Positions 1 through 64,000 of a stretch of DNA of 64,000 nucleotides are shown piece after piece. Source of the stretch: Alloacidobacterium dinghuense (GTDB lineage: Bacteria; Acidobacteriota; Terriglobia; Terriglobales; Acidobacteriaceae); NCBI RefSeq assembly GCF_014274465.1, contig NZ_CP060394.1:5022001-5086000 (forward strand), in the 5' to 3' direction. How positions within the stretch are numbered: position 1 is the first letter of the stretch; every line of letters starts with the position of its first letter. A program made the position numbers and the translations under genes. The notes under the pieces were generated by a model that was given only the letters and a program-made list of their open reading frames with translations, had not been told where the DNA came from and ran no database searches.

Positions 1-1406
1 GTCAGCATTGCCGCTGCGCTCACCAGCACTACAGAAAGCGCAGCCTGCGTCACCACCAGTGCCTTTTGTGGCAGCGAGGTCGCGCCGGCGACCGAACGGT
101 TCGCGCCCCGCATAGCATCCAGCGGCTCTGCATGCGAGCTCACCCACGCCGGCGCGACGCCGAAGCAGACTCCCGTCACCAGCGACACGCCCAGCGCAAA
201 CAACAGCACGGGCAACGAAGGCGATGCTTCGATCGGCACATGAACAGCCGTGTTGGTGACGACGAGCCGCAGCATCATGCTCGTTCCCGCATAGGCAATC
301 ACCAGCCCCGTTGCCCCACCAAGAATGCCGAGCAGCATGCTTTCCACCAGCGCCTTCCGTACCATCCGCATGCGCGACGCGCCCAGCGCCAGCCGCACCG
401 AGGTCTGCTGCCTGTTGGCCATGCCGCGCGCCAGCAGCAGGTTCGCCAGATTGGCGCAGGCAATCAGCAGCACACAACCCGCCGCAATCATGAGCAGCAC
501 CAGGCTGTCATGATATTGCTGCCGCATCGCCGTCACGCCGGCGCCTCCGGCCGTAAGGTGCAGCACTTGCTTCGGCAGAAATTCCTTCTCCTGCGGGTTC
601 ATATCGGCCAGATGGCTCATCTGCCATTCACGCAGTTCCAGCCTCAACTGCGCTTCCAGCCCCTTAGGATCCGTACCCTGGCGCACCCTGCCGATAATGT
701 CCAGCCAATTCAGATTTGGTTCTTTCAGCAAGGAGCTTATTCCTTTGAGGTAAGGCTCTTTGCTCAGCGGCATCCAGAAATCCGGAACACCGTAGGTATT
801 CAATTCAGCGCCGAAGAAGCCCGGCGGAGCGATACCGACAACAGTGAACGGCTTGCTGTTGATCTCGAAGGTTGCGCCAATGACGGAAGGATCGCTGCCG
901 TATTTCGTCTGCCATGCGTGATAGGTCATCATCGCAACCGGCGGCGCGCCTTCGCGGTCATCGCTATCCGTCAAAACCCGGCCAGCCCAGGCGCCAATGC
1001 CAAAGGTGCGAAAGTAGTTCCCGGAGACAAATTGCCCCATCCCGGCTTCCGCCGGCTGCTGGGTGCCTGCGCGTCGTACGCCCATCGACGAAGCGCCTTC
1101 CTGCATGGCAGCCAGATCGGCAAAGGCTGGCGTGTGGTCCCGGAAATGCTTATAAAGCTCGTAGTTGAAGAGCGAGAACTCTTCCCACTGCGTAAACCCG
1201 CCCCACATGCAGCAGTGGACTTTATCGCCGATGCGGTAAAGTTCCTCCGGTTTCGTCACCGGCAGCGACTTCAGTAGAACCTGATGTACCAGCGTAAAAA
1301 TCGCCGTAGTCGCCCCAATTCCCAGCGCCAGCGTCAGCACCGCCGTCAGCGTAAATCCCGGAGACTGCCGCAACTGCCGCAACGCGAATCTCAAGTCCGT
1401 CAGCAT
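1..1406 (-). CDS. ADOP-type MacB/FtsX permease, 3' end cut by window
   Basis: Inner-membrane permease-like protein of the acidobacterial duplicated orphan permease family. These resemble MacB/FtsX permeases but usually lack a linked ATPase gene. The protein starts [20 protein letters not shown] at an ATG preceded by AGGAG (reverse complement of 1409-1421). A first membrane helix (residues about 18-40, ending [12 protein letters not shown]) is followed by a periplasmic MacB-like core and an FtsX block containing [21 protein letters not shown]. About 468 codons are present. The second half, beyond base 1, is missing. This copy begins directly at the first helix and lacks the charged N-terminal prefix seen in the other two copies here. 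Family assignment is firm; the substrate is unknown. Confidence 0.9.
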
Positions 1407-1597
1407 GAATCAAAGCTCCTGTCGATAAACCACCCGCAGAGCAATCTCATGCATTCTGTAAGCCACAAACACATATTGGAAGAGTTGATGTTGCAGGAGT
1501 TATCCATAATGGGCAGAAAGCATGCTGTCCACAAACGGATTCCGTGTTCAGAAGCGAACACCGGGGCAGCAAAGAAGACCAGCCGGGTGCCGGGTGC

Positions 1598-1620
1598 CCC
1601 ATGTCTCGTAGAGACATGGG
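1598..1620. repeat. Perfect 10-bp inverted repeat, 3-base loop
   Basis: CCCATGTCTC, loop GTA, GAGACATGGG. It is followed by ATCTTCTCAC rather than a T run, so it looks more like a dispersed intergenic palindrome than a terminator. From memory, similar CCCATGTCTC palindromes recur in acidobacterial intergenic DNA; this was not checked. Confidence 0.6.
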
Positions 1621-1684
1621 ATCTTCTCACTACCACTGATAAAAATTTGACACCCAAAAAGCGCAACGCGCCTTCAGGTGAAAA

Positions 1685-1704
1685 CCGGGGATTTTAGTCC
1701 CCGG
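1685..1704. repeat. Inverted repeat CCGGGGA/TCCCCGG
   Basis: Perfect 7-bp stem with loop TTTTAG, lying 65 bp after the preceding palindrome. There is no flanking gene end within 280 bp, so a terminator role is unlikely. Confidence 0.5.
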
Positions 1705-1840
1705 AAAATGAACCATCGCCACAGGCGACCACCTCACAGCCGTCGGGTGGAGCGCAGGCGAAGCCGGAGCGACCGGGCTTTTCAACGATACCAGCGGACA
1801 CCCGATTAAGCCGCAACAACCCGCCGAAGCGCTTCGCACG

Positions 1841-1885
1841 GCTGTCATCCTGACCCTGAACGCAGTGAAGGGGAAGGATCTGCTT
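1841..1885. repeat. Modular palindromic repeat, two-module copy
   Basis: Starts GCTGTCATCCTGACCCTGA and ends GAAGGGGAAGGATCTGCTT. Folding pairs ATCCT-GA-CCCT with AGGG-GA-AGGAT, giving two 4-5 bp stem blocks separated by GA/GA internal mismatches. It is related to copies at 60017-60072 (three blocks) and 63482-63513 (one block). Confidence 0.75.
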
Positions 1886-2077
1886 CTTCGCTGCGCTCAG
1901 CACGAAAACCTGCCCCAGCCTGCCGCGTACTTTGCCTAAATGCCCGTTTCCAACACAAAATCTGAGCTTAAGTCCCCGCAAACGACACAAATTCGACCCA
2001 AAAATCTTGTCAAGCCCCCGCGAGCCTTGATTTACGGCTAACTCAAAGAATCAAAAGGAGATATATTCTCTCGAAAG

Positions 2078-2256
2078 TTGGCGTGAAATAATGCCTGATT
2101 CGCTATCCTGAATATAGGGGCAAAAAAAATCGCAGAGCCGGATAATACCCGCTACCGATTACCTTGTAAGTGATTGAAAACACTAGAAACCATCTAACTA
2201 CAATGAAATCAGCGGCATAGCAGGGGATGATCCCCCGCTATCTTATTGAAAACAAA
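2078..2256 (+). other. Orphan intergenic element, copy 1
   Basis: Contains GGCGTGAAATAATGCC, then eight bases, then TATCCTGAATATAGG, and about 160 bp later TATTGAAAACAAA (2244-2256). All three blocks recur in order at 57781-57950. Read on the plus strand it would transcribe toward the 3' end of the convergent tgt gene, so no protein gene follows it. GG and GC in the first block are 11 bases apart, one more than a canonical sigma-54 promoter. It may be a small-RNA gene or a mobile non-coding repeat; no function can be assigned. Confidence 0.45.
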
Positions 2257-2270
2257 TAAGGGGAAGAAAA

Positions 2271-3404
2271 TCAAAGAGGGGGAAGGGGGGAACCGGAAGC
2301 CACTGGCTGCCCAGCTTCCAGCCGATCCCGCAGCTTTTGCATCGTATCGAGATAAAACGCCAGGTTGTGCAGCGTATTCAGGACCGCCGCAAGAGGCTCC
2401 TGCGAAGCCATCAGATGCCGCAGATACGCTCGACTGTAACGCTGGCAGACCATGCAACCGCACTCCGGGTCGAGCGGTCCCTGGTCCTCGGCAAAGCGCC
2501 GGTTCTTGATGTTCAGCCGCCCTTCCGAGGTAAAAATCAGTCCGTGCCGGGCCGCCCGCGTCGGCAGCACGCAGTCCATCATGTCAACGCCCATCTCGGC
2601 ATATTCAACAATTTCATCGGGATAGCCTACTCCCATCACGTAGCGCGGCTTGTCCTTGGGCAAATACGGAAGCGTCTCGGCAATGATCTCGCGCGTCAAC
2701 TCGCGTGGCTCGCCAACGCTCAGTCCGCCGATCGCATAGCCCGGAAAGTCCATCTCCACCAGCCGCTCCGCCGCCTCGCGTCGCAGGTCCTTGTACATCC
2801 CGCCCTGCACGATGCCGAATAGGTTCGGCGTCTGCCCGGGAAACGACTCATCCCACGGACGCTCCTGCTTGTGCGCGTCGAAGTGCCGCTTGCTACGCTC
2901 CGCCCAGCGTAGCGTCAGGTCGAGGGACTTCCGAGCCCGCGCGTAGTCCGCTGGATACTCGGTGCACTCGTCAAACGCCATGGCAATGTCCGAGCCAAGC
3001 GCGATCTGCACGTCCATCGAGTGCTCAGGGGAGAAGAAGTGCGCCCCGCCATCGAGATGCGACCGGAACTGCACCCCATCTTCAGTCACCTTGCGTAGCT
3101 CGTTAAGGCTGAAGACCTGAAAACCACCAGAATCCGTAAGAATGGCCCGGTGCCAGCTCATGAACCGGTGCAGCCCGCCCATGCGCCGAATCAGCTCATG
3201 CCCCGGCCGCAAGTAGAGGTGATAGGTGTTGCCCAGAATGATCCGCGCCCCCAGCTCCTCCAGCAGATGCTGGGGCACCGCCTTCACCGACGCCACCGTC
3301 CCCACCGGCATGAAGACGGGCGTTTCCACCGCCGCATGCGGAAGAATCATCGTACCCCGGCGGCCCTTGCCGCTCGTTGTATGGATTTGAAACGAAAGAG
3401 ACAC
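2271..3404 (-). CDS. tgt: Queuine tRNA-ribosyltransferase
   Basis: Exchanges guanine-34 for 7-aminomethyl-7-deazaguanine in the anticodon of Asp, Asn, His and Tyr tRNAs during queuosine synthesis. The 377-residue length is typical. Visible hallmarks are LTDSGGFQVFSL (nucleophile region), GIVQGG, and the C-terminal zinc site CGCMVCQRYSRAYLRHL. It starts at an ATG giving MSLSFQIHTTSGKGRRG. The 3' end faces the repeat-rich gap. No other queuosine gene is nearby. Confidence 0.97.
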   Translation of the reverse strand: MSLSFQIHTTSGKGRRGTMILPHAAVETPVFMPVGTVASVKAVPQHLLEELGARIILGNTYHLYLRPGHELIRRMGGLHRFMSWHRAILTDSGGFQVFSLNELRKVTEDGVQFRSHLDGGAHFFSPEHSMDVQIALGSDIAMAFDECTEYPADYARARKSLDLTLRWAERSKRHFDAHKQERPWDESFPGQTPNLFGIVQGGMYKDLRREAAERLVEMDFPGYAIGGLSVGEPRELTREIIAETLPYLPKDKPRYVMGVGYPDEIVEYAEMGVDMMDCVLPTRAARHGLIFTSEGRLNIKNRRFAEDQGPLDPECGCMVCQRYSRAYLRHLMASQEPLAAVLNTLHNLAFYLDTMQKLRDRLEAGQPVASGSPLPPL

Positions 3405-3580
3405 TTAGATGATTGTAACGATTGACCCCGGGCCGCAAGAACGATACTCTGCTCACGTGACCGCATCCCCCTCATTCATCGGCTCACGTCCCTCCTTCTG
3501 TTGTCGCTAGTCTGCGATCGCCTCTTCCTCTGCGCACATTCTCAAGCTCCGACCTCTAGCCGCATTTTGGAGACTCCAAT

Positions 3581-4159
3581 ATGAGCGTTCTTCCAGAAGT
3601 CCTTGCCGCCAACGAAAAATATAGCGCCGGGTTCGGCAATCTTTCTCAGCTCGCAATGCCCCCGGCACGCCATTTCGCCATCCTCACCTGCATGGATGCC
3701 CGCCTCGACCCGGCAAAGTTTGCCGGTCTGTCAGAAGGCGATGCCCATGTCATTCGCAATGCCGGCGGCCGTGCCAGCGACGACGCCATCCGCTCCCTCG
3801 TCATCAGCTACAAGCTTCTAGGCACAAAGGAATTCTTCGTCATCCACCACACCAACTGTGGAATGGAATTCTTCACCAACGAGGTCATACGTGGCCTGCT
3901 CTCCTCAAGCCTCGAAACTGCGGAGTTGACGAGCAACGGATTCCGCGACGTCGGCAAGGGGCCGGGTTCACGCGCTGGTGAGTTCATCGAGTGGCTCACA
4001 GTTCCGAATCAGGAACAGGCTGTTGTCGACGATGTCGAGCGCATTCGTAATAATCCACTGGTGCCTGCAAGCATTCCCATCTATGGCTACGTGTACGACG
4101 TGAAAAGTGGTCGTTTGATTGAGGTCCAAGAAGCAACCGCATCAGGACGGGCCCGCTGA
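3581..4159 (+). CDS. Beta-class carbonic anhydrase
   Basis: Interconverts CO2 and bicarbonate in the cytoplasm with one zinc per subunit. Zinc ligands are visible as C37-x-D39-x-R41 (TCMDAR) and H90-x-x-C93 (HHTNCGM), in the order expected for the short beta-CA branch. The protein has 192 residues. TTGGAGACTCCAAT precedes the ATG and supplies the ribosome site. The next gene begins 20 bp downstream on the same strand, so the two may be cotranscribed, although no functional link is obvious. Confidence 0.93.
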
Positions 4160-4179
4160 GTCTTCAGGAGAGGAAAAAC

Positions 4180-5088
4180 ATGCAGAGAAAATTTCGTAAA
4201 CGATCCTCGGTTCTCGCTGCCTTCGCGATCGCGGCTCTAGCTACAGCCGCAACCATCGACGCTCACTGGAAAGATGGCTTAGAGCAATGGCGCAATCAAC
4301 GCGCGAAACATCTCTCCGCGCCGGATGGCTGGCTTACGCTCGTCGGTCTCGAATGGTTGCAGCCCGGTAAGAACAGCTTCGGATCGGCAGCCGACAATCG
4401 CATCCGCCTGAATGCGCAAGTCGCCGATCACCTCGGGGTTCTCGAACTCAAAGGGAACGAAGTCTACCTGTCGTCGCTTGCTGCGAGCCTGCAGTTGAAC
4501 GGCGCTCCCGCTCGCGCGGCAAGAATTGAAACTGACGACCCGAACCCCACCGTAATGAAGGCAGGTACGCTCACTCTACTCGTGATTCATCGCGGCGACC
4601 GCTACGCTCTTCGCATCAAGGACTCGCAGGCGCCCACGCGCGTCAACTTCCGCGGACTGCACTGGTACGAGCCGGATCCGCGCTACCGCATCGAGGCAAA
4701 GTGGACTCCGTTCACTCCTCCGCATGATGAATCCATACCCACCATGATCGGCACTACGCTGAAGCTGCCGGTCCCGGGAATCGCCGAGTTCACTCTTGAT
4801 GGCAAAGCGTTCCGGCTTGAACCAGTGATTGAAGAGCCCGGTGACAAACAGCTCTTCTTCATTCTGCGCGACACCACCAGCAAAACGACAACCTACGGCG
4901 CCGCCCGCTTCCTATACACTGACTTCCCTGACAACGGCCTCGACAAGCCCGGCCATCTGATACTCGACTTCAATCGCCTCCAGAATCCGCCCTGTGCGTA
5001 TACCCCGTACGCCACCTGCCCGCTTCCCCCGCCGCAGAACAAACTCGTGGTCGCACTGCCCGTGGGGGAACAGCGTTATTCGCACTGA
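4180..5088 (+). CDS. DUF1684 secreted protein
   Basis: A 302-residue protein with a basic N-terminus and hydrophobic stretch (residues about 12-25, AAFAIAALATAATI) that reads as a signal peptide or anchor. The body shows DUF1684 features: W-x(4)-WR, DGWLTLVGLEWLQPG near residue 50, and the C-terminal LDFNRLQNPPCAYTPYATCPLPPPQN. The family is widespread and of unknown function. AGGAGAGG precedes the ATG. The gene is followed by a bidirectional-looking terminator before the convergent aldehyde dehydrogenase gene. Confidence 0.88.
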   Translation: MQRKFRKRSSVLAAFAIAALATAATIDAHWKDGLEQWRNQRAKHLSAPDGWLTLVGLEWLQPGKNSFGSAADNRIRLNAQVADHLGVLELKGNEVYLSSLAASLQLNGAPARAARIETDDPNPTVMKAGTLTLLVIHRGDRYALRIKDSQAPTRVNFRGLHWYEPDPRYRIEAKWTPFTPPHDESIPTMIGTTLKLPVPGIAEFTLDGKAFRLEPVIEEPGDKQLFFILRDTTSKTTTYGAARFLYTDFPDNGLDKPGHLILDFNRLQNPPCAYTPYATCPLPPPQNKLVVALPVGEQRYSH

Positions 5089-5120
5089 GCGTTGCGTCGA
5101 AGCGGTCATCAAAATAAATC

Positions 5121-5153
5121 AAAATAAAAAGAGCGGGAACCTAGCTCCCGCTC
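5121..5153 (-). terminator. Intrinsic terminator between convergent genes
   Basis: Perfect 8-bp stem GAGCGGGA (5131-5138) and TCCCGCTC (5146-5153). On the minus strand it is followed by a T-rich run (TTTTTATTTTG), so it should terminate the aldehyde dehydrogenase transcript. It may also work for the plus-strand DUF1684 transcript, where TCTCGTTCTTG follows. Confidence 0.75.
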
Positions 5154-5168
5154 TCTCGTTCTTGATCT

Positions 5169-6668
5169 TTAGAGTGCCGTAGTCACAGCCTTCACTTCGG
5201 TGTAATTGTTCAGTACCTCGGCACCCATTTCGCGGCCCCAGCCGGATTGCTTGTATCCACCGAAGGGCAGCGCAGCGTCGAAGACGTTGTGGCAGTTGAT
5301 CCAGACCGTGCCCGAACGGATGCGCTTGGCCATCTTATTCGCGGTTGAGATATCCCGGGTCCAGATGCTGGCAGCCAGACCGTACGGCGTATCGTTGGCT
5401 TCCTTGGCAATGCGGTCCAGATCGGCGTCCTTGTAAGGAATCGCGCAAACCACCGGTCCAAAGATTTCTTCGCGAATGACTTTCATCTCCGGATTCGTCT
5501 TCGTCAGTACTGTCGGCTGGACAAAGTAGCCCTTGTCGGCCGCCTTCTTGCCGCCAGCTGCGGCTTTCGCACCCTCGCTAATACCTGATTCGATATAGCC
5601 TGTGACCTTCTGGAATTGCTCTTCAGAGACGAGCGGCCCCATCTGGGTATTTGGATCGAGCCCACTGCCGACGCGGATCTTCGATGCGATGTCGGAGACG
5701 CCTTCGACCACGCGATCGAAGATGCTCTCGTGCGCAAAGAGCCGCGACCCAGCGCAGCAGCACTGTCCGTGATTGAAGAAAATCGCCGAGGCCGTCCCGG
5801 GAATGGCGCGCTCCAGATCCGCATCGGGGAAGATGATCGCCGGCGACTTGCCTCCAAGCTCCAGCGTGACCTTCTTCAGGCTTCCGGCGGCAGCATGAAC
5901 GATCAACCGGCCCACTTCGGTCGAGCCCGTGAAAGCTACCTTATCCACCAGATCATGCGCGGCGAGTGGAGCACCAGCGCCTTCACCGTAACCGGTCAAC
6001 ACGTTCACAACACCGGCAGGGAATCCGGCTTCGTGAATCAACTCTGCCAGACGCAATCCGGTGAGCGGCGTCTGCTCCGCGAGTTTGAGCACAACCGTGC
6101 ATCCCGCAGCGAGAGCCGGACCCAGTTTCCACGCTGCCATCAACAAAGGGAAATTCCATGGAATAATCTGACCGACCACGCCGATCGGCTCACGCAACGT
6201 GTAGGTCAGATATTCGCCAGGGAATGAAATCGGAAAGGTATGGCCCATGATCTTCGTCGACCATCCTGCCATATAGCGAAAGAGATCAACAGCGAGCGGC
6301 ACATCGGCAGCACGTGACACTGAAATCGGCTTGCCATTGTCCATTGATTCCAACTCGGCGAACTCTTCCAGATTCTGCTCCAGCAGATCGGCGAGTTTAT
6401 TGAGGATGCGCCCGCGCTGTGACGGAGACATCCTCGACCATGGGCCCTCATCGAACGCCAGGCGCGCTGCGCGCACGGCGCGGTCCACATCTTCGGATTC
6501 TGCTTCCGGCACATGCGCCATTACTTCACCGGTCGCCGGGTTATAAACAGGAAAAGTTTTGCCGGATGCGGCGTTCACAAATTTGCCATCGACGTAGATG
6601 CGATGCGTCTGGGCAATGAAGTCGGCAGACTTCTTGCCGAGACGAGGATCAAGGGCGATAGTTGCCAT
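5169..6668 (-). CDS. NAD(P)-dependent aldehyde dehydrogenase
   Basis: Oxidises aldehydes to carboxylic acids in the cytoplasm. At 499 residues it matches the ALDH1/2 branch. Catalytic features are GQCCCAGSR with cysteines 303-305 (the middle one, 304, aligns with the nucleophile), LELGGKSP carrying the general-base glutamate near 270, and FTGSTEVGR for cofactor binding. I use the internal ATG (MATIALDPRL) because AAGGAG lies just upstream. A longer reading frame to 6746 exists but has no ribosome site. No neighbour identifies the substrate. Confidence 0.95.
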   Translation of the reverse strand: MATIALDPRLGKKSADFIAQTHRIYVDGKFVNAASGKTFPVYNPATGEVMAHVPEAESEDVDRAVRAARLAFDEGPWSRMSPSQRGRILNKLADLLEQNLEEFAELESMDNGKPISVSRAADVPLAVDLFRYMAGWSTKIMGHTFPISFPGEYLTYTLREPIGVVGQIIPWNFPLLMAAWKLGPALAAGCTVVLKLAEQTPLTGLRLAELIHEAGFPAGVVNVLTGYGEGAGAPLAAHDLVDKVAFTGSTEVGRLIVHAAAGSLKKVTLELGGKSPAIIFPDADLERAIPGTASAIFFNHGQCCCAGSRLFAHESIFDRVVEGVSDIASKIRVGSGLDPNTQMGPLVSEEQFQKVTGYIESGISEGAKAAAGGKKAADKGYFVQPTVLTKTNPEMKVIREEIFGPVVCAIPYKDADLDRIAKEANDTPYGLAASIWTRDISTANKMAKRIRSGTVWINCHNVFDAALPFGGYKQSGWGREMGAEVLNNYTEVKAVTTAL

Positions 6669-6807
6669 AGCAAAGCTCCTTGGCGGACGGCCCGTATGGG
6701 AGTTATGAAAGGGCCGAAACTGCACCGTCGAACACAATACACCCACGCAGGAGGGATGTGAAAGGCAGGCTTGAAAACACTATGTTTTGAGCAAATTGGA
6801 GATGGGG

Positions 6808-9048
6808 TTACTCGCCGAAGCGCAGGCGCAAACCAAAGCGCGCGACGCGCGGCGTTCCCAAGGTGAGAATCGGCGTCTTGCCCACTTCGATAGCACGGTC
6901 GAAGAGATTTTCTCCAGCCGCAAAGACCTCCACGTGATGCCCGATCGCACGCGAACCGTAAGCATCTAGCCGGAAATAGCTGTGCAGCAGGTATTGGTTC
7001 GCATCGTCGTCGTATTGCCGTCCGCTGATGCGGGCCTGGAGACTGAGGGCCCCGATACGCGCATTGCTGACGCGCACCTGTGTCGTTGCCATGTTGCGGG
7101 CTACCTGTGGAATCCAGTTGCCGACGAGCTGCGGCTGCTGTGTATAGCTGGTTACTGTGGCATTCGCATATTGATAGCCGCCCGTGATAGCCGCCCATGA
7201 AAATGGGTGCGACTCGAAGTCGACGGAAACACCGCGGCTCTCGATCTGGCCCAGATTCTCGCGCATCAGCAAGGTGGATGTGGGGGTGGTAGCAAGCGTA
7301 AGGGCTGTAATGGGCCGGTTTACTCGCGTCCAAAAGTAGCTCGCACGGAGCATCGATTGCCAGCGTGGAATGTTTGTCTGAAATCCAGTCTCCCAACCTG
7401 TCGCACGTTCTGAACGAAGATTGGGGTTGGGCAGTGTAGTCTGCTGGCCAACCTGGCCGGTGCGGTACAGTTCATTCTCTGTCGGCGCACGGTAGGCGCG
7501 GAAGCCCGACGCATTGAGGGCAACGTTCGTGGTGATCCGTCGTGAAATTCCCAGCCGCGGATTAAACACTGTCTCGCTGAACGATGGGAGAGTGCGCGCG
7601 CCTTTCTGCGTCCATTGTTCGGCATCGAAATTCGAGAAATGATCGACGCGGCCAGATGCGCTGAGCGTCCACTTGCCCGGTGTAGCCAGCGCTTCGCCAT
7701 AGACTCCGGTCTGACGCTGACGCGCCGCTGTGTTTTGGTAACCACCAGCTCCGGTGAAAAGCACCTCGTCGTCCGACGCGCGCACATCGTGGGTGTCGGC
7801 GCCGGCGATGATCACAGCCTTTGCCCCGACCGGCTGCCGCCAATGCGCGACCGCTCCCAATTCGTCGGCCGGGTCCTCTGCATAGCGGGTCAGGGTTTCA
7901 GACGCCCGGTTTGAAGCAATGGACGAAAACGTCTGCCGATAGTGCTCGGTACTGCCGTAGAGGCGAAGTGTAAGCTGCGACCAGTCGGTGCCTCCCGAAT
8001 AGCGCCAGAGCCGCGTGCCGTTCTTCTGCAAGGGAGTACCGTTGTCGCGAGCCTCGTTCAATACGCTGCCGCGTAGAAAGACACGGCTACTGTTACGAAT
8101 TGTTCGCTCAAGATCGATTACCCCATTCTGGGCATGCACGTTGCTCGGCTGATCAATCGGTCCGCGCAGGTCCGGAGCAACGAGCGTGTATCCGTCTGTA
8201 CTTACAATGCCTGCGGCGAGTAGCCCTGCCCACGGCCCACGTTTCAGTGATCCGAGGATGCCATTGCTGGTCGTGCTTTCAGAACCATAGCCTGTAGTCA
8301 GCGCAAAAATGTCGCGCTCCGGCTTGACCGGCATGACGTTGATGACACCGCCAATTGCACTCGACCCGTAGAGATCGGACGCTCCTCCGCGCACGACCTC
8401 CACCGACTGGATGGCGAGTTCGGGCATCTCTTCCCAGTGAATCCATCCACCATATGGATCATTGAGTGGTACTTCGTCGGAAACAACGAGCGTACGGCTC
8501 GCCGCTGTCGATCCTAATCCGCGAAGGGATATGCCTTGTGACGTTGGATTTGCCACGAGTGAACTTGAACGTCGAAATAGTTCCAGTCCCGGGACCTGAC
8601 GCAATTTGCCATCGAGTGCGGGTGTTGCGGCCTCACGCAGTTGCTGCTGACCAACGATGCGCGTGCTGGCTGGACTGTCCAGGGTGTCGAGCGGTGAGCG
8701 GTATGCGGTCACTTCGACGCTCTGCTGCAACCGCTGCAATACGACGCGCGCATGCGATCCCGGCGAAAGTGTAACTGTGTCAGGGTCAAATGAAAGGGCA
8801 GTTACCTTAACGGTGATCGCTCCATGCAAGTCGTCCTGAAAGCTGAAGGCTCCGTCGTCCGCAGTTGTGCCCAGGATCGAGCCACTAAGCGTGGCAATCT
8901 CTGCATGCGAAATGCCTGCGCCCTGTTCGTCCACAACCGTACCGGAATAGAGTTGCTGTTGCTGGCTCTCACAGTGAGTCAGCAACAAACCAAACAGTAA
9001 CCATAAAAGCAGTAGCGAGGTGCATCCCGTCATGTATCGAAGCGGCAT
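6808..9048 (-). CDS. TonB-dependent receptor with carboxypeptidase-like N-terminal domain
   Basis: Outer-membrane receptor of 746 residues. Order: hydrophobic export signal (residues about 8-25), a carboxypeptidase-regulatory-like beta domain (YSGTVVDEQGAGISHAEIATL, about 33-110), a plug domain (about 125-240, with GLGSTAASRTLVVSDEVPLNDPYGGW and VEVVRGGASDLYGSSAIGGVINV), then a 22-strand-type barrel ending in the aromatic-rich VARFGLRLRFGE. The FATLPNPNLRSERATGWETGF-like segment is typical of siderophore or vitamin B12 receptors. The ligand cannot be told. The start lies 15 bp from the end of folK on the same strand. A Cys at residue 26 sits in LTHCES, a poor lipobox. Confidence 0.9.
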   Translation of the reverse strand: MPLRYMTGCTSLLLLWLLFGLLLTHCESQQQQLYSGTVVDEQGAGISHAEIATLSGSILGTTADDGAFSFQDDLHGAITVKVTALSFDPDTVTLSPGSHARVVLQRLQQSVEVTAYRSPLDTLDSPASTRIVGQQQLREAATPALDGKLRQVPGLELFRRSSSLVANPTSQGISLRGLGSTAASRTLVVSDEVPLNDPYGGWIHWEEMPELAIQSVEVVRGGASDLYGSSAIGGVINVMPVKPERDIFALTTGYGSESTTSNGILGSLKRGPWAGLLAAGIVSTDGYTLVAPDLRGPIDQPSNVHAQNGVIDLERTIRNSSRVFLRGSVLNEARDNGTPLQKNGTRLWRYSGGTDWSQLTLRLYGSTEHYRQTFSSIASNRASETLTRYAEDPADELGAVAHWRQPVGAKAVIIAGADTHDVRASDDEVLFTGAGGYQNTAARQRQTGVYGEALATPGKWTLSASGRVDHFSNFDAEQWTQKGARTLPSFSETVFNPRLGISRRITTNVALNASGFRAYRAPTENELYRTGQVGQQTTLPNPNLRSERATGWETGFQTNIPRWQSMLRASYFWTRVNRPITALTLATTPTSTLLMRENLGQIESRGVSVDFESHPFSWAAITGGYQYANATVTSYTQQPQLVGNWIPQVARNMATTQVRVSNARIGALSLQARISGRQYDDDANQYLLHSYFRLDAYGSRAIGHHVEVFAAGENLFDRAIEVGKTPILTLGTPRVARFGLRLRFGE

Positions 9049-9062
9049 GAAGTGTTTTCATT

Positions 9063-9599
9063 TTACGGATGTGGGGGCAGAATCCGCACACGGTCGATAC
9101 TATTCGCTCCATCATTAGGCAATGCTGCCAGAAGGTCGCGCATGCTTTTGTTAAGAACAGGATGTTGCAATTCCGGGCAAATCTCAGCCAGCGGAGCGAG
9201 GACAAAGCGGCGATCAGCAAGCGCCGGATGCGGCAAGGAAAGACTTGGCGTGTTAACGACCAGTTCATCCACCAGCAACAGATCGAGATCAAGTGTCCGT
9301 GGACCTTTCGGCGTGCTGGTTTTGCGATCACGTCCGAAACTGCGTTCGATCGCGAGGAGCTTTTCGAGAAAATTGTCGGGCTGATCAGAGGTTCTGAAGG
9401 AAACCACTGCATTGATAAATGATGGCTGTTCCGTAAGTCCAACCGGTGCAGTTTCATACAGCGACGAGCGCGCCGTCACCTTGCCAATACGTTCAAGCTC
9501 ACGGATTGCCGCTTCGATCGTCTCAGCCGGCGTTCCCGCAGGTGAGCGAAGATTCGAGCCAAGGCCGATGTAGGCCGTATGTGTTTCTGCCGAAGTCAT
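9063..9599 (-). CDS. folK: Hydroxymethyldihydropterin pyrophosphokinase
   Basis: Transfers pyrophosphate from ATP to 6-hydroxymethyl-7,8-dihydropterin in folate synthesis. The protein has 178 residues. Motifs are YIGLGSNL at the N-terminus, RDRKTSTPKGPRTLDLDLLL (the HPPK signature with metal-binding aspartates) and PHPALADRRFVLAPL. The open frame extends to 9710, but the family N-terminus begins at MTSAETHTAYIGLGSN, so I start there. Divergent from nadD, with 53 bp between starts. The TonB receptor follows on the same strand. Confidence 0.94.
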   Translation of the reverse strand: MTSAETHTAYIGLGSNLRSPAGTPAETIEAAIRELERIGKVTARSSLYETAPVGLTEQPSFINAVVSFRTSDQPDNFLEKLLAIERSFGRDRKTSTPKGPRTLDLDLLLVDELVVNTPSLSLPHPALADRRFVLAPLAEICPELQHPVLNKSMRDLLAALPNDGANSIDRVRILPPHP

Positions 9600-9652
9600 C
9601 GTAAAAGGTTGGCGCAGAAACAGTTTACGATCATCTCCAGAGTATCTCCGGC

Positions 9653-10321
9653 ATGCGCATCGCTTTCTTTGGCGGCACCTTTGACCCTCCGCATCGTGGA
9701 CACCTCGCAATAGCCAAAGCTGCTGCGGACGGACTTCGCCTCGATCTCGTGCTCTTCGCGCCGGTTGGTAACCAGCCGCTCAAGCACGACTCATCCGCCG
9801 CGAGCTTTGAGGACCGCCTCGAAATGGTGAGGCTGGCGATCGCTGGCGATTTACGTTTTCAACTATCTACGATCGACGCACCGCGACGCGACGACTGCCC
9901 TAATTACACCGTCGATACCATCGGCTTGTTAAGAGCTTCGTTGGAGCCCGAAGATCACCTGTTTTGTCTAGTTGGAGCTGATTCATTCTTGAGCTTGCCA
10001 CGCTGGTACCACGCAGCCGAGCTTCTGGTCGCGTGCGATTTCATCATCGCCGGGCGTCCGGGCTTTGACTTCGAGAACGCAGGCAAAGCGCTACCGCGCG
10101 GAGTGCGTCTCTGCGGAGACCCACTCCATGAAGTCGGACTTACCGTGCTTCACGTGGCAGGCGAAGCGGATCGGACTTCGACCCTCTACTTCCTGCCTGA
10201 CTTGCGCGAAGAGATTTCCGCAACGGAGTTACGCGCCGCGCTGGCCGACCATCTGGTTGACGATTCTGAGTTGCCGCAACCCGTGGCGGACTATATTCGC
10301 GCGCACCAGCTTTATCGATAA
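9653..10321 (+). CDS. nadD: Nicotinate-nucleotide adenylyltransferase
   Basis: Makes deamido-NAD from nicotinate mononucleotide and ATP. The 222-residue protein carries the nucleotidyltransferase signature GGTFDPPHRGH (residues 7-17) and the C-terminal EISATELRAAL. The rsfS gene follows after 81 bp, the order seen in many bacteria, where nadD and rsfS are commonly linked. Confidence 0.95.
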   Translation: MRIAFFGGTFDPPHRGHLAIAKAAADGLRLDLVLFAPVGNQPLKHDSSAASFEDRLEMVRLAIAGDLRFQLSTIDAPRRDDCPNYTVDTIGLLRASLEPEDHLFCLVGADSFLSLPRWYHAAELLVACDFIIAGRPGFDFENAGKALPRGVRLCGDPLHEVGLTVLHVAGEADRTSTLYFLPDLREEISATELRAALADHLVDDSELPQPVADYIRAHQLYR

Positions 10322-10402
10322 TCGTTAAGCAATGCCACTGGCGCTGGTACTCGGTCCACGTTACGATGTAGCGTTGGTATCTAAGGAGAGCCTCCCCACC
10401 GA

Positions 10403-10930
10403 ATGGCGTCCACCGAAACCCGCAAAATGGTGCTGGCTGCCGCAGCGGCCTGCGAAGATAAGAAGGCAGAAGACACCCGCGTTCTGGAACTCGATCCCGC
10501 CGACTCAGGCTTTACCGATTTCTTCCTCATCACCAGCGCAGCCAACGATCGCCAGGCGCAGGCCATCGGTGACGAAATTGAGCTTTGCCTGAAACGAGAG
10601 TTCGCGACCTATCCGCACTCGGTCGAAGGCCGCAAGCAGGGCGAGTGGATCCTGATGGATTATGTTGATTTCGTCGTCCACATCTTCCTGGCTGAAAAGC
10701 GTGCGTTTTATGACCTAGAACGGCTATGGAAATCGGCACGGCCCGTAGATCTGGAGGAACTGAAGGAAGCGCTCAAAGAAAAGACCCTGGCGGCGAGGAA
10801 GAAAACGGCAAGCAAAAAGACCGTTCCGGCAAAGAGGGCTGCCGCGCAGGCTAAGAAAAAGGCTGCCGGCGCAAGATCGACCGCAAGCGAGAAGAAAGGC
10901 TCCCCGCCATCTCGTCCAAAGAAAAAGTGA
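10403..10930 (+). CDS. rsfS: Ribosomal silencing factor with histone-H1-like tail
   Basis: Binds ribosomal protein uL14 and blocks subunit joining when nutrients are short. Residues 1-115 are the RsfS core (DTRVLELDPADSGFTDFFLITSA, then RKQGEWILMDYVDFVVHIF). Residues about 125-175 are a lysine/alanine/serine-rich tail (KKTASKKTVPAKRAAAQAKK) that makes the protein about 50 residues longer than usual. Such tails resemble histone H1 C-termini and suggest RNA or DNA contact. AAGGAGAG precedes the ATG. A strong terminator follows. Confidence 0.93.
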   Translation: MASTETRKMVLAAAAACEDKKAEDTRVLELDPADSGFTDFFLITSAANDRQAQAIGDEIELCLKREFATYPHSVEGRKQGEWILMDYVDFVVHIFLAEKRAFYDLERLWKSARPVDLEELKEALKEKTLAARKKTASKKTVPAKRAAAQAKKKAAGARSTASEKKGSPPSRPKKK

Positions 10931-10944
10931 TATCTCAGCCCAAA

Positions 10945-10976
10945 AGAAAAGCCGCCGAAGCGGCTTTTCTTTTTCT
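10945..10976 (+). terminator. Intrinsic terminator after rsfS
   Basis: Perfect 11-bp stem AGAAAAGCCGC (10945-10955), loop CGAA, GCGGCTTTTCT (10960-10970), then TTTTCTC. The symmetric A/T flanks mean it can also end the convergent Oar-like receptor transcript. Confidence 0.9.
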
Positions 10977-10998
10977 CACCCGTGAATGGCGGATTAAT

Positions 10999-13900
10999 TC
11001 AGAAGTAGATCTTTGCAGCCAGCTGCACCGCGCGGCCAGGTTGCGGGTCTGTGCTTGAGCCACCAAAGTTCACGGGTTGAATCACAGAAGTGATCTTCCC
11101 GAAAGTGGCGCGCGGAGCGACCGCTGAACCATAGTTAGCACCGGGGACGCCCGGCGAGCCTGGAGGTGCGAAGTTGGGGTGGTTGAAGGTGTTGAACGAA
11201 TCCATCCGAATCTGGACGTAGCGAGACTTTTCAGATCCCAGAGCAAAATTCTTGTAGATGCCGAGATTGGTGTAGTTGAATCCTGGCCCGTGGAAGAAGT
11301 TGCGCTTTACGTTGCCAAATGTCCCAATTGGTTCTTGGCTGAAGGTGCTGGGATCAAACCATTCGCCTGACCTCGGATTGAGCGTCTTGATCTTGAAGGT
11401 CGATGTGACCGGCGTATCCGGGCAGGAGAAGTAGACGTATGCATCGCACCAGAGTGAGTTAAAGCCACCGGTATCGAGAATGGTGATGGGAAAGCCCTTT
11501 TGCAACGCGGTGACCCCGGAGACGTGCCAGCCCCCGAGAAATTCATTCATGAAGAAATTGTTCTTCATCGATTGGAGGATCGGAACTTCGTAAACATACG
11601 TGCCTACAAAGCGATGGCGCGCATCGTAATCCGAGTCGCCATAGCTCAGATTTTGGAAGCCAGGGATCTGGTTCGTCCCCAGACCGTTAAAGCCCGAGCT
11701 TTCAAGACCTGAAGCATTGTCGAGTCCATGCGAGTAGGTATAGGCGAGATTGAAGAACAGTCCATGAGTCTGAGCCTTCTGCAATTGCGCCTGAAATGAG
11801 TTGTAGTTTGAGTTCCCGGTGGTGGACTGTAAACCAACACCCAAGTAGTACGGGAGACCGGTATTGCCGATAGTGAGCGGATCCGTGGAATGACTTGGAT
11901 AGGCCAGCCGCTGAATCGCGCGGTTAGAGACACACACGGGGTCAGCCAGACAGGCCGCGTGCCCGGCTGGCGTTACTGGATTGTTATCAAAAGTCGTGAC
12001 CAGGTGATGCCCGACCGAGCCAACATATCCCAGAGTCATCACCATAGCTCCCGGCAACGAACGCTGGACGTTCAGATTGAAGTTGTAAACGACTGGAACT
12101 CTATTATGGACGTTGAAAGTATTCAAGAAAGTCGGGAAGTAACCGGCGGCAACGAAATCAATAGGCTGGCCGGGCTTGGGCGGCGTAAACGGGTATGGAT
12201 TTGAAATGGATCCCCGGGCCGCCACGTCGGCAAACGGATTATCGAAGCCCGGCTGTAACCCGGCCGAAGCGGCTCCCTGCGAGTTTAGCGTGAACGGAGG
12301 CGTCTCCAGGTTCTGCAATGAACCTTCTTCCTGATCCCGGTTGTAGTAGAGCCCGAAACCAGCTCGAATGGCAAAGTCCTGATGTCCTGTCCCTATCAGG
12401 AATTTGGGACCGGAATCCGGAGACCAGGCAAACCCAATCCGCGGAGCAAAATTCGTATATTTGATAGTCGGACCGCCCGCCTTGTTGCAGCCTGAATCTC
12501 CTGGATACAGAAGCCCCGGAGGAGCGGTTGGATAAACTTTCGATTGCGGCCCGTTTGCAATGAAACAGGCTATGGCCACGCCGCCGAACTGGCTGTTCTG
12601 AAAAGGTTGTTCTGCGTCCCAGCCCATTCCATAGTTGAGGGTGAAAGTCGAGCTTAACTTCCAGTTGTCCTGCGCATATAGATAGGTCTCATAAGCCATC
12701 GCATCGATAAAACCGCCAGAGAACTGAGCGTAGGTATCGGGAATACCCAATAGGTAGTCCACTGCCGGGTCACCGGAACTGAAGGGACCGCCACCATCGA
12801 ACGCATAGTTTCCATTGTTGTTGAAGAAGAATGGGTTGCTTACGCGATACTGCGTCACATGAGCGCCAAACTTCATGCTGTGGGCACCGATGACCTTGCT
12901 GAAGTTGTCTACAAAGCCAAGGTTCGAATCTTTGCGTGGTTGAGGCCCGTTGTTACTGAATCCCAGGGTGAAATAGCCACCAACAGCCATAAGGGGCAGA
13001 CTCTGTGCACCTGTGTTTTGCGGTGTGATCTGGAAGCCATAGGTGCTGGGAGCAACCGGAGTCGCCGGTTCGACCGCCGCAAAGTTAAAGCGGAAATAGG
13101 CAACACGAAGCTCGTTGATCATGCTGCTGTTGAAAACGTGGGTGTACGAGGCATTAAAAATCTTGACGTGTGCCGCGTCGACCTCCGCGAATCCGGGAAG
13201 AGTCGCTCCGGTAAACGGTAAGGTCTCCATTGTCGGGTCCGACTGAAAGATGGCCGAAGACCAGATTTCATCCTTCTGAGTCAGATGATAGTCGGCGCGA
13301 ATAACACCTTGGTCCCCGCCACCTGAATTTGCCGTGCTGAAGCTGTAGATGGGGATACCACCGATGATAGTGTTCGAGGCTGGTACAAACTTATTCATGA
13401 GGTTGGCGGCGATTGGATCGAATTGATTCGGACTAACCGAGAGTCCGTTGGGGAAGCAACTCGCCCAGGAATTCTTGCCATTAGCGACGCACCCATTAAT
13501 GTTGAACGGGATCGGGTTCGTCGACAGAGCGCCTGCATCGCCAAATACACCGCCACGCTGGTCTGACGTAAAGACTGGCGTAGTCTGCGTGCCACCCGTA
13601 CGATTGCGAAAGCCTTGATAGGCCAGGAAGAAAAACAGCTTATCCTTGAGCACCGGGCCGCCTAATGTGCCGCCATACAGATTCTGGTGGAATGGTGGAC
13701 GCTGGCCGGGAAGTGCAAAATAGTCGCCGTTGTTTAAGAACGTATCACGGTAATACTCGAAACCATTGCCGTGGAAGGTATTGGTTCCGCTCTTTGTTAC
13801 CTCATTGAGAACTGCACCCGAGTTGCGCGAGAACTCCGGATTCAATGTACTGACGATAATGTTCAGTTCGCTGATCGCATCCGGATTCACTTCGATTCCC

Positions 13901-14508
13901 TGGGTCTGCAGCGGCGCGTCATTGATGTCTGTTCCATCCACCAGGAACGAGTTCGTCGTAGTCTGGCTGCCATTTGCTGAAAATGTCCCGAAACGGTCCG
14001 CAGCCTCGACCACACCGGGCGCCGTCTTTTCTAACTGGGAGACGTCACGTGAAATCGAAGGTAATGCGTCGATGTCTTGAGTCGTAAGCTCGGTCTTCAG
14101 CTGTGTATCCGAGGTCTCTACCTGAACGGCAGCGGCCTGCACCTGGACGGTCGTGGTGCCCGATCCGATCTGGAGGACCGCGTCGACCGCGCGGTCATCA
14201 TTTAGATTCAGGTTCAGACCTGTTGACTTGAATTGCTGGAAATTTGTCGCCTGGATCGTGACCGTATAGGGACCGCCGATCTGTAATTGCTGAAACTTGT
14301 AGTACCCCTTGCTATCGGTCGTCACCCGGCTGGAGATGTTGGTACTGGTATTGAGAATCTCGACTGTTGCGTTCGCAACTACAGCGCCACTGGCATCCGT
14401 AACGGTTCCATGAACCGCGGCATAGACGTTCTGCGCATGAGCTTTCTGGGCAAGGAAGGCAACGGGAAGCAACGACAGCACTGCCAAAATAACCTTGGCT
14501 GACCGCAT
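10999..14508 (-). CDS. Oar-like TonB-dependent receptor, 1169 aa
   Basis: Very large outer-membrane protein of the type greatly expanded in acidobacteria. Order: signal peptide (residues 1-25, ending AHAQN), carboxypeptidase-regulatory-like domain (VYAAVHGTVTDASGAVVANATVEILN, about 27-115), plug (about 125-250, with FSANGSQTTTNSFLVDGTDIND), then a very long barrel ending AVQLAAKIYF, whose last residue is aromatic. It probably takes up large oligosaccharides or peptides. The ligand is unknown and no partner gene is adjacent. A direct-repeat operator candidate lies about 200 bp upstream. Confidence 0.92.
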   Translation of the reverse strand: MRSAKVILAVLSLLPVAFLAQKAHAQNVYAAVHGTVTDASGAVVANATVEILNTSTNISSRVTTDSKGYYKFQQLQIGGPYTVTIQATNFQQFKSTGLNLNLNDDRAVDAVLQIGSGTTTVQVQAAAVQVETSDTQLKTELTTQDIDALPSISRDVSQLEKTAPGVVEAADRFGTFSANGSQTTTNSFLVDGTDINDAPLQTQGIEVNPDAISELNIIVSTLNPEFSRNSGAVLNEVTKSGTNTFHGNGFEYYRDTFLNNGDYFALPGQRPPFHQNLYGGTLGGPVLKDKLFFFLAYQGFRNRTGGTQTTPVFTSDQRGGVFGDAGALSTNPIPFNINGCVANGKNSWASCFPNGLSVSPNQFDPIAANLMNKFVPASNTIIGGIPIYSFSTANSGGGDQGVIRADYHLTQKDEIWSSAIFQSDPTMETLPFTGATLPGFAEVDAAHVKIFNASYTHVFNSSMINELRVAYFRFNFAAVEPATPVAPSTYGFQITPQNTGAQSLPLMAVGGYFTLGFSNNGPQPRKDSNLGFVDNFSKVIGAHSMKFGAHVTQYRVSNPFFFNNNGNYAFDGGGPFSSGDPAVDYLLGIPDTYAQFSGGFIDAMAYETYLYAQDNWKLSSTFTLNYGMGWDAEQPFQNSQFGGVAIACFIANGPQSKVYPTAPPGLLYPGDSGCNKAGGPTIKYTNFAPRIGFAWSPDSGPKFLIGTGHQDFAIRAGFGLYYNRDQEEGSLQNLETPPFTLNSQGAASAGLQPGFDNPFADVAARGSISNPYPFTPPKPGQPIDFVAAGYFPTFLNTFNVHNRVPVVYNFNLNVQRSLPGAMVMTLGYVGSVGHHLVTTFDNNPVTPAGHAACLADPVCVSNRAIQRLAYPSHSTDPLTIGNTGLPYYLGVGLQSTTGNSNYNSFQAQLQKAQTHGLFFNLAYTYSHGLDNASGLESSGFNGLGTNQIPGFQNLSYGDSDYDARHRFVGTYVYEVPILQSMKNNFFMNEFLGGWHVSGVTALQKGFPITILDTGGFNSLWCDAYVYFSCPDTPVTSTFKIKTLNPRSGEWFDPSTFSQEPIGTFGNVKRNFFHGPGFNYTNLGIYKNFALGSEKSRYVQIRMDSFNTFNHPNFAPPGSPGVPGANYGSAVAPRATFGKITSVIQPVNFGGSSTDPQPGRAVQLAAKIYF

Positions 14509-14951
14509 AGATCCTCCGGAACGGTGACTTTTAAACGGCTATCGAAACCACTTTTTTCAGATCTCGCGCAGAGGTGGGAGAAGTGCACTACCTCAGCGCA
14601 CACTTCAGAAATCCTGGCCCGAAACTCGATTGCCACGATTTGCCGCCCTATCTCGCAATCGATGGCCCAATTGCTGGAGGCCTCTTAGAGCGTGCGCATT
14701 AGATTAATCGATTAGTAATCGATGTCTTGATGGCGCTGGATTGTGATTGCTTCGCATTTAATGGTTGACAGTTCTTTGAGAGGATGAAAATCCATTGCAG
14801 AAGTTACTCGGAAGATATTGAAGCTGAAGTAATGACACGGTGTTCAGATCTCTAATTTTTCATAGATATATTGGCCCATCTATGACAAGTGGAAAGACCA
14901 CCCATACGTAAGCACTTTGAGTGGACTGGCCGACAACAGTAGACTCGCTGG
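14509..14951. other. 443-bp intergenic region between divergent genes
   Basis: AT-rich stretch separating the large receptor gene (leftward) from rlmH (rightward). Apart from the TAATCGAT repeat at 14705-14723, I see no gene, terminator or RNA structure that I can support. The length suggests a regulated receptor promoter. Confidence 0.5.
14705..14723. promoter_or_regulatory. Candidate operator: TAATCGAT repeated at 11 bp
   Basis: TAATCGAT occurs at 14705-14712 and again at 14716-14723, an 11-bp (one helical turn) phase. The same bases form an inverted repeat ATCGATT-AGT-AATCGAT. Position about 200 bp upstream of the large TonB-receptor gene suggests regulator binding; no regulator can be named. 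Confidence 0.4.
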
Positions 14952-15398
14952 GTGACCGTTTCGATTGCAATGATTAAAAGGGGTCCCGGCGAATCTGACT
15001 TCACGTCGGCACTCAAGACATACGCCAAGCGAATCGGCAATTATGCTGCAGTCGAGATTCCGGTCTATGCCTCCGAGTCTGCTTTTCTTCAAACCCTTTC
15101 GCGTCACCGCTCCCGTACCGTGCCCTATCTGGTGCTGCTCGATAGCCGAGGCAAACAATTCGCATCGGAACAATTTGCCGAGTTGCTGGGCAAACAACGC
15201 GATCAAGGGCAGCAAAAAATTGTCTTCGCCATCGGTCCTGCCGACGGCTGGTCGGACGACGCCCGCAGGCAGGCAAACCTGCTGTTATCGCTTGGGACAA
15301 TGACATTGCCGCACGAACTGGCTCGGGTAGTCCTCAGCGAGCAACTCTACCGGGCGTTTACAATCCTATCTGGGCATCCGTATCACACGGGCCACTGA
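14952..15398 (+). CDS. rlmH: 23S rRNA pseudouridine-1915 N3-methyltransferase RlmH
   Basis: SPOUT-fold methyltransferase acting on 70S ribosomes. The 148-residue length fits. Features are the LLDSRGKQFASEQFA strand-helix, the SAM-knot FAIGPADGWSDDARRQA (usual FxIGGxxG), SLGTMTLPHELARVVLSEQLYRAF, and the C-terminal GHPYHTGH. It uses a GTG start. The adenosyltransferase gene follows 5 bp after the stop, so translation is probably coupled. Confidence 0.93.
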   Translation: MTVSIAMIKRGPGESDFTSALKTYAKRIGNYAAVEIPVYASESAFLQTLSRHRSRTVPYLVLLDSRGKQFASEQFAELLGKQRDQGQQKIVFAIGPADGWSDDARRQANLLLSLGTMTLPHELARVVLSEQLYRAFTILSGHPYHTGH

Positions 15399-15403
15399 GG
15401 GGT

Positions 15404-15940
15404 ATGACCGAATCGCGCAAGGGGCTGATCCTGATCAACACGGGACCGGGCAAAGGTAAGACGACTGCGGCCATGGGAACGGCTTTGCGCGCTGTCGGCA
15501 ACGGCCTGAAAGTGCTGATGCTGCAGTTTCTCAAGGGATCCTGGCATTACGGGGAACTCGACGCTGTCGATGCCTTCAACGGCAACTTTGTCATCAAGCA
15601 GATGGGCCGCGGATTTGTGAAGATCGGCGGAGCAGAGACTGATCCGGAAGACATCCGCATGGTGGAAGAAGCATGGGAAGAAGCACGAAAAGCCATTCTT
15701 TCCGGTGAGTGGGACATGGTGGTGCTTGATGAGATCAACTACGCCATCAGCTACGGCATGCTTGATCCCACCAAGGTTGCAGAAACGCTGCAGCACCGGC
15801 CCGAGATGGTGCATGTTGTGCTCACCGGGCGCAACGCGCATCCATCCTTGGTTGAGATCGCCGATACCGTTACGGAAATGCGCGAGGTAAAACACGCTTA
15901 CCAGAAGGGCATTCTGGCACAGCGTGGCGTGGAGTACTAG
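15404..15940 (+). CDS. cobO: Cob(I)alamin / cobyrinic acid adenosyltransferase (CobA/BtuR type)
   Basis: Attaches the 5'-deoxyadenosyl group to cob(I)alamin or cob(I)yrinic acid a,c-diamide. The 178-residue protein has the P-loop GPGKGKTT (residues 14-21), VLMLQFLKG, the DxxVLDEINYAISYGML block and HVVLTGRNAHP, all diagnostic of the CobA/CobO/BtuR family. No other cobalamin gene is nearby, so a salvage role is as likely as synthesis. It sits between rlmH and accD with short gaps. Confidence 0.93.
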   Translation: MTESRKGLILINTGPGKGKTTAAMGTALRAVGNGLKVLMLQFLKGSWHYGELDAVDAFNGNFVIKQMGRGFVKIGGAETDPEDIRMVEEAWEEARKAILSGEWDMVVLDEINYAISYGMLDPTKVAETLQHRPEMVHVVLTGRNAHPSLVEIADTVTEMREVKHAYQKGILAQRGVEY

Positions 15941-15961
15941 TGAGCGACAGAAAGGGTAGGC

Positions 15962-16801
15962 ATGTCCTGGTTTAAGCGGCAGGAAAACAAAATCGAGAGC
16001 GGCGGAGAGAAAACAGTTCGCACCGAGGGACTTTGGATCAAGTGTGAGAACTGCGATCAGGTCATCTTCAAAGCCGATCTTGAAGCCAACTCCTATGTCT
16101 GTCCCAAGTGCGGCCATCACTTCCGCATTGGTGCTCGGGCGCGCATCGAAATGCTGCTCGAACCGGGATTCGAAATCGTCGACACCGAACTGAAGTCGAC
16201 CGATCCGCTGAATTTCAGCGATCTTAAGTCCTACAAATCGCGCCTGAAAAAAGCTCGGCATGATACGGGCCTCAACGACGCCATCATTAATGCATTGGGC
16301 CAGCTCGGCCCGCATTCCGTCGTTCTCTCGGTGATGGAGTACGCCTTCATCGGCGGCAGCATGGGAGCAGTCGTGGGCGAAACGATTGCTCGCGCAGTTG
16401 ATCGTGCCTATGACATGCGCCGACCACTGGTCATTGTTGCCGCATCCGGCGGAGCGCGCATGATGGAAGGTATCGTCAGCCTGATGCAGTTGGCGAAGAT
16501 TTCCGCAGCGCTTGCCCGTCTCGATGAAGCCAAGGTTCCCTACATCTCAGTTCTCACTGACCCGACCACTGGCGGGGTGACAGCCAGCTTTGCCATGCTG
16601 GGTGACCTGAACATCGCCGAGCCGGGGGCGCTCATCGGATTCGCGGGCCCGCGCGTCATTGAGCAGACAATCCGACAGAAGCTTCCTGAAGGCTTCCAGC
16701 GCTCAGAGTTCCTGCTGGAGCACGGCTTCCTCGACGCGGTTGTGAACCGCAAGGACATGAAGCCGTACCTGATCCGCGCCCTTGACTTCATGAAGCATTA
16801 G
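15962..16801 (+). CDS. accD: Acetyl-CoA carboxylase carboxyltransferase beta subunit
   Basis: With AccA it transfers CO2 from biotin-BCCP to acetyl-CoA, the first step of fatty-acid synthesis. The N-terminal zinc ribbon is visible as C28-x2-C31 and C47-x2-C50, followed by the crotonase-fold core with GGSMGAVVGE, AASGGARMMEG and TDPTTGGVTASFA. Length 279 is typical. It is 21 bp after the adenosyltransferase stop. accA is not in the window. Confidence 0.97.
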   Translation: MSWFKRQENKIESGGEKTVRTEGLWIKCENCDQVIFKADLEANSYVCPKCGHHFRIGARARIEMLLEPGFEIVDTELKSTDPLNFSDLKSYKSRLKKARHDTGLNDAIINALGQLGPHSVVLSVMEYAFIGGSMGAVVGETIARAVDRAYDMRRPLVIVAASGGARMMEGIVSLMQLAKISAALARLDEAKVPYISVLTDPTTGGVTASFAMLGDLNIAEPGALIGFAGPRVIEQTIRQKLPEGFQRSEFLLEHGFLDAVVNRKDMKPYLIRALDFMKH

Positions 16802-16809
16802 AGACATCC

Positions 16810-17328
16810 ATGAAGTCCAGATTCGCAATTCTCGCCAGTCTCGGTAGTGCACTGCTGACAGGCTTGCCGGCCGGAGCACAAACCATTCCGTCGTTCAGCG
16901 GCCCTACCCTCGCGAATGACACTCTGCGCTTGCCACCGCCAGCGCCGGGATCCAGAACGATTCTGGTTCTTGGTTTCAGCAAGAAATCGGGCGATGCCTG
17001 TAAACCATGGTTCGAGGGCATAACCGCGCAGCTCAAAACGAAACCACAGATCGGCTATTACGAAATGCCGGTATTGGCCGGGGCACCTGGATTTGTCCGC
17101 GGCATGATCGTCCACAACATGCGCAGCACCCTGACTCCCGACCAGCAGAAGCACTTCGCGCCCATCATGGAAAACGCGCAGGCATGGAAAGATGCCGTCC
17201 ACTTTTCCGCACCGGACGATGCCTACGTCGTCATCATTGATGAGCACGGTAACATCTTGTGGCACGATTCCGGCCCTTGGTCGCCAGACAAAGAACGCAC
17301 ACTGCAACAAGCCATTTCCAAGTTATGA
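16810..17328 (+). CDS. Secreted thioredoxin-fold-like protein, possibly ATP10-like
   Basis: A 172-residue protein with a clear signal peptide (MKSRFAILASLGSALLTGLPAGAQ). Beyond it the pattern RTILVLGFSKKSGDACKPWFEGI, then IGYYEMPVLAGAPGFVRGMIVHNMR, then AYVVIIDEHGNILWHDSGPW resembles thioredoxin-like sheets and the ATP10 assembly-factor layout, but there is no CxxC pair. It starts 8 bp after accD. The 3' end overlaps the convergent SRPBCC gene by 6 bp. Family call is tentative; function unknown. Confidence 0.7.
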   Translation: MKSRFAILASLGSALLTGLPAGAQTIPSFSGPTLANDTLRLPPPAPGSRTILVLGFSKKSGDACKPWFEGITAQLKTKPQIGYYEMPVLAGAPGFVRGMIVHNMRSTLTPDQQKHFAPIMENAQAWKDAVHFSAPDDAYVVIIDEHGNILWHDSGPWSPDKERTLQQAISKL

Positions 17329-17784
17329 AAATGCAGCGACTTGCAGTCCCTCCGCGAGTTCTTTGATCTTCACAAGGATGAAGTCGTCGCCCTTCAGGGT
17401 GTCCTCATAGCGCTTTTGTCCTTCGGCTACCTTGGAATAGTCCCCCTGAATGATCTCAAAGGTCGCGCCTCCCTCACTGCGCTTCCTGATCTCGTAGATC
17501 ATAGTCAGGTAATTTTCCGGAATATCCGGAAAGGCAGAGTTATTCGGGTCGATCACCGTATATTCGAGCCGCCACGGCGCATCCACTGCTACCACCTGAC
17601 CTTTCACATAGAGCTTGCCGTCCGCCGCGCCTTTCCACAGCAGGCGGGAACCCGGCTTCCAGTCCGTCTCTGCCACGCAGCCAAACATATATTGAGTGAT
17701 GAACTCATTCTCCGTCAGCACCTTCCACAGCGCTTCCGCCTGGGCATGAACCTCGATCGATTTGCGAATGAATAGTTCTGGCAT
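17323..17784 (-). CDS. SRPBCC / AHSA1-domain protein
   Basis: A 153-residue START-like helix-grip protein. MPELFIRKSIEVHAQAEALWKVLTENEFITQYMFG and SRLLWKGAADGKLYVKGQVVAVDAPWRLEYT are typical of the AHSA1 branch, which binds hydrophobic ligands or acts in stress responses. I start at the ATG with GAGGAAG upstream; the frame extends eight codons to a TTG. It is divergent from the AraC-family gene, with 45 bp between starts, suggesting that the regulator controls it. Confidence 0.85.
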   Translation of the reverse strand: MPELFIRKSIEVHAQAEALWKVLTENEFITQYMFGCVAETDWKPGSRLLWKGAADGKLYVKGQVVAVDAPWRLEYTVIDPNNSAFPDIPENYLTMIYEIRKRSEGGATFEIIQGDYSKVAEGQKRYEDTLKGDDFILVKIKELAEGLQVAAFS

Positions 17785-17829
17785 ATCCAAATCTTCCTCG
17801 CCACACAATCTAAACTGGAAGCTGCGTCC

Positions 17830-18711
17830 TTGATTGGAAAAACGCGACAGGAGTCTGCAGCCATTAAACCTGCCGAATATCAGAACGAAGAGTCGTTTGA
17901 TCCGGAGCTGGGCCAGCCGCGCGGAGTCCTACGGCGACCTCCGCCAGCGGCTGGCAAGTTCCGCCATGCCCGACTATGCGCAGCTCCAGAACTCGCGACA
18001 TGGATCGATCACTATTGGATGGTGAGCTGGGACCTGCGTGGCCTCGAACCACGGCTGGTCGAAAGCCTGCCCCATCCCAACGTCCACATAGTCTTCGAAA
18101 AATCGGAGAGCAAAGCATGGGGCATATCGACTAGCAAGTTCTCACGCGTGCTCGATGGCAAGTCTCATGTCTTCGGCATCAAATTTACCCCCGGCGGATT
18201 TTTTCCTTTTCTCGGCAAATCCGTTTCATCGCTGGCGAACAGTTCAATCCCTGTCGAGCAAGTCTTCGGTCGTGAAGTCAAGGCCCTCGAAAGGGTAATT
18301 CTCGACACGAACAATGAAAGTGAAATGACTGCTGCTGCCGATGCCTTTTTGACAGAACGCAAGCCGCCGCCCGATGAAAAGGTGGACCTGGCGCGACAAC
18401 TGGTCGAGCGCATTCTTCACGAGCCAGACATTCTCACGGTCGACGACTACGCCGCGCGCACCCGCATGAGTGCGCGTGCCCTGCAGCGACTCTTCAGCCG
18501 CTATGTCGGAGCGACCCCGAAGTGGGTCATTCGTCGTTATCGCCTGCATGAACTATTGGAGCTAATGCACTCGGGCAAACGTCTCGACTGGGCGCAACTC
18601 GCAATCGGTCTAGGCTATTTTGACCAGGCGCACCTCATCAACGATTTCAAGTCGATCACGGAATACACTCCTACCGAATACCCCGGCCTCGAGCCCGCTC
18701 AGGACAGCTGA
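17830..18711 (+). CDS. AraC-family transcriptional regulator
   Basis: A 293-residue regulator. The N-terminal part (about 30-170: HARLCAAPELATWIDHYWMVSWDLRG, VFGIKFTPGGFFPFLG) is the ligand-sensing type found in AraC proteins with a DUF6597-like domain. The C-terminal HTH pair (about 195-285) contains ARTRMSARALQRLFSRYVGATPKW and AQLAIGLGYFDQAHLINDFK. The called start is TTG, and another nearby start is possible. Divergent from the SRPBCC gene. The GH67 gene starts 58 bp downstream. Confidence 0.88.
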   Translation: MIGKTRQESAAIKPAEYQNEESFDPELGQPRGVLRRPPPAAGKFRHARLCAAPELATWIDHYWMVSWDLRGLEPRLVESLPHPNVHIVFEKSESKAWGISTSKFSRVLDGKSHVFGIKFTPGGFFPFLGKSVSSLANSSIPVEQVFGREVKALERVILDTNNESEMTAAADAFLTERKPPPDEKVDLARQLVERILHEPDILTVDDYAARTRMSARALQRLFSRYVGATPKWVIRRYRLHELLELMHSGKRLDWAQLAIGLGYFDQAHLINDFKSITEYTPTEYPGLEPAQDS

Positions 18712-18769
18712 TCTCGCGAACGAGTATGATTCCTTAGAAAATCGCTTTACTTCAATCGGAGCAGCGGGC

Positions 18770-21286
18770 TTGAAATTGCGACTTCTCCTATTTCTGGCAA
18801 TTTCTCTGTTAAGAGCCACGGAATGTCTGGCCGAAACAGGAGAGGCTGCGTGGCTGCGGTACGCGCCAATCAAAGATCCCCATGCCCTCAAGCAATATGC
18901 TTCGTTGCCTCAGACTGCAGTCTCGCTCGATCACAGTCTCATCGCGTCCAGCGCAGAAAAAGAGCTGACACGCGGCATCCAAAGCATGCTGGCAAGAACA
19001 CTGCGCGAAGTACCGAAGCTGCCGAACGAAAACGCATTTGTGCTCGGCACAGTTACAGATCTGCGGTCGCGCTTTTCTGAGTTGCAATCTGGCCAGGTCA
19101 CCGGAGACGGTTTCTGGCTAAAGACCGTTCATCATCGCGGCCACGCCTACACCGTGATCGCCGGAGCCGACGAGAGCGGAATCTTATACGGCACGTTCGC
19201 TCTGCTAAGCCGCGTCGCGCAGCTTCAGGACGTATCAAACCTGGACGACAGGGAAACACCAGCCGAGCCGATTCGATGGGTCGATCAATGGGACAATCTC
19301 AACGGAAGCATCGAGCGCGGCTACGCTGGACGATCCATCTTCTTCGACAATGGTCACGTTCGCGCCGATCTCACACGTGTCAACGAATATGCGAGGCTGC
19401 TTGCTTCGGTCGGCATCAACGGCTGTAACGTAAACAACGTAAACGCTGCTCCCGATGTCCTGAGCGATGCCTCCCTCAAAGAATTGGCTCGCATTGCCGA
19501 TGCCTTTCGCCCATGGGGCGTGCGCATGGCGCTCTCGGTCAACATCGCCAGCCCGCAGACGGTCGATAAGCTCGATACGTTCGATCCGCTCGACCCGCGC
19601 GTTCAAGCATGGTGGAGCAGCAAAGCAGACGAAATCTATAGACTCATACCAGACTTCGCAGGGTTTACCGTCAAAGCCGATTCCGAAGGCCAGCTTGGCC
19701 CCTCAAGCTATGGCCGTACGCCAGCCGACGCAGCAAACGTACTCGCCCGCGCCCTGAAAGCCCACGGCGGAGTCGTCCTTTACCGCGCATTCGTCTACAA
19801 CCATCATCTTGATTGGCGCGACCCGAAGGCCGATCGCGCCCGCGCCGCCTACGACATTTTCCATCCGCTCGACGGCAAATTCGACGACAACGTCGTGCTC
19901 CAGATCAAGCATGGCCCGATCGATTTCCAGGCGCGCGAGCCAGTCTCGCCGCTGCTCGGCGGTCTCGAACACACGAACGAGGCAATGGAAGTCCAGATCA
20001 CACAGGAGTACACCGGCCAGCAGCGCCATCTCTGCTTCCTCATCCCGATGTGGAAAGAGGTGTTGGACTTTGATCTTCACGCCAAGCCCGCCCCAACACC
20101 TGTCAAAGACATCCTCGCTGGCAAGGTCTTTCAGCGTCCGCTGGGCGGCATAGTAGGAGTCGCGAACGTTGGCCTCGATGCCAACTGGCTGGAGCATCCA
20201 CTAGCCATGGCAAATCTGTATGGATTCGGCCGCCTCGCCTGGGACCCTGATCTCTCGCCACAGACGATCGCTGAAGAGTGGACGCGACTAACCTTCGGCA
20301 ACGATCCGCTCGTAGTTCAGACGATCACCGCCATGCAGCTCGCCTCCTGGCATATCTATGAGAGCTATACCGGGCCGCTCGGCGCAGGCACGATGACCGA
20401 CATCATCGGCGTGCATTATGGGCCGGGTATCGAATCATCGGAGCGCAACGGCTGGGGCCAGTGGCACCGCGCCGACCACGACGGCATCGGCATGGATCGT
20501 ACCGTAGCCACAGGAACGGGCTACATCGGCCAGTATCACGAACCCGTAGCCGCGATGTATGAATCCCTCGCAAGCTGCCCGGACAATCTGCTTCTCTTCA
20601 TGCACCACGTTTCGTACACGTACAAGCTGCATTCCGGAAAAACCGTCATTCAACACATCTACGACTCACACTACGAAGGCGCCGAGGCGGCTGCCCATCT
20701 CATCACGCAATGGAAGACTTTGCAGGGTCGCGTCGATGACGAACGGTACAAAGACGTCCTGCAACGACTCATCTATCAGGCAGGACACGCAATCGTCTGG
20801 CGTGACGCCATCTGCGAATGGTTCCTCAAAACATCAGGCATACCCGACGAAAAAGGCCGCGCAGGTCATCATCCGAATCGTATCGAGGCCGAGTTAATGG
20901 AGCTCGACGGCTACACCCCAGTGGAAATATCACCATGGGAAACAGCCTCCGGAGGCAAAGCGGTCACATGCGATCGCTCTACAGACTGCTCGGTAAGTTT
21001 CACGGTCCAACGCGCTGATGGCGAATACGCAATCGCTACGCAATACTTCGATCAGAATGACGGCACGGCTCAATTCCATCTTTATGTGAACGGCAAGCTT
21101 GTCGATGCCTGGGTAGCCGACGACGATCTGCCCTCACCCAAGATGAACGGGCACACGAGTACTCGCCATACATCGCCGGCGCTGACTCTGAAGACTGGCG
21201 ACACCATTCGCATTGACGGGCTGCCGAGCGGTGGCGATAAAGCCGGAATCGACTATGTCGAGCTTGAAACGAGCGGTGCCAATTGA
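18770..21286 (+). CDS. Secreted GH67 alpha-glucuronidase
   Basis: Releases (4-O-methyl)glucuronic acid from the end of xylo-oligosaccharides during glucuronoxylan breakdown. The catalytic residues E306 (KADSEGQ), D385 (GPIDFQ) and E413 (QEYTGQ) have the same 79- and 28-residue spacing that I recall for the Geobacillus enzyme (E285, D364, E392). I choose the TTG at 18770: it has GGAG upstream and yields a signal peptide (MKLRLLLFLAISLLRATECLA). The open frame runs back into the AraC gene, but that part is shadow. A roughly 110-residue C-terminal beta-rich region (after VEISPWETASGG) follows the GH67 core and looks like a binding module. No xylanase is adjacent. Confidence 0.93.
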   Translation: MKLRLLLFLAISLLRATECLAETGEAAWLRYAPIKDPHALKQYASLPQTAVSLDHSLIASSAEKELTRGIQSMLARTLREVPKLPNENAFVLGTVTDLRSRFSELQSGQVTGDGFWLKTVHHRGHAYTVIAGADESGILYGTFALLSRVAQLQDVSNLDDRETPAEPIRWVDQWDNLNGSIERGYAGRSIFFDNGHVRADLTRVNEYARLLASVGINGCNVNNVNAAPDVLSDASLKELARIADAFRPWGVRMALSVNIASPQTVDKLDTFDPLDPRVQAWWSSKADEIYRLIPDFAGFTVKADSEGQLGPSSYGRTPADAANVLARALKAHGGVVLYRAFVYNHHLDWRDPKADRARAAYDIFHPLDGKFDDNVVLQIKHGPIDFQAREPVSPLLGGLEHTNEAMEVQITQEYTGQQRHLCFLIPMWKEVLDFDLHAKPAPTPVKDILAGKVFQRPLGGIVGVANVGLDANWLEHPLAMANLYGFGRLAWDPDLSPQTIAEEWTRLTFGNDPLVVQTITAMQLASWHIYESYTGPLGAGTMTDIIGVHYGPGIESSERNGWGQWHRADHDGIGMDRTVATGTGYIGQYHEPVAAMYESLASCPDNLLLFMHHVSYTYKLHSGKTVIQHIYDSHYEGAEAAAHLITQWKTLQGRVDDERYKDVLQRLIYQAGHAIVWRDAICEWFLKTSGIPDEKGRAGHHPNRIEAELMELDGYTPVEISPWETASGGKAVTCDRSTDCSVSFTVQRADGEYAIATQYFDQNDGTAQFHLYVNGKLVDAWVADDDLPSPKMNGHTSTRHTSPALTLKTGDTIRIDGLPSGGDKAGIDYVELETSGAN

Positions 21287-21288
21287 TT

Positions 21289-22284
21289 TTATCGGGCGGA
21301 AGCAAACGCTTCGGCATCTTTAATACTTTGCAGTCGGAGGATCGCCTTTGCGCTCGCTAGAGAAAGCGCGCACATGAAAAAGCCCCCGATCACATCGGTG
21401 CCGTAATGCCATCCCGTCGTAAGCGTCGACGCGATAATCAGCCCGGCAAGAACGATCGCAGGGACGCGGAGCCATTTGATGGATTGCAGCGCGACGGCCG
21501 AGAGAATTGCCCATATGACATGGAAAGAAGGAAAGCAAACAACTCCGAACGCTTCAACCGCGCCCGAAGACGAGTTCACGTGCATGCCGCGAATCGAGAG
21601 TTCGCACAGCCTCTGTGCAGCGTTGGCCGGAAAGTGGTAGGCCACCCAAGGCCCTACAGCCGGGAAAGCTGTGAACAGCGGAACAGAAAGCAGGAAAACA
21701 ATCGCATTGGCCAACAGGAATTCCTGGGATGCTTTCCGCTTTCCCATCAGGGCAGGCAGAAGAGCCGCCAGACCAATCATCCAGAACAATAGCGTGTAAG
21801 AGCGGCTCAGAGCATGTTGCGCGATCGGGTGCCGCGCGGCCCACGCCATGATCGCCGGAATATTGAATCCCAGGTGCTCATCCATATGCAGGAAGGCCTG
21901 ATCGCGAAGCGGCATACCTAGGCGCGCCGAAACGACGACTACACAGGGAATCATCGTCATCAGCAAAAGCACCCATGGAAGCGTAAGCGCCGCTTCTCGC
22001 TTATCGATGTTTCCCTTTTGATGCCAGCAGGCGGCCGGCAAAAGCGACGGCGCAATCAACACGGGCGCGGCAATAAGAATCGCGCTCACCCCAAGGTTGT
22101 GGAGGGAGAACAAATGCGTCGCAATCGCGCAGAACAGGAACAGCACGAAGCAAATTGCGAAGGTAACGCAGTGAACTAAAGGCGGAAGACGCCAAACTCC
22201 TTGCGGACGAGCCAGCCCCTTGGTTTGGGAAGGAGGTACCAAGGCAAGTGTTCTTTTTTCAACTTGACTGCCAGCAGCGATCAA
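21289..22284 (-). CDS. PAP2-superfamily membrane phosphatase
   Basis: A 331-residue polytopic protein with about six membrane helices. The phosphatase signature is split as expected: CFPSFHVIWAILSAV (C-x-P-S-x-H) and TTGWHYGTDVIGG (H-x3-D). This arrangement, with Ser replaced by Cys-Phe before PSFH, is the PAP2_3/Aur1-like branch that acts on lipid phosphates such as phosphatidylinositol or undecaprenyl phosphates. Convergent with GH67, with 2 bp between stops. The substrate cannot be assigned. Confidence 0.86.
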   Translation of the reverse strand: MIAAGSQVEKRTLALVPPSQTKGLARPQGVWRLPPLVHCVTFAICFVLFLFCAIATHLFSLHNLGVSAILIAAPVLIAPSLLPAACWHQKGNIDKREAALTLPWVLLLMTMIPCVVVVSARLGMPLRDQAFLHMDEHLGFNIPAIMAWAARHPIAQHALSRSYTLLFWMIGLAALLPALMGKRKASQEFLLANAIVFLLSVPLFTAFPAVGPWVAYHFPANAAQRLCELSIRGMHVNSSSGAVEAFGVVCFPSFHVIWAILSAVALQSIKWLRVPAIVLAGLIIASTLTTGWHYGTDVIGGFFMCALSLASAKAILRLQSIKDAEAFASAR

Positions 22285-22520
22285 AGGTCATTCCACTCTG
22301 GTTTTCCCGGAGTAAATGGGGGTGCTTTCTTCCGAAGGGTGTTTGTTTGCATCATGCCTTTTACTCGTGCCAGGGTCAAGCACTTATTCGGCTAAATCGC
22401 ATAACTAGGCGCCCATATCTTTTCGATCTATGGCTGCTGTCTTATAACACCTTTCCCTTCAGCGCCGATCTAAAGTTATGGTTCTCATTTGGCCCTCGTG
22501 GAATCTACTAAAATCTAGAT

Positions 22521-23846
22521 ATGTCATACGCTGCGGCCATCGAAAGCCTGTTCGCCCTTGCCGGAGAGTTATTTACGCCTCCGGGCCAACCGCGGCGTAA
22601 GTTCGAGCTCGAACACATGCGGGTGCTCGCCGCCGCCCTCGGCGACCCGCAAAAGACGTTCCCCTCAGTGCTCATCGCCGGCACGAACGGCAAAGGATCC
22701 ACTTCGGCCACACTCGCTTCAATTCTGCAGGCAGCCGGATACAGGGTTGGTCTTTACACCTCTCCGCACCTGACACGCGTCAATGAGCGCATTCGGATCA
22801 ACGGCGCCGACATATCCGACGACGACTTCGCGCGCCTATATTTTCTGGTGGACGACACGGCCCGTAAGCTTGTCGACGAAGACAAGCTGCCCGCGCCGCC
22901 CAGCTTCTTCGAAACCATGACGGCGCTGGCATTCGCGGCTTTCGCAGACTCGAAGGTCGACATCGCCGTGCTTGAAGTCGGCATGGGCGGTAGGCTGGAC
23001 GCAACGAATATCGTCGAACCCCTTGTCTCTGTCATCACCGACATCTCACTCGACCACACGGAATGGCTTGGCCCAACCATCACCGCAATCGCACGCGAGA
23101 AGGCCGGCATTCTTCGCGAAAATGGCGTGATGGTCACACTGCCGCAGCATCCGGAAGCGAATTACGCTCTGGGCGAAGTAGCCACGAGCCTCAGCGTGCG
23201 CGGCGTCAATGCCGCGCAATATATTCCATTGCGCACGACGCATTCTGAAGGCGAACGCAATCGTTACCCGCTGCAGGTACTGGGACAAAGCATCGAAGTG
23301 GACTCGCCGCTTGTCGGCCAACATCAACAGCGCAATCTGGCTCTCGCCATCGCAACAGTCATCGAGTTATGTAACAATCATAGTTACAAAATAGGGGCAG
23401 CAGACATCGAACACGGCATTCGTGCAACGCGCTGGCCAGGCCGCATGGAGCGCTTCACAGCTCAAAATGGCGCGGCGATCCTGCTTGACGTCGGCCATAA
23501 TCCCGCCGGAGCGTGGGCTCTGCGCTCGATCTTGGCGGAACTGGATGCATCTGCGCCTAAGACCCTGATTTTTGGCTGCCTGCGCGACAAGGCGATCACA
23601 GAACTGGCCCAGATTCTTTTTCCGCTCTTTGATCGGGTTTTGCTCACACCAGTCGACTCGCCCCGAACTACCACTCTAAACGAATTGGCTGAGGCCGCCG
23701 ATACTGTCGGTGCGGATTACGAAGAATGCGCCGATGCGCCGGAGGCGCTCCAGCGCTCGCAGCAGATTACGCCTTCAACGGGATTGATCGTCGGCACCGG
23801 CTCCGTATACTTGGTGGGATCGCTGCGCGAGGAGTTAACGAAGTGA
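22521..23846 (+). CDS. folC: Folylpolyglutamate / dihydrofolate synthase
   Basis: Adds glutamate to dihydropteroate and to folates using ATP. The 441-residue protein shows the Mur-ligase fold: IAGTNGKGSTSATLASIL (P-loop, residues about 53-70), GLYTSPHL, AVLEVGMGGRLDATN, SLDHTEWLG, and LLDVGHNPAGAWAL in the C-terminal domain. First gene of a tightly packed run folC-plsC-C26 hydrolase-rsmG; its TGA overlaps the GTG of plsC. Confidence 0.96.
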   Translation: MSYAAAIESLFALAGELFTPPGQPRRKFELEHMRVLAAALGDPQKTFPSVLIAGTNGKGSTSATLASILQAAGYRVGLYTSPHLTRVNERIRINGADISDDDFARLYFLVDDTARKLVDEDKLPAPPSFFETMTALAFAAFADSKVDIAVLEVGMGGRLDATNIVEPLVSVITDISLDHTEWLGPTITAIAREKAGILRENGVMVTLPQHPEANYALGEVATSLSVRGVNAAQYIPLRTTHSEGERNRYPLQVLGQSIEVDSPLVGQHQQRNLALAIATVIELCNNHSYKIGAADIEHGIRATRWPGRMERFTAQNGAAILLDVGHNPAGAWALRSILAELDASAPKTLIFGCLRDKAITELAQILFPLFDRVLLTPVDSPRTTTLNELAEAADTVGADYEECADAPEALQRSQQITPSTGLIVGTGSVYLVGSLREELTK

Positions 23847-24667
23847 CCCGCCGTCTTCTCGGTCCGCGACCCGACCCGCTGCCCCTATCGAACCGCCTGC
23901 TGTCTTTCTTCGTCCAGGCACCCGCGGTCTTCGCATCGACTGCTTTCTTCGGCAGTCTTTCCCTCACGGCATCGCTCTTCGACGGAGACGGCAAGTTGCA
24001 GCATCGCATCGCCCAGGCATGGGCTCGAACCTCCGTTGCAGCCAGCGGCTGCCCCATTACCATTCTCGGCGATGAGAACTTACGCAAGCACGACGTCGCC
24101 GTCTATGCCTGCAACCATCTCTCCTACATGGACACACCGGTCATCTTCGCCAGCATGCCGTTTCAATTCCGCATCGTTGCCAGGCATGACTTGTGGAAGA
24201 TGCCTTTCATCGGCTGGCATCTTCACCGTTCCGGGCAGGTGCCCGTGAACGTCGACAATCCACGCGCATCCATCTCAAGCCTCAGCAGCGCCGTGAAAAC
24301 GCTCAAGTCCGGCATGCCATTGTTCATCTTCCCCGAAGGCGGCCGCACCGAGAGCGGTCACCCGAACACTTTCCTGAATGGCCCGACATTTATGGCCATC
24401 CGCGCCCAGGTTCCCATTGTTCCAATGGCGCTGATCGGCACGCATGAATTGCTGCCTATCCACACCGCGCAGTTTTATCCTGTGCCCATTAGTCTGGCAG
24501 TCGGCGAACCCATCGATACCACCGCCTACTCCATGCGACAAGTAGATGAATTGACCAGCCGATTGAGCGATGAGATCTGCCGACTCTATTACGAGCACTC
24601 CTACCTGGAAGCCCCAGCAGTACCATCGCTTGAAGCCATAACCGAAATCCCAGAGAACGCTGTATGA
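23843..24667 (+). CDS. plsC: 1-acyl-sn-glycerol-3-phosphate acyltransferase
   Basis: Acylates lysophosphatidic acid at the inner membrane to give phosphatidic acid. The 274 residues contain NHLSYMD (H92-x4-D97), the substrate block FPEGGRTESG (163-172) and VPIVPMALIG. I start at the GTG that overlaps the folC stop (GTGA) because GAGG lies 10 bp upstream. A longer frame begins inside folC at 23726 but has no support. Its own TGA overlaps the next ATG. Confidence 0.93.
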   Translation: MTRRLLGPRPDPLPLSNRLLSFFVQAPAVFASTAFFGSLSLTASLFDGDGKLQHRIAQAWARTSVAASGCPITILGDENLRKHDVAVYACNHLSYMDTPVIFASMPFQFRIVARHDLWKMPFIGWHLHRSGQVPVNVDNPRASISSLSSAVKTLKSGMPLFIFPEGGRTESGHPNTFLNGPTFMAIRAQVPIVPMALIGTHELLPIHTAQFYPVPISLAVGEPIDTTAYSMRQVDELTSRLSDEICRLYYEHSYLEAPAVPSLEAITEIPENAV

Positions 24668-25398
24668 ACGACCTGAATCCTCGCATCGCTATTCCCGAGC
24701 CTACTTCGGCCGAGCCGGACTATAACCAGGGCAGCTGGCCGCAGTATGCACATGCAGTTGAAGCCTGTGGCGCCGTCGCCGTCCCCATTCCGTTGGCCGC
24801 ATCCCCGGCAACTGTCGCGAAGCTGGTCGCTTCCTGCTCCGGAGTGTTGTTACCAGGCAGCCCTGCCGATGTAAATCCACAGAAATATGGCCAGGAGCCA
24901 GCTCGGGAATGCGCTCCAGCCGATTCAGCCCGGGAGGCTGTCGACGAACTCGTCTTGCAGGATGCTTTCAACCTGCACAAGCCACTTCTGGGCATCTGCT
25001 ACGGTACACAGTCTCTCAATGTGTGGAAGGGCGGCACGCTGGCACAGCATTTAACGACTTCGATCAATCACAAGGCAGGCCGCGAGACCATCGAGGCCCA
25101 TCCGATCTCGATCCCGGGCACGGCAGAGCATTTGAAAGCCTTCGCCCCAGGAATTACGGTCAACAGCAGCCACCACCAAGCCATTAAGATCCCTGGCGAC
25201 AGTCTCGATGTCGCCGCAACAGCCCCGGACGGAACCATCGAAGCGGTGGAGCAGCGTGGGGAGCACTTTGTTCTGGGAGTGCAGTGGCATCCGGAGCGCA
25301 CACCCTCCACTCCCGCCTCGCAAGCCATCTTTCAAAGCTTTGTCGATGCCGCTCGTGCCTGGAAACCACGTGAGATTCGGGAGTCCGTCGCCCGATGA
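24664..25398 (+). CDS. Class I glutamine amidotransferase-like hydrolase (peptidase C26)
   Basis: Related to gamma-glutamyl-gamma-aminobutyrate hydrolase PuuD. The triad is visible: nucleophile C112 in LGICYGTQ, and H209/E211 in GVQWHPE. VLLPGSPADVNPQKYG and NSSHHQAIK match the family. At 244 residues it has the usual length. It is coupled by ATGA overlaps to plsC before and rsmG after. Location between folate and lipid genes and rsmG may mean a folate gamma-glutamyl hydrolysis role, but that is speculation. Confidence 0.9.
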   Translation: MNDLNPRIAIPEPTSAEPDYNQGSWPQYAHAVEACGAVAVPIPLAASPATVAKLVASCSGVLLPGSPADVNPQKYGQEPARECAPADSAREAVDELVLQDAFNLHKPLLGICYGTQSLNVWKGGTLAQHLTTSINHKAGRETIEAHPISIPGTAEHLKAFAPGITVNSSHHQAIKIPGDSLDVAATAPDGTIEAVEQRGEHFVLGVQWHPERTPSTPASQAIFQSFVDAARAWKPREIRESVAR

Positions 25399-26051
25399 CG
25401 GCGGCCGAAATCGAATCGGCTGTCGCGCGGGCCGATCTCAGACCGCTGGGCTCTGAGGTCATTCGCCGCTTCCAGATCTATCTGGAACTGCTGGAGAAGT
25501 GGAACTCCCGCCTGAACCTTACGGCAATTCGCGAACCGGACGAGATCCTGCAGCGCCACTTCATCGAATGCATCTTTGCGGCTCGCCACCTTCCCACTGG
25601 CATCAAGACTCTACTTGACTTCGGCTCTGGCGGCGGATTCCCCGGACTCCCAATCGCGCTGTGCCGTCCAGAAGTTCACGTGACCTTAGGCGAATCCCAA
25701 TCCAAGAAAGCTGCTTTTCTCCGTGAAGCTAGCCGCACCCTCGAGCTTCCAAACGCTGAAGTCTACAACGGAAGGGTCGAATCTTTGGACCGCTCTTTCG
25801 ACGCCGTTACCCTGCGCGCTGTCGATAAAATGCAGGAGGCCTGCCGCGTTGCAGTCGAGAAGCTCCAACTGGGTGGCCATTTCATCCTCTTCCTGACCGA
25901 AGAAACATCCAGCCCGCTTATTTCACAGTTCCAGCAGATCGACTGGTCCGCCCCTATCCGTCTGCCCGGATCCTCACAAAGGCAACTCCTCATGGGCCAG
26001 CGAAGCGGGACGTTCCACGTGGAACATAGCTCGCCTAAACCGAACTCTTAG
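25395..26051 (+). CDS. rsmG: 16S rRNA (guanine-527 N7)-methyltransferase
   Basis: Uses SAM to methylate G527 of 16S rRNA. The 218 residues contain LNLTAIREPDEILQRHFIEC, the SAM motif LLDFGSGGGFPGLPIAL, ESQSKKAAFLREASR and VTLRAVDKMQEA. The gene overlaps the previous stop by 4 bp and lies just upstream of parA, the common rsmG-parAB order near bacterial origins. A parS-like palindrome lies inside its last codons (26011-26026). Confidence 0.96.
   Translation: MTAAEIESAVARADLRPLGSEVIRRFQIYLELLEKWNSRLNLTAIREPDEILQRHFIECIFAARHLPTGIKTLLDFGSGGGFPGLPIALCRPEVHVTLGESQSKKAAFLREASRTLELPNAEVYNGRVESLDRSFDAVTLRAVDKMQEACRVAVEKLQLGGHFILFLTEETSSPLISQFQQIDWSAPIRLPGSSQRQLLMGQRSGTFHVEHSSPKPNS
26011..26026. promoter_or_regulatory. 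parS site 1 (inside rsmG 3' end)
   Basis: CGTTCCACGTGGAACA differs from a perfect 16-bp palindrome only at the first base and matches the ParB-binding parS consensus (TGTTNCACGTGNAACA). It lies within the rsmG coding sequence, so the codons there encode TFHVEH. Confidence 0.88.
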
Positions 26052-26058
26052 CCCTCCA

Positions 26059-26074
26059 TGTTCCACGTGGAACA
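26059..26074. promoter_or_regulatory. parS site 2
   Basis: TGTTCCACGTGGAACA, a perfect 16-bp palindrome matching the parS consensus, 48 bp centre to centre from site 1 and about 200 bp upstream of parA. Together with parAB it marks a chromosome-partition centromere. Confidence 0.93.
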
Positions 26075-26271
26075 CAAACGTTTTCCACGGATTGCCTTTC
26101 CAGGTTCATCGCATTCAACATCCCCGAAGCCCCTGTTATCCTCTCGTATAGCAAAGAGTTACAGCAGATCCTCCGTCGATGCAGAAAAGTCTTCCACAAT
26201 TGATGTCCAGTTCTGCACAGACCATCGCGATTGAATTTCAACCCCACCATCTTTAGTCTTTCCCTATTGTC

Positions 26272-27117
26272 ATGAGTAAGGTTCTGGCCGTCGTCAATCA
26301 AAAGGGTGGAGTAGGCAAAACCACCACCGCCATCAATCTCGCCGCCGCATTTGCCCTTGAAGGCCTGAATACCCTCCTGATCGACTGCGATCCGCAGGCG
26401 AATTCGACCGGTGGCTATGGCTTTACCCGCGACGACGAGCGCAAGTCTACCTATGACATTCTCCTCGGCGAGGCCACCATAGAAGAGGCTCTTCTCTCGA
26501 CGGAGATCGACACGCTCAAGCTGGTTCCGTCGAATAAAAACCTGATCGGAGCGAACCTTGAGCTCATTCAGCAGGAGAATCGCGCTCATCGTCTCAAGGA
26601 ATCTCTGGCCCCACAGCGGTCGAAGTATGACTTCGTCGTTCTCGACTGCCCTCCGGCGCTCGATCTACTTACTCTGAACGCACTTGTGGCCGCCGACAGA
26701 TTGCTCGTTCCCATGCAAGCCGAATATTTCGCGCTCGAGGGCATCAGCGAGTTGATGAACACCCTCGATCGCGTGCGCGAGAGCTTCAATCCAAATCTCG
26801 AGATCGAGGGCGTGCTGCTCACCATGTACGACGACCGCACGAACCTCGCCCAGCAGGTGACGGAAAACCTGCGCGCCTACTTCAAGGACAAGCTCCTCAA
26901 GACAGCCATCCCTCGCAATGTCCGCCTTGCCGAGGCCCCCAGCTACGGCAAGCCCGTCATCCTCTACGATCCAAGATCGCGCGGCGCGGAAAGCTACACC
27001 GAGCTGGCAGACGAACTATTGAAGCGAAACAACATCGAGAGCCCCAAGGCCAAAGAGCGCAGGGAAGCGGCAGGGAAGCGCGGGAAGAAGGAAATCCGCT
27101 TCTGGCCATACGCCTGA
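26272..27117 (+). CDS. parA: Chromosome-partitioning ATPase ParA/Soj
   Basis: Walker-type ATPase that moves the ParB-parS complex on the nucleoid. The 281 residues start [18 protein letters not shown] with the deviant Walker A (K11 and K16), followed by [30 protein letters not shown] and [11 protein letters not shown]. It ends in a basic tail ([16 protein letters not shown]), suited to non-specific DNA binding. The ATG follows TATTGTC, with little Shine-Dalgarno signal. parB follows after 51 bp. Confidence 0.97.
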
Positions 27118-27168
27118 GCCATACAAATCGAGACAGGGCCACAAGATTCAAGACTGGAAGGATAAGTA

Positions 27169-28092
27169 ATGACAACGGCAACTGAGATTCCGAAACGGCG
27201 CGCTCTGGGCAAGGGACTTGAGTCGCTTCTCCCACGCGTGCAGGCAACCGTAACCGCGGCAGTCGAAGCCGCGCCGAAACCGCCAGCCGCCGAAGTCGCA
27301 GGCAAGCCGCACGAAATTCCGGTCGGCGAGATCGACCGCAATCCTTACCAGACTCGCAGCCGTGTCAACGAGCAACAGCTCACCGAGCTCGCCAACTCTA
27401 TCTCCGCTACAGGCGTTGTCCAGCCAATCGTAGTGCGCCCCCTGCCGAACGGCCGCTTCCAGCTCATTGCCGGTGAACGTCGCTGGCTGGCCTCGCAAAA
27501 GGCTGGCAAGGAAACCGTCCCGGCCATTCTTCGCCAGGTCTCCGATGAGCAGGCGATGGAAATGACCATCGTAGAAAACCTGCAGCGAGCCGACCTGAAC
27601 CCGATGGAACAGGCGCGCGCCTTTGAACGGCTTGGCCGCGAATTCAAGCTGACCCAGGAGCACATGGCGCAGCGCACCGGTAAAGATCGCGCCTCAGTCT
27701 CAAACTTCCTTCGCCTGCTGCGCCTGCCGACAGAAGTCCAAGGCAAAGTCGAAAGTGGCGATCTCAGCTTTGGCCATGCCCGCGCGCTCCTGCCGCTCGA
27801 AAACCCGGAAACCATCCTCAAAGCTGCGCAAAAAGTCACGGCACTATCCATGTCCGTGCGCCAGACAGAAAGCTACGTCCAGGGACTCCTGAATCCAGAG
27901 AAGAAAACAAAGAGCGAAGATAAAGCGAAAGAGATGCCAGTCGATCCAAATGTCCGCGAAGCTCAGGATCGCCTCCAGCGCTCACTCGGCCTCAAAGTGC
28001 GCATCGAAGACAAGAACGGACGAGGCCGCGTCATCATTGAGTATTCTCGTTTGGAGGACTTCGACACGCTTCTCGAAGCGCTGGGAAACTAA
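27169..28092 (+). CDS. parB: ParB/Spo0J CTP-dependent DNA clamp
   Basis: Binds parS, loads and slides along DNA, and stimulates ParA. The 307 residues begin with KRRALGKGLESLLPRV (ParA-stimulating arm), then the ParB/Srx CTPase domain with GERRWLASQKAG and ENLQRADLNPMEQA, an HTH around ERLGREFKLTQEHMAQRTGKDRASVSNFLRLLRLP, and a C-terminal dimer domain after RLQRSLGLKVRIEDKNGRGRVIIEYS. AAGGATAAGT precedes the ATG. The two parS sites lie upstream of parA. Confidence 0.97.
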   Translation: MTTATEIPKRRALGKGLESLLPRVQATVTAAVEAAPKPPAAEVAGKPHEIPVGEIDRNPYQTRSRVNEQQLTELANSISATGVVQPIVVRPLPNGRFQLIAGERRWLASQKAGKETVPAILRQVSDEQAMEMTIVENLQRADLNPMEQARAFERLGREFKLTQEHMAQRTGKDRASVSNFLRLLRLPTEVQGKVESGDLSFGHARALLPLENPETILKAAQKVTALSMSVRQTESYVQGLLNPEKKTKSEDKAKEMPVDPNVREAQDRLQRSLGLKVRIEDKNGRGRVIIEYSRLEDFDTLLEALGN

Positions 28093-28108
28093 GCGGCTGC
28101 TTAGCTTT
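28089..28108 (+). terminator. Weak hairpin after parB
   Basis: CTAAGC-GGCT-GCTTAG followed by CTTTCC. The 6-bp stem begins within the parB stop region. It is a weak intrinsic terminator at best; the convergent glycosylase gene ends 22 bp beyond parB. Confidence 0.3.
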
Positions 28109-28114
28109 CCTTCA

Positions 28115-28804
28115 CTACTCCGGGGGTGGTGAAGGCCTCCCATATAGATCGCAGGCTCGCCACAGATACCAGCTTGCAACCGAACGCCAGGGCCTCCATT
28201 TTTCGCTGCGCCGCAACATCTCCGCCGGTTTGGCCAGCATGGTCGCATCGAACGGCTTGCTCTTTGGCAGCTTCTTGAAAGTCAGCGAAAAGCCCTTGCG
28301 CACCCCATAATCCGTCAGCGGAAATACGTCCGGACGCCCGAGCCGGAAGATCAACAGCATCTCCACCGTCCAGGGCCCAATGCCGCGAACCTGCGTCAGC
28401 CTGTCCAAAATCTCTGTATCCGGCATACGCCGGATTGGGGTCAGTGTCGGCACCGTTCCATCCAATGTCTTGGCAGCAAGGTCGCGCAAAGCCTTGCTCT
28501 TGCTGGCAGATAGACCAACCGAGCGCAGCATGTCGTCGCTTGCCCCGAGCACATGCTCAGGGCTGGGGTGAATTTCGCCAAAGAGCGTCAGCAAACGCTT
28601 TAGAATTGCAGCTGCGGCCTTTCCATGAAGCTGCTGGTAAATGATCGATTCCAGCAGCGCCTCGAATGGCGAATGCTGGCTTTTGAGTTTCAGCGTGTAA
28701 GGTCCGGCACGTTCGATCAGCGCGCCGAGCTTCGGGTCAGCAGCGGTCAGTTCATGGATTGCAAGAGCGGCATCGTAGCGTACAGGGCGTCGTCCGTCGG
28801 TCAT
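28115..28804 (-). CDS. DNA-3-methyladenine glycosylase II (AlkA type)
   Basis: Base-excision repair enzyme that removes alkylated purines. The 229 residues show ESIIYQQLHGKAA, the helix-hairpin-helix LTQVRGIGPWTVEMLLIF (residues 136-153) and the catalytic aspartate D165 in VFPLTDYGVRKG. The C-terminal WRSVASWYLWRACDLYG is typical. It lacks the N-terminal beta domain of E. coli AlkA, as the short bacterial branch does. Convergent with parB. Confidence 0.92.
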   Translation of the reverse strand: MTDGRRPVRYDAALAIHELTAADPKLGALIERAGPYTLKLKSQHSPFEALLESIIYQQLHGKAAAAILKRLLTLFGEIHPSPEHVLGASDDMLRSVGLSASKSKALRDLAAKTLDGTVPTLTPIRRMPDTEILDRLTQVRGIGPWTVEMLLIFRLGRPDVFPLTDYGVRKGFSLTFKKLPKSKPFDATMLAKPAEMLRRSEKWRPWRSVASWYLWRACDLYGRPSPPPE

Positions 28805-29033
28805 CGGTGCAAGTGTACGCGAATCTTCAGCCTAATAGGGAACAAATGGCGAAGAAATAGCTGGACCGTGGCTTCCTCTAGTGCGGGCGGGAGATTTTTG
28901 ACGGCGAAGAGGTCGAGGCCATCGAAGAAATGACCGGAGCGAAAGCTCCTCGCTAGGCACTGTGAGCAGCCTTCACCCGCTCGCATGCGTCGGACCTGCC
29001 ATCCTGCTTTAGCGAGCTATAGTTGAAAGAAGC

Positions 29034-30143
29034 ATGGCCACAAATCTCACGACGATCGGCGCTCCGCAGGGCCCAGCCACGACGCTCATTTATAACGACT
29101 GGTACCCGGCAATGCGCAGCGAGTCGCTTCACGGTAAGACGCTCGCTACCGCCATGCTCATGGGCATTCCCCTGGTTCTTGGTCGTCGTGCCGACGGGCA
29201 CCTCTTCGCCATGCGCGACAGTTGCCCGCACCGCGGCATCCCGCTCTCCTGCGGATGGTTCGACGGCCAACGCCTGACGTGCAAATATCACGGCTGGGCA
29301 TTCGAACCGGTCAGCGGACAGTGCAAGGAAATCCCCTCACTTACCAGCCGCGACATGCTCGACCCAACCCGTATCTACGGAACAGCGTTTCCATGCGAAG
29401 AGCGCGACGGTTACGCCTGGGTCTACGTTCCAGAATCCGGCTCAGGCCGCATCCGCGCTGACGAAACAAGCCTGCCGCCCGTTCCAGAAGCGCCAAAGTT
29501 TGGCTCACGCTTCCGCAGTCAGCACCTCACGGCCGATCTGCCGTGCAACGTCGATCACGGCATCATCGGGCTCATGGACCCGGCGCACGGACCTTTCGTG
29601 CATCAATCCTGGTGGTGGCGTAAAGAGGCCAGCATCCACGAGAAAGAAAAGCATTTCGAGCCCATCGAGCAGGGCTTCCGCATGGCCTCGCACACGCCGT
29701 CCGCCAACAGTGCGCCTTACAAACTCCTCGGCGTTTACGGCGAACCCATTACAACCACCATCGACTTCGTCCTCCCGAACCGTCGCTATGAAACCATCCG
29801 CGCGGGGGACAAATGGTTTTCGAGCATCACAACTGTAACTCCTACAGTTGCAAATGCGTGCCGCATCGATGTGTACGCAGCCTGGAACGTCTTCTACAAC
29901 GTTCCATTTGTAACTTCCATAGCTACGTTTTTCGGAAAGCGCTTCGTCGGACAGGATCAGATCACCATGATCCAGCAGGCAGAAGGATTGAAGTACGATC
30001 CCACACTCATGCTTATCGACGACGCTGACCGCCCCGCAAAGTGGTACTTCGCACTCAAGCACGCGCGACTCGAAGCCACATCCACAGGCCAACCCATGCA
30101 GCACCCCATGTGCGGCCCTGTCACGCTCCGCTGGCGCAGTTAA
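29034..30143 (+). CDS. Rieske-type ring-hydroxylating oxygenase, alpha-subunit-like
   Basis: The 369 residues carry a Rieske [2Fe-2S] site, C64-P-H66 and C83-x2-H86 (CPHRG, CKYHGW), then the mononuclear iron site around D174, H185 and H190 (NVDHGIIGLMDPAHGPFVH). The layout resembles single-component-named oxygenases of the pheophorbide-a-oxygenase/vanillate type, which need an external reductase. No ferredoxin or reductase gene is adjacent, so the electron donor must be elsewhere. The substrate is unknown. Confidence 0.9.
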   Translation: MATNLTTIGAPQGPATTLIYNDWYPAMRSESLHGKTLATAMLMGIPLVLGRRADGHLFAMRDSCPHRGIPLSCGWFDGQRLTCKYHGWAFEPVSGQCKEIPSLTSRDMLDPTRIYGTAFPCEERDGYAWVYVPESGSGRIRADETSLPPVPEAPKFGSRFRSQHLTADLPCNVDHGIIGLMDPAHGPFVHQSWWWRKEASIHEKEKHFEPIEQGFRMASHTPSANSAPYKLLGVYGEPITTTIDFVLPNRRYETIRAGDKWFSSITTVTPTVANACRIDVYAAWNVFYNVPFVTSIATFFGKRFVGQDQITMIQQAEGLKYDPTLMLIDDADRPAKWYFALKHARLEATSTGQPMQHPMCGPVTLRWRS

Positions 30144-30253
30144 GATGCCCGAGATAGAGCCCAAAATAGATTGCATCGCGGTGGTGCCCAAGGCATCTAA
30201 TCGGCAACCTTCAACCACGCTCTGTTATTCCGTCGGGTTGGAAGGAGGACCGC

Positions 30254-31528
30254 ATGGCCACGCCTTTGCAATCTTACAGCGAGCAAACGATTCTCACTCC
30301 TGACGTCCAGACCACGTGCGAATTCGTGCAAACGCTCATGAAGATGCAGCGGGCTGCGCAGCTCATTACCTCCACGCTTGACCTCGATCAGCTTTTAGAT
30401 CGCGTCGTAAATGACCTGGCTGCATCCCTTGGCAACGTTGACGTTGCAATATGGCTGCGTCACACAGAAACCGAAGAGATGGTATTGCAGGGAGTGCGGG
30501 GATGCCGCCAGCACCACAAAGGCGAGCGCCTTAAAATCGGCCGTCAGGGCATCGTGGGACACGTCTCGGCAACCGGGCAAATGCACTACGCTCCCGACGT
30601 TCGCCTCGACCCTTATTACATCGTCTGTGAGCCGAACATTCGATCTGAGGTCAGCATTCCACTTAAAATCGGTGGCCAGGTTATCGGAGTCTTTAGCGTC
30701 GACCACATCGAGATCAACGCCTTTTCCGAGAATCAGCTGCTCGTCCTTGAAGCGCTGGCGGGACACGTCGCTGTAGCCATCGAAAACTCGCGCCTCTTTC
30801 AACGCGAGCGCCTCGAACGCGAACGCATGCAGAGAGAAGGCGACGACGCCCGCGCCATGCAGCAAGCCATCTTTCTGAAGGCAACGCCTCTCGTTCCCGG
30901 CTTTGCCTTTGAAACAGCCTGGCATCCTGCCGGATCGGTTGCCGGCGACTGGTACGACTTCATCGATCTCGGCAATGAGCGCTACGGCATCGTTCTCGCC
31001 GATGTTTCCGGCAAAGGCATGTCTGCGGCGCTGCTCATGTCGGCCACGCGCGCCATCCTGCGTTCCTTCGCAAAGCTGCACTCATCGCCGGGCGAGACGC
31101 TCGCGCACCTGAACCAGACTCTGCTTGAAGATTTTCCCATGGGCAAGTTCGTAACCATGATCTATGCAGTCCTCGATGCGAAATCACGCGAGCTGACTCT
31201 TGCCAGCGCAGGCCATCTGCGTCCCCTGCTGATCAACAGCCACAACTCGTTCCTCGAAGTCGATTCCGGATTGCCGCTTGGCTTGGCGGCATCATCGTAT
31301 CCCGAGATCACTCTTCGCCTCGATCCCGGCACGCATCTGCTGCTCTACACCGATGGCATCACTGAAGCCGCCAACCGTCAGAGCGAGGAGTACGGAGCCA
31401 CTCGACTTCTAAACCATTTCCAACAATCGGATGCGTGCATAAACGGGCTGATCGCAGAAGTGCGCGAGTTCAGCCAGGGCTCCGAACATCCAGACGACGC
31501 AACAGCCGTGCTCATCCGCAGCCGTTAA
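30254..31528 (+). CDS. GAF-domain PP2C-type (SpoIIE) phosphatase
   Basis: A 424-residue soluble signalling protein. A GAF domain covers about residues 30-185 (LDQLLDRVVNDLAASLGNVDVAIWLRHTETEEM, ending ALAGHVAVAIENSRLF), then a short coiled coil (ERLERERMQREGDDARAMQQAIF) and a SpoIIE/RsbU phosphatase domain (about 215-420, with SVAGDWYDFIDLGNERYGIVLADVSGKGMSAALLMS and LLLYTDGITEA). Such proteins act on anti-sigma-factor antagonists; no RsbV/W partner is linked. GGAAGGAGG precedes the ATG. Its 3' end is 4 bp from the convergent GH57 gene. Confidence 0.93.
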   Translation: MATPLQSYSEQTILTPDVQTTCEFVQTLMKMQRAAQLITSTLDLDQLLDRVVNDLAASLGNVDVAIWLRHTETEEMVLQGVRGCRQHHKGERLKIGRQGIVGHVSATGQMHYAPDVRLDPYYIVCEPNIRSEVSIPLKIGGQVIGVFSVDHIEINAFSENQLLVLEALAGHVAVAIENSRLFQRERLERERMQREGDDARAMQQAIFLKATPLVPGFAFETAWHPAGSVAGDWYDFIDLGNERYGIVLADVSGKGMSAALLMSATRAILRSFAKLHSSPGETLAHLNQTLLEDFPMGKFVTMIYAVLDAKSRELTLASAGHLRPLLINSHNSFLEVDSGLPLGLAASSYPEITLRLDPGTHLLLYTDGITEAANRQSEEYGATRLLNHFQQSDACINGLIAEVREFSQGSEHPDDATAVLIRSR

Positions 31529-31532
31529 TCGC

Positions 31533-34031
31533 TTAGGTTGCAACCGGCGCTGCTAACTGCCGCGCAACATCATCGTCCTCTTCCACTACCAACTCGTCGA
31601 CCCGGATTTTCATCTGCCCGCCGAGTTCGCGAAAGTTCTTCTCCCACTCCTCAGGCATCGTATGCCTGCGCGAGAGTTTTAACGTGTCATACCAGATGTT
31701 CTGTGCCTGCCAGATGTTCAATTCAAACGGCAGCTCTTTGAGCGTCCTGGCCGTCATCAGCGCATTTTCCAAGTGCGTCATGTTCCTGAAGTCCGCATGC
31801 AACCGGACCATCACGCGCTTCATCTTCTGATCGGATATATAGCTGAGCCCGCTCTTGTCGACCTCAATCTTGTCCCCCGAAGCAAGGCCACGGTAAGCGC
31901 GCACCTGCAGGGCATCGATCGGATCACTTTCCAGTGCCTTTCGCAGCCCGGCATTCACCGCAAAGGTCGCAGCCAGGCTCAATGCCCGCGGCTTCGGCAG
32001 CCCTGTCTGTCCCAGGAAGTGCAGGAGGGATGCATGGTCTTCATAGATGGCAGTCAGGCTGGATTCCACTTCCGAAATCGTCGACTGGAGAATCACCTTC
32101 ACGATCCGCCGCTGCTCATCTCTAAAGAGCGACTGGATCGAATACGTCTGGCCATCAAAGACATGATCGAAAAGACGAATCAGCGCAGGAAAATCCGCGC
32201 CAATGACTGCAGCCCGCGCCTTCTTCACAAAGTCTTCGTATTCTCCGTCGAGCGAAGGATTGCTGCGTTTCACTACAGCAGTAATGTTCTGGTCACCAAA
32301 GTGAACAACGGCAAAAGTCACCGCCTCCAACTCCTGCGTAATCTGCGAAGCAACGCGCGCCTTTCCAAAGAGCAACCGCCCGCGCCCGGACGTTACCACT
32401 TCATACGTGAGCCTGCGAATCGAGTAACAGAACAGCTCAGCCTCTTCGGGATAGCTGGTAAAGATTGAGCTGATGGCGTAGTGAGCCGCCACTTGCTCCA
32501 GCCCTACCTGCATTTTTTTGATCTGTCTCTCATAGATGGAAGCGCCGTTTTGCTGCTCCGGCACGTTGCTCTTCGCCTCGCGCAGCATCGCGACGAATTG
32601 CTCTTCAAGATTAACGGCTTCTTTGCCGAAGACCTCTTCCGCAAGCTGCAGTACGCGGTCCGCATAGGCAATGATCTGCACCGTCTCTATGCCGGAGATT
32701 TCATCGAAGAACCAGCCGCAGCTCGTGTACATCAGCAAAGCGTGTCGCTGCATCTCCATCAGCTTGAGTGCTTGGATCCGCTCCTCTGCATTCAGCTCAT
32801 GGCTTGCGTGCGAGGCTAAGAATTTTGCCGTCGCCTCACTGCTGCGGTTAAGAACGACCTCAATGTAAGCATCGCGAGCCGCCCACACATCTTCAAAGAT
32901 CGCAGCAGCAGCCTTCTCCGTCAGCGGCAATATGGAATCGCGCAGCCAGTCGAGGGCATCACGCAGCGGCTTGCGCCACGCCTGCGTCCAACCCGGACCC
33001 GAGCCCATATTGCATCCGCAATTCGAACACCAGCGTCCCACGCCATGCGCACAGCTCCATGAGGTCCGCTCGACAATCTGCGCTTCTTGCACCGGAGGAA
33101 ACTTATCGAGGAACTCTCCATAATTCGTCATCCGCACATCCGGAGATTTCTCGATGAGCTTCAGCGCATAGGAAAGAGCCATCTCGCCGTGCTTGTGATG
33201 ATGGCCATAACTCTCGCCATCGGTGGCGACGTGCACAATTTGCGGAGTCTGATCAGCAGTAAAGCCACCAATGAGCCGAGCGGCAAAGTTGTCGCCGCTG
33301 TTCAGGATCCCCTCAAAAGCGATTGCCCGCGAGCGAGCGCCATCATAAAAGAACACAGCAATCTCGCGGCCCGTCTTCAGGCGCACAAGGTATGGCTGCC
33401 GCGTGTCCAGCGTCTCCGCATCGGTCATGGTCCACGCGGCTTCGCTGCCAGGCGCTCCATTTGCCAACGACCGCACAGCAGCACACTGCCCGGGGGCAAG
33501 AATCGTAAAACGGATGCCGTGATCGGCCAGCAATTCCAGTGTCTCGGAGTCAACCGCCGTCTCTGCCAGCCACATCCCTTCCGGCATGCGCTCAAAGCGG
33601 CGCTCAAAATCGGCGATACCCCAGCGGATCTGGGTGATGCGGTCGCGCGTGTTTGCCAGCGGCATAATGATGTGGTTGTAAACCTGTGCAATTGCAGATC
33701 CGTGCCCGGAGAAGCGTTTCTGGCTCGCCCGGTCTCCTTCCAGCACCATGCGATACGTACGCGGAGCGTTCTCTTCCAGCCAGGAAAGCAGCGTAGGTCC
33801 AAAGTTGAAACTGATGTGCGCGTAGTTGTTCAGAATGCGGATGATCTCATTCTGCTTATTCACAATGCGCGATGCTCCATTGGGGGCATAACATTCTGAA
33901 GTAATACGCTCATTCCAGTCGTGAAACGGAGCCGCGGAATCCTGTGTCTCGACCTGTTCGAGCCACGGATTCTCGCGTGGTGGCTGGTAAAAGTGTCCAT
34001 GAATACAGACGTAACGTACGGGTTTCGGCAT
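31533..34031 (-). CDS. GH57 alpha-amylase/alpha-mannosidase-like protein with DUF3536
   Basis: The 832 residues begin MPKPVRYVCIHGHFYQPPRENPWLE, the GH57 N-terminal strand with its conserved His-x-His. The barrel runs to about residue 340 (GMWLAETAVDSETLELLADHGI, HVATDGESYGHHHKHGEMAL), followed by the long helical DUF3536 region (SYVAHGVGRW-like CAHGVGRWCSNCGC, then the C-terminal half). The family is probably cytosolic alpha-glucan processing. I start at the ATG with GGAG nine bases upstream; the frame extends to 34139 across the divergent promoter region. Confidence 0.88.
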   Translation of the reverse strand: MPKPVRYVCIHGHFYQPPRENPWLEQVETQDSAAPFHDWNERITSECYAPNGASRIVNKQNEIIRILNNYAHISFNFGPTLLSWLEENAPRTYRMVLEGDRASQKRFSGHGSAIAQVYNHIIMPLANTRDRITQIRWGIADFERRFERMPEGMWLAETAVDSETLELLADHGIRFTILAPGQCAAVRSLANGAPGSEAAWTMTDAETLDTRQPYLVRLKTGREIAVFFYDGARSRAIAFEGILNSGDNFAARLIGGFTADQTPQIVHVATDGESYGHHHKHGEMALSYALKLIEKSPDVRMTNYGEFLDKFPPVQEAQIVERTSWSCAHGVGRWCSNCGCNMGSGPGWTQAWRKPLRDALDWLRDSILPLTEKAAAAIFEDVWAARDAYIEVVLNRSSEATAKFLASHASHELNAEERIQALKLMEMQRHALLMYTSCGWFFDEISGIETVQIIAYADRVLQLAEEVFGKEAVNLEEQFVAMLREAKSNVPEQQNGASIYERQIKKMQVGLEQVAAHYAISSIFTSYPEEAELFCYSIRRLTYEVVTSGRGRLLFGKARVASQITQELEAVTFAVVHFGDQNITAVVKRSNPSLDGEYEDFVKKARAAVIGADFPALIRLFDHVFDGQTYSIQSLFRDEQRRIVKVILQSTISEVESSLTAIYEDHASLLHFLGQTGLPKPRALSLAATFAVNAGLRKALESDPIDALQVRAYRGLASGDKIEVDKSGLSYISDQKMKRVMVRLHADFRNMTHLENALMTARTLKELPFELNIWQAQNIWYDTLKLSRRHTMPEEWEKNFRELGGQMKIRVDELVVEEDDDVARQLAAPVAT

Positions 34032-34080
34032 AGAGAACTGCTCCGATCGATCCGCATCCATTGTAGGGGCCGCGAACGAA

Positions 34081-34109
34081 TTCCCATAGATCGAGACAGC
34101 CTGTACACT
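34081..34109 (+). promoter_or_regulatory. Promoter of GH35 copy 1
   Basis: TTCCCA, 17-bp spacer, TACACT. The same 29 bp, with one A-to-G change, stands before GH35 copy 2. This conservation plus correct -35/-10 spacing and a gene start 33 bp downstream supports a vegetative sigma-70-type promoter. Confidence 0.6.
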
Positions 34110-34141
34110 ACCTCTTCGAAAACAAACGGAGAAAATCAAGC

Positions 34142-35953
34142 GTGACCAAACGCCTTCCCCTGCTTCTCCTGCTTCTTGTTGTCATTCTGCTGCCTCAGCA
34201 AATCGCCTTCGGCGAGGTCCACACCTTCAAAGTAGAGAACGGACAGTTCACCCTCGACGGCAAGCCATTTCAGGTCATCTCCGGCGAAATGCACTACGTG
34301 CGGATTCCGCGTGCCTATTGGCGTGCGCGCCTCAAAATGGCAAAGGCAATGGGCCTCAATACTATCTCGACCTATGTCTTCTGGAACGAGCATGAGCCCC
34401 GTCCCGGCGAATATGACTTCAGCGGCAATAATGATGTGGCTGAATTTATCCGCGAGGCTCAGGAGGAAGGATTGTACGTAATTCTGCGTCCCGGACCGTA
34501 CGTCTGCGCAGAATGGGAATTCGGCGCCTTTCCTTCGTGGCTTCTCAAAGATCACAGCCTGCTTGTGCGCTCCACCGATCCGAAATTCCTCGCCGCGTCC
34601 CGTTCATGGCTCACCCGCCTCGGTCAGGAATTGGCGCCGCTGCAAATCGCAAACGGCGGCCCGATCATTCTGATCCAGGTCGAAAACGAGTACCGCTTGT
34701 TCGCTACGGACCCAGCGTACATGCAACAAATTCATCGCATCTTCGTCGATGCGGGATTCACCGCGGCACTTCTTTACACCGCAGATGGGCCCGAAAAGGT
34801 GTTGCCGGGACTGCTCCCAGCCGTCAACTTTGCCCCTGGTCAGTCGCGCGTGGCCTTCGCTACCTGCAAAAGGCTGCGACCCCAAGGACCTTTCTTCAGC
34901 GCAGAGTACTGGGATGGCTGGTTCGATCACTGGGGTGGAGCACATGCGAACAGGGATGTGCAAACGCAAGTCGCTGATCTCGACTGGACGTTGCGCCAAG
35001 GCTATTCCATCAACCTGTACATGTTTCATGGAGGCACCAGTTTCGGTTGGATGAATGGAGCCAATTCCAACGGTAGAAACTACGTGCCCGACGTCACCAG
35101 TTACGACTACGACTCGCCACTAGATGAAAGTGGTCGCCCGACAGCGAAGTATTTCCTCTTCCGCGACACCATCGCAAGCGCCACCGGCACTACCCCACCC
35201 GCAGTACCGCAGATAGCGCCGCCGATCACCATTCCGTGGATCACGCTCCCCGCATCTTCCTCCCTGTGGGACAACCTACCTGCGCCGGTCCACAGCGACG
35301 AGCCACTTTCCATGGAAGACCTTGACCAGTCCTACGGCTACATTCTGTACCGCACAAATCTCACCGGCCCGGTCAAAGGAGATTTGGTGCTCGATCAGCT
35401 ACATGACTACGCGCAGGTCTATCTCGACGGCAAGCTGGCCGGCACACTCGATCGCAGATTGCATCAGAATACGTTGCCGCTCAACATCACGGAACAGAAT
35501 GTGCGTCTGGACATCCTCGTCGAAAACACAGGCCGCATAAACTTCAGCAAGGCGCTGCAAACTGACCGCAAAGGCATCACAAAGCAGGTGACCTTAAATG
35601 GTACACAGATCGCCGGATGGAATATCTATCCTCTGCCCATGCTCGCGCCCAACAAACTCAGCTACAGCAGCGCCGCCTGCTACGGCCCTTGCTTCTACCG
35701 CGCCGCATTTAACGTCGAAAAAGCCGCAGACACCTTCCTCGATACCAGCGCCTTCACCAAAGGAGAGGTCTGGATCAACGGCCACGCCCTCGGCAGAGTC
35801 TGGAACGTCGGTCCCCAAAAGACGCTCTATCTTCCCGGCCCGTGGCTGAAGTCTGGCGAGAATGAAGTCATCGTCTTCGATCTCGAAAGCGCGCCCGGCC
35901 GCAGTCTGCAGGGACTCGACCACCCTGTTCTGGACGCAGCCATCACAAAGTGA
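34142..35953 (+). CDS. Secreted GH35 beta-galactosidase, copy 1
   Basis: Hydrolyses terminal beta-galactosides, probably of plant polysaccharides, outside the cytoplasm. The 603 residues start with a signal peptide (MTKRLPLLLLLLVVILLPQQIAFG) at a GTG preceded by CGGAG. GH35 landmarks are GGPIILIQVENEY with acid/base E183, and AEYWDGWFDHWG with nucleophile E255; C-terminal beta domains include VWINGHALGRVWNVGPQKTLYLPGPWL. It is a near full-length paralogue of copy 2 directly downstream. After NEY this copy has RLF where copy 2 has GSF, and it lacks about four residues near 240. That suggests the less constrained copy. Confidence 0.95.
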   Translation: MTKRLPLLLLLLVVILLPQQIAFGEVHTFKVENGQFTLDGKPFQVISGEMHYVRIPRAYWRARLKMAKAMGLNTISTYVFWNEHEPRPGEYDFSGNNDVAEFIREAQEEGLYVILRPGPYVCAEWEFGAFPSWLLKDHSLLVRSTDPKFLAASRSWLTRLGQELAPLQIANGGPIILIQVENEYRLFATDPAYMQQIHRIFVDAGFTAALLYTADGPEKVLPGLLPAVNFAPGQSRVAFATCKRLRPQGPFFSAEYWDGWFDHWGGAHANRDVQTQVADLDWTLRQGYSINLYMFHGGTSFGWMNGANSNGRNYVPDVTSYDYDSPLDESGRPTAKYFLFRDTIASATGTTPPAVPQIAPPITIPWITLPASSSLWDNLPAPVHSDEPLSMEDLDQSYGYILYRTNLTGPVKGDLVLDQLHDYAQVYLDGKLAGTLDRRLHQNTLPLNITEQNVRLDILVENTGRINFSKALQTDRKGITKQVTLNGTQIAGWNIYPLPMLAPNKLSYSSAACYGPCFYRAAFNVEKAADTFLDTSAFTKGEVWINGHALGRVWNVGPQKTLYLPGPWLKSGENEVIVFDLESAPGRSLQGLDHPVLDAAITK

Positions 35954-35961
35954 TCTGTCAA

Positions 35962-35990
35962 TTCCCATAGGTCGAGACAGCCTGTACACT
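35962..35990 (+). promoter_or_regulatory. Promoter of GH35 copy 2
   Basis: TTCCCA, 17-bp spacer, TACACT, duplicated together with the gene. It lies 9 bp after the copy 1 stop codon and 34 bp before the copy 2 ATG, with GGGAG as ribosome site. Confidence 0.6.
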
Positions 35991-36023
35991 ACCCTTCGAA
36001 ATCAAGGGAGAAAATCCAGATTG

Positions 36024-37943
36024 ATGAAACGCATTGCAGCAGCGCTGCTTTTCCTCTTCTCCGGGATGTTCCTGCCGGCGCACGCTTCCGCCTGCGCCCA
36101 AGCGCACACTTTCAAGGCGGAGAACGGCCAATTCACACTCGACGGCAAGCCATTTCAAGTCATCTCCGGCGAGATGCATTATGCGCGTATCCCTCGCGCT
36201 TACTGGCGCGACCGGATGCGATGGGCAAAGGCCATGGGTCTGAATACCATCACCACGTACGTCTTCTGGAACGTACACGAACCTCAACCCGGTGTATACG
36301 ACTTTACCGGGAACAACGATGTGGCTGAATTTATCCGCGAAGCCCAACAAGAGGGACTCTACGTTATCCTGCGTCCCGGCCCCTACGCCTGCGCAGAGTG
36401 GGAATTCGGCGGCTTTCCTTCATGGCTCCTCAAAGATCACAGCACGGTCGTCCGCTCCAGCGACCCCAAATTTATCGAGCCCGCAAAGCGATGGTTCACG
36501 CGTCTCGGTAAGGAACTGTCGCAGTTACAAATAGGCAACGGTGGTCCGATCATTCTCGTTCAGGTCGAAAACGAGTACGGCTCCTTCGACAAAGATCACG
36601 CCTACATGGAACAGATCCATCACATGCTCGTTGACGCCGGATTCACCAACTCTCAACTCTATACGGCGGACGGCCCGGAGAAAGTCCCAGCGGGCTCACT
36701 CCCCGAGTTACCTGCAGCCATTAACTTCGGCCCTGGCGAGTCGCAGAAAGGCTTCGAAACACTCAAGAAGCTTCGCCCCAACGGTCCCTTCATGAACAGC
36801 GAGTACTGGGACGGATGGTTCGATCATTGGGGCGCCAAACATGCCGAGACAAACGCAAAGCAGCAGGCAGCGGATATCGACTGGACACTGCGCCAAGGCT
36901 ACTCCATCAGCCTCTACATGTTTCATGGAGGCACCAGTTTCGGCTGGATGAATGGAGCCAACTCCGACGGAAAAAACTACGAACCCGATGTCACCAGTTA
37001 CGACTACGACTCGCCTTTAGATGAAAGCGGGCGCCCGACACCAAAGTACTTCCTCTTGCGCAACACCATTGCAAAGGCGACCGGAACCACGCCGCCGCCC
37101 TTGCCAACGGTAGATTCCGCCATCCCCGTTCCGTCGTTCACGCTCACTCAATCAGCATCGCTCTGGGACAACCTTCCCAAGCACACGCACAGCGAACAGC
37201 CGCTCTCGATGGAAGACCTCGATCAGGCCTATGGTTACATCCTCTACCAAACAACTTTGAGCGGCCCCGCCAATGGAGATCTCGTTCTCGATCAGCTCCA
37301 CGACTACGCCAAAATCTACCTCGATGGCAAGCTGATGGGCACTCTGGATCGCCGTCTGAATCAGAATTCACTACCGCTCAACGTAACCGGTCAGAGTGCG
37401 CGCCTCGACATCCTCATCGAAAATACCGCCCGGGTAAATTTCACCAAGGTCATTCGCGGAGAGCGCAAAGGCATTACGAAAGAAGTCACGCTTGCAGGCA
37501 AGCCCGTTACCGGTTGGGATATCTATCCGCTGCCGATGCTCTCACCACAATCGCTCACGTATAGCGGTGCGGCTTGCACCGGCCCGTGCTTCTACCGCGC
37601 CACCTTCAATGTAGACAAACCAGCCGACACCTTCCTCGACACCAGCGCCTTCACCAAAGGGCAAGTCTGGATCAACGGCCATGCCCTGGGCAGAGTCTGG
37701 AACATCGGTCCGCAAAAAACGCTCTACCTTCCCGGCCCGTGGCTGAAGTCTGGCGCGAACGAAGTCATCGTCTTCGATCTCGAAAGCGCTCCTGGCCGCA
37801 GTCTTCAGGGGCTCGATCAGCCAATCCTGAACGCAGCCATACGAAGTAATCTGTCAGTATGGAAAAGCTCGACCAGTTGCTCACCGAAGCGCGCAATCCG
37901 GCAACAGAAAATCTCGATCAACTCTCCACCCTCGAAATGCTAA
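36024..37943 (+). CDS. Secreted GH35 beta-galactosidase, copy 2, with readthrough C-terminus
   Basis: Same enzyme family and layout as copy 1: signal peptide (MKRIAAALLFLFSGMFLPAHASACA), acid/base E184 in VENEYGSF, nucleophile E260 in SEYWDGW. The 639-residue frame is about 30 residues longer than copy 1. Where copy 1 ends DAAITK then stop, copy 2 reads NAAIRSNLSVWKSS because one base is missing near 37849 and the TAA is out of frame. The extra tail ends at 37943 and overlaps the first 85 bp of murQ in another frame. The start ATG at 36024 has GGGAG upstream; the longer open frame into copy 1 is shadow. Confidence 0.93.
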   Translation: MKRIAAALLFLFSGMFLPAHASACAQAHTFKAENGQFTLDGKPFQVISGEMHYARIPRAYWRDRMRWAKAMGLNTITTYVFWNVHEPQPGVYDFTGNNDVAEFIREAQQEGLYVILRPGPYACAEWEFGGFPSWLLKDHSTVVRSSDPKFIEPAKRWFTRLGKELSQLQIGNGGPIILVQVENEYGSFDKDHAYMEQIHHMLVDAGFTNSQLYTADGPEKVPAGSLPELPAAINFGPGESQKGFETLKKLRPNGPFMNSEYWDGWFDHWGAKHAETNAKQQAADIDWTLRQGYSISLYMFHGGTSFGWMNGANSDGKNYEPDVTSYDYDSPLDESGRPTPKYFLLRNTIAKATGTTPPPLPTVDSAIPVPSFTLTQSASLWDNLPKHTHSEQPLSMEDLDQAYGYILYQTTLSGPANGDLVLDQLHDYAKIYLDGKLMGTLDRRLNQNSLPLNVTGQSARLDILIENTARVNFTKVIRGERKGITKEVTLAGKPVTGWDIYPLPMLSPQSLTYSGAACTGPCFYRATFNVDKPADTFLDTSAFTKGQVWINGHALGRVWNIGPQKTLYLPGPWLKSGANEVIVFDLESAPGRSLQGLDQPILNAAIRSNLSVWKSSTSCSPKRAIRQQKISINSPPSKC

Positions 37944-38749
37944 AGACGATGCACGCCGCCGACCGTGAGGTGCTCACAGCCGTCGATCGAGAGCTCCCCC
38001 GCATCGCGCAGGCCGTCGACGCGATCGTCGAGCGCCTGGAGAACGGCGGTCGTCTCTTCTACATCGGAGCCGGAACCTCGGGCCGCCTCGGCGTGCTCGA
38101 CGCCTCAGAATGCCCCCCGACCTACAACACGCCGCCTGAGCTGGTGCAGGGATTAATCGCCGGTGGCGACATCGCCCTCCGCCGGTCCGTTGAGCGGGCA
38201 GAAGACGATGCGTCTCAAGGTGAGCGCGATCTCCAAGCCCACAGCTTCAGCACAAAAGACGCTCTAGTCGGCATCGCCGCCAGCGGACGCACGCCCTACG
38301 TACTCGGCGGCATCGACTACGCGCGCAAACTCGGAGCCGCCACCATCGGCCTCAGCTGCGTTCCCGGCTCGCAGCTCGCGCAGCGCGCAGAAATCGCCAT
38401 CACCCCCGCCGTAGGCCCGGAAGTTGTCACTGGCTCGACCCGCATGAAGGCAGGAACCGCAACCAAGCTTGTGCTCAACATGCTCTCAACTGGATCATTG
38501 GTTCGCCTCGGCTACGTCTACGGCAATCTCATGGTCAACGTACAGCCCACCAACGTAAAGTTGCGCGACCGCGCCGCCAGAATCATCTCCACACTCACTG
38601 ATTTGCCGCAAGACAAAGCCGTCACGCTCCTCGACGAAGCAGGATCGGTAAAGACAGCCATCGTCATGCAGCGGCTCAACCTCACGCGAGCCGATGCCGA
38701 AGCAAGACTCGCTCAAGCAAAAGGAAGATTGCGTCAGGCACTCAAATAG
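37859..38749 (+). CDS. murQ: N-acetylmuramic acid 6-phosphate etherase
   Basis: Cleaves the D-lactyl ether of MurNAc-6-phosphate during cell-wall recycling. The 296-residue SIS-domain protein starts MEKLDQLLTEARNPATENLDQLSTLEML and has GRLFYIGAGTSGRLGVLDASECPPTY, IAGGDIALRRSVERAEDD and GPEVVTGSTRMKAGTATKLVLNML, all diagnostic. Its ATG lies inside the readthrough tail of GH35 copy 2, and no separate promoter is obvious, so it may depend on the GH35 transcript. No kinase or transporter for MurNAc is adjacent. Confidence 0.96.
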   Translation: MEKLDQLLTEARNPATENLDQLSTLEMLKTMHAADREVLTAVDRELPRIAQAVDAIVERLENGGRLFYIGAGTSGRLGVLDASECPPTYNTPPELVQGLIAGGDIALRRSVERAEDDASQGERDLQAHSFSTKDALVGIAASGRTPYVLGGIDYARKLGAATIGLSCVPGSQLAQRAEIAITPAVGPEVVTGSTRMKAGTATKLVLNMLSTGSLVRLGYVYGNLMVNVQPTNVKLRDRAARIISTLTDLPQDKAVTLLDEAGSVKTAIVMQRLNLTRADAEARLAQAKGRLRQALK

Positions 38750-38752
38750 GCG

Positions 38753-41440
38753 CTACTCCGTGCGCAACACTTGCATGGGATCGATCCGCATGGCGCGCCG
38801 CGCAGGCAGATAGCACGCGACGAAAGCAACACCCATCAGCACGAAAATCACGCCCAGCATAGTCGGCGGATCATACGGCCGTACGCCATACAGCAGCGTC
38901 GAGAAGCTGGCCATCACCTGAGTCAGGCCCAGGGCCGCAATCACACCAACGGCCGCCCCAAACAAGGCCAACCTGCCGCCACGCTTCAATACCCAACGAA
39001 ACACGGCCATGCGATTTGCGCCAAGCGCCATGCGCACGCCAATGTCACGCGAATGCTGCACCACCAGATACGACAGCACTCCATAGATACCGATACTCGC
39101 CAGCATCAAAGCCGTTCCCGCAAACACCGCCAGCAAAATCATCGAGAAGCGCCGCCCCGCAAGCGTATCCGCAATCACCGATTCCATCGACTCCGGATTG
39201 TAGACCACCTGCGCGTGATTCATCTGCGCAGTTTCATTGCGAATACTCTGAAACGCAGTCTCCGACTTGTACCTTGAGTGCACAATGACGTCCATGCCCA
39301 TCATCACCAGCCCGAGCTGCTGCGGTGGCATCTGCATCATCGCCTGGTACACCTCAGCCCGCAGCGGATGCACCGCGTCGTTATCCAGCCCCCACTGATT
39401 GACATGCCCCACAACCCCAACAACAGTGGCAGGCCCATCAAACTGCTCTAGGAAGACCCGCTTCCCGATCGGATCCTCGTTGCCAAAAAACTTCCGCGCA
39501 AAGACATCGTCGATAACCACCGCGCGTGGCGCGTGCTCGTCATCGCTCGTCGCCAGAAAGCGCCCTTTCAGCAACGGAATACCCATGGCCTTCAGATATC
39601 CCGGTTCCACAATGTACCGAATCGCCCAATGCATCGCGTTCTGACTTTGCGGTTTCGGCTCGCCATCCAGCCAGAAAAGCTGCTCGTCATCGGATTGCAT
39701 CGGCAGCGCCGCCCAGGAAAACGACACCGCGTCCACGCCCGGTGTAGCGGCAATGCGCGCGTTTGTCTCCCGCAAATAAGCCCGCGTCGCATCCGGTCCA
39801 ACGCCAATCATTGACGGCGGAGCTTCAAGTCCAAACGTGAGCACTCCCTGGGAACGAAATCCCGTATCTACCTCCGAAAGCTTGATCAGGCTGCGAATCA
39901 TCAAACCGGCGCCCATCAGCAGCACCAACGTTGTCGCCATCTGGACAACCACCAGCCAGTTCTGCGCACGCTGGCGCACGCCGCCCGTTCCGCGTCCGCC
40001 ATCTTTCAACGTGTCCTGCAGATTCTGCCGAAAGACTTTCACGCACGGCATCAAACCAAACAAGGTTCCGGAAGCCAGAGAAATCAGCAGAGTGAAGCCG
40101 AGCACCGTCCCGCTCATGTGAACTTCCGCCGCGCGTGGCAGCTCTCGCGGCAGGAGATGTAGAATCACCTGCGTCCCCCACGCCGCCAGCATCAAGCCAA
40201 CCGCACCGCCCGTAAGCGAAAGCATCAGGCTCTCGGTAAGTAGCTGCCGCAGCAGCCGCGAACGCCCCGCACCCAGCGCCGACCGCACAGCAAATTCCTG
40301 CGCCCGCGCATTTGACCGAACCAACAAAAGATTGGCGATGTTCACGCACGCAATCAGCAGCACAAAACCCACCGCGCTCATCAGGATCAGCAGCAGCGGC
40401 TTCACATCGCGCACCATCGCAAACTGAAAGGAAACCAGTTTCGCTCGAATCCCCTGGTCCGCCTCTGGATAAATCTTCTCCAGCCGCTCCGAAACCCGCA
40501 GCATGTCATCCTGCGCCTGCGCCAGCGTGACTCCCGGCTTCAGTCGCGCAATGCCGTGGATGCCCAGTGGCGCAAAACGGTTATTGAGCGCAGGATTTTG
40601 AAATTGCCCGATCGGCACATAAAGATCTGCTGCACGAAAGTTGTTGATCGTCAGATTGAAATTCGTAGGCAGCACGCCCACGATCGTGTAGTCGCGCCCG
40701 TCAAGCGTCAGCACTTTACCCACCGCATCCGGCCGCGACCCAAACTTGCGTTGCCAGAAGTCTTCACCAATGATCGCCAGCGGCTCACGCCCAATCTCGT
40801 CTTCACCCGGAGCAAACAGCCGGCCGATGATAGGCTTCACTCCCAGAAGAGGAAAGAAATCCGACGAAACCAGCTCCGCGCGCAATTCCTCTGCGTCCCC
40901 CATGCCCGTCAGGCTGTAGCCCGTCCCTCGAGCCACCGCCAGCGCGGCCAGCGTCTTGTTGTCGCGCTGCCAATCGCGAAAGTTAGGATAAGAAATCGCA
41001 CCCTCATTGAAATTCGGTTTACTCGCATGCACGGTCACCAGTTCTTCCGGATGCGGGTACGGCAGCGGATTCAGCAGCACGGCATTCACCACCGAGAAGA
41101 GTGCCGTATTCGCGCCAATGCCAAGGGCCAGCGTCAACACTGCCACAACTGTAAACCCCGGACTCTTCGCCAGCATGCGCAGCCCAAAGCGAAGATCCTG
41201 CCACAGCATTTCGAACCATGGCAGCCCTTCGCGTTCGCGATATGCCTGCTTCGTCTGCTCAACACCGCCGAGCTTGATATACGCATCGCGTCGCGCCTGC
41301 TCCGGACTCATACCCGCGCGCAAATTGTCTGCGATGTGCATCTCCAGATGGCCTTCGAGTTCAGCGGCAAACTCTTCATCTGCCCCGTTGCCGCCAAACA
41401 TACCGTGCAGCCGCAACCGCAGCGCTCTCAGCTTCCGCAT
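38753..41440 (-). CDS. ADOP-type MacB/FtsX permease, 895 aa
   Basis: Order: charged N-terminal prefix (residues 1-85, with AGMSPEQARRDAYIKLGGVEQTKQAYRE), first helix (about 92-115, [22 protein letters not shown]), periplasmic MacB core, FtsX block (three helices about 350-470, with LLIACVNIANLLLVRSNARAQEFAVRSALGAG), a second MacB core and a second FtsX block ending LPARRAMRIDPMQVLRTE. The two halves each resemble one MacB unit, hence duplicated. No ATPase gene is linked. It lies 9 bp after the second ADOP gene and shares its direction and probably its transcript, behind the PadR gene. Confidence 0.95.
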   Translation of the reverse strand: MRKLRALRLRLHGMFGGNGADEEFAAELEGHLEMHIADNLRAGMSPEQARRDAYIKLGGVEQTKQAYREREGLPWFEMLWQDLRFGLRMLAKSPGFTVVAVLTLALGIGANTALFSVVNAVLLNPLPYPHPEELVTVHASKPNFNEGAISYPNFRDWQRDNKTLAALAVARGTGYSLTGMGDAEELRAELVSSDFFPLLGVKPIIGRLFAPGEDEIGREPLAIIGEDFWQRKFGSRPDAVGKVLTLDGRDYTIVGVLPTNFNLTINNFRAADLYVPIGQFQNPALNNRFAPLGIHGIARLKPGVTLAQAQDDMLRVSERLEKIYPEADQGIRAKLVSFQFAMVRDVKPLLLILMSAVGFVLLIACVNIANLLLVRSNARAQEFAVRSALGAGRSRLLRQLLTESLMLSLTGGAVGLMLAAWGTQVILHLLPRELPRAAEVHMSGTVLGFTLLISLASGTLFGLMPCVKVFRQNLQDTLKDGGRGTGGVRQRAQNWLVVVQMATTLVLLMGAGLMIRSLIKLSEVDTGFRSQGVLTFGLEAPPSMIGVGPDATRAYLRETNARIAATPGVDAVSFSWAALPMQSDDEQLFWLDGEPKPQSQNAMHWAIRYIVEPGYLKAMGIPLLKGRFLATSDDEHAPRAVVIDDVFARKFFGNEDPIGKRVFLEQFDGPATVVGVVGHVNQWGLDNDAVHPLRAEVYQAMMQMPPQQLGLVMMGMDVIVHSRYKSETAFQSIRNETAQMNHAQVVYNPESMESVIADTLAGRRFSMILLAVFAGTALMLASIGIYGVLSYLVVQHSRDIGVRMALGANRMAVFRWVLKRGGRLALFGAAVGVIAALGLTQVMASFSTLLYGVRPYDPPTMLGVIFVLMGVAFVACYLPARRAMRIDPMQVLRTE

Positions 41441-41449
41441 TCTCTCTCC

Positions 41450-44191
41450 TTATTCTGCCCGCAGTGCTTGCATGGGGTCGATACGCGAGGCTCGCCGCGC
41501 CGGCAGATACGCCGCTGCTGCCGCAACCGCAAATAAAAACACCACCGCGCACACATAAATCAGAGGATCGGCAACACTGCTGCCGCCGATCAGCTTCGCG
41601 CCGCCGCCCATTCCCGAATCCGTGAAAGATAAGGTCGCAATACTGCGCGCCATCGCCAGCGACAGCAACGCGCCCACAGCCAGCCCGGCGCCTGCCAGCA
41701 TCAACCCCTGCCGCACCACCATTGCGATCACGTTAGTACGCCGCGCTCCCAGCGCCATGCGCACACCGATCTCCTGCGTTCTCTGCGCCACCGCATACGC
41801 CATCACGCTGTACAGGCCAATCGCTGCCAGCAGGACCGCCAGGCCTCCCATCACCGTCAGCAGACTCGCCGCCACCTTCTGCGGATACAGCGATGCCCCG
41901 ATAAACTCCCGCAGCGGCGAGACATCGAACACAGAAACATTCGGATCAAGCTCGTGGACCTTCGCCTGCAGCACCGGCAGCGCATGCTCAGGATTACCCC
42001 GCGTACGCACATAGAAAGCCAGGTTCATGTCCTCGCGATACACCTGCCGGAAAGGAAAGTACGTATACGGCAGCGGCGACTCGCTCAGGTAGTGATATTT
42101 GCTGTCTTTTGCCACTCCCACTACGCGAAACCACATGCCCCATCCATGGATGCGATGCCCGACCGGATCGCGTCCGGCAAAGAACCTCCGCGCGAAGGCT
42201 TCATTCACAATCATCACCGGCTGCGCATTTTCACCATCATGCTCGGTAAAGTTCCGCCCCTCCACCAGAGGAATCCGCATCGCGTTCAGATAATCAGGCG
42301 AAACCACGTTGCGAAAGATTTTCATATTCTCGCCGGGACCGGGCGTATAGCCCTCCACGCGCAGATCCTCCCACCAGCTCGGCTCAAAGCCCAGCGGAAC
42401 ACCATCGGAATAAGCTGCCTGCACGACTCCCGGAGCCGCCTCCATCTTCTGTTGCAAACGGCGGCAGAATTCTTTGCGCTGCTCCAGGTCATACCCGCTC
42501 GTCGCCAGATAAAACTGGCCCAGAAGCACGTGATTCGGCTCAAAGCCCGGATCGATCCGCATGGTCGCAGCAAACCCACGGGCAAAAAGACCAGCCCCGA
42601 TCAACGCCACCAGCGCCAGCGCAACCTCAGCCATCACCAGCACAGAGCGCAGTTTGTTCCGGTGCCTGCCTGCCGCTCCATTCCGTCCTGCTTCGTTCAG
42701 CTTTGTGCTCAAACCTGCCCGGCTCGACTGCAATGCCGGAAACAGTCCGGCGGTCAATGCCACCAACCCGCATAAGCCAGCAGTAAAAGCCAGCACGCGA
42801 ACATTCAGCACAGCGCCCATCCCCATCTTCACGCCCAGAATCATTTGGCCTGGAGGCATCAAATATTGAAGCGTGTGGCTCATCCACTGAGCCGCAACCA
42901 GGCCCAGCACTCCGCCTGCAGACGTCAGTAACAGGCTTTCCGTAAGCACCTGGCGCATAAGCCGCGCGCGTCCCGCTCCCAGCGCCAGACGCATGCTGAA
43001 CTCTTTCTCGCGCACCGTCGCTCGCGCCAGCAGCAGGTTCGCAATATTCACGCACACAATCAACAGCACCAGCACGCACACGCCCATCAGGATGCGCAGC
43101 GGAGACTCCAGCATCGCCGCAGGCCCATAGGGAGACTTGTTCAGAGGCAGCAGCGTCGCGCTCATTCCTTCGCTTACGTCCGCATTGGCAACTGCCATCC
43201 GCCCGGCCAGCGCGGCCAGCTCCTGCCTTGCCTGCTCCAGCGTCACTCCCGGCTTCAGCCTCGCGATGCCCAGCATGTTCCGGTTCTGGCGATTGCGCAG
43301 CACCATCCGAGGCTCGACGCCATTCAGCACCGTTTGCTGCATATACGGAACCCACATATCGAACGCCACCGCACCCATCGACCCATGAAATTCCGGAGCA
43401 GCCACACCCAGCACTGTCAACTCATGGCGATTCACACGAATTGTTTTGCCAACGATGGCGGGGTCTGCGGCGTAGTGCGACCGCCAATAGCGATCGCTGA
43501 GCACCACTACGGGAAAAGCTCCCGGCTTATCGTCGTATTCGGGTGGGCCGAAAACCCGTCCAATCTCAGCCTGCGCACCCAGCACGTCGAAGAAATTCCC
43601 CGACACCAGTTCGCCCCAGGCCCGCTCCGCGTGATCGTCATGCCCCACGCTGAGAGCAGTGGGCCGCATCACCGCAATCTTCTGGAGCAACTTCAGGTGA
43701 TCGCGAAAATCCTGATAGTCGGGATACGAGGTCGGCACAAACTCGCCATTCGGAGTCACTGTCTCGAAATCCACAAGCCTCTCCGGCTGCATTACTCCGC
43801 TCAGCGGACGCAGCAGCACAGAGTCGGTCCAGAGAAAAACAGTTGTGGTTGTGCCCAGGCCAACCGCAAGCGTCAGGATTGCCACCGAGGCAAATCCACG
43901 ATGACGCGCGAGCATCCGCAACCCGTAACGAATATCCTGCCACAAGTTTTCAAGTAGCGGAACCGTGCTCCGCTCTCGATAAGCCTGCTTTGCCTGCTCC
44001 AGCCCGCCGAGCTTGATATACGCATCGCGGCGCGCCTGCTCCGGACTCATGCCCGAACGCAGATTGTCCTCGATGTGCATTTGCAGATGGCTCTCAAGCT
44101 CCACCGCAAACTCATCACGTGTTCTATGAGCGCCGAACGCGCCGCCGAGCCGCATCCGTAGTGCCCGCAGTTTTCCTCGAAGCGAATCCAT
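41450..44191 (-). CDS. ADOP-type MacB/FtsX permease, 913 aa
   Basis: Paralogue of the previous gene with the same plan: prefix MDSLRGKLRALRMRLGGAFGAHRTRDEFAVELESHLQMHIEDNL, GMSPEQARRDAYIKLGGLEQAKQAYRE, first helix near residue 105, MacB core, FtsX block with VNIANLLLARATVREKEFSMRLALGAG, second core, and final LPARRASRIDPMQALRAE. Its ATG overlaps the PadR stop by one base (TAATG), which implies translational coupling to the regulator. Family knowledge says that ADOP genes often follow PadR regulators; transported substrate is unknown. Confidence 0.95.
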   Translation of the reverse strand: MDSLRGKLRALRMRLGGAFGAHRTRDEFAVELESHLQMHIEDNLRSGMSPEQARRDAYIKLGGLEQAKQAYRERSTVPLLENLWQDIRYGLRMLARHRGFASVAILTLAVGLGTTTTVFLWTDSVLLRPLSGVMQPERLVDFETVTPNGEFVPTSYPDYQDFRDHLKLLQKIAVMRPTALSVGHDDHAERAWGELVSGNFFDVLGAQAEIGRVFGPPEYDDKPGAFPVVVLSDRYWRSHYAADPAIVGKTIRVNRHELTVLGVAAPEFHGSMGAVAFDMWVPYMQQTVLNGVEPRMVLRNRQNRNMLGIARLKPGVTLEQARQELAALAGRMAVANADVSEGMSATLLPLNKSPYGPAAMLESPLRILMGVCVLVLLIVCVNIANLLLARATVREKEFSMRLALGAGRARLMRQVLTESLLLTSAGGVLGLVAAQWMSHTLQYLMPPGQMILGVKMGMGAVLNVRVLAFTAGLCGLVALTAGLFPALQSSRAGLSTKLNEAGRNGAAGRHRNKLRSVLVMAEVALALVALIGAGLFARGFAATMRIDPGFEPNHVLLGQFYLATSGYDLEQRKEFCRRLQQKMEAAPGVVQAAYSDGVPLGFEPSWWEDLRVEGYTPGPGENMKIFRNVVSPDYLNAMRIPLVEGRNFTEHDGENAQPVMIVNEAFARRFFAGRDPVGHRIHGWGMWFRVVGVAKDSKYHYLSESPLPYTYFPFRQVYREDMNLAFYVRTRGNPEHALPVLQAKVHELDPNVSVFDVSPLREFIGASLYPQKVAASLLTVMGGLAVLLAAIGLYSVMAYAVAQRTQEIGVRMALGARRTNVIAMVVRQGLMLAGAGLAVGALLSLAMARSIATLSFTDSGMGGGAKLIGGSSVADPLIYVCAVVFLFAVAAAAAYLPARRASRIDPMQALRAE

Positions 44192-44532
44192 TACGACTCC
44201 TCGGCAGGCGAGAGAAACCGCGCAAGAATGGCCGTCGCCTGCTCCCAGTCACGCGCCTCACGCTCCAGTTGCTTTCTTCCCGCGCGTGTCAGCTTGTAGA
44301 ACTTCGCTTTGCGATTGTTCTCAGACAATCCCCACTCCGAAGCGATGTAGCCTTCCTGCTCCAGCTTCAGCAGAGCCGGATACAGCGTCCCATAGTTCAG
44401 CGACAATAGATGGCCGCTCGTCTGTTCAATCCGCCGCGCGATGCCATATCCGTGAATCGGCCCCATCGTTTCCAGCGTTTTCAGAACCATCAGCGCCAGA
44501 GTTCCCTGCCAAACGTCGGTTTTATCTCCCAT
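44191..44532 (-). CDS. PadR-family transcriptional regulator
   Basis: A 113-residue winged-helix repressor: TDVWQGTLALMVLKTLETMGPIHGYGIARRIEQTSG, NYGTLYPALLKLEQEGYIASEWG and RKAKFYKLTRAGRKQLERE are textbook PadR. AGGAGAGAC precedes the ATG. Upstream, at about 44551-44594, ACC(A)TAGGT-like and CCTATTGCC-like half sites repeat and could be its operator, so autoregulation of padR and the two ADOP genes is likely. First gene of that operon; divergent from the amidohydrolase gene. Confidence 0.94.
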   Translation of the reverse strand: MGDKTDVWQGTLALMVLKTLETMGPIHGYGIARRIEQTSGHLLSLNYGTLYPALLKLEQEGYIASEWGLSENNRKAKFYKLTRAGRKQLEREARDWEQATAILARFLSPAEES

Positions 44533-44663
44533 GTCTCTCCTATTGTCTAACCATAGGTATGATTACGCGCTCTTCTATGGTTTGGCAATAGGTAAATTAG
44601 CAAGCCCATAAACCACACTGTCTGCTAGACTTGGCCCACATCTTCATCTTCCGAGACACCACA

Positions 44664-45974
44664 ATGACAACCATCGCCCGCCGTTTTCTTTGCCTGTTTT
44701 TGCCAGCCCTGCTGCTTCCACTCTTGCCAGTCGCAGCGCAACAACCACCGACGCGAACGCTCATCCGCGCCGGGCACGTCATCGACGTACACACCGGCAA
44801 CCAATCCGCAGACCAGACCATCATCGTCACCGGCGACAGCATCACAGCCGTCGCGCCGACAGCTTCCACGCCAACCCAGACAGGTGATAAAGAGATCGAT
44901 CTGCGCAGCATGACCGTGCTTCCCGGCCTCATCGATGTGCACACACACCTCACGATGGACACGAATTTCGACCCGTATCACGAACTCTCGACCAGCGTCG
45001 CCAAGAGCGCCCTGATCGGCGCTCGCAATGCCAAGGTTACGCTCGAAGCTGGATTCACTACCGTCCGCAATGTCGGCGCCGATGGTTACGCAGATGTCGA
45101 TCTACGCGACGCTATCAATGAAGGCCTGGTCGAAGGTCCCCACATGCAGGTCAGCGGTCCGCTGCTCGGCATCACCGGAGGCCACTGCGACGACAATCTT
45201 CTTCCCTTCCAATTCCATCAGACCACAGACGGCGTAGCAGACGGTGTTGAAGCCGTGCAGCATAAGGTTCGCGAGGTCATCAAATATGGCGCAGACCTCA
45301 TCAAGGTCTGCGCCACCGGCGGCGTCCTGTCCAAAGGCGACGATCCACAGGCCTCCCAGTACACTCTCGAAGAGTTAAAAGCCATCGTCGCCGATGCACA
45401 CCGTCTCGGCCGCAAAGTAGCCGCCCACGCTCATGGAGCGCAGGGCATCCTTTGGGCCACGGAAGCGGGCGTCGACTCCATCGAGCACGGCTCCTACATG
45501 AACGACGAAGACATCGCCGCCATGAAGCAGCACGGCACCTACTTCGTGCCTACCGCATACTTAATCGACTGGATGCAGCAGTACGGAAACCTGCCCGCGT
45601 TCTACAAACAAAAAATGAAAGACGTGAGCGCCGTTGAAAAAGCAAACGCCAAGAAAGCCATTGCAGCCGGCGTAAAGGTAGCGCTCGGCACAGACGCCGC
45701 CGTCTATCCGCACGGACTCAACGCCCATGAGTTGGACGTCTACGTGAATCAGTTCGGCATGACACCGCTCGCCGCCCTGCAAACAGCAACCCTCAACGCC
45801 GCCGACCTCATGAGTTGGACAAGCCACGTAGGCTCGCTCGAGCCTGGCAAATGGGCCGACGTTATCGCAGTCAATGGCGATCCGCTCAAAGACATCCGCC
45901 TGCTCCAGAACGTCCAGTTCGTCATGAAATCCGGCGTCGTCTACAAAAGCGTCACCGGGACCGCGGCGCAATGA
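44664..45974 (+). CDS. Secreted amidohydrolase (imidazolonepropionase/Xaa-Pro dipeptidase-like)
   Basis: The 436 residues start with a signal peptide (MTTIARRFLCLFLPALLLPLLPVAAQ). The metal-dependent amidohydrolase barrel shows VLPGLIDVHTHL (H-x-H), DLIKVCATGGV (metal-bridging lysine), KVAAHAHG, DSIEHGSYM and LGTDAAVYPHG (final aspartate). Related proteins hydrolyse cyclic amides or dipeptides in the periplasm. I start at ATG 44664 rather than TTG 44631 because this gives the signal peptide. Its stop overlaps the next ATG (ATGA). Confidence 0.9.
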   Translation: MTTIARRFLCLFLPALLLPLLPVAAQQPPTRTLIRAGHVIDVHTGNQSADQTIIVTGDSITAVAPTASTPTQTGDKEIDLRSMTVLPGLIDVHTHLTMDTNFDPYHELSTSVAKSALIGARNAKVTLEAGFTTVRNVGADGYADVDLRDAINEGLVEGPHMQVSGPLLGITGGHCDDNLLPFQFHQTTDGVADGVEAVQHKVREVIKYGADLIKVCATGGVLSKGDDPQASQYTLEELKAIVADAHRLGRKVAAHAHGAQGILWATEAGVDSIEHGSYMNDEDIAAMKQHGTYFVPTAYLIDWMQQYGNLPAFYKQKMKDVSAVEKANAKKAIAAGVKVALGTDAAVYPHGLNAHELDVYVNQFGMTPLAALQTATLNAADLMSWTSHVGSLEPGKWADVIAVNGDPLKDIRLLQNVQFVMKSGVVYKSVTGTAAQ

Positions 45975-46705
45975 AGGCAACGCAGTTTGAATTTCGCTTC
46001 CGCGTCGTAATCGCCTTCCTGCTTTACGTCCTAGGCTTCTGGGCCCCGTGGGCGCGATACCTCGGCGGCTCTGGTCGCGTCTCCACCACGTGGCTCGAGC
46101 TACCCGGCGCACTCGCCAGCGCTCACTGGCTCTCGCTCGAAAACGCGACCATCCTGGTCACCGTCATCGCACTCGCATGCGCCATCAAGGGAACGATCTT
46201 CCGCGTCTGGGGCACTGCTTATCTCGGAACCGCCATTGTGCACGACAAGTCCATGCACGGCGCAGGAGTCGTGGCCGCCGGCCCCTATCGCTACACCCGC
46301 AACCCGCTCTACATGGGCACGCTCATCTTTGCGATTGCCGTCTCGATCCTGATGCCACCCACCGGAGCCATCTTCTTCCTCGCCGCGCAAGCCATTTTCT
46401 ACTACCGCCTCATCCTCGGCGAGGAAGCCTACCTTGCCACGCAGCAAGGCGAAGCCTACCTCGCATACAAACAGAAGGTCCCGCGTTTCTGGCGCAGCCT
46501 GCGTGCCCGCGTTCCGGCGGCTCCGGCTAAACCGCAATGGCTCACCAGCCTGCTGGCAGAAAGCTACTACGTCGGCTTTACCGCGTGTTTCGCCATTCTC
46601 GCGTGGCGCTATAACGCTTACCTGCTGATCAAGTGCATCATCATATGTTTCGGGGCATCATTAGTCATTCGGGCTATACTGCCCCAGACACCAAAACATG
46701 ATTGA
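45971..46705 (+). CDS. Isoprenylcysteine methyltransferase-like membrane protein
   Basis: A 244-residue protein with about five membrane helices and the SAM-binding signature GPYRYTRNPLYMG (residues about 100-112) followed by LGEEAYLATQQGEAYLAYKQKVPRFW, as in ICMT/phospholipid methyltransferases. The start ATG overlaps the amidohydrolase stop; the longer frame to 45815 is shadow. Its end overlaps the start of marC by 8 bp, so the three genes form one operon. The methyl acceptor is unknown. Confidence 0.87.
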   Translation: MKATQFEFRFRVVIAFLLYVLGFWAPWARYLGGSGRVSTTWLELPGALASAHWLSLENATILVTVIALACAIKGTIFRVWGTAYLGTAIVHDKSMHGAGVVAAGPYRYTRNPLYMGTLIFAIAVSILMPPTGAIFFLAAQAIFYYRLILGEEAYLATQQGEAYLAYKQKVPRFWRSLRARVPAAPAKPQWLTSLLAESYYVGFTACFAILAWRYNAYLLIKCIIICFGASLVIRAILPQTPKHD

Positions 46706-47378
46706 TATCTTGCATGACATTGCTGCCGTTGCCGAATCCACGACCCTCGTCGTCGGCGCCCTCTTTCCCATCGTCAATCCGCTGGGAAGCGCGGCCATCT
46801 TCATCAACATGATCGGAGGAGTCGAGCAGCCGCTGCAGCGCGCTCTCTCCCAAAAGATCGCGATTTACAGCTTCTTTCTGCTCGTCTGCTCACTGTTGTG
46901 GGGCGTAAAGATTCTCACCTTCTTCGGCATCTCGATCTACGCGGTCCAAATCGGCGGAGGGCTGGTCGTGGCGGCCACCGGATGGACTCTGCTGGCGCAG
47001 GGGAGCAGCGGCGTCAACACAAAAACTGTCGGCGAGGAAAACATCCTCGACCATGCCTTCTATCCCTACACGCTGCCTATCACCGTTGGTCCCGGATCCA
47101 TCTCCGTGGCCATCACTCTTGGCGCGCATCTGCCCGCGGAGTTGCACACCGACTCAATTTTTTCTCCCAAAGTGCTGATCGCCGCGCTTGTGGGCATCGC
47201 GCTCGTTTGCTTCATCGTATTCATCTGCTACCGCTACGCCAGCGCAGCCGAACGCCTGCTGGGAAGCGCCGGCACCTCGGTCGTGATGCGCCTGTCATCC
47301 TTCATTCTGATGTGCATTGGTGTGCAGATTGTCGCCAGCGGCATCAAGGCCTATCTGGCAACCGTTCATCAACTCTGA
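46698..47378 (+). CDS. MarC-family integral membrane protein
   Basis: A 226-residue UPF0056/MarC protein with six membrane helices. LFPIVNPLGSAAIFINMIGG near the N-terminus and YPYTLPITVGPGSISVAITLGAH in the middle are the family's two repeated motifs. Despite the name, the family is not shown to confer drug resistance. Last gene of the three-gene operon and followed by a perfect terminator. Confidence 0.93.
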   Translation: MIDILHDIAAVAESTTLVVGALFPIVNPLGSAAIFINMIGGVEQPLQRALSQKIAIYSFFLLVCSLLWGVKILTFFGISIYAVQIGGGLVVAATGWTLLAQGSSGVNTKTVGEENILDHAFYPYTLPITVGPGSISVAITLGAHLPAELHTDSIFSPKVLIAALVGIALVCFIVFICYRYASAAERLLGSAGTSVVMRLSSFILMCIGVQIVASGIKAYLATVHQL

Positions 47379-47383
47379 AACAA

Positions 47384-47417
47384 AAAAGGAAACGGAACAA
47401 TCCGTTTCCTTTTCTTC
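47384..47417. terminator. Bidirectional intrinsic terminator
   Basis: 13-bp perfect stem AAAAGGAAACGGA (47384-47396), loop ACAA, TCCGTTTCCTTTT (47401-47413), then CTTC. A runs on the left and T runs on the right serve both marC (plus) and HU (minus). Confidence 0.92.
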
Positions 47418-47454
47418 GAGCGGCGCAATGCGCCTTGAATTTTTTTCTCTGGTC

Positions 47455-47751
47455 CTACTTCTTCGGCGGAGCGATAACGTCCTTCGCAGCCTTCGCCACG
47501 CGGAACTTCACCACAGTCTTCGCCTTGATCTTGATCTGTTCGCCGGTCTGCGGGTTGCGGCCGATGCGCGCTTTGCGCTCCGCCTTCACCAGGCGTCCGA
47601 GTCCGGGAATTACGAAGAGGCCGTTCTTCTTCGTTTCCTTGATCGCTGTTTCCGCAAGCAGATCAAGGAATCCAGCCGCCTGCTTGTTGGTGAGTTCGAG
47701 CTTCTCCGCAATGTGGCGGACAAGGGCTGTTTTGGTCATTCCAGTTGCCAT
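47455..47751 (-). CDS. HU-family nucleoid protein
   Basis: A 98-residue DNA-bending protein: MTKTALVRHIAEKLELTNKQAAGFLDLLAETAIKETKKNG, then the beta-arm region FVIPGLGRLVKAERKARIGRNPQTGEQIKI and KFRVAKAAKDVI. The arm sequence RNPQTGE is the HU/IHF signature. I start at the ATG giving MATGMTKTAL, with AGGAGGA 12 bases upstream; the frame extends to 47847 without support. Confidence 0.95.
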   Translation of the reverse strand: MATGMTKTALVRHIAEKLELTNKQAAGFLDLLAETAIKETKKNGLFVIPGLGRLVKAERKARIGRNPQTGEQIKIKAKTVVKFRVAKAAKDVIAPPKK

Positions 47752-48118
47752 GTTCTTTTTAAATCCTCCTGGTTCTAATTCGCTTTCCCAGAACCTTTGC
47801 TGGTACCGCGTATTGCGGGTCTCTTCATTCCGCTCGACGATTTCCACGCCTTGAGAGCCTGAAAACCCCTGTATCCATGCGGTGTTTGAAAAAACCTACC
47901 GTCGTTTACCTTGCGTCTTCTTGCGAGCTTTGTCAACGGCAAAAGGCCTGTTTCCACAGGTTTTTCGCCATTTTTTTAGGTTTTTATACCTTTTTTCTGG
48001 ATTTGGACACAGTTTTGGCAGTTTTGTGAGGTCTCGGAAACCCTTATCTTGCGCGGTCGGCACGCGTTTTTCGTGCCTGGGAATGAAGAGCAGTCTATTC
48101 CTCTGCGCAGACGCGCGT
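47752..48118. other. 367-bp AT-rich gap upstream of HU
   Basis: Leader and promoter region of the HU gene (leftward) and 3' flank of the DUF2461 gene. It has poly-T tracts around 47965-48000 and a small CCTGT/ACAGG inverted repeat at about 47948-47961. A TTGACA on the minus strand (about 47931-47936) is a possible -35 box without a good -10. No gene seen. Confidence 0.45.
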
Positions 48119-48868
48119 CTACACCAGCTTGAAGATATATTGTCTTTTTTTCTCCGTTTCCTGCACAAATGGGCGGTTCAGAAAATCCACGATGGGCGCG
48201 GCCAGCCGGAAGCGCGTCACAATCTCGCTCACCAGCCCTTCGCTGAGCGCCGCTTCCGCCGGAAGCCGCGCCAGCACGCCCCACTGCTGCTGCTTGATCA
48301 GGTCAATCCCTGGATGATCCGGCGAAAATCCCTTCGGCGGACGCGTCAGCGCTGCCGTATCCAGATCGAGATCCATCACTTGGCGCAGCTTTTTCCCATT
48401 CAGCAGCCTGCGAAACTCCGCATGTTCGTCGAGCAGCTGCAAACGGATCGCAAGCAACTGCTCGCGTTCCGGCATATAAATCCCCGCAGCAATCACCACC
48501 TCGGTCGGCGAGAAATGAAAGTAATACCCTCCGCCGGAGGTCTTTTCGACGCCTGTGCGTGTCCACCACGCGGAAACGTGCGTCTTATAGGGAGTCTTAT
48601 CGGCAAAAAAACGAGTGTCGCGATAAATGCGCATCATGCTCTTCTGCGCAGGCCGCACATGCGCAGGCGCAAACTCTGTCATCGCATCCGTTACCCGCTC
48701 AATCACCGCCAGCATCGGCTTTTTCAGCTCGCGCTCAAACACTGCACGCCGTGCCTCAAACCATTCGCGGTTGTTGTTGCGCTTCAGCCCGCGCAGAAAC
48801 TTCACCGCCTCCGGCCTGAAGTACGGCTGAACTTCCTGCTGAGCAGTTTTGAAGCTGGTCTTTGGCAT
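48119..48868 (-). CDS. DUF2461-domain protein
   Basis: A 249-residue soluble protein of the TIGR02453/DUF2461 family: FLRGLKRNNNREWFEARRAVFERELKKP, RIYRDTRFFADKTPYKTHVSAWW and GGGYYFHFSPTEVVIAAGIYMPE are all conserved. The function is not established. It is divergent from msrA with 93 bp between starts. Confidence 0.92.
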   Translation of the reverse strand: MPKTSFKTAQQEVQPYFRPEAVKFLRGLKRNNNREWFEARRAVFERELKKPMLAVIERVTDAMTEFAPAHVRPAQKSMMRIYRDTRFFADKTPYKTHVSAWWTRTGVEKTSGGGYYFHFSPTEVVIAAGIYMPEREQLLAIRLQLLDEHAEFRRLLNGKKLRQVMDLDLDTAALTRPPKGFSPDHPGIDLIKQQQWGVLARLPAEAALSEGLVSEIVTRFRLAAPIVDFLNRPFVQETEKKRQYIFKLV

Positions 48869-48961
48869 ACCCGCATTTTAAGGGGTTGCGCGCTTGTACG
48901 AGCCTTCTATCGCATGAAAAGCACGCTGTAACTTTCCCGGGCATTTCTGCTCTAATTTGGT

Positions 48962-49639
48962 ATGCTTCGCCGAATACTGTGCGGGTTCGTTGTCGCTTCC
49001 TGTGTTGCCATCGCCATTGCCCAGATTGAAACTCCGCGATCGACGCCCATCCCTGCAGCGGAAACCGATGCAGCCTTGGCTGCGAAACATAGCAAAGCAA
49101 CAGCCGTCTTCGCCGGAGGATGTTTTTGGGGCACGCAGGCAGTCTTTGAGCGCGTAAAGGGCGTCGTCGACACGACCGCAGGCTACTCTGGCGGCTCCGC
49201 CAACACCGCGCACTACAACGACGTCACCACAGAAACCACGGGACACGCCGAAAGCGTCCGCGTCGTCTACGATCCGTCGAAGATCACCTATGGCCAGCTG
49301 CTGCGCATCTTCTTCTCCGTCGCCCACGACCCTACACAGCTTAACCGCCAGGGGAATGACGTTGGCCCATCCTACCGGTCCGTAATTTTTTACGGGGATG
49401 AAGAGCAGCACCGCGTCGCCGACGCCTACATCAAACAACTCGACGCCGCGCACGTCTTCTCGCGCCCCATCGTGACGCAGGTTGTACCGCTCAAAGCCTT
49501 CTACGCAGCCGAGGACTATCACCAGGACTACGCCCTCAAGAACCCCGGCAACCCCTACATCGAAGTCTGCGACCGCCCCAAGATCGCAGCGCTCAAGCAG
49601 CAGTTCCCCGATCTCTTCCAGAAGTACAACGGCAAATAA
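48962..49639 (+). CDS. msrA: Secreted peptide-methionine (S)-S-oxide reductase
   Basis: Repairs methionine-S-sulfoxide. The catalytic GGCFWG places the nucleophile at C54, and [27 protein letters not shown]-like and [23 protein letters not shown]-like blocks match MsrA. The first 20 residues ([20 protein letters not shown]) are a signal peptide, so the enzyme protects periplasmic proteins. No MsrB domain or gene is attached. Possible resolving cysteine near the C-terminus (EVCDRPKI). Confidence 0.95.
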   Translation: [225 protein letters not shown]

Positions 49640-49704
49640 TGTCCTTCTGAAAAGGAATCGAGGCAGAAACGCCGTTCACACAACTCTGTTATCCTCGTCA
49701 CGTT

Positions 49705-50226
49705 ATGCGAGCACTCATTCTTTGCACCGCTCTCATCACATCCGCTGCAGCGTTTTCGCAGCAGGCGCCATCGTCCCAGGCGTCGCCATCTCAGGCGCCA
49801 TCATCCCCGGCTCCATCAACCATTGAACTGCCGCCCGGCACACACGAGCTGCTGCTCGAAGCAAAGGGCGAGGGCGTACAAATCTACACCTGCGCCCAGG
49901 GTAAGTGGGTTCTCAAAGGCCCCGACGCGAAGCTCCTCGACGCGCAGGGAGCAATCCTCGGCAGCCACTTCGCCGGACCGACATGGAAATTGACTGACGG
50001 CAGCGAAGTGAAGGGTAAGGCTGTCGCTTCGCAGCCATCACCCGATGCGGATTCCGTGCCGTGGCTGTTGCTTCAAGCTGTACCCGGCAGCGGCTCAGGA
50101 AACTTCACCGACGTCAACTACATCCGACGCACAGGCACTCGCGGCGGCGTCGCTCCCAAAGAAGGCTGTACCGACGGCGAATCCCGCCAACCCTACACCG
50201 CGACCTACAGCTTCTACAGCAAGTAG
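49705..50226 (+). CDS. DUF3455 secreted protein
   Basis: A 173-residue protein: signal peptide (MRALILCTALITSAAAFSQ), a serine/proline/alanine linker with the repeat SSQASPSQAPSSPAP, then the DUF3455 domain (GVQIYTCAQGKWVLKGPDAKLLDAQGAILGSHFAGPTW and TDVNYIRRTGTRGGVAPKEGC). Function unknown. It lies between msrA and a serine hydrolase, all on the plus strand and all exported. Confidence 0.85.
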   Translation: MRALILCTALITSAAAFSQQAPSSQASPSQAPSSPAPSTIELPPGTHELLLEAKGEGVQIYTCAQGKWVLKGPDAKLLDAQGAILGSHFAGPTWKLTDGSEVKGKAVASQPSPDADSVPWLLLQAVPGSGSGNFTDVNYIRRTGTRGGVAPKEGCTDGESRQPYTATYSFYSK

Positions 50227-50273
50227 ATTTCGTCTAGGGTTATAGCCACGCCTTCCAATACAATCCGAGCAAC

Positions 50274-51458
50274 ATGACGCGCCAACTCATCGCAGCACTC
50301 CTCTGCGCCGCCACCACGCTTTCAGCCCAGACAAAAACTTCCGCAACACCGCGGGAAATCAAGTCCTTCTACGAATCCGGTCTGCGCCGCAACGGAATCA
50401 TCGGCAGCGGCCTCATCCTTATCCGCAACGGCGAAGTCATACTGCATGACAACTACGGCCGTCAGAGCGAGACTGAACCCGTCGACGACAACACCACATA
50501 TCACTGGGCCTCCGTCACCAAGACATTCACCGGAATCGCCATCATGCAGCTGCGCGACCGCGGCCTGCTCTCACTCGACGACTCGCTAGTCAAGTACATC
50601 CCCGAACTGACGGCCGTCCACGATGCCTACGGCCTCGTCTCCGCCATCACCATCCGCCAAGCCATGTCCCACTCGAGCGGCTTCCGTGATGCTACATGGC
50701 CCTGGCGCGACGCCGACTGGCAGCCCTTCGAGCCCGCACAGTGGTCGCAGATCGTCGCCATGCTGCCGTACTCCGACATCAAATTCGCGCCCGGCTCACG
50801 CTACAGCTACTCCAATCTCGCTGTCGTTTTCTTAGGTGAAATCATCGAGCGTCTCTCCGGAGATCAGTTTGAGGTCTACATGGAGAAGAACATCTTCCGT
50901 CCGCTCGGCATGGACCGCAGTTACTATGACCGCAGCCCTTACACGTTATTGAAATACCGCTCCCACAGCTGGGATCTCAAAGACGGCAAGCTGACTGAGG
51001 ATCCATTCGACTTCAATACCGGCATCACCCGCGCCAACGGTGGCCTCAACGCGCCGCTTACGGACATGCTCAAGTACGTCTGCTTCCTGCTTGGCGATCC
51101 AGCACACCAAACCGAATACGATGCAATCTTGAAACGCTCTTCATTGGAAGAAATGTGGAGGCCAGTGCTTCCCGTCACGCCCGACGAAGACTTCCCATCG
51201 CGCGCAGGCGCGCATGACGAAGTAGCAGAAAGCTTCTTCGTGCACACTGACGGAACGTTGAAACTGATCGGTCATCCCGGCTGGCAGAATGGCTTCCGCA
51301 GCCAGATCAACATCGATCCGGCAACGCGCAGCGCCTACATCGTCGACTACAACACCGATGCGCAGGACACGCAAAAAAACACGCGCAGCTTCAACATCGA
51401 GCTGCGCGATTACCTCATCGACAACTTCTTCAAAAGACGTGCAGCAACAACAGAATAA
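50274..51458 (+). CDS. Class C beta-lactamase-family serine hydrolase
   Basis: A 394-residue exported protein (signal MTRQLIAALLCAATTLSAQ). Active-site motifs: S80-V-T-K83 in HWASVTKTFTGIA, and Y179-S-N181 in YSYSNLAVVFLGEIIE; the third motif (HxG) appears as LIGHPGWQNGF. Such proteins include D-aminopeptidases, esterases and penicillin-binding-like enzymes; true beta-lactamase activity should not be assumed. Its 3' end overlaps the antisense small gene by 29 bp. Confidence 0.9.
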   Translation: MTRQLIAALLCAATTLSAQTKTSATPREIKSFYESGLRRNGIIGSGLILIRNGEVILHDNYGRQSETEPVDDNTTYHWASVTKTFTGIAIMQLRDRGLLSLDDSLVKYIPELTAVHDAYGLVSAITIRQAMSHSSGFRDATWPWRDADWQPFEPAQWSQIVAMLPYSDIKFAPGSRYSYSNLAVVFLGEIIERLSGDQFEVYMEKNIFRPLGMDRSYYDRSPYTLLKYRSHSWDLKDGKLTEDPFDFNTGITRANGGLNAPLTDMLKYVCFLLGDPAHQTEYDAILKRSSLEEMWRPVLPVTPDEDFPSRAGAHDEVAESFFVHTDGTLKLIGHPGWQNGFRSQINIDPATRSAYIVDYNTDAQDTQKNTRSFNIELRDYLIDNFFKRRAATTE

Positions 51459-51576
51459 TAAGGATCAAAAGGATCAGGCTGATTCCACCGCCACCGTAAT
51501 AACCAATTCCGGGCCCCATACGGTAACCGCCGAATCCAAAGACCAGCAGCAGAATAATCAGAATGATTAACAGCAT
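51430..51576 (-). CDS. 48-residue DUF3309-like membrane protein
   Basis: Small gene found by reading the minus strand: ATG at 51576 with AGAGGAAG upstream, TGA at 51430. The product MLLIILIILLLVFGFGGYRM, a glycine/tyrosine-rich turn (GPGIGYYGGGG), then a second very hydrophobic helix (ISLILLILIILLLHVF) matches the small DUF3309 two-helix pattern. It overlaps the end of the serine-hydrolase gene on the other strand. Function unknown. Confidence 0.72.
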   Translation of the reverse strand: MLLIILIILLLVFGFGGYRMGPGIGYYGGGGISLILLILIILLLLHVF

Positions 51577-51746
51577 GTGCTTCCTCTCTTGACGTGTCGC
51601 GATTCAAGCGCTGCCCGAATCCGCGCAGCACATTTTTCAAACCACTCGTAGGATGCACACACTCCATCGGCGGTGTTCGTTCTTTCGAAATTTATTTCGT
51701 TTTTGCGGCAAGCAACTTGGCAACTGCTCTGCGCCATCTCTGCTAA

Positions 51747-53024
51747 TCAATTGATCCCGCTTGAGCGCGCCGCGAACTCGCGAGCCCGCTCCAGCAGAAG
51801 CTCCTGCTCTCGCGCATTCCGCGTCATTTGCGCAGCACGCTCGCACTCCGCTCGCGCCTCGTCATACCGCCCAAGTTTCGCCAGCAGGTCCCCGCGCACA
51901 CTCGGCAGCAGATGATAGCCCTTGAGCGATGGCTCCGCCGTCAGCGCATCCACTAACGCCAACGCCGCATCCGGACCTGAAGCCATGCTTACTGCAACCG
52001 CGCGATTCAACTCGACAATCGGAGAAGGCATAATCCGCGCCAGTTCGTCATAAAGACTCACGATGCGCGCCCAGTCTGTATCGTCTGCTACCAGGGCCCG
52101 CGCATGACAAGCTGCAATCGCCGCCTGCAAAGCATATGGTCCACGCGAACCACCCAACGCACCAGCACGCTCCAGCGCCGCAAGGCCACGCCGAATCAAA
52201 AGCCGATCCCATCGTGCGCGATCCTGATCAAGCAGCAGCACCGGCCGTCCCTCAGGCCCGGTCCGCGCCGCCGAGCGCGACGCCTGAATCTCCATCAGCG
52301 CCGCCAGCCCATGCACCTCGGCTTCCTGCGGAGCAAGCTCAGCAAGAATGCGTCCCAACCGCAGCGCATCTTCGCAAAGCGCAGGACGCATCCAGTCATC
52401 GCCCGCCGTCGCCGAATAGCCTTCGTTGAATACCAAATAGATTGCGCCCAACACCGATGCCAACCGCTGTGGCAGCTCCTTCCCACGCGGAACCTCAAAA
52501 GGAATATGCTCCTGCGCCAGCGTTCGCTTCGCGCGCACTATGCGCTGCGCAATCGTGGCTTCGGGAACAAGAAACGCCCGTGCAATCTCGTCCGTCGTCA
52601 ACCCGCCCAGCAAACGCAGCGTCAATGCAACGCGTGCTTCCGACGAGAGCACCGGATGACACGCAATAAACATCAGCCGTAGCAGATCGTCGCCGATGTC
52701 ATCATCGAGAGCTGCGTTGAAGTCCGGCACCGTCAGCTCCTGAGCTTCCAGTTCACGTCCCAGCTCTTCATGTTTGCGATCGAGCATCTGCCTGCGTCGC
52801 AGCAGATCGAGCGCGCGATGCTTCGCTGTCGTCATCAGCCACGCACCGGGCTTTTCCGGAATCCCCGACTCCGGCCATTGCTCGAGCGCCGCCACCAGCG
52901 CCTCCTGCGCCAGATCTTCGGCAATCCCGACATCGCGTACGAGTCGCGTGAGCGCGGCAATCACCTTTGCCGACTCCATCCTCCAGACCGCATCAATTGT
53001 GTTATGGATAGCAGTAGCCGTCAC
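51747..53024 (-). CDS. ECF42-group RNA polymerase sigma factor with TPR-like C-terminus
   Basis: The 425 residues comprise sigma region 2 (about 15-80, IAEDLAQEALVAALEQWPESGIPEKPGAWLMTTAKHRALDLLRR), region 4 (about 108-170, LTLRLLGGLTTDEIARAFLVPEATIAQRIVRAKRTL), then a 250-residue helical extension with TPR-like helix pairs (VHGLAALMEIQASRSAAR, ELNRAVAVSMASGPDAAL, LLAKLGRYDEARAECERAA). This plan defines the ECF42 group, which in other phyla lies beside DGPF/YCII genes and lacks an anti-sigma factor. Here the DGPF gene is 43 bp upstream, in the same direction. Confidence 0.92.
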   Translation of the reverse strand: MTATAIHNTIDAVWRMESAKVIAALTRLVRDVGIAEDLAQEALVAALEQWPESGIPEKPGAWLMTTAKHRALDLLRRRQMLDRKHEELGRELEAQELTVPDFNAALDDDIGDDLLRLMFIACHPVLSSEARVALTLRLLGGLTTDEIARAFLVPEATIAQRIVRAKRTLAQEHIPFEVPRGKELPQRLASVLGAIYLVFNEGYSATAGDDWMRPALCEDALRLGRILAELAPQEAEVHGLAALMEIQASRSAARTGPEGRPVLLLDQDRARWDRLLIRRGLAALERAGALGGSRGPYALQAAIAACHARALVADDTDWARIVSLYDELARIMPSPIVELNRAVAVSMASGPDAALALVDALTAEPSLKGYHLLPSVRGDLLAKLGRYDEARAECERAAQMTRNAREQELLLERAREFAARSSGIN

Positions 53025-53067
53025 AGCTACCGATCACATCATCATTGCGTCCACGAACGCAAGCGCC

Positions 53068-53421
53068 TTAGCATGCGAGTACAGGCCGAATCTCAAATTC
53101 CGCTTCCACATCTCCACTGCAAAGCGTAGGACAGCGCTTGATCCACGCAATCGCATCTTCCCTCGAAGCGACCTCGACCATCGTGACGCCGGCAACCAGT
53201 TCCTTCGACTCCGCGAACGGCCCATCAATCGTCGAGAACTCGCCCTTCGACAAGCGAACCCGCGTACCCCGCGAAGTGGGCTGCAGCCGCTCAACTGCGA
53301 CCAGCACTCCAGCCTTCTTCATCTCCTCGTCATACTGCCGCATCGCTTCGATCAGCTCAGGACTGGCTGGAGCATCCGACTCCATCGTCGCATCCGACTT
53401 CCGCAGAATCACAAAGCGCAT
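53068..53421 (-). CDS. DGPF (YCII-related) protein 1
   Basis: A 117-residue ferredoxin-like-fold protein with the DGPF-family core: VLVAVERLQPTSRGTRVRL, then IDGPFAESKELVAG, then DAIAWIKRCPT and EFEIRPV. GAGGAGG precedes the ATG. It directly precedes the sigma-factor gene and probably shares its transcript. A terminator separates it from the upstream VOC gene. The family is known as the partner of ECF42 sigma factors; its biochemical role is unknown. Confidence 0.92.
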   Translation of the reverse strand: MRFVILRKSDATMESDAPASPELIEAMRQYDEEMKKAGVLVAVERLQPTSRGTRVRLSKGEFSTIDGPFAESKELVAGVTMVEVASREDAIAWIKRCPTLCSGDVEAEFEIRPVLAC

Positions 53422-53439
53422 TCAGCAACCTCCTCACGG

Positions 53440-53472
53440 AAAAAGAAACGGGCTCCGCAAGCGCGGAACCCG
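53440..53472 (-). terminator. Intrinsic terminator after the VOC gene
   Basis: On the minus strand, CGGGTTCCGC-GCTT-GCGGAGCCCG (10 pairs with one G-U), then TTTCTTTTTCC. It should stop or attenuate transcripts coming from the VOC gene before the DGPF1-sigma pair. Confidence 0.85.
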
Positions 53473-53478
53473 CTCAAA

Positions 53479-53895
53479 TCAAGCCGCCGTTGCGGCGTTG
53501 GTGTTCACCATCCAGGGAATGCCAAAGCGATCGGTCAGCATTCCAAAGCGCGGCGACCAGAATGTCTCGGCGATAGGCATAGTCACCTGCCCGCCTTCCG
53601 CCAACGCATTGAAGACCCGGTCCGCCTCTGCCGCGTTGTCCACCGCAACGCAAACGCAGAACCCCTGCGGCTTCTCCTGGTGTTGCGGCGGCCCGTCAGC
53701 GCCCATCACAATCCTGTTGCCCACCCGCATTGACATATGCATGATCTTGTTTCGCCACTCCGGCTCAAATTGTGCCGCCATCGGCGACTCGCCGTACGTC
53801 ATCTTGAATTCGATCTTGCCGCCAAACGTCTTCTCGTAAAACGTGAATGCTTCCTCGCAATTGCCTCTAAAACCCAAGTGTGGGTCGATCTGCAT
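53479..53895 (-). CDS. VOC-family (PhnB-like) protein
   Basis: A 138-residue vicinal-oxygen-chelate protein: MQIDPHLGFRGNCEEAFTFYEKTFGGKIEFKMTYGESP, then FGMLTDRFGIPWMVN. Such PhnB-like proteins (sometimes named after ubiquinone methyltransferases) often accompany DGPF genes and ECF sigma factors. GAGGAGAAAC precedes the ATG. It lies 39 bp after DGPF2 in the same direction and is followed by a terminator. Confidence 0.92.
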   Translation of the reverse strand: MQIDPHLGFRGNCEEAFTFYEKTFGGKIEFKMTYGESPMAAQFEPEWRNKIMHMSMRVGNRIVMGADGPPQHQEKPQGFCVCVAVDNAAEADRVFNALAEGGQVTMPIAETFWSPRFGMLTDRFGIPWMVNTNAATAA

Positions 53896-53934
53896 GATGT
53901 TTCTCCTCGTTTCGATTTTGTTGCAATGTCGTGC

Positions 53935-54333
53935 TTACTTCTCTACCAGTTGTGCTCCCTGCACCTGATCCCGAGAACAGGGAACATCCAGATCGCCAGC
54001 CTCATACACCTGGCGAATTTCTGTCTCACCGTCGCCTGCAACTTTCAGAAAGCGCTTCGTCAGTTCAATCGCTTCTTCCTTCGAATCCGTCTGCAGCAGC
54101 GCAAAGCCCGCCACCAGTTCCTTCGATTCGGTAAACGGTCCATCTACCACGCCAAACTTTCCATTTGCCAGTCGCACGCGAGCGCCCTTCACACTTGGCA
54201 AACATCCTTCCGTCGCCACCAGTTTGCCCGACCGCATCATTTCTTCAACAAACTTCCCCATCTCCTCCATGTCCTCTTGCGCTGGTCGAATGCCTTCTGC
54301 CTGCGCCGGCTTGTACAAACAAAGAAATCGCAT
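53935..54333 (-). CDS. DGPF (YCII-related) protein 2
   Basis: 132 residues with MRFLCLYKPAQAEGIRPAQEDMEEMGKFVEEMMRSGKLVATEGCLPSVKG-type N-terminal half and the VVDGPFTESKELVAGFALL signature. GAGGAGATGAAT precedes the ATG. A TGTCGA/CGATGTG promoter lies about 45-70 bp upstream. The last 15-20 residues (after GDLDVPCSRDQVQ) extend beyond the usual domain. Confidence 0.92.
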   Translation of the reverse strand: MRFLCLYKPAQAEGIRPAQEDMEEMGKFVEEMMRSGKLVATEGCLPSVKGARVRLANGKFGVVDGPFTESKELVAGFALLQTDSKEEAIELTKRFLKVAGDGETEIRQVYEAGDLDVPCSRDQVQGAQLVEK

Positions 54334-54375
54334 TATTCATCTCCTCACGATTGTTGAATTCCGTTCCTGCTTACA

Positions 54376-54403
54376 CATCGAATGGCGTTCGTCTAAATCG
54401 ACA
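54376..54403 (-). promoter_or_regulatory. ECF42-type promoter for DGPF2
   Basis: On the minus strand TGTCGA (54403-54398), 17 bp, then CGATGTG (starts at 54380). The same motif and spacing precede DGPF3 and DGPF4. TGTCGA at -35 and a CGA-containing -10 match what I recall for ECF42 targets in Streptomyces. Confidence 0.8.
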
Positions 54404-54426
54404 GCTCGAAACGCCAGCGCAAAGAA

Positions 54427-54867
54427 TTAATTGCGCGCCGCCACCTGAGTACGCAGACGTTCTTCATGCTCTTTGAACTCAGGGGCAAGCGCCTCGCCAA
54501 AATCCTCCGGCTCAACCAGCGGACGAATCTCAATTTCAGACTCCACCCCCGGAAACGGGCACGGGCACCGTTTCACCCACTCAATCGCCTCTTCCATCGA
54601 CTTCACCTGCCACAGCCAGAACCCCGCGACCAGTTCCTTTGTCTCCGAGAACGGCCCATCAATCACCGTCCGCCCCGTGCCCGAAAACCGGACGCGCTTG
54701 CCTTTCGAACTCGGCTTCAGCCCGTCCGCCGCCAGCAGCACGCCCGCCTTTACCAGCTCTTCGTTGAACTTCCCCATGTCAGCCAGCAGCTTCTGAAACT
54801 CTTCCCTCTCTGGATGAATGCCCTCTTCAGAATCCTTCGTTGCCTTCACCATCACCATCACTCGCAT
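54427..54867 (-). CDS. DGPF (YCII-related) protein 3
   Basis: 146 residues: MRVMVMVKATKDSEEGIHPEREEFQKLLADMGKFNEELVKAGVLLAADGLKPSSKGKRVRF, VIDGPFSETKELVAGFWLWQVKSMEEAIEWVKRCPCPFPGVESEIEIRPL, then a charged C-terminal helix (DFGEALAPEFKEHEERLRTQ). AAGGAGAAATTGAG precedes the ATG. It has its own ECF42-type promoter upstream and no tight coupling to neighbours. Confidence 0.92.
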   Translation of the reverse strand: MRVMVMVKATKDSEEGIHPEREEFQKLLADMGKFNEELVKAGVLLAADGLKPSSKGKRVRFSGTGRTVIDGPFSETKELVAGFWLWQVKSMEEAIEWVKRCPCPFPGVESEIEIRPLVEPEDFGEALAPEFKEHEERLRTQVAARN

Positions 54868-54936
54868 CTCAATTTCTCCTTGTTGGAATTCGCATGCTGG
54901 GGACGACCTACCGTTTTATCCCAAGCTCTACTTCCA

Positions 54937-54964
54937 CATCGAACGGCGCATCGCAGAATCGACA
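54937..54964 (-). promoter_or_regulatory. ECF42-type promoter for DGPF3
   Basis: On the minus strand TGTCGA (54964-54959), 17 bp, then CGATGTG. The start codon of DGPF3 is about 70 bp downstream. Confidence 0.82.
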
Positions 54965-54985
54965 CGTCGCAAAACTTTTTTCGAA

Positions 54986-55333
54986 TCAGTCTCGGTCCGC
55001 AAACCGCGAGCCTTCCATCAGTGGCCGAATCTCGCACTCACCATCGCCCGCATATCGCAGAAAGTCCTTCGATGACTCCACCGCCACTTCCATCGACTCC
55101 AGTTCGAATAGCGCAAACCCGGCCACCATCTCCTTTGCCTCCGCGTACGGACCGTCCGTGATGGTAACCGCTCCCTCTTTCCGCCGAACTTTCACGCCCT
55201 CAGGCACAAGCCCGCCCGTGGCCAGCAGCGCACCCGATTTCATTGCTTCATCCACGCGTTTTTCCATTTCCTCCATATTTTCGGGCCCACACGGAGCGCG
55301 ATGGTCCGGCTTGTAAATGATCAAAAATCGCAT
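54986..55333 (-). CDS. DGPF (YCII-related) protein 4
   Basis: 115 residues beginning MRFLIIYKPDHRAPCGPENMEEMEKRVDEAMKSGALLATGGLVPEG, with ITDGPYAEAKEMVAGFALFELESMEVAVESSKDFLRYAGDGECEIRPL; DGPF is DGPY here. I start at 55333, where the family N-terminus MRFL begins and GAGAG lies upstream, not at the far end of the open frame (55378). The promoter at 55404-55431 would give a leader of roughly 65 bases. Confidence 0.9.
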   Translation of the reverse strand: MRFLIIYKPDHRAPCGPENMEEMEKRVDEAMKSGALLATGGLVPEGVKVRRKEGAVTITDGPYAEAKEMVAGFALFELESMEVAVESSKDFLRYAGDGECEIRPLMEGSRFADRD

Positions 55334-55403
55334 AGCAAATCTCTCTCCATTTCGTCGCAAATGAAGGCAGCACCCCAATCACGGAATCCCGCCCCTGCTT
55401 TCA

Positions 55404-55431
55404 CGTCGAACAAGACCTTCCCGGATCGACA
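55404..55431 (-). promoter_or_regulatory. ECF42-type promoter for DGPF4
   Basis: On the minus strand TGTCGA (55431-55426), 17 bp, then CGACGTG. It differs from the other two only by C for T in the -10 element. Confidence 0.8.
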
Positions 55432-55515
55432 CGTCAGCTTATCTTTTTTCGAAAATTCTTGAACAGGGGGCGCGAACCCGCCTTGACTCACAGCAACATA
55501 GATCGACGACGCACG

Positions 55516-57069
55516 CTACCGCCCAGGTTCGGGCCCGAGTTCCCAAAGCTCGTCATACCGCGAGCCATGATCGAGCCAGAAAACCTGCGCAGGATGGTAG
55601 TTCTGCTCAAGATATTGCCGGAAAGGCGCCGAGTGATCCTGCCCCGGCGTCACATGCTTGTTCTCTGGATACAAAATGAAGTGCGGAGGCCGCCGCCTGA
55701 GCGCCTTAATCACCGCGTCCACCTGCTCCGGCCGTGTGAAGTCGTCATAGTTCACAAACTCGGATGGGGTGGGATTATCCAGCGCCAGGTACATGGCAAC
55801 CCCCATGTGGTTGAAGAAGACATCTGACGGCTGAGCCCGCTGCGCCAGCCACTGAAACTCATGAAATTCATCTGGATCGGCAAAAGCCGTCCGTCCAATC
55901 GGCAGATCGGCCGTCGCATGCCACCTCCTCTGGCGATGCAGCGGCGGCAGCACAAAAAAGAGGATCGCCAGCCCCCACACTACCCCGCGAACGTACCGAT
56001 ATACGGGACGAGTCTCGCTGATCAGCCAGACAAACGCAAGAATCGCAGGCGGAGCCACCGTGCTTAGCCGAAACAGCCGCGGGCCGCTGGCAACCGCCAG
56101 AAACAGAGCAAACCCCACAACATGCAAAAGCACGAGCTGCTTGCGCAACATCGCAGACAGCACCGCGCGCTTACGCCAAAGCCGATACGCCCCGAAAAAA
56201 TAACTGTAGGGAACCAGCGCATAAATAAACAGCGAGGGAAGAATGCGGACGCAATCGGCAATCGAATGAATCGGCGGAAGCTGGCGAAGATACGTGCGAG
56301 GCGAATTCACATCGCCCGAAGAAAGGTATCGCGGCGCAAACAGAACCAGATCGAAATAAACAGTCCGAAAACCCGCCTTATGAACGTAGTAGCCAAGAAC
56401 GCACGCAATCACCACCCCGAACGGAGCAGCCAAAAGCGCAAGCTTCTTCAGCACACTCGAACCACCATCGGCTCTCTTCTTCCACAACAGGTAGGCAGCG
56501 ACAGCGACAAACGCCAACACTCCCTGCGTCTGCGTGAACAACACCGCTATCCCGCAAAGAAGACCGGCAACCAAAACCCTCCAACGATCGACACCGCCAA
56601 CAAGCACGCCAGCCGCAGCCAGCGCAGCAAGTGTGCTGTACCAGTGGTGCGTCGGATCCAGCGCAAGGCCGTAATCGAACACCAGAAACAGCAGACCCGG
56701 CAGCAGCACCAGCCATCCGCGAAAGAGTTTGCTCGCGATCCAGGTAACCACAGAGAAGAGCGCGAATCCAAGCGCAATCGCCCACGCCTGCAAGAGCCAC
56801 GCATGCACACCGAAAACGCGAAACCCCGCCGCATACAGCAGATCCGTGCCCGGCGTCACCAACTCAAAAACATCGCGGTACAGAACCTGACCATGCACCA
56901 GCCGCAAGGCTCGAACGAAAAACAGAATCTGGTCGTGATCCGCAACAAAAGGAGCCGCAGGCAAAAGAAATGTCTGCAGATACAAGAACGCCAGCACGCC
57001 CGTAAGGGCCAGCATCAGAGCAGAACGCGAAAGTGATTTCCCCGCATTAAAAGGCGCGTCTTTCGTCAT
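55516..57069 (-). CDS. Polytopic membrane protein, GT-C glycosyltransferase-like
   Basis: About 517 residues with ten or more membrane helices in the first 400 and a soluble C-terminal part (LAQRAQPSDVFFNHMGVAMYLALDNPTPSEFVNYDDF). The layout, including an acidic first loop (FVADHDQILFFVRALRLVHGQVLYRDVFELVTPGTDLLYA), fits lipid-linked-sugar transferases of the GT39/ArnT type. Donor and acceptor are unknown. Start is uncertain: ATG 57069 is used, but in-frame GTGs at 57087 and 57099 are possible. Confidence 0.75.
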   Translation of the reverse strand: MTKDAPFNAGKSLSRSALMLALTGVLAFLYLQTFLLPAAPFVADHDQILFFVRALRLVHGQVLYRDVFELVTPGTDLLYAAGFRVFGVHAWLLQAWAIALGFALFSVVTWIASKLFRGWLVLLPGLLFLVFDYGLALDPTHHWYSTLAALAAAGVLVGGVDRWRVLVAGLLCGIAVLFTQTQGVLAFVAVAAYLLWKKRADGGSSVLKKLALLAAPFGVVIACVLGYYVHKAGFRTVYFDLVLFAPRYLSSGDVNSPRTYLRQLPPIHSIADCVRILPSLFIYALVPYSYFFGAYRLWRKRAVLSAMLRKQLVLLHVVGFALFLAVASGPRLFRLSTVAPPAILAFVWLISETRPVYRYVRGVVWGLAILFFVLPPLHRQRRWHATADLPIGRTAFADPDEFHEFQWLAQRAQPSDVFFNHMGVAMYLALDNPTPSEFVNYDDFTRPEQVDAVIKALRRRPPHFILYPENKHVTPGQDHSAPFRQYLEQNYHPAQVFWLDHGSRYDELWELGPEPGR

Positions 57070-57127
57070 GGGCTTGGTCGTCCCCACGCAGTATCCCACG
57101 CCCGCATCAGAATTCGACTCTGCCCAA

Positions 57128-57715
57128 CTAACGAATCAACTGCAACGCGGCACGGAACAACTCATCGAAGTTCTCGCCGGCAGCCTTGTTCTTTGCCACT
57201 GCCGACTCAATCGCCTTCTGCGCCGCCGGACGCTGATATCCGAGGTTCGTCAACGCCGACAACACATCCTCAGCCGCCGGACCAGCGGAAACAACCGCCG
57301 GCGCGGTCGCCATGTCTTCGAGCTTGTCCTTCAACTCGACAACCAGCCTCTCCGCCAGCTTCTTTCCCACACCCGGAATCCGCGTCAGCGTCGCATGATC
57401 CTGCGCGCGGATCGCCGTCACCGTCCGCTCAGGATTCAGCCCGCTCAAGATCGTCACCGCCAGCTTCGGCCCAACACCCGAAACAGTAATCAGCCGCTCA
57501 AATAACCGCTTCTCGTCGAGTTCCAGAAACCCGAAGAGTGCCAGCACATCTTCGCGCACCTGCGTATGAATAAAGAGCGATACCTCAGCCCCCTCCGCGG
57601 GCAACGCCGTAAACGTCGGTACGCTGATCGTGACGTCATACCCCACGCCTCCGGCCTCGACAATAGCCTGGCCCGGTTGTTTCGAAAAAAGCCGCCCCCG
57701 CAAATGCGCAATCAT
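57128..57715 (-). CDS. ruvA: Holliday junction branch-migration protein RuvA
   Basis: Tetrameric DNA-binding partner of RuvB. The 195 residues begin MIAHLRGRLFSKQPGQAIVEAGGVGYDVTIS and contain the two helix-hairpin-helix motifs LITVSGVGPKLAVTIL and LTRIPGVGKKLAERLVVELKDKL, then a flexible linker and the domain III end DVLSALTNLGYQRPAAQKAI. The open frame runs back to 57826, but the family start is MIAHLRG. ruvB and ruvC are not in the window. Confidence 0.96.
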   Translation of the reverse strand: MIAHLRGRLFSKQPGQAIVEAGGVGYDVTISVPTFTALPAEGAEVSLFIHTQVREDVLALFGFLELDEKRLFERLITVSGVGPKLAVTILSGLNPERTVTAIRAQDHATLTRIPGVGKKLAERLVVELKDKLEDMATAPAVVSAGPAAEDVLSALTNLGYQRPAAQKAIESAVAKNKAAGENFDELFRAALQLIR

Positions 57716-57780
57716 GCCGCGATTGTATCCAAAACCAGATTCCCATAATGGGACAAGAAATTTATTTGTTGCAACGACAA

Positions 57781-57950
57781 GTGGCGTGGAATTATGCCCA
57801 AAGTTGGTATCCTGAATATAGGACACCTTTCAGCCCCGGCCTTGCAAAAAGCAAGGCTTGTGAGGCAAAAAGCTGCCTCAAATGAGTTCCACATAAGGCA
57901 TTTGCTTTCAATAATTTGGCTTATTATTGCCATAAACTATTGAAAACAAA
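57781..57950 (+). other. Orphan intergenic element, copy 2
   Basis: Contains GGCGTGGAATTATGCC (57783-57798), nine bases, TATCCTGAATATAGG, then two perfect hairpins (57839-57880) and TATTGAAAACAAA (57938-57950). It matches the element at 2078-2256 in block order and spacing (155 versus 164 bp end to end). Read on plus it points into the 3' end of the convergent gene at 58011, so again no protein gene follows. It could be a small-RNA gene. Confidence 0.45.
57839..57880 (+). repeat. Two tandem perfect hairpins
   Basis: GCCTTGC-AAAAA-GCAAGGC (57839-57857) and, three bases later, TGAGGCA-AAAAGC-TGCCTCA (57861-57880). Two 7-bp perfect stems with A-rich loops in a gene-free stretch suggest a structured transcript. 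Neither is followed by a T run. Confidence 0.6.
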
Positions 57951-58010
57951 GTGGATAGCTAATTTACTAAATTATTGAAACTAAGGAATTTACGAAAAAA
58001 ATATGCGAAA

Positions 58011-58748
58011 TCAACCGCGCCGCCGGTACTTGATCTCAAACTCGTACCCGGCATTCGGGGGAAAGAGCGAAGCAATATGCCGCAGCCGCTCCGCCAGTGC
58101 CGGAGCAGTCAGTAAAGGATACTCACGCTCCCGCAGGTCGGCGTAATCGAAGTCGATGCTCAATGAAAGCAGGTAAATCGCAATTGCATCCGAGAACGAT
58201 GCATCGAAGAACGTGGTCTTCGCCTTCTCATCGGCCCGTCCGCGCTCGGTCGCTTTGCGGCGGCTCTCAAAAGCATCCTGGCTCGTCTCGCCGCGAACAT
58301 CCGCCTCGGCCTGCGACCACACCAGATCGCTGAAGCTTTGCGGCACACCAATCGACTCGACAAAGTGATGCCCCACGTTGATGAAAAACTCAAACGCCAG
58401 CGCAAATCGGTCTTGCATCAGCCGCGTCGAGATAAAGATGCACTCCGAATTCCCGAACTCCACATTGCGATGGCAGATCGCCCGATCGCTGAAGTCAATC
58501 GTGAACTCGGGAGCAACCAGCGTCTCATCGTTCTCGCTGATCGTCAGCGGAACAAAGTAATAAGCACGCCGGTGCAGCGCCGCCGCAATCGAATTCGGCA
58601 CCGCCTGCACAATGCGCTCCAGTTCCTGCGCCGTCAAATGCGTGTCGCCATACTGCGCATAGCAAACACTGTTCGGCGCCTGCAGCACCTTCACTTCCTG
58701 CGCCACTTTCTGCGCGGGCAACAACTCGATCTGGGCGGTACCTGCCAT
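58011..58748 (-). CDS. Conserved-looking protein of unknown function, 245 aa
   Basis: Not recognised. A soluble, mildly acidic 245-residue protein with no signal peptide or membrane helix. Visible features are a hydrophobic core FALAFEFFINVGHHFVESIGVPQSF, a charged middle (RRKATERGRADEKAKTTFF) and the C-terminal PNAGYEFEIKYRRRG. Coding potential is supported by full-length GC-rich codon use and an ATG start near a divergent gene (37 bp between starts). It may be an acidobacterial lineage protein. Confidence 0.75.
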   Translation of the reverse strand: MAGTAQIELLPAQKVAQEVKVLQAPNSVCYAQYGDTHLTAQELERIVQAVPNSIAAALHRRAYYFVPLTISENDETLVAPEFTIDFSDRAICHRNVEFGNSECIFISTRLMQDRFALAFEFFINVGHHFVESIGVPQSFSDLVWSQAEADVRGETSQDAFESRRKATERGRADEKAKTTFFDASFSDAIAIYLLSLSIDFDYADLREREYPLLTAPALAERLRHIASLFPPNAGYEFEIKYRRRG

Positions 58749-58785
58749 GAACCTGTATTCTAGCTGAGGAGCGTCTTGTTTCAGT

Positions 58786-59076
58786 ATGGTTGCTGCAACC
58801 CAGGCAAATCAGGGCAGGTTTTTCGGAATCCAGTTCGGCGACTTCGGCCTCTTTCCCATGATACTGCTGTCGTTCTCATTGGGATTCCTCGCCTTCTTCG
58901 CCACCTGCTTCGTCGCCATCTTCAGCATCCTCATCTACAACAGCGCAGGCCACCACAACATCAACTTCGCCGACAGCTACCGCTATATCGCACTGCCCGT
59001 CGGACTCACAGTCCTCGCCGTCAGCCTCATTGTCCTCTTGGGCTTCTGGCTGCGCCGCAAGCTGAGCGGCAACTAA
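58786..59076 (+). CDS. Small two-helix membrane protein
   Basis: 96 residues with two hydrophobic helices (LLSFSLGFLAFFATCFVAIFSILIY, and YIALPVGLTVLAVSLIVLLGFW) joined by a short polar loop (NSAGHHNINFADSYR), ending in basic residues RRKLSGN. No family recognised. It lies 7 bp before the Kdo-hydroxylase-like gene, so the two are probably cotranscribed. A membrane role near LPS synthesis is possible but not shown. Confidence 0.75.
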   Translation: MVAATQANQGRFFGIQFGDFGLFPMILLSFSLGFLAFFATCFVAIFSILIYNSAGHHNINFADSYRYIALPVGLTVLAVSLIVLLGFWLRRKLSGN

Positions 59077-59083
59077 GAACGCT

Positions 59084-59998
59084 ATGGCAGTCATCCCCAT
59101 TTCGCTCGAACAACTCAAATCGCCGTCGTCCGCACAACAGCGTGAATGGTGCGCAAAGCTCGAAGCCGGAGACATCCTCTACTTCCTGCAGACACCCATC
59201 GCCATCGCCGAAAGCGATCTGCAATTCCTTTTAGGCCAACAGCAGACCGACAGCTCGCTGCACAAGAACATCGCCTACAAGCCCAACATCGACAAGCTCA
59301 GCGGCGTCGACACCAGGACCGCCGACGCAGCCGCCGTAGCGCGCCTGCAAGGAGTCATGCGGCAGTATTCAAAGTCTGTCACCGAATTCCTGGCCACCTT
59401 TCTCGCGCCCTACAAAGCCAACTGGCAACTCGATTACGCCAGCTTCCGCCCACAAGAAGAAGAGGGCCGCGACCTGCCGCAGCGCCGCCGCAACGACCTG
59501 CTGCACACCGACGCTTTCCCCACGCGCCCCACGTATGGCGCGCGCATTCTCCGCTTCTTCAATAACATCCACCCCACGCGCACTCGCGACTGGATCGTCA
59601 GCGACCCCTTCGCCACCATCGTCAAGCAGTTCGCGCCCGCCGAGATCGCCCCGCGCGTCGACACCGCCTTCAGCCGTGCCACCAAATCCTTCGGCCGCGG
59701 CGTCGGGCTCGGAGCCGCGATTCCCGCCATCAAACGCAGCCCATACGACGACTTCATGATGCGCTTCCACAACTTCCTCAAAGAGAATCCCGGTTTCCAA
59801 TCCAGCTGCCCGAAGCACAGCTTCAACTTCCCTCCGGGCACCAGCTGGATGGTCTATACCGACACCGTCCCCCACGCCGTCCTCGCCGGGCAGTACGCCC
59901 TCGAGCAGACCTTCCTCGTCCGCCCCGAAGCGTTGGTCACGCCGGAAACCTCACCGCTCAAAGTTTTGGAAGGAATTGCGGGCGCAGCGCTGATCTAA
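59084..59998 (+). CDS. 3-deoxy-D-manno-octulosonate (Kdo) hydroxylase-like protein
   Basis: Resembles KdoO, an Fe(II)/2-oxoglutarate dioxygenase that hydroxylates Kdo of lipid A to give Ko. The 304 residues contain RRNDLLHTDAFPTRPTYGARILRFFNNIHP with H141-x-D143 as metal ligands, and TVPHAVLAGQYALEQTFLV with the distal H264 and R280 in the 2-oxoglutarate position. If correct, the cell makes LPS containing Ko. It follows the small membrane protein gene by 7 bp. Assignment rests on recalled family motifs. Confidence 0.85.
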   Translation: MAVIPISLEQLKSPSSAQQREWCAKLEAGDILYFLQTPIAIAESDLQFLLGQQQTDSSLHKNIAYKPNIDKLSGVDTRTADAAAVARLQGVMRQYSKSVTEFLATFLAPYKANWQLDYASFRPQEEEGRDLPQRRRNDLLHTDAFPTRPTYGARILRFFNNIHPTRTRDWIVSDPFATIVKQFAPAEIAPRVDTAFSRATKSFGRGVGLGAAIPAIKRSPYDDFMMRFHNFLKENPGFQSSCPKHSFNFPPGTSWMVYTDTVPHAVLAGQYALEQTFLVRPEALVTPETSPLKVLEGIAGAALI

Positions 59999-60016
59999 AG
60001 CGCCCCCCCAATAAAC

Positions 60017-60072
60017 GCTGTCATCCTGACCCTGACTCTGAGTGCAACGAAGAGGAAGGGGAAGGATCTGCT
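60017..60072. repeat. Modular palindromic repeat, three-module copy
   Basis: GCTGTCATCCTGACCCTGA then CTCTGAGTGCAACGAAGAG, GAAGGG, GAAGGATCTG. Three nested blocks pair: ATCCT with AGGAT, CCCT with AGGG, CTCT with AGAG, each separated by GA/GA. Largest member of the three-copy family in this window; lies 19 bp after the hydroxylase gene. Confidence 0.78.
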
Positions 60073-60094
60073 TTTCCTCTCAGTTATCGCGGCT

Positions 60095-61093
60095 CTAGTG
60101 AAATCCCGGCCGATTCTCCCGGATCTTCTCCGAAAACTCCGGATTCTTATCCGCAGCCTTCGCCGCGGGGTTGATATAAGCCCGTTTCATAAGCTCATCA
60201 AACGGCAGCCCATCACCGGCAAGGTTGCCTTCGCGATACTGCTCCGCCGCGCCTTTGCCATTCAAAAGAATCGTCCAATTACGCGGCTGGCTGCGCATCG
60301 TCTTGAGCGCGAAAATCTCTGTCGTACAGTTGCTGGTCGCAGCGTTGTACCACTGCGGATGATCATGCAGATTGTTCGTAAATCCGATGTAATCCAGAAA
60401 CAGCGACCGCGCAAACGGAACCGTAGCGGTCGTATGAAAAAGGTAAAGATCTTCGCCCACGCGATAGTTTGTGCGCAGTCGCACCACATCGCGCTCATCG
60501 CTCACAACCGAAATCAGGGTGAACTGCCGAAAGAATCCGCGAATCGCTGAATAGCTTTGCCCCACATGCTTGCGTGCCTCAATGGAAAACGATACGTACT
60601 GCCCATTGCCAACATCAAAGCTGATGATCGTGTGCGCAATCCACGGCGAGCCCCAGTAATCCACAAACACATCCATGCCGCGAATCTGCTTGAGGTCCAC
60701 CTCGCGCGTCGGCCATGTACACGTGTAATCAAACTCGGCGCGATAGTCGCAGCTGCGCGTGTTGTAGATGGTGATGTGATCACCATTCACCTGCCCATAA
60801 GCAAGCCGCGAAACATCCGCTTGCCAGTCACCCTCGTTCGAAGGCCGCAGCGAAAGCCACCACCCAAGCACGATCACAAAGCAACCCAGGCAGCCCAGTA
60901 TGCGATAGCGGAAGCACTTGATGACCCGCAGGACCGCGGCCACCGTAGCCAGATAAACAATCACGCAGGGAATGCGCAGCCACGCGATGCGCACATCAAA
61001 GGAAAGCGCGGCCACCGCCCAGATCGTCATCAACAGCAGAACGAACCAGACAAAGCCACGCCAGATTTTGCGAAGAAGACCGATCTTAGCCAT
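60095..61093 (-). CDS. DUF4105-domain membrane protein
   Basis: 332 residues: three or four N-terminal membrane helices (residues about 13-85, VLLLMTIWAVAALSF to FVIVLGWWLSLRPS), then a DUF4105 domain with WTHIISFDVGNGQYVSFSIEARK-like strands and the invariant ATSNCTTEIF. The conserved Asn-Cys-Thr-Thr is typical of the family, which has no proven function. C-terminal half is periplasmic or cytoplasmic depending on helix count. Near the efflux-pump gene (55 bp away) on the same strand. Confidence 0.85.
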   Translation of the reverse strand: MAKIGLLRKIWRGFVWFVLLLMTIWAVAALSFDVRIAWLRIPCVIVYLATVAAVLRVIKCFRYRILGCLGCFVIVLGWWLSLRPSNEGDWQADVSRLAYGQVNGDHITIYNTRSCDYRAEFDYTCTWPTREVDLKQIRGMDVFVDYWGSPWIAHTIISFDVGNGQYVSFSIEARKHVGQSYSAIRGFFRQFTLISVVSDERDVVRLRTNYRVGEDLYLFHTTATVPFARSLFLDYIGFTNNLHDHPQWYNAATSNCTTEIFALKTMRSQPRNWTILLNGKGAAEQYREGNLAGDGLPFDELMKRAYINPAAKAADKNPEFSEKIRENRPGFH

Positions 61094-61148
61094 GCGCCAT
61101 CAAAGTGATCTTCGATAGTACATGGCGTGAAGGCGACTGCAAACGAAA

Positions 61149-62774
61149 TCAGTGGCCGCCGCCAGAGCCCCCGCCCGGCTTGAAGTTCTTCGTGAAGAAG
61201 ACGACAGGAATCCCCGCCAGCGCAACCAACCCAAGCAGATGAAAGCAATCCGTGAACCCGAGCAGGCTCGCCTGCCCCAGTAACTGGTTGTACATCTGCC
61301 CACTCGCATGCGTAACCGCGTCCGCATGAGAGAAGCCAAGCCGCTCAAAGCTCTTCGTCAAAGAATCGCGTGTTGCATCGACCAGGGGCAAACCATGGGC
61401 CAGCGTGTCGCTTAGCCGAGCCTGGTGCAGATCCATGCGCCTCTCATGGAAGGTGGTGACAAACGCCACGCCGAAGCTACCGCCCCAGTTGCGCGCCAGA
61501 TTCGTAAGGCTCGACGCCTTGTTGTTCTTCTGCGGAGGCAGATACGAATACGCCATCACGCTCACAGGAACAAACAGGAACGCATAGCCGAATCCCTGCA
61601 GTACACGCGCCATCGCATAATGAAAATAATCCGTCTGGGGTGTGAAGCTCGCGTAATACCACATCGAAGCGGCAACCACCGCATAGCTGAACATAATCAG
61701 GTGCCGCGGATTTACCTTTCCCGACTGCACCAGCCGTGCCGTAAAAGGCGCGAGAACTGTAATGACCAGCGCGCCCGGTCCGAGCACGAGTCCCGCATCC
61801 GTCGCCGTGTATCCGTAGAGCGTCTGCAGAATCTCCGGGATCATCGTTGTGCTGCCGAAGAGCACAAATCCGAAGAGGAAATAGAAAATCGTGGACGCGG
61901 CAAAATTGCGTTCCCTGAGCAGCTTCAGTTCCACAACCGGATCGCTGTGCCGCCATTCCCAGACGACCGCGATCACCAGCGTGACAATCGCAGCAACCAG
62001 CAGCGTGATAATTGTCGAGCTGCCAAACCAGTCATCAATCTGCCCGCGGTCGAGCACCACTTCAAGGCAGCCAAAACCTATCGCAATCAGTCCAATCCCC
62101 AGCCCGTCAATCTTCAGCTTGCCGCTCGCGCGCAACCTGGAAATCTCTTCCTTGAACTGCGGCGGATCATGCACCAGCCGGCTGCTCAGGATCAATGACA
62201 CAATCCCGATCGGCACATTGATAAAGAAAACCCAGCGCCACGAAAAGCTGTCCGTAATCCACCCACCCAGCGGCGGCCCGATTGCCGGCGCGGTCACAAT
62301 CGCCATGCTGTACAGTGCAAACGCAGCTGCCCTCTTGTTCGCCGGGAATGTGTCTACCAGAATCGCCTGCTCCACCGGAGCGAGCCCGCCGCCGCCAATC
62401 CCCTGCATAACGCGGAACAGCAGTAGGAACCCGAGCGTCGGCGCAATGCCGCACAAAAACGATGTAACTGTAAACAGCCCGACGCACATCATGTAGTAGC
62501 GCTTGCGCCCAAAGACGCGGGAAAGCCACGCGCTCAGCGGCAGGACCACAGCATTGGCAACCAGATACGAGGTCAGCACCCACGTAGCCTCATCGAAGCT
62601 CGACCCCAGACCGCCTGCAATGTGCGGCAGAGAAACGTTGGCAATCGACGTATCGAGCAGCTCCATGAACGTAGCCAGCGTGACCGTAATCGCGACCGCC
62701 CACGGGTTGATTGCGCGTGAAGCCGGCGCGACATCGGCAGGTACCCGAGGACGGGCTAAAGTCGCTGTGCTCAT
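61149..62774 (-). CDS. DHA2-family (EmrB/QacA) MFS drug-efflux pump
   Basis: A 541-residue proton-driven exporter with about 14 membrane helices. Signatures are LDTSIANVSLPHIAGGLGSSFDEATWVLTSYLVANAVVLPLSAWLSRVFGRKR (loop 1-2 and motif A) and GPPLGGWITDSFSWRWVFFINVPIGI (motif C region). The C-terminus ends GGGSGGGH, an unusual glycine tail. GAGGATAGC lies upstream of the ATG. Divergent from a TetR repressor with a shared operator, so drug-induced expression is likely. No membrane-fusion partner (EmrA) is adjacent. Confidence 0.94.
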   Translation of the reverse strand: MSTATLARPRVPADVAPASRAINPWAVAITVTLATFMELLDTSIANVSLPHIAGGLGSSFDEATWVLTSYLVANAVVLPLSAWLSRVFGRKRYYMMCVGLFTVTSFLCGIAPTLGFLLLFRVMQGIGGGGLAPVEQAILVDTFPANKRAAAFALYSMAIVTAPAIGPPLGGWITDSFSWRWVFFINVPIGIVSLILSSRLVHDPPQFKEEISRLRASGKLKIDGLGIGLIAIGFGCLEVVLDRGQIDDWFGSSTIITLLVAAIVTLVIAVVWEWRHSDPVVELKLLRERNFAASTIFYFLFGFVLFGSTTMIPEILQTLYGYTATDAGLVLGPGALVITVLAPFTARLVQSGKVNPRHLIMFSYAVVAASMWYYASFTPQTDYFHYAMARVLQGFGYAFLFVPVSVMAYSYLPPQKNNKASSLTNLARNWGGSFGVAFVTTFHERRMDLHQARLSDTLAHGLPLVDATRDSLTKSFERLGFSHADAVTHASGQMYNQLLGQASLLGFTDCFHLLGLVALAGIPVVFFTKNFKPGGGSGGGH

Positions 62775-62809
62775 GGAAATTTGCTATCCTCAAAAGAGAT
62801 TCTATTTGA

Positions 62810-62821
62810 GACCGGTCGGTC
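62810..62821. promoter_or_regulatory. Candidate TetR operator
   Basis: GACCGGTCGGTC, a perfect 5-2-5 inverted repeat. It overlaps the spacer of the leftward promoter (TTTTGC, 17 bp, TAGAAT on the minus strand) and lies just upstream of the TATAAT of the rightward tetR gene. One repressor dimer could control both genes. Confidence 0.75.
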
Positions 62822-62832
62822 GCAAAATTCTG

Positions 62833-62838
62833 CTATAA
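62833..62838 (+). promoter_or_regulatory. -10 box of the tetR gene (leaderless)
   Basis: TATAAT at 62833-62838, preceded by TGC, ends only 7 bases before the GTG start at 62846. Transcription would begin at or next to the start codon, giving a leaderless mRNA. Confidence 0.6.
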
Positions 62839-62845
62839 TGCTTCC

Positions 62846-63445
62846 GTGGGCACTTTTCTCAGCAAGGGCGAGAAGACGCGCGACAAGATTATCCGCAAGG
62901 CAGCCGCCGTCTTTAATCAGCGCGGATACTCGGGCACCAGTCTGTCGGAACTCATGGAAGAGACAGGACTTGAGAAGGGTGGCATCTATCGCCATTTCGA
63001 TAGCAAGGAAGATCTCGCCGTCGCCGCATTCGATTACGCCTGGTCTGAAATCAAGCAACGGCGTCTGGCCATGCTTGACCAGATCCCGAGCCCGCTCGGC
63101 AAGCTGCATGGAATGATCAACGGCTTCGCTGCCAAGCCTTCGGCAGTGCCCGGCGGATGCGCGCTGATGAACACTGCGATTGATTCCGACGACGGCAACC
63201 CTGTCCTACGCGCGCATGCCCGAGAAGCTCTGCGCGAATGGCTGAGTTACATCGAGGACCTGGTCTCCCAGGCACTGCGAAAAGGGGAAATTGACGCAGG
63301 AGCCTCGCCATCCAGCATCGCCTCGATCATCATTGCAACGCTTGAAGGCAGCCTGATGATGTCTCGCCTAACAAATGATCGCACCGCGATGTCACACGCG
63401 CGCGAACATCTCCACAAGATGGTCGATGGCATCACGACAAAATAA
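62846..63445 (+). CDS. TetR-family transcriptional regulator
   Basis: 199 residues. The N-terminal HTH (TRDKIIRKAAAVFNQRGYSGTSLSELMEETGLEKGGIYRHFDSKEDLAVAAFDYAW) is canonical TetR. The C-terminal ligand domain (about 60-199) includes GGCALMNTAIDSDDGNPVLR and resembles the LmrA/YxaF-type C-terminal domain. GTG start with no Shine-Dalgarno, consistent with the leaderless promoter. Presumed repressor of itself and of the divergent efflux pump through the operator at 62810-62821. Confidence 0.93.
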   Translation: MGTFLSKGEKTRDKIIRKAAAVFNQRGYSGTSLSELMEETGLEKGGIYRHFDSKEDLAVAAFDYAWSEIKQRRLAMLDQIPSPLGKLHGMINGFAAKPSAVPGGCALMNTAIDSDDGNPVLRAHAREALREWLSYIEDLVSQALRKGEIDAGASPSSIASIIIATLEGSLMMSRLTNDRTAMSHAREHLHKMVDGITTK

Positions 63446-63481
63446 GCACGCGCTATCAGCACTAAATTCAATCGAAGATAA

Positions 63482-63513
63482 GCTGTCATCCTGAGCGTAG
63501 CGAAGGATCTGCT
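63482..63513. repeat. Modular palindromic repeat, one-module copy
   Basis: GCTGTCATCCTGAGCGTAGC then GAAGGATCTGCTT. Only the outer ATCCT/AGGAT block is present, with a GAGCGTAGCGA loop. Same ends (GCTGTCATCCTGA and GAAGGATCTGCTT) as the copies at 1841 and 60017. Confidence 0.72.
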
Positions 63514-63614
63514 TTGCCCGTAGTGCACGATGAGACGGCTCACAAACAATCGTCAGCCAAATGCCAATTTTTTGCGGCAAAGCAAAAACCTGCTCATCTA
63601 TACCCATTAACTAA

Positions 63615-64000
63615 ATGAGCAACGACGCATCTGTTCTCGACAACCCGATCTGGCACGCCCTCTCAACCGCACACGCTCACTTCGCCGAAGGCGATGACCT
63701 TGCGAAACGCTACCGGACCGACATTGGCCCGCTCTCCGGAATGCGCGATACTAGCCCCGAGGCCTACCATTCGCTTGCACGGCTGCTGGGTCCGGACGAT
63801 ATTGCCGTCTTATTCCTCACAGACCTTCCAACGCCACCGGACAGTCTGCGTTTGATTCGATGCTTCCCCATGTACCAGATGATTTGCCTCTCGCCTCCTC
63901 AAATCCCAGATCGCGATTTGACCATAAAAAAACTCACCACCGCAGATGTGCCTGAGATGATAGAACTCGCCGAAGCCACCGAGCCCGGCCCTTTTCGACA
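63615..64000 (+). CDS. GNAT-family N-acetyltransferase, 3' end cut by window
   Basis: 128 complete codons from the ATG at 63615 (MSNDASVLDNPIWHALSTAH). The segment DLTIKKLTTADVPEMIELAEATEPGPFR at the end is the start of an FR47-like GNAT domain, in which the acetyl-CoA site follows. The N-terminal 95 residues (HFAEGDDLAKRYRTDIGPLSGM) are the usual extension of this branch. The substrate cannot be told; the catalytic half is outside the window. Confidence 0.85.
   Translation, partial: MSNDASVLDNPIWHALSTAHAHFAEGDDLAKRYRTDIGPLSGMRDTSPEAYHSLARLLGPDDIAVLFLTDLPTPPDSLRLIRCFPMYQMICLSPPQIPDRDLTIKKLTTADVPEMIELAEATEPGPFR

Follow-up and report, generated by a model that had tools for sequence, protein, structure and literature searches.

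A predicted ECF42 sigma factor regulon of YCII and VOC genes in Alloacidobacterium dinghuense

The ECF42 promoter of S. venezuelae was reportedly described by Liu et al. in 2018 as TGTCGA followed by CGA/TC, and ECF-10 of P. putida is said to be linked to antibiotic and oxidative stress. As set out in one review (PMC8999054), ECF-10 belongs to the ECF42 group, like the factor considered here; Sven_0747, Sven_4377 and Sven_7131 of S. venezuelae have a TPR-rich extension of ~200 residues, also found here; and members of the group are noted to have YCII neighbours, again as here. According to that review and a second one (PMC9023288), the extension of ECF42 factors is required for activity and is probably a protein-interaction surface. 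RpoE10 of S. meliloti, another ECF42 factor, uses TGTCGG-N17-CGTC promoters and has glyoxalase-like genes among its targets; its YCII neighbour, similar promoters and glyoxalase-like genes make it comparable to the present locus (PMC6180224). In that account the genes that were raised belong to two operons, of which one adjoins rpoE10 and the other lies at a distant site; the YCII–rpoE10 transcript itself was not activated, which we liken to the sigma gene described below (PMC6180224). ECF41 factors are alike in having a fused C-terminal regulator and neighbouring genes as targets, but are described with a SnoaL-like extension and TGTCACA-n16-CGTC promoters (PMC3426412), neither of which was found here. 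Sigma factors with DUF6596 are common in Acidobacteria (PMC11119718).

Against this background we analysed a stretch of 64,000 nucleotides from the genome of A. dinghuense, a soil-type bacterium (the window), in which one sigma factor gene, four YCII genes and one VOC gene lie together on the minus strand. Open reading frames and Pfam agree with the gene content proposed in the first-pass annotation, which had been made from the sequence letters. Where S. venezuelae is the comparison, what differs is that the cluster here brings together four YCII genes, a VOC gene and three promoter boxes. We read the cluster as a canonical ECF42 regulon, a prediction to which we give a probability of about 0.87. 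Its features are:

51747..53024, minus strand, ECF42 sigma factor gene (425 aa, GTG start; sigma region 2, region 4, DUF6596 and a TPR-like C-terminal extension)
53068..53421, minus strand, YCII/DGPF protein D (PF03795), 44 nt before the sigma gene
53446..53475, minus strand, terminator-like hairpin in the gap between VOC and YCII-D (13 pairs, then CTTTTT; z -3.28)
53479..53895, minus strand, VOC (glyoxalase-like) protein (PF06983, PF00903; PDB relative 1u6l)
53935..54333, minus strand, YCII/DGPF protein C (PF03795)
54374..54403, minus strand, putative promoter P3, TGTCGA-N17-CGATGTG, 40 nt before YCII-C
54427..54867, minus strand, YCII/DGPF protein B (PF03795; PDB relative 1s7i, PA1349)
54935..54964, minus strand, putative promoter P2, TGTCGA-N17-CGATGTG, 67 nt before YCII-B
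54986..55333, minus strand, YCII protein A (PF03795), with DGPY in place of DGPF
55402..55431, minus strand, putative promoter P1, TGTCGA-N17-CGACGTG, 68 nt before YCII-A

The sigma factor scores above the Pfam cut-off for Sigma70_r2, Sigma70_r4_2 and DUF6596 (125 bits), with TPR_2 below cut-off and no Pfam match to region 3 or to SnoaL, the mark of an ECF41-type extension. In the AF2 model (mean pLDDT 91) the extension is all-helical, and the top Foldseek matches are TPR superhelices at low TM-score, one of them with E < 0.001 and a TM-score to the query of 0.30. The protein thus combines regions 2 and 4, region 3 being absent (Pfam), and a DUF6596/TPR-like extension of ~200 residues (Pfam, AF2, Foldseek) with linkage to YCII/DGPF genes (four PF03795 genes in the cluster) and a TGTCGA -35 plus CGA/TC -10 promoter type. 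Domain set, DGPF partners and promoter type therefore agree with the proposed ECF42 assignment. The absence of an anti-sigma gene had also been proposed beforehand; none of the cluster proteins matches an anti-sigma family in Pfam, and the adjacent protein at 55516-57099 matches no Pfam family at all. The long C-terminus had been put forward as a possible sensor; we suggest that the TPR-like extension would set the activity of the factor, probably by protein or ligand contact rather than through an anti-sigma factor.

Three exact minus-strand matches to TGTCGA-N17-CGAYGTG occur in the window where 0.01 would be expected (mean of 100 shuffles, none of which reached three), and they stand ahead of three DGPF genes, as had been claimed. 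In the sister species L048 and L049 boxes lie at orthologous positions with differing spacer sequences, P2 is retained in both and so is the core of P3; for YCII-A neither sister locus yielded a counterpart. The conserved -10 core is TTCGWY-GT, so that of the motif as first worded the boxes and the N17 spacing stand but the final G does not. YCII-D has no ECF42 box (10/15 at best against the consensus in that stretch), and nor has the sigma gene. The S. meliloti YCII gene was not raised (PMC6180224); three of the YCII genes here, in contrast, have boxes. In the regulon we propose, the sigma factor would bind RNA polymerase, its region 4 reading TGTCGA and its region 2 reading CGAY exactly 17 nt downstream, and three transcripts would be started: YCII-A; YCII-B; and YCII-C together with the co-directional VOC gene.

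The arrangement recurs well beyond the genus. Among the 80 best relatives from named genomes, which come from several phyla and share 62–77% identity with the sigma factor, 78 loci have YCII neighbours and 65 have at least one matching promoter box; in a search restricted to spacers of 16–18 nt, 75 of 77 measured 17 nt. Since these relatives share YCII neighbours, boxes and 17-nt spacing, the cluster is of a known kind, and the switch of ECF42 factor and DGPF genes, with its promoter, differs little from one bacterial phylum to another. Retention of the boxes and of their fixed spacing, claimed at the outset, holds in orthologous loci as well as across phyla. The further suggestion of an unusual acidobacterial version found no support, as the sigma–YCII–promoter unit is found in several phyla and two or three YCII genes are present at 37 of the 80 named loci; two other loci in the family (L105 and L121) have four. 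Similarly, YCII genes lie beside the sigma gene at 40 of 43 orthologous loci, and at 31 of them a YCII or VOC gene has a box no more than 400 nt upstream. The patterns used detected no box at 12 of the 43 orthologous and 15 of the 80 named loci; some contigs stop close to the sigma gene.

As a guide to further targets the motif serves less well. The exact pattern TGTCGA-N17-CGAYGTG has six sites genome-wide against none for the reversed pattern: the three window boxes, one site before a MacB-type permease gene, one inside a methionyl-tRNA synthetase gene on the opposite strand and one adjoining a TonB-receptor-like gene and directed away from it. With one mismatch allowed there are 21 sites against 15 in the control, and an extended pattern, searched with two mismatches or fewer, stays at chance level whether in this genome (6 against 6) or in four genomes of the genus (21 against 17). 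Exact matches in the genome itself are thus above chance, but relaxed ones are not; relaxed sites are barely above or equal to controls and therefore were not taken as targets, and the relaxed motif was rejected as a genome-wide regulon finder. Two relaxed sites that differ only in the last base were inspected: L007 lies within a peptidase M24 gene, and L021, which ends 21 nt ahead of a frame that may encode an alpha/beta-hydrolase-like protein, is a possible further target. In a further 59 genomes from the family the exact motif is again at chance level (9 sites against 13 in the control, three of the nine preceding YCII genes) and was rejected as a marker in relatives, because the -10 core varies there among CGAC, CGAT and CGTC, and after it come GT and an unconstrained base. 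When TGTCGA-N17-CG[AT][CT] is sought at orthologous loci, however, 46 sites fall in the 16.8 kb upstream of YCII genes and nine in 872 kb elsewhere in the same loci (both strands), and therefore position, not sequence alone, marks the targets. The spacer scan also shows peaks at 13 and 20 nt, which are overlaps of the same sites.

The hairpin after VOC, which the first-pass annotation did not include, separates the putative target genes from YCII-D and the sigma gene, and L048 and L049 have hairpins of changed sequence at the equivalent position. Over the whole cluster terminator-like patterns are in slight excess (7 against 4.2 in shuffles). As a general device ahead of the sigma gene the hairpin was rejected (2 of 24 orthologue gaps against 30 of 480 shuffles), and we therefore limit what follows to this genus: because the hairpin would limit read-through into YCII-D and the sigma gene, positive feedback would be weak or absent. 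Strong positive autoregulation, with all transcripts running through into the sigma gene, seems unlikely to us. The cluster genes are all co-directional with short gaps, and in many orthologues a box-bearing YCII gene immediately precedes the sigma gene, both of which would suit read-through; against it, a hairpin with a T-run follows VOC here, both sisters have a hairpin there, neither YCII-D nor the sigma gene has a box, and overexpression of RpoE10 in S. meliloti is reported to have left its own YCII neighbour unraised (PMC6180224).

It is also conceivable that the boxes are operators of an unseen DNA-binding regulator, since operators can be bipartite elements with fixed spacing and the promoters here are predicted from sequence. 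We regard this as very improbable: in both layout and sequence the boxes are similar to the ECF42 promoters reported ahead of starts in S. meliloti (PMC6180224), sigma clade and spacer length change together (in tests that ignore kinship), and Pfam recognizes no other regulator family among the cluster proteins. Least probable of all, in our estimate, is that the three boxes are passive remnants of a recent tandem duplication of one promoter–gene unit. The boxes are alike, they stand at similar distances from the start codons, and they share the letters AAGYAG downstream; yet the spacers vary while the boxes are constant, the boxes are kept in other phyla, and on a quick tree of few columns YCII-A, -B, -C and -D are separate, with B, C and D each closest to counterparts from other genomes. 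As the four genes are separate on the tree, the shared boxes are not taken as leftovers of such an event, and the predicted ECF42 regulon remains our reading. The same tree, with 11 changes, gave no support to sigma-adjacent YCII proteins as a single sensor-type clade.

Two further ECF42 paralogues are present in the genome and were not part of the first-pass annotation; each of the three has its own promoter signature, a point in which this genome may differ from S. venezuelae with its three factors. That of the window factor is TGTCGA-N17-CGAY-GT, the second paralogue has a 16-nt spacer and CGACTATA (signature TGTCGA-N16-CGAC-TATA), and the third has TGTC(C/G)A-N17-CGTCA(C/T)GGTAGT. A single base of promoter spacing thus seems to separate related switches in this genome, offering a natural test of whether so small a change can separate paralogous sigma factors, a question that fits the strict promoter spacing described for an ECF sigma factor in vitro (PMC6411747). 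Certain residues of the sigma factors distinguish the group with 16-nt spacers from that with 17-nt spacers, but they are a lead only, because these groups are also clades.

The genome has 65 matches to MacB-type permeases, and the two closest paralogues among them bear one 17-nt and one 16-nt site. ECF42-type promoters on permease genes were not in the first-pass annotation. A scan at 15–18 nt also gave two 15-nt matches (L238 and L249), which drop out at 16–17 nt. The 17-nt site is a copy of a DGPF promoter with its leader, ~110 bp in length and homologous to P2. We put at roughly even odds the reading that the three paralogues are insulated by promoter code and that this permease clade is split between the first two codes, one permease gene having come under the code of the window factor through the ~110-bp copy. 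Adding a permease to the likely targets may hint at what the widespread and unexplained ECF42 switches respond to.

The cluster is transcribed from the minus strand, and its features follow in order of transcription, with P1, P2 and P3 denoting ECF42-type boxes, YCII the YCII/DGPF proteins and VOC a glyoxalase-like protein.

Genes and boxes of the cluster (window coordinates)
55333-54986, minus strand, YCII-A, preceded by P1
54867-54427, minus strand, YCII-B, preceded by P2
54333-53935, minus strand, YCII-C, preceded by P3
53895-53479, minus strand, VOC
53421-53068, minus strand, YCII-D
53024-51747, minus strand, sigma factor

The three boxes read in the first-pass annotation are borne out: P1, P2 and P3 all match TGTCGA-N17-CGAYGTG exactly (three sites in the window against a mean of 0.01 in 100 window shuffles), and end 68, 67 and 40 nt, respectively, before their start codons.

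The assignment of the sigma factor to ECF42 also stands. Regions 2 and 4 and DUF6596 score above the Pfam cut-offs, and TPR matches fall below theirs. In an AF2 model (48 rows, mean pLDDT 91) residues 90-108 form a low-confidence linker and the C-terminal half is all-helical; TPR superhelices took the top Foldseek ranks (one at E < 0.001, TM-score to query 0.30), with ECF sigma factors at ranks 25 and 38, and the four PDB sequence matches, all ECF sigma factors, are confined to residues 18-170. Among the matches listed, many plasmids of Klebsiella, Escherichia and Acinetobacter carry a stretch ~50% identical to query residues 227-385 of the extension (~159 residues), with no match to the sigma domains.

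Among named genomes, the best 80 of at least 594 confirmed loci (62-77% identity to the sigma factor) span Actinobacteria, Bacilli, Proteobacteria, Chloroflexi, Gemmatimonadetes, Acidobacteria and others; 78 of them carry one or more YCII genes, and two contain a second sigma gene. In 65 of the 80, the 200 nt upstream of a YCII or VOC gene contain TGTCG(A/G)-N16-18-CG(A/T)(C/T) at least once; of the 77 spacers, for which the pattern admits 16-18 nt, 75 are 17 nt and two are 18 nt. The same 17-nt spacer is found in the TGTCGG-N17-CGTC promoters of the ECF42 factor RpoE10 of Sinorhizobium meliloti, whose targets include glyoxalase-like genes (PMC6180224). The window's unit is therefore a genuine, well-conserved ECF42 regulon of a kind already known, regular except that its number of YCII genes is above average. 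The multi-DGPF arrangement had been thought unusual for an acidobacterium, a view that we do not retain: four YCII genes also occur in two other loci of the family (L105 and L121), and 37 of the 80 named loci hold two or three (none in two loci, one in 41, two in 33, three in four, all lower bounds because contigs are often short).

Within the family, 81 of 200 genomes contain a sigma factor match at E 1e-100 or better, although paralogues may have been missed because at most eight candidates were scored per genome. Our orthologue set comprises 43 of the 44 rows at ≥60% identity, the omitted row being a contig-end fragment. YCII genes occur in 40 of these 43 loci, and 31 have a box no more than 400 nt upstream of a YCII or VOC gene. 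In the 200 nt before YCII genes, 16.8 kb in total, the 17-nt form was counted 46 times (opposite strand, one), and elsewhere in these loci (872 kb, both strands) nine times; the 16-nt form is absent from the same 200-nt stretches. In the consensus of 45 sites, TGTCGA-Ttt.gc....c.tCgTT-CGAC-GT.taa.TAgAG, the last G of CGAYGTG is not conserved, but TT preceding the -10 element and TAGAG downstream are. Genome-wide, the exact motif is enriched at home (six sites versus none for the reversed pattern), but relaxed patterns stay at chance or close to it, and across 59 relatives the exact motif is at chance too. One relaxed site in the own genome (L021:1501-1530, minus strand) is close to the family consensus; its end lies 21 nt upstream of a possible alpha/beta-hydrolase-like frame, and it may be a further target.

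The loci of two sister species (L048 and L049) share the order YCII-B, YCII-C, VOC, DoxX-like gene, YCII-D, sigma, with boxes before YCII-B and YCII-C. The DoxX-like gene lies at L048:5229-5621 (plus strand; family tested in L048 only) and at the same place in L049; the window has none between VOC and YCII-D. No YCII-A counterpart was found in either sister locus, and on a quick YCII tree of few columns the window's four YCII proteins are separate, with YCII-B, -C and -D grouping with their sister counterparts and YCII-A on a long branch. Directly after the VOC stop codon, the window contains a hairpin of 13 pairs followed by CTTTTT (z -3.28), and hairpins of changed sequence occupy the corresponding place in L048 (10 pairs, z -2.29) and L049 (12 pairs, z -1.67). 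No ECF42 box was found before YCII-D or the sigma gene, the top match having 10 of 15 consensus letters. Given this sister-shared hairpin and boxless YCII-D and sigma genes, and the box-bearing YCII gene directly upstream of the sigma gene in many orthologues, feedback on the sigma gene probably differs among lineages. A hairpin before the sigma gene as a general feature of orthologues was rejected (2/24 gaps versus 30/480 shuffles).

What merits follow-up is the promoter codes of the ECF42 paralogues and the permeases shared between them. The own genome encodes three DUF6596 sigma factors. The second (C1:3163503-3164702) has a YCII gene, upstream of which lie TGTCGATTTT and, after a 16-nt spacer, CGACTATAGG; in the paralogue set (23 of 64 rows, at 46-53% identity), 16-nt sites before YCII genes number 19 and 17-nt sites three, with a background of 10 and five in 574 kb. 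TGTCGANT-N14-CGACTATA occurs in four genomes of the genus five times exactly and once with a mismatch, versus zero controls. Before the YCII gene of the third factor, three genomes show TGTCCA or TGTCGA, a 17-nt spacer and CGTCA(C/T)GGTAGT; at locus L035 of this paralogue, the signature that precedes the YCII gene (6866-7222, minus strand) is TGTCCA-N17-CGTCACGGTAGT. On a quick sigma tree of single-type rows (one row with both types omitted), spacer length needs two changes. Because strict spacing was measured for M. tuberculosis sigma-H, with an optimum of 17 bp and reduction at 16 and 18 (PMC6411747), we propose by analogy that promoter spacing may separate the ECF42 paralogues in this genome. 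Among the matches listed from open-licence literature, no title or abstract addressed ECF42 paralogue spacing or permease targets, and novelty is unproven.

One exact 17-nt site precedes a MacB/FtsX-type permease (C1:3157317-3159782, minus strand) close to the second ECF42 locus, where ~110 bp match the YCII-B promoter and leader from one sister species at 84% and stop 14 nt before the permease start.

Permease locus (L034)
1315-3783, minus strand, MacB/FtsX permease
3798-3906, YCII-B promoter/leader copy

All 91 own-genome candidates were scored against this permease, and 65 reached E 1e-40 or better: the permease itself, a single relative at 57% identity (C1:2742406-2744889, minus strand) and the remainder at 27-32%. 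That closest paralogue has a 16-nt CGACTATA site starting 75 nt upstream (locus L231, around 1501-1530). Across the family, upstream DNA was scanned for 43 of 50 permease rows, over 320 nt in 30 of them and 400 nt in the rest. In one permease clade (68-100% identity) a site occurs in 10 of 28, all 17 nt (one weak, 319 nt away); in the other (53-59%) it occurs in four of 15, all 16 nt (one weak). Opposite-strand controls gave 1/30 and 0/16. Most of these family permeases have no recognisable site; the pattern is an enrichment rather than a rule. Across the genome as a whole, MacB_PCD domain matches number 146, which makes MacB/FtsX-type permeases a greatly expanded group.
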